Source: Ceratodon purpureus
Taxonomy: Eukaryota > Streptophyta > Bryopsida > Pseudoditrichales > Ditrichaceae
DNA: 64,000 nucleotides
Assembly: GCA_014871385.1 (NCBI GenBank)
Contig: CM026431.1
Span: 4,997,089 to 5,061,088, forward strand
Direction: 5' to 3'
In this document: one piece after another, positions 1-64,000 of the stretch
Layout: every line of letters starts with the position of its first letter
Numbering within the stretch: the first letter of the stretch is position 1
Position numbers and translations under genes: made by a program
Notes under the pieces: model-generated
Told to the model about the DNA's origin: nothing
The model's database searches: none
Seen by the model: the letters and a program-made list of their open reading frames with translations, nothing else

Positions 1-1660
1 GGGAGGAGGTGAAGGACTTCTTCCCAAGCTCAACTGAGCAGCCATGGCCTTCGCGCGTGCCCTCCTCCCCCAATCGAATGTGAGGGAAACTGGCATCCTC
101 TCCTTTGCCTCCGGTATTGCACTGCCCAGAGATTCTCGTGGGCTTCCAATAGCTGATTCAGAATTCTCTCGGCCATCCTTCGCACCTTCCAGTATCGGAG
201 CAAATGCGTCCAGAACAGAGGGAAAGGCAACCTGCCCATTACCTTCTTGTTTTTTGTTTTCAAAGTTTCTTCCTACATATCATACACACAGAACCCCTTG
301 GTAAATGCTTTGTATACATAAGAAAGCTGATCATGTCCATCCGTACATTACTGCCTCGTTCTTACCACGTAACTTCAGGAATTCTGAAACACTAATGCAC
401 GTTTTATTGATTCTTTGTTCTGCCACTCGTGAAATTTATGTGTACGTTTATTTTGATTATTTCGTTTCTCCAGCATCACAAGCTTTTTAATAGATTAAAT
501 GTTTTTGCTAAATTTTCGGAATAAACGATTCTGATATGTTAAGGTTACTGCATTAATTCACTACATAGCTAAAAATGTATCAATGCCTAAACCCTTGCAA
601 GAAAACGCTATTTCAAAGGGAGTTGTGACAATAGTTGTAAAATAGTTGCAAAATAGACAACAGTCACAGAAGTTGTTAAATAGACCAACTCACCTGAGAG
701 AGTTATGGGGGTCACTTCTTTCTCTCCGGCTGCTAAAGGAGGGGCCAGAAACGGGTTCTGTACATTAGGTCGTTTACCTTTCCCTTTCCCTTCTGATCCG
801 GTCTTCGCCACCGCAGGTTGATCCTGTTCTTTCAAGGGCCACTGTTGTTTCGTAGGAGCCTGAGCAGCATCAGTCCCATTAGTCAAAACGCCTGCAATTT
901 TGGGCAGAATGCGGCCCATTGTTGGATTACCCACTGCGCCAGCCGAGGTGGGCGTATCCAAAGGAGCTCCCGCCGCCGAGAGGCGCACATGGAGAGAAAA
1001 CAGCGACCTCTCCGCCTTGCGTCTCTGCCTAGCCAGCTCTAACTTATCCATCCTGGGGTCACTCTTCCTATCCACCCACACAGGCGTGGACTGATACGTA
1101 TGAGCATCAGGAAACGCAGGCAACCATGCTGGAATGTGTGGAAACGGAGGCTCCTCTCCCAGCTGAGCAAACGTCGGAACAGGAGTCCTCTTCTTGTGGA
1201 CAGGAAACTTCGGGACAGACCTCGCAAACGGGACCTCCTCAGCGTACTCCACATACCGCATCACATCCCTAAGCGCACTCGAATTCGCAAGACACCGATT
1301 CGACGTGTCCACAGCGGCCCCGGGCCCCATGTCCTCCAGCGCAAGAATAACATCGAACGCATTGCACTGCACCCTTCCGGCCAAATTCGCATAAAAGTGC
1401 GCAGCCTTTCCCAAGTCACTCAAATACCGCAATGCAATATCCGTCAGCGTCTCCACCGCCGTCTTCTGAATCCCATGAAACCCTAATCCCTCACAAACCT
1501 GCGAAACCGCTGTATTAGCGACCGCCCGCGCAAATTCATCACCGCCCTTGGAACTACTCACTCCACCCCCGTCGGAATTCGCCGCCTGCACGAGCTCATT
1601 CCTCGACGTGCTCTTCTTCACCCCACCTTTCTCCTTCTCCCTATTAGTCTTCGCTGCCAT
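1..1660 (-). CDS. TAF8: TFIID subunit TAF8, plant type (3' end beyond window)
   Basis: Likely the TAF8 subunit of the general transcription factor TFIID, which pairs with TAF10 through a histone fold in the nucleus. Exon 1 is 694..1660. The ATG at 1660 (MAAKTNREKEK) is the first true ATG; the frame is open further up only to a TTG. An N-terminal bromo-associated histone fold (about residues 40-115, with FHGIQKTAVETL and ALRYLSDLGKAAHFYANLAG) is followed by the plant TAF8 block EEVPFARSVPKFPV...EEPPFPHIPAWLPAFPDAHTY. Exon 1 ends at a strong CAG|GTGAGT donor at 694/693. Exon 2 enters at about 245 or 242 and reads in the compatible phase through VAFPSVLDAFAPILEGAKDG and VSLTFDWGRRARAKA to position 1 with no stop, so the C-terminus is missing from the window. 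Exon 2 looks like the C-terminal tail of plant TAF8. The acceptor choice (245 or 242) is uncertain. Confidence 0.9.
246..693 (-). other. intron of the TAF8 gene
   Basis: Intron inferred from a GTGAGT donor at 693 and AAG acceptors at 246 or 243. The two flanking exons stay in one frame across it. The sequence is AT-rich and holds no other coding signal; short open frames here are chance. Confidence 0.7.
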
Positions 1661-2100
1661 GATCCTTCGCTGCAAGCTCCCTCCTCCTCCACATGGACGA
1701 TCCTACTCCCACCAATCACTCTCCTGATCACCCAACACTCAACACAAGAAAACCAACCCTCCAAAACCAACTCCAACCACCGGAAAAAAAACCCAACCTC
1801 CACTCTCCAAACTAAAACCCTAACCCACAAATGTCCCAACCGATGCAAAACCAAAATTCCTTCCGACTACGCCCTGCTCCAATCCATAACTTCACCACCC
1901 CACAGTCGAATTTAACTACACGTTACGCTCCTGCATTGCTCCACCAAATGCTCCGCCCTGCCTTCCCTTCTCCTTCCCTGTCCAGTCCTTCCCTTTCACT
2001 CCACCCTTTCCTTCAGTGCAAGCTCCCAGCTCCAAAACCCTAAAGTAAAATCCTGGTTTCTAAATGGATACCATATATTCAGGCATCGAAAGAAGGCGCG
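1661..2100 (-). promoter_or_regulatory. TAF8 5' UTR and promoter with telo-box motifs
   Basis: Pyrimidine-rich stretch (on the plus strand) directly upstream of the TAF8 start. It carries two telo-box cores, AAAACCCTAACCC at about 1814-1826 and AAAACCCTAA at about 2034-2043. Telo boxes are known in promoters of plant translation and cell-division genes, and their position here fits a housekeeping promoter. No clear TATA box was seen. The boundaries are approximate. Confidence 0.45.
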
Positions 2101-4868
2101 TTGTCTGCTCGATAGCTGAAGCTCCCAGTGCGTGAAGCGCTTGCAGCGATGGAGGTCATGTGATGGTGCCAATGCACGCAAGCAGACACGATTTCAGAGT
2201 CCAGGCTTTCACTTCGACGTCAGTTTGCTGTTGTGTTCTGGAATGTATACTCAAAACCATCGCTGGACCCCAATACCGATATCATCTTTCTCTAACCTAG
2301 ATATCAGATGTAATAATTCGGGAGTGGGCTAGATTAGAGCGGGTTTTAGGTGCTTAGCGGCTTTGGGTGCAAACTCGTTCCCGACACTGACAATATCTAT
2401 GAAAATTCTCGACTACAGAAATGGACTTCTTTAGATTTGATAGATACAGACGGTTTTATATACCAGACGGGCTTCGCCAAGACATCAGATTCAAAATGTT
2501 GGGCACAAGCTCTGTCTCCGACTTGGTGTGATGTTCTGGGAAGTGGACGCAAATCCGGTACTCGGCGCTCCGGGGTTGAATAATCTAGCTTAATGATATA
2601 TTCAGAAATTAGATTGTAAATTAATGATAAATGATGATTTTTAAGGTGCAGTGATAGTTTCGGGATTGCAATTTATTTTTATTTCTGAGTCCCTTTCTAA
2701 CTGTCTCTCTCTCTCTGGTGTTCTGATGTTCGTGTTGGGTTCTGGAACGCAAATATCCTGAGTTGTTGCTGCGCTTAAACCAGAAGTCCGGAGCCTATCC
2801 GCACTCAATGCCGAGGTTATCTTAGAGTTATTGGATTTGGAGGTCACAAGAACTTGACTATTACTGTAATTGGAAGAGAGCTCCAAGAGAGGTGGAGAGT
2901 CTTCACAGGATTAGGGTTACAAATGGTGCAGAGTGTGTCTCCGCTTTACATACCCGTATCTCTGGTTTTAAAACAGAATTATCTACAAAAATTGTAGACC
3001 TTGGAGATTGAATTCGACTTCTGAGAAAGTTGTCAGTTTTAGGCACCATGCTTCTTTGGGTATCCACTAATATCGTTGGCTCATGATCCAAGGAATCCAG
3101 TACCGGACTTTTAGGGGCAGTTTATCACTCCTTGTCTAGCAATTAAAGAATAAATTAATTAAATTTAACTTTCCAATCAATAAATAACTTTAAGTTCAAC
3201 TTTCATTCACAATTGATGAAGTTTCATTAAATGTTTGTTATTTTGGAAGACTTGACTAAGCCAAATTTTCATTAACACAAATTTTGGAAAGAAATTTTTT
3301 TTGCAAATGTTAGAATTTCAATAATTTATTCTTTAATTGAGATTACATTGTTGAGAAGATGTCTATATAACTATTGGTAAATTTATGAAGCATGAGCAGG
3401 ACACAACATCTCAGAGCATATTATGGAAGAATTAGAAGAAAGGTAAAAATTGAGTAATGAAGTAATGTGATGGTAAATGAAAAACAATAAAAATCAATTT
3501 ATAATATTAATGATTAGTTTGAGGCATGTTAACATGTAAATGTTATTCACTTTGCAAATACACATCTCTGTCACCTCAATACAAACAATCTCCAAATACA
3601 AGCAAATACATGAATTATGCATTTTTAGGTTTTGTTTGAAACTTCCAAAAATAATATCCAAAATTCATAAATTTTCAAGGATCGCTTTATGATCCAAAGT
3701 TTTGAATTACAAGCAAAATTTATGTTATAAATCAGAAAACTTATTTAAATTGCTTGTGCACTTAGGATTTAGATATAATTTTGTATAATTACAAGATACG
3801 TTTTTAAGTTAATGATCAATAAATTTATAATATATTCAATAATAAATGAATTTCTTAATCAAATATTGATTTTCTATGCCTAAATAATATAGAAATTTCA
3901 AAATTTAATAGTAATATTATTTTAAAATTTGATTGGAGGATATCAAGTATAAGTCTAATAAAGTTGGATGCTTTTTAATACCCCTCTCAACTTAAATTAT
4001 TACAATGTGAAAAGAATTCCTTCATATCTGATTTCATTTTCTATTGAAGAAAATTTTATTCATTCTTTGAAATACATACAGAGTTTGTTTATGATTAATT
4101 CATTTCAAGTATTAATTTTTTTATATTATGAAGAAAACTTTTTTTTTAAACCTCTAAACAACTATTTTTTCTTTAACAAACAATTATAAACCTATGTTGG
4201 CTCCTGCAATGTCAATTTTGAATGTGATTTTTTTGCAAAAACCTCTCAACATAGGAATCACTAGAACTTTGTGTCAACATCATTTTCCCCTGGGTTTTTA
4301 GGACTAATATTATGTTTTTAAAATCATAATTCCTTACAATGGGGCAACTTCAAAATGTTTCTATGCAACTCTATTATCTTTTGGTTTTTTTTATTTATAA
4401 AAATAACTGACAAGATAGCCTTTGAGATTGTCAATAAAAACCCTAGTCTATAGTAAAAAAATTCATTCCACGAATCAAATTTTTTCCACCCTTTATGGTT
4501 AGGTTGCAAAAAACACAATGTAGTCACCACTTGGCTACAGTGCTAACATGGATAAGAAGGCATGTAACAAAAGTAAAACTAGATTTGAAATCAACAATCA
4601 AGCCCTCTCTTTATGCAAGAGGTGTAATTCAATCAACATTTATTCATTCATTTACATGAACATGTGAAAAACAACGTATTCAAACACTTAGCTACACTAG
4701 CATGGACAAGAAGGCATACAATTCTAACCTCAAAGCCGCAACCTTTTTGAAGCTTCAAAGTGCTCTTTTCCAAATTTCAAAACAAAAGTAGACCTAGCAA
4801 TACATATTATGAAGGTTCCTTTTTTGACCTTGGCCCTTGACCCTAATCCTAGTCAAAATATTTCAAGC
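2101..4868. other. AT-rich intergenic region, no gene seen
   Basis: From 2101 to about 3110 the composition is mixed and includes a short CT microsatellite near 2700-2717. From 3110 to 4868 the sequence is strongly AT-rich. Open frames are short, mostly start at non-ATG codons and resemble no protein family I know. The last few hundred bases are probably the 3' flank of the kinase gene that ends at 4869. Confidence 0.6.
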
Positions 4869-7541
4869 TTAGTGACGCAAATATTTGAGCAGGTCATCGC
4901 AGATCGTTTCAAACGAAGGCCGCTCCGCTGGATCTGGATCGCAACACCTCTTAACAATATTCTTCACAAATTCTGGTGTATCCTTTGGAAGCGGCGGTCT
5001 GTCTCCGTCTCTTAGTTTTTTCTGAAATTTACTGCCCAAAACACATCTAGAGTGTCCACCATGGACAAGAGGGTCAGACATGCATTTGAGAGCCTCCCCG
5101 GGTGATACTCCTGTCAAGACCTCTCCGAAAACTAAGCCAAAACTGAAGACATCAGCTTTGTACAGGTCGATGTTCTTCCTGTTATACACATCTGGATCCA
5201 TGTATTCAGTAGTTCCTGCTATGGAAGGTGATAGTACAACACAATCCTCGACCTTCAAAGCTTCACCAAAGTCGGCCAGCTTTACAGAGAAATGATCTGG
5301 AAGATGTTGTGTCCCTGACACATGAGTATACAAGATGTTCTGAGGTTTGAGGTCCCGGTGCACAACCTTAGTACTGTGTAGATACCGTAATGCCTTGGCC
5401 ACTGGAAGTACAAGGCTGATTGCGTCCGAAGCAGGAAACCCCGTGGTGCCACCCCGTAGACCGTAAAACGACGTCGATTTGCTTCTCTTGTCGAGATGTT
5501 CTTTTAGATTACACTCCATGGACTCCATTAAGAGAAGTTGTACCATTTTGATTGTGACTTCCCAGTACCCAACCAATCCAACAGTGTACGGATGGCGGCA
5601 TTTCTTCATGGTGTTCGCTTCGCTCTGCAGTCTTTGATCGGCCGGTCCCTCCCACACTAGCTCTGGTTCCTCACACTCTAATTTAGCTCTAGGTTTGCTC
5701 CAACGCATCTTCACAATAAATTCTTTGCTAATGTGTGTGACTCGGAAGACAACAATATCCGGCTGATCCTTGGTTATACCAGGCTTACTATATATTATTG
5801 GAGTTTTGTCAAAACTGAAGTCTGTCACATGCTTGCTGATTTCAGGTGGGGCACTGACAGATACTGGTTCCTCCATCAATTGGTTTGCAAGGTAATGTCC
5901 ATGTCCATATTCGCTTTGCACCTTCCTCTTTAACTCTGTCTTATCAGACTTACTAGCAGTTAACATATTCTTCACAACTGTCTCATCGATAATACCCGTT
6001 CCGTCGAATGGGTTGACACCTAGATTGGTGGGATCAATGATCAGCCTATGCAAATCAAGAAGAACCTCACGGAAATGTTCTTGACAGTTACCAAGTTCCA
6101 CAGCTTTGAGGAGCCAGTTCTGAGTACAACAATCTTGCACCAATTTCAATGCATTTCGGACCGCGCAATATAATTCTCGAAGAACAAAATGTTGTCGTGC
6201 GAATCTGGGCTTGCATAAACTCGTCAGACGTTGGCATTCCGCACTCAAAAGTTGGCACTGGCTTCTGTTAATCTGCAGAGATCCGTGACTCTTCGTGATC
6301 TCATCGACAGCCCACAAAAGACATCTTCGGCATCTCTCCGAATTCGGCGGCCCCACTGAGACACGCAAGCGATCTAAAACATAAATCCAGATAAGAATCT
6401 CACAATCAGACTCAACCTGGATAAGCAGTGGAGTGCAGTTCCAGTAAAAAATTCTTGAATGCCTTAAAAACACACGCAGCTAACCTGTGAGCCTATGTTA
6501 GAATCTCACCTCACACTCAGAAGATGCTCAACACTTACAACTACGGCTTTAAGATTGCTCTTCAACAACTCATTGATCCTCTAATAATAAAGAGTAAATT
6601 TCCACAAACATAGCAAGGAAAACAAAAATTCTCACATTCAAGCCATTCTACAGCTAGTGGGAAACTAAGAGTTTGCCAACCCTGAGAAACATGGTTTAGC
6701 GCCAATCTAATTGTGCTATTGTGAAGTTTTAGCATCAAAATTTGCGAAGTCATCAGAATGGTTACAGACATTTGTCATTGGCAAATTTGGAGCACCACAA
6801 ATTCTCCAGTTTGCTATGATGGTATATCACATTCTCCACTTTATATCTGTAACCATTCTGATGACGCTGCATTCGTAGAGGGTTGAATAGGTTTGGCTAA
6901 TGGAACTGTCCACAACTTGATTGAAACTGTGCACGCGTGAAGACCATTTTGCCATTGTTTAGCCACATCCTTGAAACACAGTATGTGGCGACCAAGAAAC
7001 AGATCGTGCAGAGGACGCTTTTCCATAATCCCATTGGCTGCAAATATGCCACAAGAAGAAGCCTTAATAAGAGAACTCTACATAGCATTACATATTTAAA
7101 ACTATTGAATTCTCAACAGTACGAGCACTGCGAAACAAAAATGACAACCAGGTGATAAAGCCGATGACTAAAAAGAATGATCAGAAGGTGAATTCAAACC
7201 GTGCTTGCTTTTTCAATTGCAAGATTGCTTCAAAGACCAGCAGGAAGTTTAAAGCAAGACATCTATGTTCGAAGTAAAATGTGACTATATGTATCAAACC
7301 CCGAATGAAGTCGAATCCGGGAATGGTGCTAAGATATTGAAGAGTCTCTGAAAACCCTACATCAGTAAGAGGTAAAGAAACACCCAAGGCCCAATATCAT
7401 AGCAAGTGTACCAAACACAAAACTACTGAAACATCAAAAGAAAAAACTCAGAAGACCTACCTCAGCTCCGGACTCTTCTAGAAGGTGCATGGTGGAGAAA
7501 GAATCCCCAGATGCATTGAGAGCATCTAATGTCTGCTCCAT
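4869..7541 (-). CDS. protein kinase with N-terminal MLKL/MCA-like helical module
   Basis: Proposed model: exon 1 7461..7541 (ATG at 7541, MEQTLDALNASGDSF..., donor GAG|GTAGGT) and exon 2 4869..6272 (acceptor CTGCAG|ATTAAC). Both junctions are phase 0, giving 494 residues. Exon 2 is also open upstream to about 6473, but only from a GTG. Residues about 1-110 are helical with Cys and Leu spacing (INRSQCQLLSAECQRL...FVLRELYCAVRNALKLVQDC). This resembles the four-helix N-terminal domain of plant MLKL and MCA proteins (inference). A Ser/Thr kinase domain runs from about 200 to the end: K215 (FIVKMRW), VHRDLKPQN with D334 and N339, and DFG at 361-363. There is no recognisable glycine-rich loop, and the APE position reads DPD. 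Catalytic residues are present, so activity is possible. It is transcribed divergently from the tandem kinase at 9910 and shares its N-terminal module. Confidence 0.8.
6273..7460 (-). other. large intron of the kinase gene
   Basis: Inferred 1.2 kb intron from GTAGGT at 7460 to a CTGCAG acceptor at 6273. An alternative acceptor (TTTTAG near 6372) would add about 30 residues but does not match the phase of exon 1. Open frames inside (around 6841-7088) have no recognisable similarity. An extra small exon cannot be excluded. Confidence 0.5.
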
Positions 7542-8726
7542 TATCCTGTTGATAAGCACATTAAACCAAACATCAATGAGTCAGAATTTGAACGAGACGA
7601 TTACTAAAACAACTTCATTACAAAAATCCAACGTCGGTAAAAGTTGTCACTATCTATTCTGGGTGCCACGATAAATGGGAGTATGTCCACACAAATAAGA
7701 GCTCACTGTCGGTAAGGTGCACCCTCACAAAATGTCCGGAAGAAGCAAAGGGGGAGGCTGTGAAATGAAACGAGACTGTTCTAAGGCAGATCTACTTAAG
7801 CCTTTCAACCGAAAGCACACAGGGTGACTTGGAGAGGCAGAGCCTAGCGGTGAAGGTTACGCAATAACGCACCAGAAGCACAGATGGTCATTACAGGATA
7901 TCTGTGTCGCAATCTGCACATCCAGGTCCTGCAAATCTGTGATCAACTAGCAATCTCTCATTTACAATAGTGGTTAGACTCGACGGAACATCCAAGACCG
8001 CAGTCGAAATGTAGTAAGCTACCAGGTAGAATGGTCCAAGGAAGGTAGAATGGTCCAAGGAAGGTAGAATGGGTTCAAGGACAATCCTTCAGACATGTCC
8101 AATCAGACTATGCCGAAAAAACCCAGAGGCATGATGGGGGTATTATTCTAATCTTACAAGGCTTCAGGATGCCTCCAAAATGGAATCAATAAAATCATAA
8201 AAAAGTGCTACTTGGAGGAGTACGGTGTGGAGAAATTATGGAACCGACTTTGACAAAGTGGGCAGTGTAGAGCGATTTCGGGTGAAGGTGCTCTTTCCAG
8301 CAGCAATGGCGGTCAGTCCTGCCCGGCTTCCCACGTCGTCCACAGTACCCGCGGTCTTTGCTACCGATTCTTCGATTTAGATACTGTAGTACCTCGCACA
8401 GCTTGCTTTAGTTCGCTACTAGGGTTTGGTCATATACCGCTGCACCATCTTAACTTCAATCCTTCGATGTATGCAACTTCCGTTCTCACCAACCACTATT
8501 TTACTTCACCAAACCTTGGCACACTGTGTCTGATCCTGGAATAATCACCTTCTCGGAGACATTCCATAGCCCGCAGATTGGATATTTTCGCACATGACAC
8601 GGAAGGAGTTGAAATCGGCTGTGGGCAAGTAAGACCCAGAGAAGGTGTCAGTTTACGTTTGAGCTCTTACTGTGGAATCATGTTAGAGGTTATGTATGAT
8701 CTTACGTGCCAGTAGTTGGGGTTTAT
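7542..8726. promoter_or_regulatory. divergent intergenic region between kinase gene and small spliced gene
   Basis: About 1.2 kb between the kinase start at 7541 (-) and the first candidate coding exon at 8727 (+). An AACAG acceptor-like site just upstream of the 7541 ATG suggests a 5' UTR intron for the kinase. A 19-base unit is repeated near 8025-8080. No coding sequence was recognised. Both promoters probably lie here. Confidence 0.45.
8025..8080. repeat. short tandem repeat, 19-bp unit
   Basis: The unit GGTAGAATGGTCCAAGGAA occurs at 8025-8043 and 8044-8062, with a third, diverged copy from 8063. It lies inside the divergent promoter region. Confidence 0.85.
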
Positions 8727-9894
8727 ATGCAGGACTCAAGGGTGAGTGTCTGCTTTTTTTTTTTTTTTTTTACAACCTTGAAAGTATGCCAGGGATCAAG
8801 GTGTGCACACAAAGAACGTAGAAAGACGTGTGTTGCTACTCATTCTGTCGCTGGAAGCAAATTTTTTCGCTCGTAGTATGAAGGTCGAGCTATGTGTTTG
8901 ACAACCCTAAGTGTTTCTGATTAAAAATTTATGCATTGTTGATACGACAACCTCTGAAAAGATCATACGATCTGATAGATTGTGTTGCTGCAAGCGGAAG
9001 GCGTGGCCGTTTGTGAGAACTGAAGGTGATCGGGACCAGCTGTTTCTTGTCTAGAAGTCTCACTGCTTTGTTACTTATGATTCAACTTAAATATCGATTC
9101 AGTACCGATGGAAGTCCCAAGTGAATAGCTTTGTTGTGCCTCCTACAATCACCTTACAACGGTTTATGATCGCAGCAGCTTTGTTGGTCTTTGTTGTGCA
9201 GATCTGCCCAGGGCTGAGAGGAAGTTCCGTTGAGGTTCAGAGAAGGTTGTACTACAGGAAATTTATTAGAAAAAACAACCACGAGTGGCATCTAACCACA
9301 AAGGTGACAGAATTAAAGGTTCGTTCTGAATACATTACAGTATATGAGTTGTGCACCATTTGCTTGACTGGTTGTGGAGAACTGCTGCATCGGGGACCTC
9401 CATCCCCTTCGGCCTCGTGTTGCTCTCCAATTGTGTGATGGCATATTGAGGCCCATGATCACCATGGCAGCCAATATTTTTGATTTGTGTTACTAAATGG
9501 AAGAGTTTTCTGAAACATGTAGTGGAGTGCTGTTATGTGTGAGGGATGGTAATGTGTTGAACAGCTTTGAAGAGAACTGGGAGAAGGTTTAGGACTTTTG
9601 TCTGGTCAGAGGGCTTGTTCTTTAAAGCTTGTAAAGGATGTCCCTCTCATACTTGATCACACTGAATAAATTTGTAACGATAGATCTTTGATTTTGTTCA
9701 GGATTCTGAGAGTTGAACTGCTGGTTATTGCCATGTTTTATTAACAATATGGTTTTGACTCCCAGGTCACTGCTGTATTGGACAGTCAGATTGGAATAGC
9801 TAGGCCGGGACGATTCAATGCGTTTGCAACTTCTCTATTTCGAGGCAGAAAGGTCTATCCAGGGCCAGGTTTAGCAACTCCATTCGTGTGGTAA
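8727..9894 (+). CDS. candidate small spliced gene, signal-anchor protein of unknown function
   Basis: Proposed exons 8727..8741, 9103..9303 and 9766..9894 (114 residues plus TAA). Exon 1 codes MQDSR and ends in a consensus G|GTGAGT. Exon 2 enters after GATTCAG and codes YRWKSQVNSFVVPP, then a hydrophobic stretch MIAAALLVFVVQI. Exon 3 enters after CTCCCAG and ends ...GPGLATPFVW. All junctions are phase 0 and the frame stays open through about 110 codons. The hydrophobic stretch at about residues 27-41, behind a basic tail, suggests a type II signal anchor; an internal ATG at 9169 would instead give a cleavable signal peptide. No family was recognised. The stop lies only 15 bases before the ATG of the next gene, so this could be an upstream ORF or leader of that transcript, or a truncated gene. 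Existence is moderately supported; function is unknown. Confidence 0.45.
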
Positions 9895-9909
9895 TGAAAA
9901 TTATACATA

Positions 9910-12900
9910 ATGGATTACGTGAATAACAGCATCCATTCTATAAGAAACTTGCGAAGTTGGGCCCACTTCATTACACAATTTCCGCCATCTGTGATCGAAC
10001 ACAAAAGGAGGAACAATAGTCAGTTCTTGAATTTGTTGGAACAACTCTGGGGCACAGAGAACTTGCTGTGCCATCTTTCTAGTCCGACATTGAAAACATA
10101 CAGGCTGTTACTGCGAGAGCTTGACGATGTGATAGGAAGGGCCATTGCTTTAGTGAAGGAGGTCTATTTGTGTTCTGAGCTCCCTCGAGAGCATTACTCT
10201 GGAGAACATTATCTTGAATTTTTTCTGGAATTGCGGTGGTGGACATGGGTGGTGATTTGTGTAGTGGCTGGTGGATTTATAAGGACCACATTCGGCCGGG
10301 AATACTTTGTGATACCCAAGGGTATATTGGATCCCGCATCTTCAAGATTACCAAGCTTTCTGCAGAAACTGCATCTGTGGTGTAGTGGTTCTGATGGTTA
10401 TGCAAGGCACCTGCCATCGTATGGAATCGAGGCGTTTCTGCGGAAGGCCGAGGGACTATCAACGCTTAGTGTATGGTTGAAGACTACGAGCGGAAGACTC
10501 TTGAACGAATCTGATGTCGACACGGAGTACATCATAGAAGGGAAGGCGTTGGTGCCAGTATCAGGTGCTTACAAACCACCACGGGTGCGAGAACGCAAAG
10601 TTGATCTAACGCAAGTTATCCTGGGAGTGAGTCATTCAGCATTGGTTATCAAATGCGAAGACTCTGGAACAGAATATGCTTTGAAGAGAGTGAACGGTTT
10701 GGATCTAAAGCAACCCATCCTTGCGCACCTCTTCCATCCACATGTTGTTCGACTATTGGATTTTTGGAGAGAGAATGGTTTCTTGTTTTTGGCGATGGAG
10801 ATGATGGAGGGGGATCTTGCAGAACTCATAGCAAGGCGTTTAAAAGAATCGAAAATGCCATTTACGATGGATGTGGCAGTCGACTTCATGTTGCAGATTG
10901 CCAAAACTATGTTGTATCTTCACGATTTGGGTCTCACGCATCCTCATCTCCAAAGTTCTGATGTCTTGTTTAAAGTAGCCAAAGATAAATCCAGGCTGGG
11001 CAAGAATGATAGTCATTATCTTTTGAAGCTAGGTGACTTTCGGTTTTATGCAAAGAATGATTTTAAGTCAGTGACCCGGCAGAATGTGTACCAATTTGGC
11101 TTGATCTGTGTGGAAATACTATCCAATGAGCCGTTACGCTGGACGTTTGAGGAGAGAATACTGGGGATGTCTCAGAAGCCAAAAGTCTGTTTTGATGCAT
11201 TGCGGAATGGATCTCAATCTTCAATACCAGGATTGTTGACCGAGTGCATTGGAAAGTGCTTAAATGGAACTACCCAATTCTCTGAGGTTGTCGTAATGCT
11301 CCTGCTATCGCAACTCCAAGTACTGACAAAGGCTGCAGAAGAGCCTTCAGGTGGTGAACACCTACCGCTTGCCAAGCAACAAGGTATGGTGATTTAGGAA
11401 AACTTGAGTAATAATTGAGTTATGTTCAGAGTCTAGTATTATATTAGCTAGCGAGTATTGTTAAATGCATCTAGTGCACTTGAAAATTCAGAAGATTCTT
11501 AATGTGTCGTTCCAAATTTTGCCAGATGTTTCGTCAAGGCCAGGATCCTCTTCAAGGTTCCCCATTATTCCTGAGGTATGATTTCTACAAAACATGAATT
11601 TTGTATAGTTTACCGGGTCGACATTTTGTGTAAGTCATGAATTTGTTTGGCAGGGTGACTGGCAGGCAGACCGATTGCCTTTATCAGAAGAGCGAAGAGC
11701 GATGGTAGGCACAAGCGGATGCTCGCGCCAGTTGGGATGTCTGAAGTTGTCCGATACTTCGTGCGCGACAAGTGGGTCAGATGAGTCGGCTAATGTCAAG
11801 GCACCTCCGAGTGAAGTTCATCCTGTGAGTGCGTCTAGGTCGTTCTTATCTGGACGGAGTGAGAGCATAATGGAGCAAGAGGAGATCCGTGTGGTATACA
11901 GTGCTGGTATCAGTGAAGGGAAGCGGCGGACCAAGCGGCGGAGTATTGCAGTGAAGGGGCGGATCAAGCGCTCCAAGACTCACTGGAGCACTCCAAAGCG
12001 GTACAAGACTCACTGGAGCACTCCAAAGCGCTCCAAGACTCACTGGAGCACTCCAAAGCGCTCCAAGACTCACTGGAGCACTCCAAAGCGCTCCAAGACT
12101 CATTGGAGCACTCCAAAGCGCTCTAAGATTCACTGGAGCACTCCTGCGACTGGGTCGAGTTTCATATCTGCAGTGGAGGCGCGTATCGAGCGCTCCAAGA
12201 CTCACTGGAGCACTCCTGCGGCTGGGTCGAGTGGCATATCTGCGGTGAAGGCGCGTATCGAGCGCTCCAAGACTCACTGGAGCACTCCAAAGCGCTCCAA
12301 GATTCACTGGAGCACTCCAAAGCGCTCCAAGACTCACTGGAGCACTCTAGCGGATGGGCCGAGTGGTGCTGGCATGGCTGAAGACGAGGATGGCGAAGGT
12401 GAGTGCGAGGCCGAAGAGAGCAACGTTTTTGAATTCATGCACCCCACTTGGAGTGGATCCGTATCTGCAGTGGACACTTGGGGTGGATTCGCATCTGCAG
12501 TGGAGGAGCGTATCGAGCGCTCCAAGGCTCACTGGAGCACTCTCGTAGATAGGCCGAGTGGTGCTGGCATGGCTGAAGGCTGGGATGACGAGGATGACGA
12601 GGATGCCGAAGAGAGCAACGTTTTTGAATTCATGCAGCTGCAGCGCCACCCCGAATGGGGTGGATTCTTTCGCACATTTGGGTATGAACTTAAGAATGGA
12701 AGATACCCAAGTCAAGGTGCGTTGGAGATTGGGGAGAAGTTTGCAGAGGGTGGGCAGGCGGAGCTCTTCCATGCCAAGGTCACATGGGTGCATCCAAAGG
12801 ATAATGAGATGTTTGAGAGAGAAGGAGTTGAGTTTGTATTGAAGGTGTTCAAGAAGGGGACATCCTTGCGAGACATGAAATATCAGTGGCCCAATGGAGT

Positions 12901-13669
12901 GTTTCAAATTCAAGTGGAGGAAATGGAAAATCTGAAGTCCCCTACACCCAAAGTGACCCCAAGCCACTGTTGCGAAGCACTTCAATGTATATTGTTGGAG
13001 GATGGTCGATTTGCATTTTTGATGGAAAAGTTTGATTTTGATCTCCGGAGTTTGATTATACACATGGAATTGAGAAGGGATGGAAATTGTGGGCCATTTT
13101 CAAAGGAGGATGGTGAAGTCATGATGTATGATATTGCATTAGGGGTGGAGTGGCTCCACAATCGCAACATCATTCACAGGGATCTAAATACATCAAATGT
13201 ACTCCTGAAACAATTCAAAAGTGGATGGCCAAAGTGGCGTTGTTTTGTAGCGGATTATGAATGCACCATTGGGGTTGTTGGAACGGGATATTTTAGGGCA
13301 CCGGAGATATTGCAAGCATGCAAAGAGAGGATGGAAAGTCAAATACCGGAGGTGTTTTCAAGAGCAGCGGATGTTTATGCTTACGGGATGACTTATTATG
13401 AGGTATTGACAGGGAAGGTGCCTTTTGAAGATCATCCACTTAATATGTGCAAGCCTTTGTTGACGGATCTTGTGATCAATCAAGGCCTACGTCCAGAGAT
13501 ACCAGAATTTGTTGAAGGTTGGGCACGTGGACTATTGAAATGGTGTTGGCAAAGTGATCCAAGTGCAAGACCTACGATAGGAGAAGTATTGGAACTGATG
13601 TCAAAAAATTCAACATCTATTAGAAGGCTAGAGAAACTTGTGGACGGTGAGGAACTAGGGACATTTTGA
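9910..13669 (+). CDS. tandem pseudokinase-kinase with helical N-terminus and repeat linker
   Basis: Three exons join in frame: 9910..11383 (donor AAG|GTATGG), 11526..11575 (GCCAG acceptor, GAG|GTATGA donor) and 11654..13669 (TTGGCAG acceptor), giving 1179 residues. Residues 1-110 form a helical module like that of the divergent kinase gene (NNSQFLNLLEQL..., LLLRELDDVIGRAIALVKEV), followed by a hydrophobic patch WWTWVVICVVAGGF at 110-123. Residues about 235-470 are a kinase fold that keeps K259 (YALKR), but HRD reads HPH (344-346), the catalytic-loop Asn is Asp351 and DFG reads DFR, so it is a pseudokinase. Residues about 610-800 hold a basic/acidic linker with the THWSTP repeats. The second kinase domain runs from about 860 to 1165, with K905, HRDLNTSN (D1018) and APE kept, but DFG reads DYE at 1042-1044. 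Likely a signalling protein in which the first domain regulates the second (inference from known tandem kinases). Confidence 0.85.
11384..11653 (+). other. introns 1 and 2 of the tandem kinase gene, with a 50-nt exon between
   Basis: Intron 1 is 11384..11525 and intron 2 is 11576..11653, both GT-AG. The 50-nt exon at 11526..11575 codes DVSSRPGSSSRFPIIPE once the split codon is completed. Without these introns the locus would look like two separate genes, the first ending at a stop inside intron 1. Confidence 0.8.
11966..12546 (+). repeat. coding minisatellite, 30-bp unit (KRSKTHWSTP)
   Basis: Six head-to-tail 30-bp units run from 11966 to 12145, all in frame. Five further copies, alone or in pairs, reach 12546, separated by longer units containing GSS-ISAV-ARIE. 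There are about eleven copies of (K)RSK(T/I/A)HWST(P/L). A second, longer unit (GPSGAGMAE...EESNVFEFM) also occurs twice between 12357 and 12640. Units differ by only a few bases, which points to recent expansion. The repeat encodes part of the linker before the second kinase domain. Confidence 0.95.
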
Positions 13670-14294
13670 AGTTGATATTTGAAAATGGATGTTAAAGATG
13701 TTCATATCTTGAATACATAGATACGTAGTGTAGAAAGTATTATGAAGTAGAGTCGGCAAAATTTGTCATAGACCGTGTTCTATATATTCTAAAATTTAAT
13801 TGCTATTTGAGTGGTTTACTTAACTAAAAGTCTAATGACATTGGTAGATTGAAGGTATTGGAAGCGTTAGAAGTATTGTTTTGGTGATGACATTGTAATG
13901 AAAGGATTTCTTTCTAAATGGAGGTTAGGTTAGAAGAGATTAATGTTTATATTTTCTATGAGTGTAGGTAAATGATTTTTAAATCTATATTTGTATGAAT
14001 GAAATTTATTTATTTTTACAAATATTTTATGAATCAGGTGATAGTTGGACTATGTTATCAGCGACTAACTTATTTATCTCCATTGTTTGTTGTCACTTCA
14101 TACTAGAAATATTTTGCACTATAAAATTGAATGTAATTAGATGGTATTAAATGTTAGATCAATCATGATGGTTGAAGTTGATTTTGTAAAATTCAATGTT
14201 GTTTTTTTCATTTCAAACAATGCAAACTTGATGTGCCTTAATTGTGAATTTTCTATAATGCAATAACTTTGATTCTTTGGCACTTTAACTCCTA
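13670..14294. other. AT-rich 3' flank of the tandem kinase gene
   Basis: AT-rich sequence following the stop at 13669, with no open frame of interest. It probably contains the 3' UTR, but no polyadenylation site can be fixed. Confidence 0.5.
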
Positions 14295-15180
14295 AAAGTG
14301 CGTGGTGTCTTTAGAGCCAAAATTGCCAAAAACATACCTTTACTAATAGCAACATGCTGTTTTCTAAATTTTAGACATCCAATTATGTATTTAACCATAG
14401 GATTTTGTACTTAACTTATTCAAAAAAGTATATACCAAATTTGAACACAATCCACAATATAGATTGTTAGATAATAAGGTTTGACTTCAATCACTGTAAA
14501 AGTTTTTTTTGACACTGCTTAGGCCAAGAGTATACCAAAGTTTTGATCTCCAAAACGTATACATTGCTTTTTGACACTGCTTAGGCCAAGGGTATACCAA
14601 AGTTTTGATCTCTAAAAAGTATACATTGCAAAACAGATTTGATCCATGGAGGGTCATCAATTCTTATAGGTGTGCAAGTTAGGTATAAGCTCATAAAGTT
14701 CAAGCCTCATACAAGCTTGGGACGAAGAAAAAATCGTTGATTTTGTAAAAGGGGGTGTGCTGAAATTGCCCTACATTCACCAAAATTAGATCTACTAAAA
14801 AGATAACTTTAACATGTTCAATTGGGAATCTGAATAGTGGATATATTAAGGTCAATAAGAGATAGTATCAAAAACACACTCAATGCAATAGGAGCAAAAG
14901 TAGAATTTTTAGATTTTTTTGAAGTACCAATTGTATATTTTCCTTTAATTTTGACACACGGTTTGGCAATAAGGGGTCCTGTGGATGGACCCCCTGCCAC
15001 GTCATAGATACCAGATGAAATTTGTTAAATATGGATTAAAATAAAGATTGGATGTAATAATCTTCTTTGGATGAAAAAATATTTTGGATGGAAACTGGAC
15101 AATGGATGATAATTATCATTTGGATGAAAAATATTCAGCAATTAAGACAATCCCTTTAGATGGAAACTATTGATTAGACA
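14295..15180. repeat. dispersed repeat family B, copy 1
   Basis: Similar along its length to 22300-23150 in the same orientation. Shared blocks include CTACTAATAGCAAC near the left side, and CTGCCACGTCATAGATAC followed by AGATGAAATTTGTTAAAT and runs of GGATGAAAA near the right side. It has no coding potential and no terminal inverted repeats that I could define. Ends are approximate. Confidence 0.7.
14506..14629. repeat. 62-bp tandem duplication
   Basis: Two 62-bp units, 14506-14567 and 14568-14629, both containing GACACTGCTTAGGCCAAG and GTATACCAAAGTTTTGATCT, differ at only a few positions. The other copy of this repeat family near 22510 has a single, diverged unit, so the duplication is local. 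Confidence 0.9.
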
Positions 15181-15329
15181 AAAAATCCCTTTGAATGAAA
15201 ACTGTGAGTTTTGAGCATTTTGGTGTAGTTTTAAAATTTTGACCATTTCATATATCAGAATGTTTAATATGCCTTTACATAGACTTAATGTAGGTACCAA
15301 AAGAACAGGGTTCAAGGAACATACTACAA

Positions 15330-16041
15330 TCCAAGCACGGGTGATAACTAACAAGTGAATATGAAGTGTGCTGTTTTTTAAAGCTCAAAGCTGATTTTGA
15401 GCATTTTGGTGTAGTTTTTGAGCATTTTAGTCACTTTCTAGGGTATCATAAGGTATCTTACACACATCTTCTTAAAAAGAACGTCCTCAATTGAAACTTA
15501 ATTTGACCACTAGTTGTAAATTATGAAAATGAACTTTTCCAAAGTCTTAATTTCTTCATTTGGGGCCCTCTATTGTCTTTAGAGGATGTTTTTTTCAATT
15601 TAAAAAACATTGTCCGGTGAAAAAAAAAACCCCAAAATGTTTCGTGGAAAACTAGGTCTCAAAAACGTCATTGCGGTACTTCTCGTCTGCCCAAACTTTC
15701 ATCTGAAGTGGTCATTGTCATTTCTAGTGACCACAATTCACAAACGGAGGGCACCGTGGAATCAAAAGTGATTTCCGACAACATTTGACAGATGTTCTTA
15801 TCACTTTTTCAAATGATTGCATTGACTTTGTCGGACTTTAAGGTTCTCGTACGGAATTGTAGAAGACCCGAATTCGTACCATATTCTCCCACACTTTAGA
15901 TAATCAAGTCTATTTTCTATACCCAAACTTCTTCCCATCATACCAACAACCGAGATGCCACTTTTTAAAGTCTTCGCAATAGGGGCTGAAATTGGCAATA
16001 AGCTAAGCACTTTTGTGGTACACTTTGTTGTGCTTCCTCCC
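15330..16041 (-). mobile_element. TIR element family A, copy 1 (reverse orientation, left end degraded)
   Basis: Reverse-complement copy of the elements at 41617 and 48688. It ends on the right in CACTTTGTTGTGCTTCCTCCC. Inside are GAGCATTTTGGTGTAG and CTCTATTGTCTTTAGAGGATG. The left terminal repeat is not clearly kept. It is a non-autonomous DNA element without any transposase frame; short open frames inside are chance. Confidence 0.75.
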
Positions 16042-17276
16042 GTGATCACTAGGAAGTGATATGAAGTGTGCTATTTTTCAAAGCTTAAAGCTCATTTTGA
16101 GCATGTTTTGGTGTAGTTTTTGACCATTTTAGTTACATTTTATGGTGTTAAAAGTTATATCATATGCGTCTACATTAAAGGGTGTAAGCATGGTAAAGTG
16201 GACCAAAAAAGTGCTTAACTATTTGTCAGTTTCAGCCCTTTTGCAAAAATTGCACAAAATTGACGGAAAGATGTAACTGAAGTCAATTTTTTTTGCTAAT
16301 ATGGATTCTCAACTTGTTTTTCTACAACTTGGAAAAGTTTCGTGCAAAGTAGACACTTTAAAGTTATTGTATGAAGGCTTTAAATCCAAGCAAAGTGAAT
16401 GCAGTCATTTGGAAAAGTGAACATAACGGTTTAGGGTTTTGTCCGAAATCACTTTTAATTTCGCGGTGCCCTCTGTATATTTAAGAGGTATTCTAAAATA
16501 GTCAATTCATATACTCATTAATTGGTTTAGCGTTCCAAAAGTACCGCAAGGATGTTATTTAAGAGGGTCACTTCCGCGGTACTTTTTGTCACTTTTTTTT
16601 CACCAAACATTGTTTTTTAAATTGAAAAAAACATCGTCTAAAGACAACAGAGGGCACCAGATGACGAAATCAAGACTTTGGAAAAGTTCATTTTCATGAT
16701 TTACAACTAGTAGTCATATTAGTTTCAATTCAGGATGTTTTTTTTATGAAGATGTATGTACGATACCTTCTGACACCCTAAAAAGTGACTAAAATACTCA
16801 AAAACTACACCAAAATGCTCAAAATCAGCTTTGAGCTTTAAAAAACAGCACACTTCATATTCACTTGTTAGTGGTCACATGTTGCACTTTGTGGTCCACT
16901 TTATTGTGCTTACACCCTAAAAGCACATCTTCAATTTGATTACTAATTTACTAGTTCTAAATCATGAAAATTAACTTTTCCATTGTCTTAATTTCTTCAT
17001 TTGGTGGCCTCTATTGTCTTTAGAAGATGTTTTTTTCAATTTTAAAATGATAGAAGTATTTGATTAAAAAAACTCTCAGAAAATACTATAGAAGTGACCT
17101 TCTTAAAAAAACATCCGTGTGGTACTTTTGAAACCCTAAAGTTTAATTGAATTTATAATAAAAATTTGAATGAACAATTACATCTTTCCATTACTTTTGT
17201 GCAAATTTTTAAAAAAGGCTGAAACTGACATTTAGATTTAAGCACTTCTTTGGTCCACTTTATTGTGCTTCCCCTT
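16042..17276 (-). mobile_element. TIR element family A, copy 2 (reverse orientation, interrupted)
   Basis: Reverse-orientation copy that abuts copy 1 directly. Its two halves, 16042-16179 and 16918-17276, are separated by a forward-orientation copy of the same family. The right end is TGGTCCACTTTATTGTGCTTCCCC; the left terminal repeat is missing. It is a fossil of a small non-autonomous element that was hit by a relative. Confidence 0.75.
16180..16917 (+). mobile_element. TIR element family A, copy 3, nested inside copy 2
   Basis: Begins GGGTGTAAGCA and ends TGCTTACACCC, which are perfect inverted repeats over the outer 11 bases; further in, AAAGTGGACC pairs with GGTCCACTTT. The flanks TTAAA and TAAAA match at four of five bases, a possible 5-bp target duplication. 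It is in forward orientation relative to copies 1 and 2. No transposase. Confidence 0.8.
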
Positions 17277-18257
17277 CCACCTAGCACAACCCGGACACTA
17301 GTAGGAGATTAGTCATTTTTCACTTCCTAAAATTGAAAAAGGAGTAAAACCGCGCCATGCACATGGGCTCTGTGAGTACTAGTGAGTAATTTGGTCACAA
17401 TATGACAGAAACATCAATATGATATTCAGCTACTGTTCACTGCATTCACTGAAAGGGGAATGAAAAACGACGCATTTCCTACTAGTAGGATTCACTCCCC
17501 CCCAGCATTCGTCCCGAAGCTTGGCAAGAATGTAATCCGACTCGCTGCCAGGCTTCTATTAATTGCAAGTCCACTGAAGCCTTGATGAACCCATCCAATC
17601 ATCATCATTGTTACGTTTGAGAGACTGCATCGAAGTGACGGATCAGCTCCATGAGTAACAGTGTGTCCACGAATGGATATGAGGTTAACTAAACTGAACT
17701 TAAGATCGCCTGTCAGTTTCGTGGTTTAACTTTCCGCCCACATGTATCTCCCCTTTCGCCCTTGCACTCCAAATGACCCTCACCACTGTCTACCTCTCAC
17801 TCGGTTGCTCGCTGGAAATGTTATCAAAAAGTGACCCATTGTCTCAATCCTGCATGTGATGCATGGAGCAGGGGCATCGAGTCGACTGGAGAGAATCATG
17901 AAGGGCTGCAGATTCTGTGTCAGCATTGCGCAAGTACAGACTTCGTGACCGACGTGATTACATTACCATGGGCCCAGACAATGGCTGATCCAACCATTCC
18001 GGGTCATTGTGAAAATATGACAAACTCATGTGATTTTTGCAGAGTTCTCTTGGTCCAAATGATAAGAAATGATAGCTTAGATTTGATTCTTGATTGAGAG
18101 GAAGCATCCAAGAGGATGAGTGGAGTGTGAATCGTGGGTGTATTCCTAATAATGACTGAAGAATGTTGATCGAGGTGCAAATTATCTGAGAGTTTTCAGA
18201 TGTGATGATGTAAAAGAGAATGTGCTAGATTCGCAGATCGACAGAGAATTGTAATCA
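17277..18257. promoter_or_regulatory. upstream region of the Ser/Pro-rich protein gene
   Basis: About 1 kb between the repeat cluster and the ATG at 18258. An open frame at 17831-18097 starts at a GTG and has no recognisable similarity; it may be 5' UTR or chance. An in-frame TAA two codons before 18258 fixes the start of the downstream gene. Core promoter motifs were not clear. Confidence 0.35.
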
Positions 18258-19409
18258 ATGGATACGTGCAAGTGGAAGATCACATACAACAACCCGAATC
18301 ACTGCAGTATGATGGAGCTTGCGCACACGCCGACGCGACCGCCCTGGCGGCCTGCAGCGTCCAGCATCACGGCGAACTTGGACCTGGACGTGCCTCCCCC
18401 GCAATGGAGTTCCCGGAAGAGCCAGAAGTCGGTGGAGCTGACAATCCCGCCCCAGTACATGAGCGCCACCGACCTCATCGCTGCGATGCCCAAACGGCAC
18501 CGGATGCCGAAACCGCAGAGTTTGAGCAACGCGCTAGCCGTCGAGGAGCCTCGAGTGTACCCTAAGACTCCATGGGCGCCTTCCTTAACCTCGCAGCTCG
18601 AGGCGGCCGAATTTGGAAAGTAAGTATTTACTAAGCCACGCTTTTGGAAACCCATTTCCCGCCAGAGTTATTTGGAATATTGTGCGTCGTTGACAATGTT
18701 TATGGAAATGTTTGTGTGCAATTGCAGGCCGTCTAGGAGATCTTCAGAGCACACACCGAAGTCGGTGTTGGATCATGCGAAATCCACATCGTCCGATGCT
18801 AGGTCGAGGTCAAACACGGGGAAGCACGGGTCGCAGCTCGCCTCGCCTCCATCCGCCGCGAGGTCCCTGCTGAACTCTGCAGCTCAGTCAGAGCGGGATT
18901 TCGGCGGATCTGAGCGCAGTTTCCCCATTGCGTCGCCTCGGCACAAGAGGTCGCATCAATCGTCACCTGCGATGTCGCAGCAGGGTTCGCCTCCGCGCAA
19001 GAATGCTTCCTCAAACGACCGAGCTTCCCCTGCATCCCCTGCGGGCTCTGCAAGGTCACCGGAGCGCTCCCCCGGCCACTCGCCTCCATACTCTGAATCG
19101 GGCCACAACTCGCGACATCGCACAACAGCTACAAACTCCGGCCTCGCCTCAGTAAACGACACCTCCGTCTCGCAGTCCACTAACCCGAGGTCATCGAGAT
19201 ACGACACGCGCGGCAGCAGCAGCCGGATGACCACAACCGACACACACAACAATAACCTGCCCTCCAGAGGCACCACGGGAGGCTCCGTGCGAAGCATGAG
19301 CGCATGCTCCTCCGTGACCCACAGATCCATGGAAGGCTCCCCTGCGTCTGGCCGTTGCAGCCCGCCGACGCCAGCCAGCCCCTCGTCACCGACCTACTCT
19401 CCATACTAA
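18258..19409 (+). CDS. Ser/Pro-rich intrinsically disordered protein, unknown function
   Basis: Two exons, 18258..18619 (donor GGAAA|GTAAGT) and 18728..19409 (acceptor TTGCAG|GCCG), joined at phase 2 to give 347 residues. The ATG at 18258 follows an in-frame stop; an in-frame MM at about residues 18-19 is an alternative. Residues about 50-110 carry the most ordered-looking block (VELTIPPQYMSATDLIAAMP, RVYPKTPWAPSLTSQLEAAEFGK). Everything after that is low-complexity Ser, Pro, Arg and Gly with many SP and SPP sites, typical of a phosphorylated disordered tail. No signal peptide or membrane segment. The coding region is GC-rich compared with its flanks. I do not recognise the family, but the splice phase and the GC-rich frame make a real gene likely. 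Confidence 0.75.
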
Positions 19410-19864
19410 GGCCATAACCCATGTCCATTCCTTGACCTTGGCCCACAATATATGACAGATATACAGATTTTTGAGCATTGATACCATCTGCACAGATGTG
19501 CAACTCCTACAACATTCTATGTAAGTCCTATTCAACCTTTACTTGACCCTTTCTTTGTTCATGATGCTTCAAAGACACAATGCTCAACCGTAGTGCAGAA
19601 ACAAATTTAGTATTTTCAGAAATGGATTTTGAATGTTAGTTGAAAGAAAAGTTGAAATTTTGCCAGAGTTCATTCCACATAGTATTCAAACATGGACAAT
19701 GAAATGTATATAATACAATTGATTTTATTAACGATCACTCGGCTGGGCAACCACAATCACAATTGAACGGCTGCAGTGCACAAGGTCATCAAAAAACATG
19801 ATGCAAAAATGACCTCGTAAAAAGCAGAGGATGGCGGGGCTTGTATCGGAGAAGGCGGCAGGCT

Positions 19865-21000
19865 TTAGATCATCTCGAGCACCCTCTTCCACGCAGGGCG
19901 AGAGGAAATGGATTCCCACCATGCCTTGACATGGGGTCGCCCGTCGAAGCAAACACTGCCCTTCTTGTATTTGTCGAAGAGCTTCCAGCCAGTGGTCAAG
20001 TGGGAGAGGTCAGCCAGACTGATGAAATCTCCCGCCAGGAACTGGGTGGTGGCAAGACGAGCCTCGTAGATGTCCAGCACCTTGCCGAACTTCTCCAGGC
20101 TTTGGGCCAACTTCTCTTCATCTACTGGAGAAGCAGCCGCGTATTTGAGAGCGTCTTTGCATGCTCCATTGAAGTTCTGGGCTTCCACTTCCAACCACTG
20201 CTCCACAAGCGCTCTCTCGATGGGAGTAGCTCCGTAGATGGGAGTGCCTTGACCTTCAAATTTGTTAGCGATATACCGGATGATCGCCCTCGACTCTGTT
20301 TCACAACAAAATATCGGTTCTTAGAATTCAGACTGATTTTCTTGATCACAGCATTCTAAAGCGGAAACAGGGTCAATGTCAAGAAACGAGTTCAAAAAAC
20401 TAGAAGGACTTGCTCACAAAATGTCTGAACCACCTGGAAGGTTGATGACTATTGAGTAGAGCAAAGTTACATATCACATCATCTAGGAGCCTAGTCTTCG
20501 AATTACACATATAAAGTAAGTCTATAGATTCTTAGGAAGGTCTAACATACCAAACAGAGTCAAGTCGCCATCCTGGAGGACTGGGATCAAACCAAATGGC
20601 TGCACCACGAACAATCCAGAATCAGGATTCAGAACTCGTACTTAGAAATTCAAAATGTAGAAACATGAAAACACACAGTGAATCGAGGCAGCGTTAGACG
20701 CAACCAGGTGTTTCAAGCAGATCCACGCATTTCAAACCAACCCAAAGATTTCTAGGGATCCAGAGATCGCTCCTAGTTATAAACGTTTACATCGCTTATG
20801 CGAGCGACAAAAGCCAAGGACAACGTTGCGACTCAGCTGACCTGCAGGCTCTTGTGCTCCGGCGTCTTGCCTTCGCCCTTGCGGACATTCACAACCTTGA
20901 GTTCGAAATCTTCCACCCCTTTCTCGAACAAAGTGACTAGAACCCTTCCTGTGCACGTCGAGGCGGCAACCCCGTACAGTTTCAGCTTCCCGTCCGCCAT
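19865..21000 (-). CDS. GSTF: glutathione S-transferase, Phi class
   Basis: Conjugates glutathione to electrophiles or acts as a peroxidase; cytosolic. Three exons, 20842..21000, 20551..20599 and 19865..20295, give 212 residues, the usual Phi length. The ATG at 21000 begins MADGKLKLYG. The N-terminal thioredoxin-like domain (about 1-80) holds S14 in YGVAASTCTGRVLV, where Phi enzymes have their catalytic Ser. It also holds PFGLIPVLQDGDLTLFESRAI, with the cis-Pro at 59 and the glutathione-binding Glu-Ser at 70-71. The all-helical C-terminal domain includes FISLADLSHLTTG and ends PHVKAWWESISSRPAWKRVLEMI. The three-exon layout with a short middle exon is the familiar one for this class. A leader intron probably lies at about 21009..21330 (donor CAG|GTTAGT), placing the transcription start beyond 21341. 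Confidence 0.92.
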
Positions 21001-21008
21001 AGCTTCAC

Positions 21009-21330
21009 CTGCATTCCCAACCAAAACAAGGTCCAAAGGTCAGGAAATTCAACAACACTCAGTCCAACACATTACTCCACAAACAAGGCTAAGATCCAAA
21101 ATCTGCTCACCCCTATATCCACCATTCCAAACAAATACTCCCACAGATCCCACCCCTTAAATCCAGCATCCAAAAAAACCATCTTTTCATCACACGACCA
21201 GGCTTCAGAATGCCTCTGACCCAATCTAATCTCCCACAGCACACAAAAGGCTCAAAATACAAACTCAGCACAAGGCTCAGAAAATCCAGATGCTCAACAT
21301 GGTGGGATGTCGGTAGAAGGTGAGACTAAC
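21009..21330 (-). other. probable 5' UTR intron of the GST gene
   Basis: A CAG|GTTAGT donor at 21331/21330 and an ATGCAG acceptor at 21009 sit just upstream of the GST start codon. If used, only eight bases of leader remain between the acceptor and the ATG. Inferred from motifs only. Confidence 0.45.
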
Positions 21331-22299
21331 CTGAAATGGGTCACCGATCGCATTCACAGATGGGCAGCAGCAGCAAAGAAACCAGCGAGTGAGAGGGAGG
21401 CCTCGGAGATTGCAAGATGGAAAGCTTGGGATGAATCCTAGTTGAAGTTATGGTACAACGGCGGCGAAACGATGTTGGAAGTTTTGTGCTCAGCTGACAG
21501 ATCCGGAGAATATACCAAGTTGGTGTCTCTTCCGGAGATTCTGTTGTGTCCCTTGGGCCTTCACGATGCTGCGCCTGCTTCTGGACATGCATGAGTGTGC
21601 CCATACATGCATGGGGCCATGAATGGGGACATGTATGATGTATGGGAGTAGAATGGGGGCCATGGAGATCAATATACATGCGTGGGTGCTGAGGTGTGTA
21701 TGGGGGCATGTATATGAACCCGTGTTGTGGTCTCTGTTACCCTGTGCAACCAAAGTGGTGTAGGCACTTCCCCGGCGATAAACCTCACCCTTGTCTTAAT
21801 GACTAGAGCCCCAACGGAGGCTTCCATTGGATGGAGCAAAAAGCCCACTATGAATTGCTTGTTGATGAAAAAAAATAATAAATTTTTTGAAATAATTTTA
21901 AAATAATTAAACTAACTAAAATTAATGTAATGTGTACACCTAGACTAATTTGGGGTCCCTGGTTCCATTTAAAATTATAAAAATAACTTAAAAAGGGCCG
22001 CATGTCCCTTAAAAATAGAATTATGGAGAGGACAAGAAGAGGAAGGCTCGCCTTGTTTTTAAGAGTATGGCAAGATTTATAGTCCGCGCAGTCACTTTGG
22101 TTGCTGTGGCTCTGTCCTCAAAAGAAAGAGGAAATTTGGTCTTCGTGAGACACCAACGTGAATAGAGTGTGTTTTTTCTAGGAGTGAGGTTATGTCTATA
22201 GAATGTAGGTTAATAGAAAAGAATGATTCTCTCTTTTTGTAAGAAAATACTCTAGCTAGTAATTGGTCACTAGCAACTAATGATACATAATTAATCCCT
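21331..22299. other. GST upstream region and intergenic sequence
   Basis: 21331-21500 is the likely leader and promoter of the GST gene. At 21580-21720 the sequence is a loose, imperfect repetition of ATGCATG and ATGGGGGC-like words. The remainder is AT-rich. No gene was recognised. Confidence 0.4.
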
Positions 22300-23150
22300 A
22301 AAGGTTTTTGGTGTTTTTTGAGCTAAAGTGCCAAAAATATACCCCTACTAATAGCAACCTATTGTATTCTAAATTTAGACATTAAATTGAATATATTATC
22401 GTAGGGTCTTGTACCTACTTTATTCAAAAAGGTGTATACCAAATTTGAGCACTGCAATCTACAGTGTAGATTATAAGATTATAAGATTTAAATTCACTGT
22501 AAAAGTTTTTTCCGACACTGTCCTAGTTGTATATCAGAGTTGGATGCCCCAAAACTATATTTTGCAAACACATTTGATCTGTCTTAGTAGGGTCATCAAT
22601 TCCTGTAAGTATAGAAGCTATGTATATGCTCACAAAGTTTTTAATTAGCCCCATACGGACTTGGGAAGGGGATAAAATCCTTAATCTTGAAAAAAGGAGT
22701 GTGGTGAAATTGCCCTACATTCTCTGAATTTAAAACTAATACAAGTGTAATCTTAACATGTCCAATTGAAAATTGAAGCAATAGATATATTTATGTCAAT
22801 TAAAGATTTCACAATCAAGAAAAAATCACAAAAGATTTCAATACAATCAAAGTAAAACTTGAGTTTCTAATTTATTTTTTAATTTGAAGTGTAAATTATA
22901 TATATTTCTTTTTAATTCCGAAGGACTGCTAGAGTCATTTGGATGGACTCCCTGCCACGTCATAGATACTAGATGAAATTTGTTAAATTTGGATGAAAAA
23001 GAAAATTGGATGTAGTATTTATATGGATGAAAACACATTTTAGATGGAAACGGAGTTAAGGATGATAATTATCATTTAGATGACAAATTTTCAGAAATGA
23101 AGACAATATCTTTAGATGTAAACTGTTAGTTAGATGAAAATTGTTTGTCA
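22300..23150. repeat. dispersed repeat family B, copy 2
   Basis: Second copy of the repeat at 14295-15180, same orientation, with shared blocks CTACTAATAGCAACC, CTGCCACGTCATAGATAC and GATGATAATTATCATTTAGATG. It lacks the 62-bp duplication of the first copy. No coding potential; ends approximate. Confidence 0.7.
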
Positions 23151-25531
23151 AATGAAAGTTGTCATCAATATACATGGATGAAAAAATATTGGGCCCATTA
23201 TTTTGTAAGTGCCTATCTTTTGAAATTGAGTCTTGACAGTTTTTGCCCTTGTGAATGACAAGCAGCTTGGGCAGAATATAAGAGATTCTGATTGATTGGT
23301 CGCTGCCCAGATTTAGAGTAGATTCATATAAAATCCATAATTTTTGCATGGTGACTCCAAATGTTATGAAATTTGCGCCATTGGAAAGCTAGCAGTAAAA
23401 ATTACGTATAGTAAAAATTTCAATTAATTCCAAAAAATATGGGAACTTACAATGGCTTGCTCAGAAGTGCTACAATCATAATGTGGTTTCAAAGACCTTT
23501 AGGTGTTAGCTTCATATCTATTCGTGGACACTCTGTAACTCATAGATCTGCTTTGTCACTTTGATGCGGTCTTGCAAATGTGATAGTGATGATAATCAGA
23601 CGGGTTCAGCAAGGCTTCAGTAAACTTGGAATTAGAAGCCTGGCAAGAGAAGTGACCCAGCACTTTGGAACCTTGTTTTGTGATCGCTTGCCCTAGGCGA
23701 TGGTGCTTAAAGATAAACATTGTGATTGGATGAAGAATCCATGGATGAAAAAGATGATGAGTTGTCATTTCTATACTCCATTATACCAGAAAAAACCTAT
23801 GTCATAGAACAACCTCGTAAAAGTTTCTATTATCATAAATATTCCTTAAGTACTTTCATAAGACATAATCACTTGAATCAAGCCTTCGCTTCTCAAATTC
23901 TTGTGTTTCCTCCTTTTTTTTCTTTTACTTCTTTGTGAGCTTAGTTAGGATGTAACTCATCTTGACTTCTTCACTAGTACATGCCCTTCTTCCCGTTTTT
24001 TACATCAATTAATTCCCCGTTTTTTTTTCTTCTCATAATTCTAATATTTCAATCCTCAATCATTACCATATTCTACATGTAGTCTATACAAACTTACAAA
24101 GTCATAGCAAAATTTCTACACATACACATATTTTGCTAATTGATATTCTTTCCATAACCACTGAGGCCTGTTAAAATGACGATTACATGCTGTTCATTGT
24201 CTTTATGCATGTGGGCAACACCAAACTGTATTCAGATTGTATTTGTATAAGTATTACGGTAATCCATGGTATTGGGTAAGAATTGCACTATTGAAGTTAC
24301 ATATATTCTGATTGTGTCAAGAGAAGAATTCTCTTTCAGACTGATATGGTTTATGAAGACATAAATTTTGCACCAGCTGCCTTGTGGAAAGGCGCAGGCA
24401 CAAGTGTCGCTGGCGGGGTTTTCTTTGGCTTGCAAAGGCTATCAACTTTGGCTTGATGTCCTTGCCCATAGATTCCTACCCGAGACAGTAGAAGCTGCTC
24501 TATGTAATCTAAGAATCCCCAGAACTAGCCTCCTCGAGCTGGTCGCATTTTCAAAGTTTTCTGTTTTCCACATGCATATTTGTGCACCAAAAAATGGCGC
24601 AAATGGTGACAATAGTGCGAAGAATTCATACATCTCACTTTTTTCTGCTTCGTTGCAGCTCTAAGCGGGCACGCAAGGCTCCTGTTCCACACTTCTCTCG
24701 AAATGAAAAACTTCTTGACCGAAATTAAACCACTTGCCTATTACTCATTTGTATGGACAGCCAGGCCCATCTTTGAATCTGGGTCTTGGAAAAGATCATA
24801 TCAACATGCCATGTTCATATGCTTCAGAGCATGTCGTAGCGAATTCTGGTTCAGGATTTAGCTGCTTCTCCCAGACTCAGCATTCTCTGAACTGGTATGC
24901 CTCAAAATCGCTGAGCGATGGACTCATTGATTGAAGTTTTAGTCGTAAATATCAAGTACGACACAAAGAATGTCCAGGGCCTTGGCAAATTGTCGGAGGT
25001 TCACCAGCATTCCCAAACCTAATACATTGACATGTGGAAATGTCCGCTGCCAATCCTCGCAACTGGAAATTTGGCTGGAAATGCCATAGTTGAAATACAA
25101 CCACTGTAGTCTCTGATGATGGGAGAGTCGCATCCGTTCACATTCGGTGACTTGAGCATCATCTGCCCCTGTAACATAGGACAACTCCATTGGCATCCAT
25201 CGAATATTGCTTCGGGAGGAATTCGGGTAACAACTAAGGAAATTACCTCAAAAAAACAATGGCTTCGTGGTGATCAACAGATCACCAAGAGAAGAAACAT
25301 TCATGCCAAGACGAAGAAAGCATTGTTGCGTGCAATACGAAAGTCACGCTCCGAATGCCTCTGAAGAAAGCGAAACCCTAATCAAGGCAAGCTATGCTAT
25401 CAACAAGGAAATCTGTATCAAAAACAGCCACTCTTCAATAATACACATCGGCATATCTTATCAGGGCTTCAAACCCAGATGATAAAACCCAAATATCCAT
25501 CGACCCACATACTCATGTGAGATCCTCAAAC
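23151..25531. other. intergenic region with possible leader exons
   Basis: Mostly AT-rich to 24360. Between 24368 and 25380 the composition is more gene-like and contains a GTTGCAG acceptor-like site at about 24658 and open frames on both strands (24368-24664 +, 24734-24934 +, 24939-25196 -). None starts with a convincing ATG in a recognisable family. They may include 5' UTR exons of the gene at 25532 or be a decayed gene. Confidence 0.35.
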
Positions 25532-26161
25532 ATGGAAGACACAATAGCATGGGACGAGACCACCTGCTACGGAAGGCAGACTGGAACGCACACCCGCTCC
25601 GCAACCGAGCCAGACATAACGCACTGGAGACAGCACCCATCTGAGCGACTGAACGCCATGCGGCGCTCGTTAGCCAGAGCGCTCTACTCGCCCGAGCACG
25701 CCAGCTTCCTGCTACGACCGCAGCCCAAACTGGAAATGCTCGTCAACCAGTTCGTGTGCTCGCTCACCAAGGAGTCCATCCAGTTCCTCACAGGACCAGA
25801 GGGCGAGGCAGCACTGGCGTTCATCGTCAGCCTCCTCACGCATGCAACGTCCCAGTTCGTGGTCACAGACGAGGCGAAGCTGGCCATCCGCGTGTGCACC
25901 CAGGAGGCCACCACCGGGCTGATTGATGGCTTGCACCGCAGGCTGCAGGAGCATATGATGAGAGTGCCTCGCCTTCTGTTGTGCTTTGGTGTCGTTGTGG
26001 TGGGCGCTTACGGTGCGCTCTTGGCTGTGGGCTTGCTCTTGTGTTTGTGGCGCTTCACTCTCTTTGGCGTTGCTCAAGAAAAATCGCTCAGGTACTGTTT
26101 TCTGATCATGCTTCCCTCAACATTGTTCTTGGTTCTCATGCACATGAGTTACTCTATCTGA
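25532..26161 (+). CDS. membrane-anchored protein of unknown function
   Basis: 209 residues from the ATG at 25532 (MEDTIAWDETTC); the frame is open five codons further up, but only from a GTG. The first 140 residues are soluble and helical (PKLEMLVNQFVCSLTKESIQFLTGPEGEAALAFIVSLL, EAKLAIRVCTQEATTGLIDGL). A strong transmembrane segment follows at about 147-173 and a second hydrophobic stretch at about 188-206. A possible donor CTCAG|GTACTG at 26092 could remove the second stretch, leaving a one-pass tail with a different end. The GC-rich coding region contrasts with its flanks. I do not recognise the family. Confidence 0.6.
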   Translation: MEDTIAWDETTCYGRQTGTHTRSATEPDITHWRQHPSERLNAMRRSLARALYSPEHASFLLRPQPKLEMLVNQFVCSLTKESIQFLTGPEGEAALAFIVSLLTHATSQFVVTDEAKLAIRVCTQEATTGLIDGLHRRLQEHMMRVPRLLLCFGVVVVGAYGALLAVGLLLCLWRFTLFGVAQEKSLRYCFLIMLPSTLFLVLMHMSYSI

Positions 26162-29100
26162 GTCTTACATGATGTTTTTCCAAGGCATTCGGTTCGTTTC
26201 AAGAGTCTTCTATGGGAGATCACCTAGCATCATACCAGACCCCAGTGCATGACCTTCTATGCTTATGGGATGTGTCACAGTGATTGTGGAAAAAAGAGCA
26301 CTTCTCATTTGCAATGTAAGGGCTGAATTTCGAGCTTGCCAATCTGGGTTCCTAGTACAATTGGCAGGATGTGGTAGTTGTAGAATTTTAGGTTATGATT
26401 TACAATGTTCTTGGCTTGCCACATCCTGGTCGTATCGTGATCAGCAGAGTGGAACGGGAAGGCAGATTGACAGGCATCAGATTCAGCCCTTTTTTTTGAA
26501 GCAACTCATTTTCCCTAACATTGGCACACCATTAGATCTACTTCACGAGACATTTTTGCATGAATTATGCATTATTTTTTATCCTGTCATTGAGTGTGAA
26601 CTCACGCTTAGCATTCCTCCGAAACTTGTGACCCGTGTTGGTTTTGGATCAGTGCCTAATGACATTGTTTAGAAGTCCCGCTTTGTGAATAATGTTTGCC
26701 ATTGGTGAGAAGCAGTGACTTGATGTTGCGAAGGACATATTACTTCAATTGAGGATTTTGGTCACAATTTTTTTCAAAACCGGCCATAATTCTAGGGCCA
26801 TTTGAAGGTTAGTTGTGAATGGAATTCTAAGTATTTCAAGCCAAGCTTTGCAAAGGTATATAGCAGGTAGCGTTATTGGATAGTCGACCCAGAGATGAAA
26901 GTATTTCTTAACCCAGGCCAATTTTTTCCAAGAAGTCAGGTTGAAAGGCCAATAAAAAGAAATCAAAATTCCTAAAGACCAAAAACAAGTTTTCAAAGGA
27001 GCTGGAACTCTTCGCCCAATTATTGTGATATCTTTGTCTGTAGCCACTTTCTTGGGATTGATATGTAGCTTAATATATGATAGGTAATGGTTTGTCCACT
27101 GGGCTTTTGTCTGTGCTTCTTTTTTTTTTTTTTTTTAATTTTTTAAAAAAAAAATTTTTTTTTACACACTTTTGTCAGTGCTTTTGTCTCAATGAACTTT
27201 GTTGCTTTACTGGAGTTAGGGCACTACTGTTCCACAAAAATGCCAATTCTGACTTCCTTGTATCTTAGAATCAGTGAAGTTGGATAAATGACAAAATTGT
27301 CAACCCTATAATTATTTCTTTCTCCATGAAAGTATCAGCTGACTGCTTCTCTTTGTCAACTACTTACCGTTCTCTCGAGGCGTGTCTTGTGATACTAGTT
27401 TTTGTAGGTCAACTTGCAAACGCAGATTGCAGTTTTTTTGTTCCGAAACAGTATCTACTACAACGATGTTATCATGTAAGATTTCTGTAAAACATTACAA
27501 GCACAAGGTTCTTCGCTGGGACATGGAACATGTTCTAAAGCACATGCCTTCATCCAACCAAAATTGTCATTGAATCGGGTTGTTCGCAAGTACGCATGCA
27601 TGTACCTAACCGTTGGAGTAGCGAAAGATTCTGGCCACACGGGAAGGTGGGTGTTACAGTGTTGCCCAGGTACGTGTTTGCAGAAAGGTTTTCTCCTGGC
27701 TTGAACTTCTCAGTTACGTTAGGCCCTTTGAGAAGACTTTACTGCTTTCTCGCTAAAGTAGAAAGCTGAAATGAGGTTGAGGAAACAAAGTCTGATTTGC
27801 AGTGCCAACCAAAACAACTGAAAAAACAAAAAACTGCAGCCAAGTAGGATGTGTGGGGGTGAAGTTGTCATGATGACGAGGGACAACAAACAAGCACCTG
27901 CGTGCAGCTGGGTTTACACAGCATGCATTGGGTTCATATGCTACTAATTTGTCCTCAGAAAAGCCAAATGTTGTGTGGTAGAAGATTGATGCTTGTCACT
28001 GAAATCCTTTCAACAAAGCAGGTGATCCTCTGATCACTGCTTAGCAGTGAGTCAACTTACTGAATTTAATTGCAACTCCTGGAGAACAACTAGGACGGTC
28101 TCAATTTCCTTCGCTAGGGTGCATTTCCTAAGATTAGCATCCTCAAAGAATGCACCTTCAGAATACAAGGAGCGAGTGAGATTCATGATTTCCTCATGAT
28201 GATTCTTGTGTGACTTCCCCCGCATGCATTCCGATCCCTGTGAATGACTTTGGTGCATTGAAAACCAATTTCCGGGAATGCTTCATTCTGGGCCCGGAGA
28301 GGGCCGGAGTGGGCCTTGTGTGACTCACCGTAGTGCCAACTTCTTACTCCATGAGCTTGAAATTACAGTAAGTTAAGATTTTTCTTAGGTACACAGACAG
28401 TGAGACAATGTGCTCTTCCGAAACTCGTGCCTGTCGTGGATACGAAACTGATTGCTTTTGGAGAAAACTGAACAGTGGTCACTGACAATGTTGTGCCCCT
28501 CCAACTTGGTCTGTCCGCCTCGGGAAGAGGCTACCTCTATCTAAAGTGATAACTCTGCTCCCTCAGTACTTACCGTCCCAAGCCGTATTCATCTTGTGAT
28601 TGCAAGGACAAAATCCACTAGATAAGTACACCGGCACTCACATATCCGCACGTTCAACAACACTGGACATCTTCCAAAAGCTGTCCAACAAACACGTACT
28701 CTGTCAATATCCAGCAAGATCAATAGCCCGTTTGAATTTCCAAGCTCTTTCAGATCAAGCAACAAACCACTAACAAACATATTGTCATGCAGGCACGTTC
28801 GCAGAAAACGCAGTTTCAAACTCCAAGAGTGAACCTGAGAAGAGTACAGTTTTACCATAAATTATTGCAGTTTCAATTTCTATACACAAGCTGATTCCCA
28901 GCCAAGTTGGGCTAACTCGTAACTATCACTACATCTAAACCGCAACAATCAGATATTTTCACCAACACTAGCATCTGATCTCTAGTTCTTCTCCACTGAT
29001 CATTCACATAATCACGCAACATAGACCTAAAGAACTGTTTTATACCCTAACTGATTACACAACAACCGTCGCGGATAAATTGAAATCTTCAGAATCATGT

Positions 29101-29223
29101 CAAATCTGATCGATCGAAATTCTCACGTTGGCAATTCATCTGCTCCCAAAATTGTAGAAGAATGTCCAACTTGCCGTGTGCAGAATGCTGCATGCTGAGT
29201 ATCAGAGCAATTGATCGACATAT
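26162..29223. other. intergenic region, no gene recognised
   Basis: 3 kb with scattered short frames (26259-26672 +, 27382-27573 +, 28589-28858 -) that resemble no family. A poly-T/poly-A/poly-T run lies at 27119-27164. It includes the 3' flank of the gene at 25532 and, at its right end, the 3' flank of the polyphenol oxidase. Confidence 0.5.
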
Positions 29224-30979
29224 CTAGCTGGTGTCATACGTGATCTCAACCTTGGCGAACTGCACGGGCTGGATAGTGGGCCCGAACTGCGCAAGCGTGA
29301 CGACGATGTCGGACAAGTTCTGCTTCCCCAGAGCGACGAGCTTGGAATCCAACGCCACTCGCCATTTGCGGTTGCGGCCCTTGAAGATGGCCATGCCGGG
29401 GTGCGCGACGTAGTTGTACGCCCCGGCGAACTCCGGGCACGCAGCGGAGGTCCCCGTGACCGCCGTGGGGTAGAAGAGGTACGACCTCCAGTGCACTTGC
29501 ATCGAGGGCTCAGCGAAGTCGACGCCCGAAAACTCTAGAACCTCCACGCCAGTGCTGTTACGCACCGCGGGACGTGCGACGCGGAACGTGATGGGGTCTT
29601 TAAAGAAGACGGTGTCCGGGGAGAAGTAATCCGCGGCGCCGATCATGGCAGTTGTCTCGGCTGCGGTCGCGGGGTTGCACAATGTCACGTTGTTCTCTTG
29701 CCCCGCCAGCTCCCCGTTCGTCGTCCACGCCGCTGGCATCTCCTCGTACTCATACCTGCCAATCCATGGTCGGACTTGCACTTGAGCCCAATTCACAAAA
29801 CATTTTCATGAAAGCATACATCCGCATTATTGATACATCTGGAATGATCGAAAACCGAGGAATGAAAAAGAGCTGTAAATGAATGGATTACCGAAGAAGA
29901 GTGCGGTTTAACGTCTGGGAAACATTCACGATAACCAAATCGGCATTCTCGTCGTAGAACGTGAACTGAGCGTCGAGAAAATCCGGATGGGTCGGCTCCT
30001 TGCGCTGCGCGCCGGGGAGCGTCTTCCATATTGTCCAAATCCTGTCAATATTCACGTGGTGCCCGTAGAAGGCTGGATCACGAGCGGCGACGCCGAAGTT
30101 GCCCATGTCGTCGAATGGGCCCGCGGGTTTCTCCGGATTGGGATCCCCGAGCCAGAAATGCACGGTGCCATGGGGGTTATCCTCGAATGTCCCGGCGCCC
30201 GTGGCTCCAGCGTCGCCATAGCTGTATGGCATGCCAAAGAACAAGTTGGACGTTGGGGCGCCTGTCACGATCTGCGTGTAGATGAGCCGGTTGTTCTGGA
30301 TGCGGAGCTCCTCGGGGGTTTTGGTCGTGCACCCTCCCTCGGTGTTCAAGTCGATCGTTAGCGGCGGCTCGGAGCAGTTGTTGCGGTTCTTGTTCCAGAG
30401 CGACGACGTCTTGTTGCGCGCGTAGAAGTAGGGAAGTATGTTAGCGTGTGGCTCCTCCGGCGTCTGGTTGTCCCAGTTCCAAAACGGCAACGCGAATGTG
30501 TCATCGTCAAGCAGCTTCGCCAGGATCCTCTCGTTGAAGTACATGAACATGCGGTGCCACGGCAGGAAGAGCCACCCGTTATGCACCTCCAGCGGCCATG
30601 TCTGGTTGGGATAGTACAACCCATTGTCGCAGTAGAGACAGTGCAGATTCATTTGGTTGGTCCACGATCGTGGGTCGGTGTCTGGGAGCTCACGCTGGAG
30701 TTTCACCCCGCGCTCCAGCTTCGCAATGTACTCCTCGTCGATCAAATGCGCCGCCCGCCGGAAGCGCACAGGCAGCGTCGGGTCGTACTCAAACTGACGC
30801 ACCGGTTTACCTCTGTATGGCCGCGGCATGCAACAGCGTTCCTCGCTGTTGCAATTATCAGGCAAATCAGGTGCTGGAATCGGCACCGCGCTCGTGAACT
30901 TCACCATTACCATCACCAAAATCATCCCGACTAGCCCAAAATTCCACCGACAACCACTATGCTCCCGAAATCCCGCCAT
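29224..30979 (-). CDS. PPO: polyphenol oxidase (catechol oxidase/tyrosinase family), secretory
   Basis: Type-3 copper enzyme oxidising o-diphenols to quinones. Two exons, 29892..30979 (donor TTCG|GTAATC) and 29224..29755 (acceptor TTGGCAG), join at phase 2 to give 539 residues. The ATG at 30979 gives MAGFREHSGCRW followed by a hydrophobic core GLVGMILVMVMV, a secretory signal; the twin-arginine plastid transit peptide of seed-plant PPOs is absent. CuA ligands are H113 (NLHCLYC, with thioether Cys C117), H133 (EVHNGW) and H142 (PWHRMF). CuB ligands are H270 and H274 (NPHGTVHFW) and a His in YGHHVNIDR (307-308). The middle DWL region and C-terminal beta domain are present (VEVLEFSGVDF, KRKW-type FKGRNRKWRVALDS). 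Several NxT/NxS sites fit glycosylation. It looks intact. Confidence 0.95.
29756..29891 (-). other. intron of the polyphenol oxidase gene
   Basis: 136-base GT-AG intron between the tyrosinase domain and the C-terminal region. The flanking coding phases match (2 + 1). Confidence 0.9.
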
Positions 30980-33900
30980 GGCCACGATTCGGAGCAGAAC
31001 AGCAATCAATAAGTCAAACAGCAGTTACATTCATATCAATGAACTAGAATAGTGTTGAGGTATCATGCATCTTCAGTGATGGATATGGAAAATATGTCAG
31101 GGACTGGGACAGAGGGATTGCGCTGTATGTTGATGAAGGTCGCAAAGAACTTCGAAGCTCTGCCCAGTACTTGTTCTGTTTCTGTTACTAGGGTTGTGGA
31201 GACGGGGACAGAAGAGCAGCGCTGAGATTGAGCAATCTCAGTTGATGCTGGAGCGAGAGTCGAGACAACGTCTAGTACTGTACTCAACCTGGCTTCAGAT
31301 TGTTATCTCTTGGGAGGTAGCGACGATTCCAGATTCTGCAGCTGTCGGAATACGACTGGTGATCGATGCGATCGAGTATTGTTTAGCAGTGCAATAGCAT
31401 GGTTTCCTACTTATGTATCCAATTCATGGGCGTGAATTCTTGCCTGTTAAGCAAATTCTTTGTATGCCCCTTGACTGCAGGAGACGAAAAGGTATCAAAG
31501 CGGCACAAAAGGGGCCCATGGAGCTCGATGGTCGACGGTGGTGTACATGTCGACCCCATGGCCTGCCATGTATTTCAACTTCTCATCATGTCTCCTTTGT
31601 CTTCTCTCCGTATAATCCATAGCTAAGTGGGTTTGATTCGCCGTCTAAGCCTAGCGTAACCATTGACCAATATTCCAGAGACACTGCAGGTCTAATCCGA
31701 CCAATATCAACTCCTAAGTTGATCATGAGGATTATGTATTTCAACAGACCATATGTACTGGAATTAGTGTCTCTCTGGTTCACGTATCGCACTAGGCTAA
31801 TACTTTGGTACACTAGTTCATTATTCAAACACGATGGAATATTCTTGAAGTTAAGTGACCTCAAATGTTGCGCCTGACCGTTGATGTTGTACGTAACCAT
31901 ACGGTCGCACTGGATAGAATAAGCGAAATAATCATTACACTGGCACAGAATCCTTGCCTACAATCTAGAGGAGGGTAAACAAGACTCAAGTTCGGAACTC
32001 AGCTCCAGCGAGGCGTGGACTTGAAACATCTCAATGATGGTATCCGGCATAAAAGAATCCAATTCTTTTCGATAAAGCTGGTTCAACACTGAAGTACATC
32101 GCCCAAACAAAAGCACGATCGTTGTAGACAATTTCAATTTGTCAATTTGTCAATTTGTCAATCTTCAATTCGTCTTTCAATTTTCATTAGGACTCCCGGT
32201 CAAAGGGTCCACTCATGAGTTCGCAATATTATTAAATCACACTGCCGTGGCACAATCCCACTTCCACTTGCTTCTTCAACGCTGACTTTCGACCTTTCTT
32301 CCGATAGAGCCGTCCACTTTCGATGGAGCTGTTGAAGTCGCTGCCAGGCTCACTAGCAAGGGGATGTCCAAGTTGTCTTGTGTGAAGAACTTTATGTGCA
32401 TCGCAAAATCAAGCAATCCCGGGTCGGTTTTTATAGAGTTTCATTGAATCTCCAGTGGCTTGCAAGTACAGGTGAGCTTTATCGATGAAAATAACATACT
32501 GTCCTTTGTGCGAATTGTCAACAAATGGATCACTGCATGCGCTGGTAGTCTCGGAACCCCAAGTTTCGTTAGGGTGCAGAACTCTTTTTGGATATGTCAC
32601 ATGGGCATGAGGCATGCCATAAAGTGAACCAGCTTTGCCACCGCGCGCAAGCATATATTGCTTCTCTAATCTGTCTTCAATTACTGTATGTTTAAGCTAG
32701 ACTGTAACAGTTCAAATTCTTCCAATGTTCTCTTTCAACTGTCATTGAGTTCTTTGCCGAAGATAAGTTGGAATCGGTTCATTAGATCTGGATTTGCCGC
32801 TTTGGAGCTCATATTATGAGTTGACATGTGTTACGAACCTGTTAGGGGAATGTAATGCACAATCTCGTGTCCAGGTGATCAAAGTTTTTCATGATCCACG
32901 TGAGGTCACTAAGGTCAAGTACTAGTAGCGGCTCACAATTGGTGGAGGATGAAGCATGATCTACTACATACATGGCCTCTACAAGGCAAGGCCCCTACAG
33001 TAGAATGTTGAAGGGCTTTTGTGCTTCTTTTGACTTCAACTGGGCGACTCGGATACTTTTCAGAGCTTTACTGGTCACTGTAGGAAGTCGCATTTTATGA
33101 TTCTCACGGGTGTATACCGTCGAATCAGCTCATGATCTGGGTTTGCGAGTTTGCACCGTATCTTTGCTCTTGATGAGTAACAAAGTCACGACGTACGAAC
33201 GAGATCGGATGCCGTATGCATCCAGGGGTGCAAGTAATGACTTTCATGGTTCAGACATCCTCGAAGCCATTAAAAATTGATAAATTTGAGACTTGAGTCA
33301 GGCACATGCAAAATGGAAGGTTTCACTTCCTCCAATTGAGCCTGGACTAGGGAGATTAATGATGAACATTGAACGACCGAGTCTCGAGTGATTGGTGAAC
33401 ATGATGTAACAGGGGAGCAGAAGAAATTTGCAGACTCGCCTTCGAACGGTGATCACAGTCACGGTACTCAACAAGGCGTCATCTCACTTCCACGTCTCTG
33501 CTTGTGAAGGTTAACACAAAATTTAAGTGAAATTGTGTTAATGACAGAAGTTGAATCTGTTTCCCTCTCTCTGTTTCTCTCCGTCTATGTCCATTCGATA
33601 CAAGCTGGAAATTAACAGAGAGAGGGACTAGCAAGATTTCTTGTTCAGATTAACCCACATGGATCAGAGAACCGGACATCATAAGATATGATCATGGAAA
33701 GTGATCACTTGATCACTTGACACTGGGTGGGTGCAACACATGAATAAATGTGATACTGAAAGAGTAGCTATCTTAGTCGGATGTCTGCGTATGCTTTAGC
33801 TGGTGCCACCCGCTGAAGCTCACTAAACTATGATCATGACAACCTAACTTGAGAGAATGAATATGTCAACCAAAACATCACTACACTTGATCAAATCAAT

Positions 33901-34513
33901 TTTGAAAAGAAAAAAAGCTAAAGTTTCAGTTGGTGTATTGTGGGGTTCAAAATGACATTGCACTTACATTTTGACTTCCACACGCTCTTTTTGAGATGGC
34001 GCACAAGAAAAACCACAAATTTGTGTTGAAAGGGGAAGGTAAATTCCTGAGCTTTCTTTGCTCAATCCAATCACGAAACAAGAGTACTGAAAGTGTAAAA
34101 TGTGGACGGCTCTAGGAATTTACAACAGTTCTTGGCTTCAACAAAATTATGCAATGATGGTGAAGGGCCCTTCAAGTGTTCACTCTCGGTGGCAGTGGTT
34201 TGTTTGTGGCTTGTGAACTGTCTATCTGAATAGCAGCCATTGGCTTCAGCTATTGCAGTCCCACATTCAACCCATAAAGCTGAATCCGATCTCAGTACTG
34301 CATTTCATAACGTGGCATTGCATGCTTTGAGGGGGGAAATGTTACTACCGCTTACTGAGCTGTTGCCATTTGCTTCCAAGAATTCAAACCCTGTGTCAAA
34401 CTTTTTTCTGAATTCTGAAAAGTAAATAAATCTAATATTACTTTTGATCGTAGATTCGTATGTCATTAGTCCATTTACTGTACTACACTACTTCCTTTTT
34501 TGGTAGATTTCTA
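30980..34513. other. intergenic region upstream of polyphenol oxidase
   Basis: 3.5 kb with no recognisable gene. 30980-31300 is the likely leader and promoter of the PPO gene. An 81-codon frame at 32409-32654 (-) starts at an ATG (MLARGGKAGSLYGMPHAHV) but has no known similarity and stands alone. CAATTTGT is repeated in tandem near 32140-32160. From 33900 the sequence grows AT-rich. Confidence 0.45.
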
Positions 34514-34657
34514 CTCAGTAGTGGAAACCATGCCCGGAATGATCAGAACTAGTGACCAAGGTGGCATGACCACTTTGACTTGATTTTAAATTTAGTCAAA
34601 ATGGTCATGTTTTTTGTCACCAATTCTGGCCATTCCGAGCATGGTTTCTACTAGTGA
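34514..34657. mobile_element. foldback (inverted-repeat) element
   Basis: Two arms of about 65 bases, 34514-34580 and 34590-34657, are inverted copies of each other with a few mismatches: GTGGAAACCATGCCCGGAAT on the left and ATTCCGAGCATGGTTTCTAC on the right. Such a compact palindrome fits a foldback MITE. If transcribed it would make a long hairpin. Confidence 0.8.
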
Positions 34658-34999
34658 CTTTTGATTCTCAAAGGTACCTTTATAGATTACTAGAACTCTA
34701 GTTTATAGACCTTTGAAGATTCAAAACAAATTTAATACAACTCCAAAAATATTGAAATTTCTTTTTTCCGTATTTTTTATAATCACCAAACCTTTATTTA
34801 CTTTTTTCATACAGATTGATCATTGTGCCATTTAACTTGTAGAAAGGCTCTCAAAGTGACAATTTTTAGTGTTAGTAGTGTTGTTCCTTAAATGTATACT
34901 TAGAAGAGATAGAAGAAATGTGTCTGAATGGAGGCACCATTTGTAGATTACTAGAACTTTAGTTTATAATTTGAGCATAATATGGAGATTTGGAGATAC

Positions 35000-36378
35000 G
35001 GAAGAAGCACAATAAAGTGGACCAAAAAAGTGCTTGGCTATTTGCTAGTTTCAACCTTTTTGCAAAAATTGCACAAAAGTGTTGGAAGAATAGAAGGATG
35101 AAAAACAAGGGAAAATGATGGATGACCAATGGAAGAATAAAAAAAAGAATGGATACTAAGATGTAATTGAAGTCAATTTTTTTGGTTAACCCCTAACTGC
35201 CCAAACATGCCATTTTGGCCTGATGTACAAATTCCATTCACATTTTCTCATCTATCATGCACTTTTGTTGTGTGATTTTTTTATTGAATTTTCTATGGGA
35301 AATTAGCTTCTTGTGTGTATCATCCGATCAAAAAATAAACAATTTTTGAAGAAATTATGCTTCATTTTGTGTTGCAGTGTTTCATCCAAAATTTTGAAGA
35401 TTTTAGTCCAAAAGTGTTCTTGAAAAATAAACTCATAAAATCAAGCATCCGAAAAATCTCCAAAAACTACTACACCTAAAGTACTACATTACAACCCATC
35501 ACAACAAATTTCATCCACTTATTGTCAATATCTTATTCATAATTGAATTACAAAATAATTTTTTATTTTATGTTTCAAAATTTATCAAAAAAGATTAATC
35601 AAAGGAGTCATAGATCTAATAGTATAGATAGAATCTTAAATTCAAGATGTATAACTTTTATTTATATATGAAGTTCTAAATATTTATATTAATTGCATTT
35701 TATAATGCATCTTTACAAAACTGCCTAAACTGGACATGGGTGAGGACGTTTAGGGGTTAATATGGATTCTCAACTTGTTTTTCTACAACTTGGAAAAGTT
35801 TTGTGCAAAGTAGACACTTTAAAGTTATTGTTTGAAGGCTTTCAATCTAAGCAAAGTGAATGCAGTCATTTGAAAAAGTGACTATAAAAGAATTATAAAC
35901 TATCAAAAAATCAATTTTGATGAAGTGGTGCCCTCTGTATGTTTAAGAGGTATTCTAAAATAGCCAATTCATATGCTCATTAATTGGTTTAGGATTCCGA
36001 AAGTACCGCAAGGATATTTTTTAAGAAGGTCACTTACGCAGTACTTTTATTGCGTTTTTTTTCACCGAACATTGTTTTATAAATTGAAAAAAATATCCTC
36101 TAAAGACAATAGAGGGCACCAAATGAAGAAATTAAGACTTTGAAAAAGTTCATTTTCATGATTTAGAACTAGTGGTCAAATTTAGTTTCAATTGAAGATG
36201 TTCTTTTTATGAAGATGCGTGTAAGCCACCTTATGACACCCTAGATAGTGACTAAAATGCTCAAAAACTACACCAAAATGCTCAAAATCAGCTTTGAGCC
36301 TTAAAAAACAGCACACTTCATATTCACTTCTTAAGTTCTTAGTGATCACATGTTGTCCACTTTATTGTGCTCTTCTCC
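35000..36378 (+). mobile_element. TIR element family A, copy 4, carrying a nested insertion
   Basis: Starts GAAGAAGCACAATAAAG (35000) and ends TTTATTGTGCTCTTCTCC (36378), inverted relative to each other. Flanks GATAC and GATAG match at four of five bases, consistent with a 5-bp target duplication. The body matches copy 3 but is interrupted at 35186-35760 by an unrelated element. No transposase frame. Confidence 0.8.
35186..35760. mobile_element. TTAA-flanked non-autonomous DNA element (copy 1)
   Basis: Inserted into TIR copy 4. It starts TTAACCCCTAACTGCCC and ends ACGTTTAGGGGTTAA, so TTAACCCCTAA is inverted at the two ends and TTAA flanks both sides. The uninterrupted relative at about 16296 reads TTTTGCTAATATGG, where this copy has TTTGG-TTAA ... 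TTAA-TATGG, which is an empty-site comparison supporting a TTAA target duplication. Terminal CCC next to a TTAA target is the piggyBac pattern; a Harbinger-type TWA target is the alternative. No coding sequence. Confidence 0.7.
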
Positions 36379-39300
36379 GATAGACTTTAAAGTTTAGTAC
36401 ATATGATGCATCAATTTGAGGAATTAGTAGCCACTATTTATAGAGTTCATTTTGGCATTAAAGTGAAACATTGTAAGATTACTTTAAATGAGAGAGGATT
36501 CTTTCAAATCTAAGCTACACACAAACCTTAGAATATAGAAAGAAATGAATTGTAATAAGTTCATCTTTGAATGTCATTTAAAATTTATTTCAAACTTAAA
36601 TAATTCAAAGATTTTAATCTCAATAGTTTGGCTTGCATAAAATGAAGGGAAATAAAATTTACCAATGCCTAACTATGTCAAGTTAGCGCCTTTTGACAAG
36701 GCAAATATTCTACACAAATTTGTTATCGCAGCTAATCTACATCAGATATTGCCTATTACAAACTATTTAAAGATATTACATGTAATTGTTAACAATGATA
36801 AGGATTCATCACTTCCATCATTCACTTCAAACAATAATACTCAATTTTTAGCATATGTGTTTGTTGTTCATCAAATACCTAGGCTGTAGTTTCTTCTTTG
36901 TAAAAATTTCATATTTTTTTCACTTTTCTTCTTAAATAATTGGCAGACAACCAATCTTCTACTCTGGACTTTTAGAACAAATCAAATAAATGACAATATA
37001 TGACACGAGTTTCAAATAAGTGACATCAGACTCGTGTCACTTATTGCACTTTAGAATGTTGACGGATCGTCGTTTCATTTCAAATACTGAGTTAATGGTC
37101 CACAACAACTTGTCAAAAAATGCATTGTGCTCTAAATCAATCATGGCATTCTTCGCCATATCGATGAAACCATTCCTACCTTCGCTTGGAATCCGCATTG
37201 GAATATTGTGCAACATCCATGCATCAAAAAACTATTTGAGACGCTAAGTCTCTTGAATTTCCATGTAGAATTACGGTCAAAAATGCCCTTGAAAAAATTA
37301 AAACCTCTTCTTGCACACATACTTCAAAAGCAGTGTCATAGAGAGGCTCTCATTTCTTTAGGATAAAGCTGCCTTGTTTATACAATGAAGTTTCTTTGGA
37401 GTTTCAAAAGGCTTGACATGCTTTACTTAGAGATATAATTATATAATATTTGCAAAATAAACCAAGTGTTTTTGCTGATGTAGATCAAAGATCTTTAAGA
37501 AGAATACTAAATTGTATATATTTTACATCTCGTGGCTATTTTGTGGTCATCTACAATTCCCAATTGATGAGAGTGTTATTTCTAATGTTGCCATAGATAT
37601 CCTTTTGGTGGTATACCCTTCACACAAATTTGGTTATGTTTTGGAGTATATGGCGCAAGTTCAGAGGCATGAGTAGGTGCAATGGCCCATTAAGATTGTC
37701 AAATGGCTTCAATGTACACATCTAGATTTGACAAAAGCCTGCTAGTGATTTTCAACCATCTAGATTGAGTCTTGATTTAGATATCACACATTGTAACCAT
37801 TATTGCCCTACTCGGTTGCTCGCTAAGAGCAACCGCACATATCACAATGCTTATGTGATTATAGTAGTAGTACCTCAAATAGTTGTACTAATTGTAGTAG
37901 TATAAGCATCAATAAACAAATGTCATTAGTGAACAACTGATTTGGTATGATACACTTAAATATTTGAGTCAATATTTTACACCTCCTAATACAAGGAAAA
38001 ACGATTTTGTTCTAAAAAAATTTCAACAAAATTCTGATGATGCTATTTAATAATTAAAAACTCTTAATTTGGAGTAATTTTAACACAAATCTTCTTGATT
38101 GATGCTACTTGTTGATTAGGACCTCTTGATTTAAAACTATTTTAACACAAATATCTTTATTAAAGCATTGATTTAATGTCATAATAGTAATAAAAATGAT
38201 ATCCATTATTAATTCCACTCCTCACATCCCGGGCCTAATCATCTTCGCACCAAAGACAGAAGGCAACTTAACCTAGCCTAAACTAAGGACATAGCCATCT
38301 ACCTACACTAGGCTAAACCAAAGGCAAAGGTCAAAAGGAATCGATCCATAAACCTCTGGACTCCCAAGTGAAGGCTTTCTCCGCTAAGCCTCCACTCCTC
38401 ACATGGCATGTGACAAGCATATAAAAGTTATTCTTGTGAATTATAGTAATTACAGTAATCACAATAATTATAGTAACTATAGTAATTAAGCCTTTATTGT
38501 TGTTAATTATAGTAATTACAATGATAATTATATTTTTTAATTAATAAATACAGTAATTAGAGTAATTATTACAATAATAAGTTCTTGTATGTTAATACCT
38601 GTAATTAAAATTGCATTAATTACACTGATAAAAACTAAAATTGCAGTATTTAAAATTATTTTTTTAAAATCAAAAAATAAATGATCTTCCATTATTGAAA
38701 TCAACAGATACATGTTCACTCTATTTATTTGAGTGCCACAACTAGCAAAATATAATTGAACTTGTATTGATTTGAACTACAATTTTTTGTAGTGTCAAAT
38801 TCCATTTCTTTTGTGTTCTGCAATCAATTTTCTTTTTATTTCATTGTTTAGTTTACAAGATTTTTGCGAGCAAATTTTTGACTTTTTATGTTTATAATTA
38901 GTTAAATATGGATTTAAAAGTAGCAGCACTAAAAACTATGTAGTTCTAGTTCATTCGAGCCTTTAGAGATTGTTAAGTTGATAATGATATCCTTATGTTT
39001 TAGAAAAAATCCATTATTTGACACTTACTACATAAAACAAGGACATTGAATTATAATAATGCTGAAATAAAGATGTAGTATGGCAAAAGTTTAGATACTA
39101 AAAGTGTTTTATTTATACTATAAGAGAGACATAGGGTAGAAGGCAGGTCTTTGCATGTAAATCATAACTTTGGTGGCATTTTTGCGGCAACTCTTTTTTA
39201 AATGAAGATAAATGCTTGCTCATGACGCACATATATGGCGTTTGTGCAGCCAGAGATAGCTTACTAAGCTTTGCAGCTAGGTAAAATTCAATGTTAAAAT

Positions 39301-41616
39301 CTCATTGATCAACTATTGTTTACAGTAAAAGAAAAGACGACAGGATGGAAATGAAACGAGGTATTTGAAAGCCAACCAACAACTTTGAAGCCAACAAGAA
39401 TTAACGAGCAACTTTAAAGCCAACATCATATCATAATATGATCTTGAAATGTCAATCTTACCAAACTCCTCTACTTTGCTTCTCTCATCATTAGCACTGT
39501 ATGTTGTTCATACATGGTATGTGTTGTAATCTTTATGGACAACTTTATGAACGTAACTTTATTGCACTTGATACTAGATGGCAGATGCTCATATTTATTC
39601 TAACCTTAAACCACAACATATTAAATTGTATACCTCATTGACAATCACTTCTTGCAAATTTGGTAAAGTTTAGAAATTCAAACATTAATGCTCCAAGAAC
39701 ATGCCTACAAAATAGGCGATGTCGCCCAACCACCTTTTAAAGATCAAATACGAGATATATAGAATTTAGTGATAGTGAGCCTCCTCAAACCAATTGGCAA
39801 AGATTCATCGTAGGCACTCAATCACGAGCTAAGTCAATTGTATATAAGCATTCGTAAAATTTGCAAAGAATATTAATCCAATCTAAACTAAGGCAAGACA
39901 AGCCATGATTGACCTTCTTCCTTTAACACAATTGAGATTAAAAATTACGGTCATGCTTCAAGACATGTTGACTACTTTTGTATCTAGAATTCTATGAAAA
40001 AGATGGATGTTTGTATTTTGAAAAAAATATGATCCAAAATTGTCAATACGTAATGCTCAAGGATTAGGGGTTCTCCAAATCTAAGGCTTGTCTGAATTAA
40101 ATGTGAACACTTTGTACCAAAATCTACAAGAAATGTACAATAGTATTAATATACACCACGCTGGATTTGGAAGTCCAATTAAAATAGTCCAATACAAGCG
40201 GGATAGACAAGAGTTATGATGGTCATAACTTGCTAGAACATGCGCTTAGAACTTGCGCTCATTAATCTCATATCAATGTGTGTGGTGAAGTACTATGACA
40301 ATGTTGCAATGTTGCTAGAGGCAATATAGTAACAAGTTTTTATTTATTGAAAAGTAAGTGCTTCACACATAATTATATTCAGTGTTATTGTAAAGATGGT
40401 GTCACCATGGCTATGCAATCCAAGGTCTTTAATGACTTAAACTCATTTACATTTGTTGGCTTGCTCATTTTATCAAATGCATTAAAGAATACAACAAATA
40501 TTACTTACTCATTGCCATCTCCTAATTTTTTATGACCATATTAATAGCCACCTTACTCTTAAGATATGTCCAAATTTAAAACTTCACCATAAATAATTCT
40601 AATAAAAATATTAAATCAATGTATTTTATAGGCTCTATTGCCTTAAGCATTAGATTTTTAAACCTTTCAAAAACGCATTACAATTTGAGAGAGAGGCTTG
40701 AATAGTGAATTTCATAGAAGGCTTCATGTAAGGTGGTATAGTTGCATGGATTCCAAAAAGCTCTTAGACCCAAAACAAAATATATTTGCAAATGTGAGGT
40801 GGTTTGGAGTTACTAAGATTTATCTACTAAATTCCAAAGACAAATTAAGAACAAGTTCATTGTTTGAAGATCTTAATGAAAGACTTTAGAATGAACCGAG
40901 GAAAAAGAGAGTTTCAAATGAATTATGAATGTTGAATTTAACTTGGAAAGAGCCAAAATACTAAATAGGTGTTGATGAGATTGTTGGAATTTTGAGCTTA
41001 GACAAAACTGAGTACCAAAGTAGAATTCTATCTACAAATCCCAACTGCTAACTACAGCAGTGAACAAAAAGAGAGGAAATTTGGTCATTTTGACCAACAA
41101 GACAACAAGATTTGATGGGAAAAAAATTCGTCTCAAGAAACAAGACTCTTAGAGGCATTGGAATTAAATAACTTTTGCAAGTGTTAGACATTTCTTATAA
41201 AGACATAGACAAAATCAGCCCTTCATTGACTAACATCAATCTTAAGTGCCAAAATCATTGATATATCATTGAAAAATCATTAAAAGTTTGATTAAAAGTC
41301 ATTGAAAAATTAAGAAATAAGTTTGTCTAAAAGAAAACAAAAGAAAAAACTAAAATTTGCTACACAAGAAGCGGCTTGAGCAAGGAAAAGGCTTAAAGAA
41401 CAACCTAGAATTTGTGCAATCAAAGAGAAGGACGCCAAAGATTGAAAAGCGGCTTTGGACTCACTTGCTTCTTAAGAAGACAATGGGCTCTTTTAATTAT
41501 TGGGGGTCCATCTCTAATAGATTCTTTAAGAATTTATGGCTCTCTATTGTGGAAGACCATCACATTGGATGTGCAAGTTTAATTAACAATTTACCATCAC
41601 TAAAAGGAAGGCTCAA
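36379..41616. other. AT-rich gene desert
   Basis: 5.2 kb of AT-rich sequence without a convincing coding region. Around 37000-37040 there is a short inverted repeat (ACACGAGT ... ACTCGTGT). At 38430-38600 the word AATTACAGTAATT and variants recur. Open frames at 36665-36889 and 37020-37247 resemble nothing I know and may be decayed mobile-element sequence. Confidence 0.55.
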
Positions 41617-42353
41617 GGGGAGAAGCACAATAAAGTGTACCAAAAAAGTGCTTAGCTCATTGCCAATTTCAGCCATTCTTGCAAATACTAGAAAAAGTGG
41701 CATCATCATTTACGAGATGTTGAAAAAAAGTTTGGATATGGAAAACAGACTTGGTTATAAAGACTGTGGGGAATTTCTGAACGGATCCGCGGCTTCTACG
41801 ATGTCGAACGAGAACCGCAAAGTGGGACAAAGTGAAAGCTGTCATTTGAAAAAGTGATAAGAAGATGGGGAATTTTGTTCAGAAATCACTTTCGATTTCG
41901 ACGACACCTCTGTTTCTTAATTGCGGTTGTAGAAATGACCATGACCAAGTTCAAATGAAAGTTTGGGCGGACAAAAAGTATTTCAAGGACGTTTTTAAAA
42001 CACTGTTTTCTGTGAAACTTTTTGTGAGGTTTTTTTCACCAAACATTGTTTTTTAAATTGGAAAAAACATCCTCTAAAGACAATAGAGGTGGCCAAGTGA
42101 AGAAATTAAGACTTTGGAAAAGTTCATTTTTATGATTTAGAACTAGCGGTCAAATTAAGTTTCAATTGAAGAGGTTTCTTTTATGGAGATGCCTCGAAGA
42201 TACCTTATGACACCTTAAATAGTAACTAAAATGCTCAAAAACTACACCAAAATGCTCAAAATCAGCTTTGAGCTTTGAAAAACAGCACACTTCATATTCA
42301 CTTCTTAGTGATCACACATTGCACTTTTTGGTACACTTTACTCTGCTTCCCCC
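41617..42353 (+). mobile_element. TIR element family A, copy 5 (best target duplication)
   Basis: Starts GGGGAGAAGCACAATAAAG and ends CTTTACTCTGCTTCCCCC. It is flanked on both sides by CTCAA (41612-41616 and 42354-42358), an exact 5-bp target site duplication. The left half belongs to a subfamily shared with copies 1 and 6. An open frame running into it from 41357 is not a gene. Confidence 0.85.
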
Positions 42354-42788
42354 CTCAAAAGTAATTATATTTGCTTGGACTAATATATTGAACGTCTTTT
42401 TGGCCCTAAAAGAAAATGTTCTTAGAAGTCACCTAAAGTGCCTTGAGAGGAAAAGCAAAAAAAAATAAAAAAGACGGATTGTTAAACAATTTGAAGGCAT
42501 GGTTTCCGCAAAAATTAAGAAAAGGCTATTCATATGCTCTAGCATCAATAAGGCTCTAAATAGGTCGTTGAAACTAGAGTGTAACAAAATGAACATGATT
42601 ACAATGCAAGCTTTGAATACAAAAACGATACAATCCACAAAGAAATTTTCTTAAAGCCAAGTGCATAAATTTGAGGTTTGCCAAATCAATCAATTACTAA
42701 TAAACCAATATAACCAACCTTTAAGTTACACATTAATTAAAAATAATAATGCCATTTTTTTTTTACTGATAGTAATCAAAGATCTTAT

Positions 42789-42861
42789 AATTGCATCAAT
42801 CAATATTTTTATTTCAAAGATCTTTGATTACAATTGCATCAATCAATATTTTTATTTCAAA
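42789..42861. repeat. 30-bp direct duplication around a palindrome
   Basis: AATTGCATCAATCAATATTT and ten more bases occur twice, separated by 13 bases that complete the palindrome TCAAAGATCTTTGA. Confidence 0.85.
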
Positions 42862-45800
42862 AGGGATAGTACATGCATCATTGATTGATACAAGTGCAAC
42901 ACTTTATGCTTATAGATTTTTTGTAAGAAATTCCAAGCCACTTTGAATTACAAAATTGCTAAAGTGAGTTTGTTGAGTTTTAAAGCAAAACCTTGGAAGA
43001 TGCATCTTCTCAAAAATTACCCTTTACACATACATTTAATCAACAAATTCTAAGGTCCAAAATGTCAGTTCTTTCAATTTAATACATTGATGAAATTATG
43101 GAAGACAATGATACTTTATCATACATTTCATAAAGTAGTAGAATGATAATTCAAGGTAGCTTTCATTTGTAAAATCCATTCTTCTAGATTGTATTTATAC
43201 TAGTTCCTCGGACCTCAATGTGGGCCTTATGTGGCCCACTTTATACTTGGGACCAGAATAAAGGTTGCCCTGAACTTCTTTAATTTCAACCAATATGAAC
43301 CTTATCAATTCATTCAAATCGGGCTGAAGGCTTTATACAGTATACTAGGGACAGGCTGCAACTTCAATTTATCCTATGATCAACTGAAACTTGCCAAAGT
43401 AACTCTTCAAATTTTTCAAGTCCCAGTTTAAATGGCATTAAGAACTTGAGAGGGAAATTTTGACAAAGGTAATACCATAGCAGGTCGACCCAAAAATATT
43501 TCTAATAACAGAAAACCTAAAAATTAGAAAATCATGAAATATTAAAATATTAAAAAATATATAAAGATTTATTTTTGATTATATTTTGTTGTTTTTAACC
43601 TATTTGAGAGCATTTTTAGTGATTTTTTGGTTTTAAAAAAAACCAAGAAATTCAATCTTTAATAGGCGTTCAACCTTATTTTTTTCCCAAAAAAAAAAAA
43701 TGTTCGTGCACTAGGTGGCGAACCTGCTTTGTGTTACGGTATGCGGCGCACTCGTGGACTCTTGAGCAGACTAAGCATGCCTGACTTCATGAATTGTATA
43801 CAAACATCGATCAATCTCGATCAAGCTCACATATCACGATGACGAAACTGGTGACACGGTAGTCAAGCAGTAGCATGCTCAGGTAGGATTTGGCAACCTG
43901 GTGGAGCTGTGGTGCTAAGTTTGCAGCGGAAGACGATCCAATCTCAAGTATTCAAAGTAAAGAAACATTCCGCTCTAAAGAATTCTACATGACTACGTCT
44001 ATCAGGGTAGACGTCATGTATTGAGCCAGATCTAGAGGAAGTCTGTTATTTGTTGAAAAGAAACTCCTTTCTGACTTCAGAAAACCAACACCGTCACAAC
44101 AACTGCTTGCATTCAACAAGCAGCTTAGAAATCAAGTAGTGTTGAAAATCTTTTCGCCACCAGACAGGTTGGAATTGAACACGGATCTAGTAGTTGATTC
44201 AACAATTGAGACGTGTATTGGATCATAAACTACAGTTCCAAAACAGGGATCTAAATACGGTAATTGATGCATTGATCGTAATTTATATAATTCCTTTTTA
44301 AGTCAGCATTAATTCCAAAAAAAGTAGTTTTGTATCGTGATTGTGTTACTACGTGAAGAAATTAAGTGAATTTTGAATTGAATTTTAATAATGATCATCT
44401 CAAGTGACCATGAAGTTATTCCCGAAATTAGTCATGGTGACAGCTTGGCCATAGCCAAGGAAGAGACTTGTGATTCAGATCACCACAAGTATGAAACCTG
44501 TTTTGAGAATTTTGAAGTTTTGTATTTAAAATAGCTCGTGAGCATTCAAATTACCACCAAAAAGGTTTGCAAGATTATAATACAATTTTGTGCCGACTTA
44601 GGTACCGACTTTTAAAAAAAACCACAATTTACTCGCACGCAGTTCGACTGCCGGAGAACTTGAAAGGCGAGTACTCCCCGGGCTATTCACGAGGGCGCTT
44701 AGCTGACCATACAACGAAGGTGAGATCAAAATGACGCAATGAAATATGAGTCAGTTTGATCACTAGTAATGGCCGCGACACAAAATTTCACCTTTATCTT
44801 CGTACTTCGTAACTTTGCATTTCATGCATATTGATGTTACGGGGTTCGGATATATGATCATAGTCTTCCTCCTACTGATACCTATTAAAATCATGTTATT
44901 GCTGCAGCAATCTCGAGGTCAGAGTTAAAGCCCGGAAGGAAACGGGGTTGCTGAGGGAAGAACTGTGGGCAGTCTGTTGATCGGTAGTGGACATCGGCGG
45001 ACCTTAAACTCTGCGATGATATGAACACATGAACGACTCTGTAAGTCTTTACAGACTCACAGCCTCAAGAAAAATCTTGCAGTCGGTAAGAAATAATATG
45101 TGTTGCCTTTGCCACGTTACTAGGTGGGAGCGAACAGACTCGACGCCTTGGGTTGTAGTCTTCGGAGAACTTCACCGACGACCTTGTGAAAATCGAGCAA
45201 AACTTCCTGAATATTTAAAATTCCTGATTTCAGGGGAACGGGTGCTTAAATTCTCCCTCAAAGAATGCTTCTACCTTATTTTTCCAAATATGAACGCCTT
45301 CATGAAGCTGCCGGTGTTAGTGTGATGAGGCACAAGTTAGTAGAAAATTGTTATCTCTGAGGAGGTCAACGAGATTCAAGTGAACAGCTCCGTTTGGTTA
45401 GCTTTGTTTACCCAGAGCTCTGAACAGCAACCCTGCTTACTTTTGAAATATTGAAGATTTATGATACATTACAGTCAAATCGATCACAACCACCGCCTCT
45501 ATCCGAGTTGTATTTGAACAGTGATGATTGGAACTTTCACTAATTAGATAAGTTGATGAGGAATGCGAAACGTGTACAATGCCACGGTTGCAGACACGGC
45601 TACAAGAAAATGAAATAATAATATAATGAGTCGCCCATAATTTTTTTAAATTATCAAAAATTAGGAACCCAAGTTGAACTTGAACGTCATATGAGAAAAT
45701 TCACATCAGGATCAAGGCCCTGATCAATATGGCCGCCAGATTACAATGGCCATAGACTGGCCCTAATTTTTGATAAATTTCAGCTTTAGAAAATGATATG

Positions 45801-46012
45801 CCCCATCTTGAAGTTGTGCTTCTCTTTCGTATCAAAGTCTAGCATTACAAATTTTGATAATTAAATAATTGACAGACATTTTTGTTGAAAACAACAACCG
45901 GGTAGTTAAGACATTGTGAAGGTCTGGCAAATGTGTGGAGACGCAATTTGATTGTCAAAATTTGGCGCAAAGTGGTATCATATTCAATAATTCTTGGTCA
46001 GCAATGGACCTG

Positions 46013-46019
46013 TATATAA
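46013..46019 (+). promoter_or_regulatory. candidate TATA box
   Basis: TATATAA about 165 bases upstream of the ATG at 46178, with a plausible start region CACCAAACTCACAACTTCATC about 30 bases downstream. This is a typical plant TATA layout, but the promoter is inferred only from the motif. Confidence 0.4.
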
Positions 46020-46177
46020 TCTGGACTGCATAGACACCAAACTCACAACTTCATCACTGTGCCGGCTTTTGTGTGTCTTGCTATTCTTGGCCATTAGGAA
46101 GTTCTCTCTTAAACACATAGTTTGATCAAGCCAGCTTGGTACCTTACAACAGCCCGTCCAGAATATCTGCCGTGAAC

Positions 46178-46549
46178 ATGGATCATTTGAAATTGTTGCA
46201 ACTGTTCCAGCTCCCGCTGGTCTCCAATTCAGATGCTACTGCGCCAGTTGGGGCTCATATCTTCCAGCTTCACGGAGGCAACTGTTCGTTTGGCAGTTGC
46301 ACGAGTCTACCAATCTCTCATCCGGATCCTACGCCAGATGACCATTATTGTTTTGATGTGAAGTGCCCCAAATGCAATCCGAAGACAGGGACTCTGCAAA
46401 CTCCAAGTGCTGCATACTTGTCTGTTCGGACATATTTCATGGAGATGTGCAACTCAGGTGCAGGATCCACTCTGCAGAAGTCCGGTACTTATTTCCTGGA
46501 GTCCGCAATTCTGGCACCAATCTCACACCCAGATAAAGATCATGTCTGA
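46178..46549 (+). CDS. candidate small Cys-containing protein, unknown
   Basis: 123 residues from the first ATG (MDHLKLLQLFQLPLV); the frame is open 14 codons further up from a TTG. It contains Cys at 36, 41, 58, 63, 66 and 91, including a CPKC pair, and the motif PISHPD occurs twice (about 45-50 and 114-119), hinting at an internal duplication. There is no clear signal peptide or membrane span. A TATA box sits upstream at a sensible distance. I recognise no family. The gene is isolated in an AT-rich area and could be part of a larger spliced gene or a relic. Confidence 0.4.
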   Translation: MDHLKLLQLFQLPLVSNSDATAPVGAHIFQLHGGNCSFGSCTSLPISHPDPTPDDHYCFDVKCPKCNPKTGTLQTPSAAYLSVRTYFMEMCNSGAGSTLQKSGTYFLESAILAPISHPDKDHV

Positions 46550-48687
46550 AAAGGCATACTTCGTGGTTACTGTGGACAGGTCCGTGGCCTTGGTTTCCAC
46601 TTCGAACTGATGATCGTCTCAATGTTGACTGCAATCTTTGATGTTTATTAATGTGGTATTCAGAAGTATGCCCGGATCATGAGAACATATCACTTCTTGT
46701 TAATTAAATCATAGATTTATACGTCGGTCTTCGAAAATTAGCTCAAGGATATGTGTCACTTCTGTGATGCAGAGTATAGTGAGAGAGACCGTATTAGTGT
46801 ATGAATCAGTCAAATAAAAAGGTTCTTACGGAAACATGCACGATATATCTAGGCTTGCAGAATCCACTGAACCATCGTCTGGGTAGACTATTAGTTCCAG
46901 CTGAATGCAGCTTCTTGCATGTTTATGTAACTTCTGTGGAGGAAACTCAATTAATATATTAAGAAAAGCTACGTAACAGAAATATTGATCTGAGGGCCAC
47001 TTTTGACTGATCTACAGTCGGATGAATTTTATTTGACGTTTGATATTTTATTTTATCACACTAACTAAATTTTACTCAAAGGTTTTCACTATGCTGAAAG
47101 ATCTCTACCAAATGAGAACATTTCTTGTGTATAACTCCAAAAGTTGAAACCAGATGGCAGAGGGATTTATTAGAATGAGCTCATTTGACAAATTTGTTTG
47201 CGTAGCGGCAACTCTTCAGCATCAAACAAGCTGGTGTGAGATTTGGCCCTGTTCAAGCGATTGGACATGTTAGAAACTAATCTCAAAACAATTCAAAAAC
47301 AGAGGATTGCACGAAGTAATTGTCCGATCCGGCAAGAAAAAACTGCATGAAATGAGACTGTCCTGTCATACCGCTAATTAATGTACTTAGGAACTCCACC
47401 ACCGCCAAGGTTGTGATTGTTTTTTCCTGCTCGTGTAATCCTTTCAGCTTGAGATCTAGTGTTGATAGACTTGAGTGCCATGCTTTAACAACTGTGGAGT
47501 TTGCCTTATTCAATGATTAAGATAGGAAGCCTGGGTGACTAAAGAAGTCCTGATTACAGAAGGGCCCTACCTGATTGGCGAAGATGAGCCGTGAACTTGC
47601 ATATAATTAGTCACCAACTTGGGTCATAGACTCTCAATCCGGTCATCCTCAATCTCGACCTGTAAATCCAACCTAGGCCTAATGTATTTCGTGCCACTTC
47701 TCAACTTGTGACAAAATCCATTACTTGCAAAGGTGAAAAAAACATAGAAGAGTTTATCTTTTAATTTTATTGAAGACGAGGCAATAAACAACAACAAAGA
47801 GTCAAAGACCTCCAAAAGGGTTCTATGTCATGATCAAAATAATAATATAATTATTCCTCACATTTGTCTCATCTATCATGTTGTCCTTAAATAAGTGAGT
47901 TAAAATTTTGATAATTTAGTTTTACTAAATGTTTTTTCTATTTTCCAGATTCAAGGGATTTTAATGTTTTACAAATGCAAAGTAGAAGAAATCTTTAAAG
48001 TTAAATCCACTTTATCATTCAAATCTACAATTTTTTAAATACAAAAAGACAAGTATGTTAAACAAAAATAAAGAAAATAAAATATTATGTATGCACAAGG
48101 AAATAAGTATACGTCATTGGTAGAAGTAAATTGAATGCCTCAAGGTAATCCTTTGAACATTGATTCTAGTTACTTTTGTTTTAAAAGCATCTCAAATTGT
48201 CAATGAAAACGAATTAACATTGAAGATATAATATTAAAAGATATATCATGAATCATTTAATAGAACTCTGAATAAAAGAGTCTAGAAGGAATGAATTTGA
48301 ATTCCTTTATAAAAGGACCAACAATTGATCAAGATTTTAATAAAAAATAAAAAATTCTACGATTTCAAAAAAATCCATTCCTCTGTAAATATAAGTGTCT
48401 TAAATATGCAAATATAGAATGTGATATACTTCAAATAATTTGGTTGTTTTAAGAACGCAATAGTGTGAATTATACTAGATTTCAAATAAAATTGATTAAT
48501 ACCTTAAATTGATGTCTTATACCTTCAATTTCCTATCTTTAGTAATGTTGTAAAAGACACATATTAATTATAAATTCAATTCAATTCAATTTAAATGATT
48601 TTGACTTATGTTGAAATTGTCTATAGATAGTCATAGACGCCTTACTTAATTTAAAGTATTTTTCATCATAATTTTTTATATACAAGG
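46550..48687. other. AT-rich intergenic region
   Basis: No convincing gene. Short minus-strand frames at 47283-47513 and 47624-47815 have no recognisable similarity. From 47830 to 48687 the sequence is very AT-rich. Confidence 0.5.
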
Positions 48688-49422
48688 GGGGAAGCACAGT
48701 AAAGTGTGCCAAAAAAGTGCTCCGTTCATTGCTAATTTCAGCCCCTATAGCAGAGACATAAAAAAGTGGCATTTCGGTTGTTGGTATGTAGAGAAGAAGT
48801 CTGGGTATAGAAATTAGACCTGATTATCTAAAGTGTGGGAGAATACGGTACGTATTCGCGTCTTCTACAATGCCGTACGAGAACCTCAAAGTCTGACAAA
48901 GTCAATGCAGTCATTTGAAAAAGTGATAAGAACAAGTGTCAAATGTTGTCCGAAATCACTTTTGATTCCACGGGGACCTTTGTTTTTGAATTGCGGTTGT
49001 AGAAATGACAATGACCACTTCAAATGAAAGTTTGGGCGAACGAAAAGTATTTCAGAGACGTTTTTAAAACACTGTTTTCCATGAAAAATTTTGTGAGGTT
49101 TTTTTCACCAACATTGTTTTTTAAATTGGAAAAAACATCCTCTAAAGACAATAGAGGGCCCCAAATGAAGAAAATAAGACTTTGGAAAAGTTCATTTTCA
49201 TGATTTAGAACTAGCGGTCAAATCAAGTTTCAATTGAAGATGTTTTTTTTATGGAGATGCCTGTAAGATACCTTATGATACCTTAGAAAGTGACTAAAAT
49301 GCTCAAAAACTACACCAAAATGCTCAAAATCAGCTTTGAGCTTTAAAAAACAACACACTTCATATTCACTTGTTAGTGATCACATATTGCTCTTCGTGGT
49401 ACATCTTATTGTGCTTCTCCCC
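48688..49422 (+). mobile_element. TIR element family A, copy 6
   Basis: Starts GGGGGGAAGCACAGTAAAG and ends CTTATTGTGCTTCTCCCC. The body closely follows copy 5, including GAAGTTTGGGCG-type and CTCTAAAGACAATAGAGG blocks. No clear target duplication was found. No transposase frame. Confidence 0.8.
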
Positions 49423-52400
49423 TATAGATGTTTATATATGTAGATAAAAGAAACTCATCATCCATTTGATAGTAATTACTTTTAAAAACTTCTTCTAAGC
49501 TTAAAGATTACTTTAAACATGAGCCAAAAACTAGTATTATTTGAGGAAATAAAAGATTTCATATAAATGATTGATAGGGACAAATAAATAACTTTTTAAG
49601 GATTTTCTACTTCAAGCCAAAGGCCAAAGCTTTGGAACTAATATTTCAATGAATAAATAATATTTTCTAAATGATTCTTATTATGTTCTACATTAGTTTT
49701 GACACAACATTAGGGGAAAAATCACGTCACAAAGGGGCCTTACAAATTGGCGCATGAGAAAAAAAAATTAAAAAAATGTGCCCGTGCACTTTTGCGATGG
49801 AACCACTCATGCCACCGTGGTGCCAGCGCTGCCGGTGAGAAGGGTCAAACCAATCACCTTGAGCTTGTGTCGAGCGTTGCTACAGTAGCAGCGCTGACAG
49901 CATGCGGAGCTGCTGGGCACAGATCCTAAGCCTCGCAGCTTGTGTCAGTAAGGATATTCGGCATCGTATTAAAGAAAGGACTTACACTTTAGCATAGTCT
50001 AAATATTCAACCATTCAACATCAACCAAGTCAGCACCACTAAGCACTCCTCTTAACTGTGCGGGCAATATTTCTAGCATTTGCTGCTAGCAGCAAAGGGG
50101 CCTTTGGGCAGCCGGTTTACCTAATCCGGGCTACCTTAGAGAGCCCTTTTGTGAGGTCAAATTTCTCCTAATGCTTGAACTTAAATTCTTAGCTTTTCCA
50201 AGAATTAAAGACCAACTTCACATTTTGTTTTAGTCTTATTTGGCTTCTTTTTCATCTAAAAGAAACATATCCTTCTACATGGCCTAAAAATTCATCAGTT
50301 TCATAGCCTCAATTTAAAGCAATGCTCTTCATTCTATATCATTTTATCTTGTATTATTCGACTTCATTCATTTCTATTCTATTTTTCTCTCTTCTAGCTA
50401 GCAAGACTTATAAGTACCGACCAAATAAACTTAAAGGTAATTCTTGGGGAATTAGCTCATTCGAAGAAGGAAAAACCTTTGAAACGGAAAGGTAGAGATG
50501 ACGCCAACAGCATTTTCAATCTGTTACAAATCAATTTTCTTTCCTTTAACCATATCAGGTTTTAAATTTGATACATATGTCCTCAATTCAAAATATTCCA
50601 ATTAACAATAAATTTGTACAACTTCTTGAACCGACTTAAGGGCCCTTCACACCTGGCCTTATGTAAGCATAGCGGAAATTCTGTAAAACCAGAGAGCTAA
50701 AATAAATGGATTCTATTCACACTGATGGGCTTTACGGTTCTAGGTTCCGTATAATAGGGGCGGTTGTACGTATGTGCTGTTCAGACCTAAGGTGTCATTT
50801 CATGATATTAGCTAGTTGCTAGGTATTGGATGAGGAGGGTGTCACACTAGGGAGTGGGTCTTAGGTGAAGGTTGTCATTTTGGAACAAGTCTTAAGTTGT
50901 CAAGCCCTCTCTTCTATGTGTCTTCTCTGTCTCCCTGGGTGTGCCTTGCTTATGTTATCCCTTGGCTCTGAAACGTGCAGTTGTTTTGTTCTTGATTACA
51001 AGCAGAGGCTTACACGGTACACCTCAACGCAACGGTTCAAGAGAAACCTGCAGGAAGTGCCGTGCTGGGCTGCCGAAACAATTGCTTCGTAGCCAGGTGA
51101 TGGTGTATACGGGATCATTGAACACCCTGTCTGTCTTCGTCGCTGCCATCTAGAAACAATTGCCCTCTCGCCCCGCCGGACATCTCCCAGCTCCTCCAAC
51201 GAGTTCTCGCCGTTCGACAGCATTTCCTCCCTCTGTCAACCCGTCTCTTCTCCTCCTCAATAGAAAGTGAATTTTTTCAGAGGCATCCACTTTGAGAGTG
51301 CGTCGAAGAGCCATCATTCCAACGACCTGGTACCTGTAGCCTGATCATCACTAGTACTGCCTTCATCATGTCTTGTTTCTTCGTCGGATCTTTTCTGGGA
51401 GTTCATTCCCAAGAGTATACTCCTGGTGTCACCTCCAATATACTGATAATCGTGTTGTCTAAGAGATTGTCGGAGGACACAACGATGTCTGCACTGGACG
51501 AAGATATCACATCGAACAAATGGTATTCTCTGTAGGTAGCATTTGTGTCCAAATCCATTACAAAACAAGACCTGCGGTGTCCCTTCTTTTCAAGCCTGAA
51601 CACGAACGTATGTATCCCACTGTTCGCTTCCTTGCAAGCTTCTTGTTCATGTTCTTACACCAAACAAATAACCGCAAACATTGAAGGAAACGGAAAGCAA
51701 ATCAAACAAGTGCTTGCACAGGAATGCCTGGAGCGGGAGCATGAGCGTACATGCGATTGAGGTCCATCCTTCACAAACTTTGAAAATTTACAGCTTGCCG
51801 CAACGAAGAGGTCACAGTACAATTGCGGGGTCGAGCCAAGTGTGTGTTAAAACCAAAGACCGATGCTTCGTAATATGCCATCAAAGGTTCAACTAGATAA
51901 AAGCACCCTCAATGCCTCACATCTACAGAATCATAAGATTTTAATTTGCTATTAAAGTTCCACTTATCTTGTAGTATGCCCGAAATCAGTGGCTCACCTT
52001 TTCCATAACACCACTCTTAAAGGTGTGCCATGTTAGCATCCACCTAGACTCGGTGAATACGAACCACCGTGGGTGTGAACGCCACATTACATTTAGCTCA
52101 TTTCTCTGCTTACCACCTCGGCCATAAAGCTGGGTGTGGATGTACCTTTATATTTCAATATTATCCATTCCGTAAAGAAAATATTTTTATTACAAAATTC
52201 CAAAGGATATCCATATGAATAAATTTGCTACAAGCATTGCTCATTCATCCAATTTCTTAATACAAATGTCATACTCATAAATAACCAAACGGACCTCAAA
52301 TTTCTTCAAAAACCCACCATACAACCACTCGTCATACGACAAAATATACTCATCAATAACCAACCTCATCAACATTCTAAAACAACATCACCCATCTAGT

Positions 52401-52783
52401 TCAGAATGAAAACCACAATCATTAAAAAAAAATTAAGGGACCAACACCTGTTAAAGTCTCAAAATAAATTACAAGTTCTGAGTTGAAACTTCACACTACA
52501 TGTTCACTCCGTTACCAAATTCATTACCATTCCAAATACAACCTCCTTTATTCCTCGCCGCAACAATCAAACTCTCATACAGAGCAAATTTGTCCAAAGC
52601 AGTCAGCTTACGCCATTGCATTCAGACTCTATTGCACATGCCGACATACTCTCAATGACTGAAGCAACGATTCAAAAATTAATATTTATGATACTCTTCA
52701 CAGAAGAAACCCAACTATACACACAAGAGAACATTTGAAGTCGTCCTCATTACTCCACTAAGCAACGCAATGCCATCACACTT
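49423..52783. other. intergenic region, no gene recognised
   Basis: A short GC-rich island at 49780-49930 carries a 60-codon frame of no known family. Between 50860 and 51900 several frames overlap on both strands without family similarity. 52690-52783 is the 3' flank of the LEA gene and resembles 63448-63500 for a few dozen bases. Confidence 0.5.
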
Positions 52784-53958
52784 CTAGTCCTTCGTGATGT
52801 TCTCCCCGGGCGCATTCACCGTGTCCTGGATTGCTGCCGACGCCTCCCCCAATATGTTCTGGAACCCGCCCAACAGCCCCTTCGCACCCTCCTTCGTCTC
52901 CTCCGCTGCGTACCGGGCCTCGTCGCCCGTCACTCTCCCGGCGTGCTCACCGCGTCTCCGCGCCTCCTCGGCCTTCGCCGACGCCTCATTGCTCGCCCTC
53001 CCGGCCTTGTCCTGCACCGCCTCCCCGGTCTCGTCCGCCTTCTCCTTCGTCGCGCCCAGCGCGTGCCCCATCGCGTCTTTCACCTGCCCCGCCTTCTCCT
53101 TCACCGCCTGCCCCGCCGCGCCCGCGGTGTCCTGCACCGACCCCGCGAACTCGCCCGCCTTGTTCTTCGTCTCGCCCCACTTCTGCCCCGCCTCCTCCTT
53201 CGCCTCGTCCACGCGCGGCTGGTGCGCGCTCGCCGCCCGGTCCGCCTCGCCCTTGATGTCGCCCGCGGTGCCCTTCACCTTGTCCCCGGCCTCCCTCGCC
53301 TTGTCCCCCACATTGTCCTTCGTCTCCCTCGCCTTGTCCCCCACATTGTCCTTCGTCTCCCTCGCCTTGTCCCCTGCCCTGTCCACGCCCTCCCCGACCT
53401 TCGACCTACCCTCCTCAACCTCGCCCCGCGCGGCACGCAGCGCGTCCTCCACCTCCTCGTCCGCGCTCTTCACCTGATACTTCCCGGACGACTGGTACCG
53501 GTCAATACCCCCGCTCCCCCCGCCCGTCGACGAGCTGTACGAGCTCTGCGACGTGTGCTTCTCCTCATGCGACTTCGTCTTCGTGGTCACATCAAACTCC
53601 GAGCCCTCGAAGTTCTTCACCTCATGCTTGGTGTCCTCCGAGTCACGCACATAGTTATCCTTGTCATCATTAGTAGGCAAATCCTCCGTCGTCAACACGT
53701 CCGTGTCGATCTTCTGCGTGATGTCCTTCTCCGACCCCTCGTAGTTCGTGGCCTCCTGCACTCACATCCACACCACCAACCAAACATCACTAATTCGACC
53801 AAAATGCACATCCACACACTGACTGCATACGTTTATCCCACAATGTAGCTGGACTACAGCCATAGCGAGAACCCTAATCGATCACAAAGTCTGATCTACA
53901 TTGGCACTAACAGCATCCCCACATGCATATGGAGCCTGGAGCTGACCTTGGTCGCCAT
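52784..53958 (-). CDS. LEA protein with 11-mer repeats (LEA_4/group 3), copy 1
   Basis: A desiccation and stress protectant, thought to form amphipathic helices on drying and protect membranes and proteins. Exon 1 is 53947..53958 (MATK, donor AAG|GTCAGC) and exon 2 is 52784..53755 (acceptor GTGCAG|GAGGCC), giving 327 residues. The N-terminal 100 residues are acidic and hydrophilic (EATNYEGSEKDITQK, KNFEGSEFDVTTK). Residues about 110-270 hold 11-mer units such as AREAGDKVKGT and KDNVGDKARET with Ala/Lys/Glu periodicity, and the end is NILGEASAAIQDTVNAPGENITKD. It has no Cys and no transmembrane segment. Near-identical to the gene at 62309-63447 in inverted orientation, but with one extra KARETKDNVGD unit (33 bases). 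Strong antisense frames in this GC-rich region are shadows. Confidence 0.92.
53756..53946 (-). other. intron of LEA copy 1
   Basis: A GT-AG intron of 191 bases directly after codon 4. The intron of the paralogue at 62321..62508 is similar in sequence and position. Confidence 0.85.
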
Positions 53959-54177
53959 GTCCGCTAAGTTGCAAGTTCGGTCACGAATCCCGGCCTTCCT
54001 CTCCGAGATAATCACAGTAGTTCTTTTCGACTCCGGGGCGAAATGTGCAAGTGATATGCAGAGAGATGAGCTAGTGCGATCGACTGTGACTTGAGATTGT
54101 ACAAATGGGTTGCTGCAGGAGAGATGGATCGAAATGAGAGTGGATTGCTTGATAATTCGAGGTGTAGGGGCCGGTGG

Positions 54178-54272
54178 TATTTACCTGCTGGACTGACAGG
54201 ATGGACTGGGATGGGCGCTCCTAGTCCGTCCACCTGGCGCATGGCATGCCTGAGAGGGTGCCACGTGGGATT
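54178..54272 (-). promoter_or_regulatory. LEA copy 1 promoter: ABRE and TATA-like box
   Basis: On the minus strand, TCCCACGTGGCAC (about 54261-54272) contains the CACGTG G-box/ABRE core bound by ABA-responsive bZIP factors, and GTAAATACC (54178-54183 core) is a TATA-like box nearer the gene. The leader from about 54105 inward is shared with the paralogue. ABA or drought control is inferred from the motif and the LEA product. Confidence 0.6.
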
Positions 54273-54299
54273 GGCGATGGAAAGTGAATGGGGTGCGGG

Positions 54300-56290
54300 G
54301 GATTTTGGCACGTCGGGGGGTGCCAAGTGGATGGGGGTACACTTGGCTTCCCGGATGTGGCCGGTCGATGTGTGGTGATGGATCAGGATATGGTACCATG
54401 GACCATGGTGGTTCTGAAGTTTTACAGTACTGTACTGTACAGTGCTTCTAGTTTGTCTTCGATTTCGATTTGCGTGGCGTTTTGATATTTCTTGCATTCT
54501 TCAGGATCCTTGATGCACCTGCTTTTAAATTTGGTCTCGTACAATTCTCACACCATATTGTAAAAATAATGTTTCCTACCATTTGCTTCAAAAAAAGTAA
54601 AAAAATAATAATGTTTCCAACTCAGGAGTGTCACCACTTGAGGGTTGGATTAAGCACATGAAAAACCTTAACAAGAAAGCCCAATAATACTTCAAGATTC
54701 AAGTATTAAAATTCGTAAAACTATCATAAAAATCGTAATGGATTCTAGCTTAATCCCTAAAGCATCAATTCAACAAAAACGAGTTGATTTAGGGTCTAGT
54801 CAGGCTCCCTATAATTCAATTTTCACAAGATGAAGCTGTTATTTTGGCACAATATAGAAAATTATAATATTTTTCTAATAAGACCATTCATGCTTCAAAA
54901 TTCCTCATACTTTAAGAGATATTTGCAATCAAGGTTTGAAAACACTATCATTTTGGGGCAAGATCACAAAAACTTCATGTACATACATTTGATGTGAGGA
55001 TCTTCAAATTCTTGTTCCTATGTGGGTTAGGAATATAGAGCAATATTGGATTGGAAATTTATGATTTACAGTACATATACATGTATAAGTAAAGTACTAG
55101 TAGCTACAAATATTTTCTCCCAAATACATAATAGCTTGAAAACTTACACTATGTATTGAATAAGTCAGATTTTGAGGGTTTTTGGCATTTTTGAGGTCGT
55201 TAATTTCCAGAATGAATTCTTAAAATATAACTTTTGAACTACAAATTTTGAAGTGTTTATAAATCATTTTAATATGAAATGAAGCATAGAAATGTCACAA
55301 AAAACATATTATCTACGATAGGATATTCTAATAACTAAATTTGGTGGTGACATTTTGGCCACATCAAATCATTGGCATTTATAAGCATCAATTTATAATC
55401 ATTCTTATAAGCCATTGTAAACTTATAAAATTAAAAAAACATATACATCCTCTTTGTTGAATAACTTTGCAATGAGAAAAAGAATTGATGTATAAAAAAG
55501 GAGCTAAAAATTTCCTTTAATATAATGTAATTTCATTTACAAATTAAAAGAATAACATGAATGCATGTTAAAATGTATCTTTTGTGGAAATATACATATA
55601 TATAAATTCTCATAATGAGCCAAAAAAATTTTGTTGAATATATCAATTTTAACTTCAATTTTTATTTTTTAAAATACAAAAACTCAAAACTACTTTTGAG
55701 ATTTTAAAAATTTCACATAGTTAGAAAAAACTGTATTTATCTTCTGCATTTTTTGAAAATACACACACTTATACAAGAAGTAGATTGTGTCTAAAGATAC
55801 TTAGAATATAATCCAAGAATTTAAAATGACATACTAGCAATCCTTCAAGTAATTAAAATAGTTGCATGCTTTAAAAAGACACATGAATTAGGTTTCATGT
55901 AAAGTTTCTTATGGAATTGTCTTGTAATTGTCAAAATCAATCTTTTTGATAGTATGAAGTTTTGAAATACAAACAAATGTCACCTTCTAATTCTAGACAT
56001 TTGTGTTACTTAAATATAAAAAATATTGGATAAATTTATGAAATTATTTTTAAAATTATGCACATTATTTTTATGCAATATTGACATAATTTAGAATTAT
56101 GTAACTCTGAGCAACTGCGACAAACAACATGAATGAAATACTCATTTCTTTGGACCATTACACTTTAAAGTGAATGTGTACACTAAACAATTGGTGGACC
56201 TTTGACATCATTTGAAGCAAAACTCTAACCATTGCCTTTAAATTCAAAACTTTAGAACCATTGAAAATTAAATTCAAAATTAAATAAATC

Positions 56291-56331
<41 letters not shown>

Positions 56332-58500
56332 CTTCATCTCAAAGAGCTCAGAGTTAAACCTAAAAAATTGCAGCAAAACTCTAATGACATTAAGTACACG
56401 TAGCTCTTTTCATTTGCTATTGCAAGGAAAGCAGTGATGATTGATAGACAAGAGCAAATAAATATAAGCAAGGAAGAGCAACGAAAAGATTGGAAAGAAG
56501 TGAGCTAAAAATGAGTGAAGAATAGATTGTAGAAAGGTAGGGAAGAAGTAGGCGCTAGCTTGAGTCTACATGGGTATGAAGACATCTATTCAGTTTCAAT
56601 TTGAAGAGTAAAAGGTTATACGTGTCAAAATAAACACACACGATTCTTGATTGAAGAAGCATCTAACAAATAGATAGATGGACAAACTCATTTTTTAAAC
56701 TAATATAAACTTAAGAAAAACACAACATTTTCTATTAAGGACTTTTTCTTTTACCTATCATTTGAAATTCTATAGATCTTTTTTTAATCAATTGATATAA
56801 TAAAGTTTTTATGAACTTATGTAATTTTCAAACATTATAAATTTTCAAATGCATTTATATATTGATTTTTTAATTTATAAAAAAATTGATTCTTAATGAA
56901 CAATCTTGGTCTTCATATTTTTTTTTGTCATAAGATTTTAAGAACCTAAAACTAAATTTATATTCAATGTTAATTACGATAAGATATTGAAATATAATGT
57001 GCATCTTGTGTATTTTGAAAATTAACTCCACATTGCATAAATTTATATACTTTTATTTGTATATAGTTTTAAAATACACATTTATGTTTTTTTTGTTAAT
57101 ATTAGAAAATTTAGATAATAAAGATTATTACTATCTTTTCAAATGTAATTTTTGAGTTTAAAAACCAGTATATTCAAGTTAATAATATACTAGTATAATA
57201 TAGAAATCCAACATATTTTTCTAAAAACATTTTCATTTTTTATATGGATTCATGACTTTTTTGTAATTTCATGAACTGAGATAACTAATAAAACTAAAAA
57301 ACATGGAACTTTAAAATTTAATGCCATTCTTCAAGAATCTTCTATGTACTTTTTTAGTACAAATTCAAATCCTTATGTGGAAGATTAATGTTCAAATTAA
57401 TGTTTTCCATATTATTTTTTCACATAGCTTCAAAACGCCTCTCTTCACAATAGATTCCAATGTAGAGATTGAGAATTAAAAAACTCATACACGATTCATC
57501 AATACTTAAACAAAGTAATATTCTTCATGGTGGGTTTTAATAAGAAAGTGCCAATTAAAGGGTTAAAGATTCAAGTTAAGCATGAAGATAACACAAAGAA
57601 ATCGAAGAAGTTGGTGAGTAAGGCAAGGTGAAGTCTACTAGTACTCCTCAAATATTTAAAATATATTTTAAAAATAAAAAATTATATGATATAATATAAT
57701 AAATTAATAATATTATTCAAAAAATTTAATGATATATTTAATCTTTATTAAATTATTTGATGGCCAAAAGGCCATCACAAATCCTTAGCGTCAATACACA
57801 ATCATTCTACATATAAATAGTATGTTTTTATTATATTATTCATTTATTAATTTTTTTATTATGGTATATATTACTTCTTTGAAAACGTTTGTAGAACTAG
57901 TTTCGGAGAAAATTAATTTTTACAATAAAATGTAAAATTCAAAATCTCATTATTTTGTACATCAACTACTTAACTAATCATTCACAATGTATTTTCACAA
58001 AATATTAAATTTAACCTACATTCATGTTTATTTCTTTAATTTTTGAAAAAACAATTCATAAGAAGTTTCAAAATAAGATAAAAATACAACTTCAAATTTC
58101 ACAATTTTATTATGATATAAATATAAATTACTTAGAAGCTATAATTACGTTGTCAATGGATAATAACCTTGACCAAATTAATGCAGAAGTTTTTTACTAC
58201 AGCTTATAGAAATAATTATGCATTTACACCAATGGTGTTAATGATTTACAATGGCCAATAAAATTCCACACAATCATGTTTATATATATTTATTTATATG
58301 AATTGATTTATACAATAATTTGTTATAACATGTCATTAAATCCAACAAATTTGCAGCATTTTTTATAAACCTTTATTACTTCCATTATTCAATACCAAAA
58401 TAACAACATAAGCTCTTACGAACTAATGAATCAACTCACACATATAGCAAACAATCTTAGAATATGACAAATTTACATAAAAATTGCAGATACTACCCCC
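54300..58500. other. AT-rich gene desert
   Basis: After about 54490 the sequence is very AT-rich with no credible coding frame. It contains an (AT)18 microsatellite at 56293-56329. No mobile-element family was recognised. Confidence 0.6.
56293..56329. repeat. (AT)n microsatellite
   Basis: An uninterrupted AT dinucleotide run of about 37 bases. Confidence 0.95.
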
Positions 58501-59370
58501 TTAACCTCTAAAGGACAATCATCCACATTTGGGCTTTTTTGGAATTTGGGCATGTACCTATGAATGCAATTTACATCGGGATTTTCTGAAATTTTTATTT
58601 AAGCTGAGCCGTTTGGAGATCCTTGTGTAGGTATTTTTATTTTTCAATTCCGACATCAGGATCAAAAGTTATGAAGGTTTAAGTGTCAAACGCTGCTCGT
58701 TGGGCAGCTGCTGAAATTTTCTAAGCCACTGTAAATGCAGAAAATTCTGCCCGAAACTGCCCAAAATTGCGAAAATCTGCGAAAATCTGCCCAAAGAAGA
58801 AACTTTGAAATTCCACCAAAAATTGAGATTTTGATATTTGTCAAAAATAAAAATTTCTGTGTATAGAGAAGGCAGTAGAGCATGTTCCCATTGTTCGGAT
58901 TTTTAATGCAATTTTTTTTTCATATGCTAATTTTATTGTCCAAAAACGGCCTTTGTTTGTGAATTTCAGTATACCCCTTCGTGGAAAATGATTTTTTTGG
59001 AAACCTTCCACACCTTTTTTGAATATAATTTTCTTAGAAGAATTAGCTAACTTAGTCTTCTTTGACGTGCATCAAAACCCCTAAAATCCATAATGCAAAA
59101 AAATGGTTTTTTGGGCCTTCAAAACTCTGTGGTCCCCTTTTTTTGCAGGGAAAAAAAACTTGTTTTCCTACTTTGAACGTTATGATCTTGCAATTGGTGA
59201 AGAATAAGTGTGTGAGATTTGGTGGACATGTAGACATAGAAGTTAGCTACAAGATCTTACGGTTAGATGTACTAAAAAAGACTCCAAGTTTTCAAAATCC
59301 ACCTTGCTTTGAAGAGGGACTGTTTTGAGGCAGTTTTGATGAAAAATACCCTCAGAATTTTAGGGGTTAA
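58501..59370. mobile_element. TTAA-flanked non-autonomous DNA element (copy 2, larger)
   Basis: Starts TTAACCTCTAAAGG (58501) and ends AATTTTAGGGGTTAA (59370). The outer 12 bases are inverted copies with one mismatch and match the ends of the element at 35186-35760. TTAA flanks both sides. The 870-bp interior has no transposase frame and little evident similarity to the smaller element, so they may be different deletion derivatives sharing ends. Confidence 0.6.
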
Positions 59371-59439
59371 ATACCCCTATCAATCCTAGTAAAAAATGGT
59401 CTCAACTAGAATATTCAAACACCCCCGCAAATAACCATA

Positions 59440-60960
59440 TACCTATTTCACAACTCCCAAATTACCAAACAAACTTAACATTAAAATTCCACCTACAATT
59501 CTGCTACTATACCGATGGCTCTTTTAAACCCTAAAAAGAAATAGACCCAAGTGAATGGCAAAGAGAAAGAGCTCGATACGATATTTATAGTTCTAAAGGC
59601 CTTAATATCCCTAAAAGACTCTACAAACATTAATATATACTATGTGCAGAAATGATAGCAATACATAAAACACTATTAAACGTATTATACCTACTTAACA
59701 CTCAAATAAAGTTCCCCACATTGCACAATAGCCACCCGGATTAAGTCACACTTGCCTTCATAGTAGAATTACTACAACAACAAACACAACGAATTACACT
59801 ATATAAAATCAGAACACACCTTAATATAGATGGCAACGAAAAAACAGATAAATTAGCAAAACCAGGGCTACTCCAAGCACATAGAAAGGGTAAACATTCA
59901 TACAAACATGCCCATGCCACCCCGTACTATTTCCGAAAGGACAATTGGCCATCCATGATGGCTATTCCAGACAAAGGACCAGTTAAAATCCTAAAAAAAT
60001 AAATGATTTAAGATCTATGACAGAGAAAACAACTTAGAAACAATGGCCATACAAACCCCCAACATTTGCAAATGGACAAGAATTGCAGATATAGACAATG
60101 AACTTTCCAATGAATTTTGGAAAAACCCAGCTATCACAGACAAACAAAAATCATGCCTCATCATATTCTATACGGGAACATACAAAGGCCAGGCTAGAAA
60201 ACAAATGTTTTTTCAAAGGGATAGATTTTCGTCTATCACATGCCCCATTTGTAACTTCCATGAACCGGATTCACGGTTACATGTACTACTCGCATGCTAT
60301 AACAACACATTCATTTACCTCGAGTAAAAAGACACAACAAAGCAGTCTCGGAAATTAGAAAATTACTAGTCTCATCAAAAAATCACGATGCTTTATCTCA
60401 TGAATGCTAGCATCTCCAATGATAAACCTTTAGAAAATACCGTTCCTAAGTGGCTACTTCTTAGCACGTGTGGCAAACAAAGATGCCATTGTAACTCAAG
60501 ATTTAGACAAGATATTATTTGCGTCAAAGGTTTACCATACAAAAGCGACCCGTACAGAAATAGACCCCAATCTTACCATATAATTCATTGGATTCACATA
60601 TTGTAATGACCGATTCTCCTCAGAAACACTCGAAGCTAAAACTAACAAGTACAATCCATTAATTGCCAGTATCATTGCTAGAGGATGGAAAGTCGACCCC
60701 CTTAGAGGATGGAAAGTCGACCCCCTTATAGTCATCACAGCAGGCACTAGAGACACTATACACATTCCATCAATAAAACTACTTGCAAACAATTTCAAAA
60801 TACCCATGCTTACCATCAAAAATACCTTTAAAAATATAAATACTATTACCATAGAATATGCTATGTCTATCCTCCTCTACAAAAGAAGAAAAGAAAACCA
60901 CTAACCATTACCCAAAACAATAAACTCCCCATAGCCAAAACTATAAAACAATATCAAATA
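59440..60960 (+). mobile_element. decayed LINE (non-LTR retrotransposon) 3' part with RNase H
   Basis: Translation in plus-strand frames shows RNase H hallmarks: FCYYTDGSF near 59500, CAEMIAIHKTL near 59645 and DGNEKTDKLAKPG near 59830. A typical LINE tail follows, with a CPICNFHEPDSRLHVLLAC zinc-knuckle-like segment (60240-60300) and a C-terminal stretch ending near 60903 (SILLYKRRKENH). Pieces lie in more than one frame, so the element is broken. A 21-bp unit (RGWKVDP) is duplicated at about 60680-60722. No reverse transcriptase region remains, so only the 3' part is present. Confidence 0.75.
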
Positions 60961-61985
60961 ACTTTTTTTAGTAACATGAGCTACTTTATTTAATGTTAAC
61001 ACACAGGTGTAAAGTCTTTAATCACTTGTCTCGCATGGTGGGCTGTTGGTTGGCACAACTCATTTCTTGCCTATGATCGCTCACTGAGCAGTACCAAGCC
61101 ACTTCATTCTCCACATCTGCTCAAACAAGTCCATTAGAGTTCGAACCCAAACGAGTTATATGAGACAAACGCTCACCATCAATCAACAATGAGCTCGTGG
61201 CTTGGTGTCCAAACTCACATTTAAATTAACTTATACGCACATTTATTCTGGTTTTTCTTATTGGTTTCATGTGACTAAAGTGTCTACTCTCAAAAGAAAG
61301 GAGTAGAGATTCTTTACTTCCATAAGTTTGTTCTATGGGCTGTGGATTGGGGGTAAATCGGACAAACACTTAATTCACATTGGTCTCCTCCGGAGACCAA
61401 AGTTTCTCTCTCCACTAGTCAAAGTAATCATTTCCTGAGCAACCCATAAGATACATGTTTATTAGACTTTTAAAATCGGCAGTCCAGGTATATAAAGCAG
61501 AGACACACTTTGCACCATTTAGAGTGGGTGGCTCAAAACCCCCGCAACACCAAATGTCGCAGACTAAACCTATACAAGCATGAGCCACATTATAGCCTGC
61601 AAATTCGAATTTCTATGTAATCATGGTATACATTTTAGGCCGAGCGATTTTTGAACCACCTACAAGTTCTCCTTCCAAAATTCATAACTAATCCAAAATT
61701 AATTATTCCAATACGTTAGTTTTATAAATACTTTGCACATGTTCCAAAAATTGAATCTTTTACTAACTCCCCAGAGTGCCTGTCAATCTGAAATGTGAGC
61801 AGTTTCTCAGCCACTTACTATAGAACCCTAATCCTAGGTAACCTTCTAGGTAACCTCAGCATTGAGTGCAGATGGGCGCACAAAATTCCCGTCTAAAAAT
61901 TTGTAGGGGATCACAACTTACAAGAGATCACAATTGCCTTCTCTCAGTCGGTTCAAAGCCTCAAATCCTCCCTCGGAATAAGCTC
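60961..61985. other. intergenic region between LINE relic and LEA copy 2
   Basis: About 1 kb without recognisable genes or repeats. A GTTCGAACCC word at about 61139 resembles a tRNA T-loop, but no cloverleaf can be built around it. Confidence 0.5.
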
Positions 61986-61990
61986 GGAAG

Positions 61991-62070
61991 CCACGTGTCC
62001 ACTGAAGCATGCCCCGCTCCAGGTGGCCGGCCACGGAAGTGTCCATCCAGCCAGTCACGCCCCTAAATAC
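61991..62070 (+). promoter_or_regulatory. LEA copy 2 promoter: ABRE and TATA-like box
   Basis: CCACGTGTCC at 61991-62000 is a G-box/ABRE core, and CCTAAATAC at 62062-62070 is a TATA-like box. Spacing and order match those of the paralogue promoter, although the sequence between them has diverged. From about 62165 the leader is nearly identical to that of copy 1. Confidence 0.6.
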
Positions 62071-62308
62071 TTCCTCTACACAACAACATTGCAACAAACC
62101 TCTCCCGACACACAATCGACCTAGCACTCTCCTCACTTCTCTCCACTCTAGCGTCACCCCAATTGTACAATCTCAAGTCACAGTCGATCGCACTAGCTCA
62201 TCTCTCTGCATATCACTTGCACATTTCGCCCCGGAGTCGAAAAGAACTACTGTGATTATCTCGGAGAGGAAGGCCGGGATTCGTGACCGAACTTGCAACT
62301 TAGCGGAC

Positions 62309-63447
62309 ATGGCGACCAAGGTCAGCTCCAGGCTCCATATGCATGTGGGGATGCTGTTAGTGCCAATGTAGATCAGTTGTGATCCATTAGGGTTCTCGCG
62401 ATGGCTGTAGTCCAGCTACATTGTGGGATAAACGTATGCAGTCAGTGAGTGGATGTGCATTTTGGTCGAATTAGTGATGTTTGGTTGGTGGTGTGGATGT
62501 GTGTGCAGGAGGCCACGAACTACGAGGGGTCGGAGAAGGACATCACGCAGAAGATCGACACGGACGTGTTGACGACGGAGGATTTGCCTACTAATGATGA
62601 CAAGGATAACTACGTGCGTGACTCGGAGGACACCAAGCATGAGGTGAAGAACTTCGAGGGCTCGGAGTTTGATGTGACCACGAAGACGAAGTCGCATGAG
62701 GAGAAGCATACATCGCAGAGCTCGTACAGCTCGTTGACGGGCGGGGGAAGCGGGGGTATCGACCGGTACCAGTCGTCCGGGAAGTATCAGGTGAAGAGCG
62801 CGGACGAGGAGGTGGAGGACGCGCTGCGTGCCGCGCGGGGCGAGCTTGAGGAGGGTAGGTCGAAGGTCGGGGAGGGCGTGGACAGGGCGGGGGAGAAGGC
62901 GAGGGAGACGAAGGACAATGTGGGGGACAAGGCGAGGGAGGCCGGGGACAAGGTGAAGGGCACCGCGGGCGACATCAAGGACGAGGCGGACCGGGCGGCG
63001 AGCGCGCACCAGCCGCGCGTGGACGAGGCGAAGGAGGAGGCGGGACAGAAGTGGGGCGAGACGAAGAACAAGGCGGGCGAGTTCGCGGGGTCGGTGCAGG
63101 ACACCGCGGGCGCGGCGGGGCAGGCGGTGAAGGAGAAGGCGGGGCAGGTGAAGGACGCGATGGGGCACGCGCTGGGCGCGACGAAGGAGAAGGCGGACGA
63201 GGCCGGGGAGGCGGTGCAGGACAATGCCGGGAGGGCGAGCAACGAGGCATCGGCGAAGGCCGAGGAGGCGCGGAGGCGCGGTGAGCACGCCGGGAGAGTG
63301 ACGGGCGACGAGGCCCGGTACGCAGCGGAGGAGACGAAGGAGGGTGCGAAGGGGCTGTTGGGCGGGTTCCAGAACATATTGGGGGAGGCGTCGGCAGCAA
63401 TCCAGGACACGGTGAATGCGCCCGGGGAGAACATCACGAAGGACTAG
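62309..63447 (+). CDS. LEA protein with 11-mer repeats (LEA_4/group 3), copy 2
   Basis: Exon 1 is 62309..62320 (MATK) and exon 2 is 62509..63447, giving 316 residues. Domain order and role are as for the gene at 52784-53958, of which this is an inverted duplicate with only a handful of substitutions (for example EE versus GE in RAGEKAR, LTGGGSG versus STGGGSG, QDNAGR versus QDKAGR). It lacks one 11-residue unit (KARETKDNVGD) that is doubled in the other copy. The first ATG after the leader is used; an upstream in-frame extension through the intron is not needed. GC-rich coding sequence, intact. Confidence 0.92.
62321..62508 (+). other. intron of LEA copy 2
   Basis: A 188-base GT-AG intron after codon 4 (AAG|GTCAGC ... 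GTGTGCAG|GAG). An open frame starting at 62449 inside it is only the in-frame read-back of exon 2. Confidence 0.85.
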
Positions 63448-64000
63448 AGTGTGATGGCGTTGCATTTGGTCGTGGAGGAATGAGGAATGCTCTGATTGTT
63501 TACTAGTGTGCACAGCTGGTTAATACACATCTGGGCAATTTGTGAAACGTAAGATTTTGCTGTTCAGTACTCCGTTCTGGAACAGGCCGTTACTGAGTTC
63601 GGAGGCAATGGCGTAAGCTGTTTGCTTTTGGAGAATAGACTGCTGTAAATTTTATTTCTGGTGGATTTCGTAGCCTCTTTCGGTGTTGTAGCTGGTGAGG
63701 CTATGAACAATCTGGGATGAGTAGCGAGCATTTTCTTGTACTGTAAAATTTTTGTTGAAATTTGGATGGTCACATTTTCTATCAAATTGTTTGAAGTGGT
63801 GCTTGGCCTCTGGAGGTGAATTATTTTATTATTATTATTATTATTATTATTTTAATAATTTTTATTATTATTTTTTTTATTTGTGTTTTATTTGTGGATG
63901 TGGTTTTTTTTGAATTCAGGATGGTATCATTGAGTTTGCCCTGGTCTACAAGTGTGTTGGTATCTTGAATACTAAGGTTTTGGATCTAGATAATCGGTGC
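63448..64000. other. 3' flank of LEA copy 2
   Basis: The first 50 bases resemble the 3' flank of the paralogue (AGTGTGATGGC). A (TTA)n microsatellite lies at about 63826-63852. No gene was recognised to the window end. Confidence 0.55.
63822..63876. repeat. (TTA)n microsatellite
   Basis: An imperfect run of TTA/ATT trinucleotides and T stretches. Confidence 0.9.

Follow-up and report, generated by a model that had tools for sequence, protein, structure and literature searches.

We report a likely chimeric gene of the moss Ceratodon purpureus, in which the output domain of a pseudokinase-hydrolase gene seems to have been replaced by a 5′-truncated copy of a kinase gene. The locus lies in a 64,000-nt stretch of contig CM026431.1 (assembly GCA_014871385.1, positions 4,997,089 to 5,061,088 of the forward strand), hereafter called the window, to which all coordinates refer. 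Three lines of evidence are described below: the homologies of both halves, the exon phases shared with paralogs, and the absence from the window of the hydrolase exons that all close relatives of the pseudokinase possess. Genome searches were run on the window's own assembly (362 Mb in 151 contigs; 13 of those met were chromosome-sized, one of 110.5 Mb).

Gene model and splice sites

The first-pass annotation had joined two open frames, at 9910-11397 and 11675-13669, into one spliced gene through a 50-nt exon. Both frames were present as given, and their lengths, motifs and exon phases proved accurate. The three-exon model comprises 1474 + 50 + 2016 nt, i.e., 1179 codons and a stop, with phases 1 and 0. 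Its parts are as follows (a slash marks an exon-intron boundary).

9910..11383, plus strand: exon 1 (491 codons and 1 nt), coding for an N-terminal region (residues ~1-230) and a pseudokinase (~235-470); from the open frame, Pfam Pkinase and paralogs.
10939..10947, plus strand: HPH replacing HRD; from the sequence and a six-row alignment.
11384..11525, plus strand: putative intron 1, 142 nt, donor AAG/GTATGG, phase 1; the phase is the same in four intron-bearing paralogs.
11526..11575, plus strand: putative exon 2, 50 nt, ending GAG/GTATGAT, phase 0; homologous exon in four of five paralogs.
11576..11653, plus strand: putative intron 2, 78 nt, whose final ~7-15 nt are already DNA of the kinase copy; from the model and alignment.
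11654..13669, plus strand: putative exon 3, with 16 codons of the paralogs' untranslated part followed by the kinase-family coding sequence; from the model and alignment.

We asked how much the splice sites themselves contribute. When the 270-nt gap was dinucleotide-shuffled 1000 times, an open internal exon of compatible phase was present in 96.3% of the shuffles, and one as good as exon 2 by a simple consensus score in 12.6%. Because of these matches, splice sites and phase alone cannot carry the one-gene claim, and splice-site strength was rejected as proof of it.

The pseudokinase half and its relatives

The exon 1 frame scored above the Pfam kinase cut-off (Pkinase, E 4.9e-14), and its kinase part matched structure 6ka4 (E 1.3e-6). 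A genome search with exon 1 returned 88 matching places including its own, most of them with partial kinase similarity only. Its five closest relatives are on C7 (L039), C8 (two copies, L040 and L041), C4 (L042) and C5 (L043); the C7 relative is 36% identical to the window over residues 21-482, and its MDDYV is comparable with the MDYV start of exon 1. The replacement of HRD by HPH and of DFG by DFR in this first kinase fold, noticed at the outset, was borne out. HRD is absent from all six aligned sequences, which read HPH (window, L040, L041 and L042), YPH (L039) or HPQ (L043), and at the DFG site the window has DFR, four relatives GFG and the C7 copy GGG. Judged by eye, all six have a shorter stretch than is usual in kinases between the VAIK-type lysine and the next HPHVV-like motif.

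The N-terminal region was found at three places in the genome, namely, the window, C7 and C4. It had been described as MLKL/MCA-like, a kinship that we rejected because Pfam and PDB profile searches came back empty. No Pfam family was listed for the N-termini of three family members at an E limit of 10, with filters that drop most weak matches, and the best match to PDB profiles was an unrelated protein (E 0.63). The AlphaFold2 model of exon 1 was too poor to use (mean pLDDT, 37.6), being helical at that low confidence.

Relatives of the pseudokinase provide a better argument for a spliced gene than the splice sites do. The GAG/GTA donor occurs at the homologous place in all five. In four of them (the C7, C4 and C5 copies and one C8 copy), the pseudokinase exon ends in a phase-1 donor and is followed by an intron of 104-165 nt, then by exon 2 counterparts of 38, 41, 41 and 53 nt, always 2 mod 3 in length and ending in phase 0. 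No intron 1 was seen in the other C8 copy, L041, which keeps the GAG/GTA donor, in phase 0 by eye. GAGGTA is the sole 6-mer common to all six 300-nt regions; none of 2000 shuffled sets had it in all six, and 1.9% of the sets had any 6-mer shared in this way. As the regions were chosen with the pattern known, and the paralogs' exon 2 was picked by eye, these counts are a guide rather than a clean probability. Multiple alignment of the six regions lined up the exon ends poorly, the window's included, so the likeness of exon 2 is one of position, phase, length class and donor. By these characters, exon 2, its phases and its GAG/GTA donor belong to the pseudokinase family, with the window gene as a member. 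The proposal of one spliced gene, weak on its splice sites alone, thus gains from paralogs that share exon 2, its phases, the donor and later exons.

Hydrolase exons in the relatives and their absence from the window

In all five paralogs, exon 2 is followed by three further homologous coding exons in the same order. They read HGF (HGL in the C7 copy), GHSFGG, YSVP and DNHFEVCRP, GHSFGG being invariant in the five. When the GHSFGG exon of two of the five copies was scanned with Pfam, the C7 copy matched the DUF676 serine esterase family above cut-off (21.7 versus 20.3 bits), and L041 gave sub-threshold matches to PGAP1 and DUF676; the exon 3 and exon 5 pieces, taken from L041 only, had no Pfam match. 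We refer to the extra domain of the relatives as alpha/beta-hydrolase-like. With the L041 version of the GHSFGG exon as query, the genome gave just five places, all of them downstream of the five pseudokinase relatives. By contrast with these relatives, the window gene lacks hydrolase exons 3-5: a tblastn search of fifteen hydrolase exon pieces against the whole window gave best E values of 0.099 to 0.81, i.e., nothing. That this pseudokinase family normally carries a hydrolase had been missed by the first-pass annotation.

The sequences that come after the hydrolase exons vary. In L041, one frame of 915 codons leads from the hydrolase exon into an apparently complete, unrelated kinase (HRDLKAKN and ADFG), which is well above the Pfam cut-off and 26% identical to that of the window over 237 positions. 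The next frames are AP2 or AP2-like for L039 and L040 (42.5 and 29.9 bits; cut-off, 33.3), ankyrin-like but below the Pfam cut-off for L042, and without Pfam match for L043; these four are neighbors by position, and we claim same-gene status for L041 only. Tentatively, and with less than even confidence, one might see in this family a plug-and-play platform: the pseudokinase would be conserved and would drive C-terminal output modules that can be exchanged, each acquired through replacement of exons. If so, a pseudokinase and a kinase would have been combined twice within this small family, in L041 and in the window gene.

The kinase half and the edges of the copy

The following features of the kinase half were delineated.

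11639..14288, plus strand: duplicated kinase-gene segment; from blastn to the paralog loci and alignment of the 5′ edge.
11702..11704, plus strand: ATG at the paralogs' start position (MVGTSGCSRQ versus MAGTSGCSRQ).
11966..12347, plus strand: 30-nt tandem repeat, KRSKTHWSTP linker; from TRF.
12650..13666, plus strand: C-terminal kinase region with VLK lysine, HRDLN, DYE and APE; from Pfam, genome search and alignment.

The exon 3 frame also scored above the Pfam kinase cut-off (E 6.1e-22), and the proposed order of pseudokinase then kinase is backed by sequence motifs. At least 122 places in the genome, its own included, matched the C-terminal kinase. Fourteen loci (L025-L038) are 70-76% identical to it over ~329 residues: twelve on C11 at 6.5-7.5 Mb, one on C77, which scores the same as one C11 copy, and one on C2. 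The C11 cluster lies 1.5-2.5 Mb from the window. The longest plus-strand frame was read at 13 of the 14 loci. Five of these frames (L025, L026, L033, L035 and L037) are the kinase gene; the frame is something else where the gene is on the minus strand. Elsewhere in the exon 3 family, L046 and L047 each have two kinase regions within one frame.

L025, L026 and L037 start with MAGTSGCSRQ, L029 and L032 share this start by DNA, and L033 and L035 begin otherwise. Its MAGTSGCSRQ-like start, ERSKxHWST unit and VADYE kinase assign window exon 3 to this DYE family. The earlier annotation had overlooked that exon 3 is another family's gene, present with almost its entire coding sequence and its own ATG. 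It had also presented the THWSTP linker as new. The linker turned out to be an in-frame expansion of the ERSKxHWSTLA unit of the paralogs, which occurs once in each of the five that were read. The window protein ends in LVDGEELGTF, whereas L025, L026 and others have different and longer ends.

DNA homology to the paralogs begins at 11639-11647 in seven of the 14 loci (pieces of >60 nt) and reaches 14288 at its farthest, so that the duplicated segment starts just 5′ of the acceptor and runs ~620 nt past the stop. Because the copy holds sequence upstream of the acceptor and flank past the stop, it probably moved as DNA; for the same reasons we think a retrocopy unlikely. Farther upstream lies a region that is common to the paralogs and missing from the window; it has a GTAAG donor-like site, and we read it as a putative 5′-untranslated exon and intron. 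The exon 3 acceptor, TTGGCAG, is present in L025, L029, L032 and L037; L026 has GGCAAAG, and in others the site is absent or shifted. The 16 codons that precede the exon 3 ATG are open in the window. The same stretch, by eye, is open and in frame in L025, L026 and L037, out of frame in L029 and interrupted by a stop in L032. Since it is open in three of five comparable paralogs, its openness in the window says little.

An assembly artefact is an unlikely source of this arrangement, given that the joint of exons 2 and 3 occurs once in the whole assembly and that the kinase half is 76% identical to its nearest paralog.

State of the C-terminal kinase

The C-terminal half keeps the VLK lysine, the HRD Asp and the Asp of DYE, the Phe and Gly of DFG being replaced. 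It thus has the Lys, HRD Asp and DFG Asp of active kinases and may be active. Its motifs had been reported correctly as Lys and Asp kept and DYE for DFG; DYE is no peculiarity, being found in all 14 aligned rows (13 of 13 paralogs and the window). The window reads HRDLN versus HRDLK in 13 of 13 paralogs, so the HRDxK lysine is Asn in the window only. The best match among solved structures was roco4 (E 1.7e-19), followed by a protein kinase family protein entry, then by the F22L4.1 protein (6ka4; E 4.2e-17), which we take to be Arabidopsis MLKL. Structure prediction of the kinase half (mean pLDDT, 37.0) was too poor for a fold search.

Pairwise dN/dS values, which mix branches, were 0.47-0.64 between the window and 13 paralogs (L027, a near copy of L026, was left out) and had a median of 0.46 (range, 0.34-0.64) among the 78 paralog pairs. 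Outgroup aside, the window has the longest end branch (0.31) among the 14 kinase rows, that of L033 being 0.30. In view of the dN/dS range and the long end branch, the kinase half looks constrained but fast. Eight of the 12 inner branches of the kinase tree are open, and the tree singles out no nearest paralog of the window. Signs of relaxation are the long end branch, HRDLN and the changed C terminus.

Origin and possible working of the gene

Taken together, these data suggest how the gene may have arisen. In a moss family of six genes, built of a pseudokinase, a short exon and an alpha/beta-hydrolase, one member would have lost its hydrolase exons, and, before or after that loss, a DNA-level copy of a kinase gene would have landed downstream of exon 2. 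The 5′ cut of the copy would fall just upstream of the AG acceptor that precedes its own start codon, so that the kept exon-2 donor could join the copy's acceptor in phase 0. With the upstream part of the kinase gene lost, the simplest view is that the copy relies on the promoter of the pseudokinase gene and on the exon-2 donor. We infer that intron 2 is spliced, in which case this promoter would drive expression of a pseudokinase-kinase of 1179 residues. The N-terminal region and the pseudokinase may then form a module for regulation or sensing, holding in cis an output domain that is a hydrolase elsewhere in the family and a kinase in the window gene.

Several observations count against the reading of one gene: the kinase could be made separately from the ATG that it has kept; the exon 1 frame meets a stop (11395) directly behind the donor, which would allow a short pseudokinase; the acceptor is altered, shifted or missing in some paralogs; and the kinase half has the signs of relaxation given above. 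If there are two adjacent genes instead, a stand-alone pseudokinase without hydrolase would precede a kinase translated from the ATG at 11702 under a new promoter in the gap. This arrangement fits the preserved ATG and its context, as well as the exon 3 paralogs that were read, which look like stand-alone genes. The exon 1 frame, moreover, ends by itself at 11397. However, the kinase copy lacks the upstream region common to its paralogs and starts ~240 nt after the exon 1 stop, and exon 2 and its donor have been kept, a donor after which more exons come in all five relatives. We consider two genes unlikely on balance. Most improbable is a decaying locus, in which the kinase copy broke the pseudokinase gene and neither half now has a selected function: the long kinase end branch, the lost HRDxK lysine, the changed C terminus and the expanded repeat would agree with decay, but all 1179 codons of the model are open, the splice sites are kept and dN/dS is below 1 against 13 of 13 paralogs, though pairwise values mix branches.

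A single chimeric gene thus being the reading that we favor, the locus would represent a traceable case of the birth of a plant tandem kinase, by replacement of output exons with another gene's copy rather than by internal duplication, helped by an acceptor site beside the kinase start codon. The comparison also brings to light a small moss family in which a pseudokinase is fused to an alpha/beta-hydrolase-like domain, domains that bryophyte immune receptors carry separately, and with which it can be tested whether moss pseudokinases control attached enzymes.

Comparison with known systems

Among the titles and abstract openings listed from the open-licence literature, we found neither a pseudokinase-hydrolase gene nor a moss gene with the pseudokinase-kinase order. 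Janus kinases (JAKs) have a pseudokinase N-terminal to a kinase. Unlike JAKs, the window gene has neither FERM nor SH2 among its Pfam matches, and the likeness is convergent at most.

Like plant MLKL proteins (Pm13 and AtMLKL), the window gene is predicted to have a kinase fold behind an N-terminal region, and both of its halves match 6ka4. Their N-terminal four-helix domain (HeLo/DUF1221) was matched neither in Pfam, searched with the N-termini of three family members, nor in PDB profiles. A wheat MLKL-type kinase is reported to confer mildew resistance (PMC10951266).

Bryophyte PK-NBS-LRR and hydrolase-NBS-LRR genes are described as chimeric, and exon shuffling is suspected (PMC3352924, PMC11218826). 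Like them, the window gene and its relatives would place kinase and alpha/beta-hydrolase domains within chimeric genes. Expression of bryophyte N-terminal domains is reported to cause cell-death-related responses, those of the moss kinase being modest and variable (PMC11218826). NB-ARC domains occur at a minimum of 121 places in this genome; neither NB-ARC nor LRR was among the Pfam matches, whether of the two halves of the window gene or of those frames of its family that were scanned. The gene would work like such a fusion, but it does not belong to the NLR classes.

Another parallel is with plant tandem kinase proteins (TKPs) such as Yr15/WTK1 and RPG1, in which two kinase folds, one of them degenerate, lie in one protein, as they would in the protein predicted here. 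Pfam finds both folds in the window gene, which the spliced model and the paralogs would join in one frame, and the first has HPH for HRD and DFR for DFG in place of catalytic residues. According to the account in PMC6170490, wheat tandem kinases have two origins, duplication and the fusion of genes from different kinase families, and Physcomitrella patens has one predicted TKP. Unlike the putative kinase-pseudokinases discussed there, the window gene has the pseudokinase first, and its N-terminal half comes, by homology, from a pseudokinase-hydrolase family. The analogy with plant tandem kinases points to a possible part in immune or stress signaling, an immune role in particular being rather doubtful at present. 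Kinase fusions with other domains are described as acting in resistance; kinase-vWA fusion is reported to have occurred at least three times in grasses, and integrated decoys have been proposed (PMC10260399). The window gene resembles wheat Lr9 (WTK6-vWA) and Sr43 in that a kinase module is fused to a changing partner. In Lr9 and Sr43 the extra domain was added, whereas here one output domain was apparently replaced by another, which illustrates how plants may rebuild signaling proteins through domain exchange.

Predicted kinase fusions in the paralogous loci

Among the five paralog loci of the window's pseudokinase in the same genome, L041 on contig C8 carries a single frame of 915 codons (6698-9442), in which the last hydrolase exon is followed by an unrelated kinase with both HRD and DFG. 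As read from its sequence, this locus is a predicted second, separate pseudokinase-(hydrolase)-kinase arrangement within the pseudokinase-hydrolase family. At two other paralog loci, L039 and L040, AP2 and AP2-like frames that are 28% alike lie 3′ of the hydrolase exons; these may be part of the same gene or of a neighbouring one.

Kinase regions are also paired within the family of exon 3, in two further members of which one frame contains two such regions (coordinates in gene orientation):
L046, contig C5, 6849-9278, 809 codons
L047, contig C12, 5849-8362, 837 codons
Both are predicted tandem kinases that would have arisen within one family.

A doubled short exon 2

The pseudokinase paralog L042 (contig C4) has two tandem copies of the short exon 2 at approximately 5180-5290, each with both splice sites. 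As each copy is 41 nt long, the frame would be kept with just one copy at a time, and the two may possibly be mutually exclusive exons.

Other genes in the window

Further frames lie elsewhere in the window, the last two entries having been recognized by eye:
4869-6473 (-), a further kinase gene with HRD and DFG; its DUF1221 match is weak (E 0.47, below the cut-off)
29224-31009 (-), two frames resembling a polyphenol oxidase/tyrosinase gene
52784-53761 (-) and 62449-63447 (+), a pair of LEA-like frames that closely resemble each other and lie on opposite strands, with about 9 kb between them
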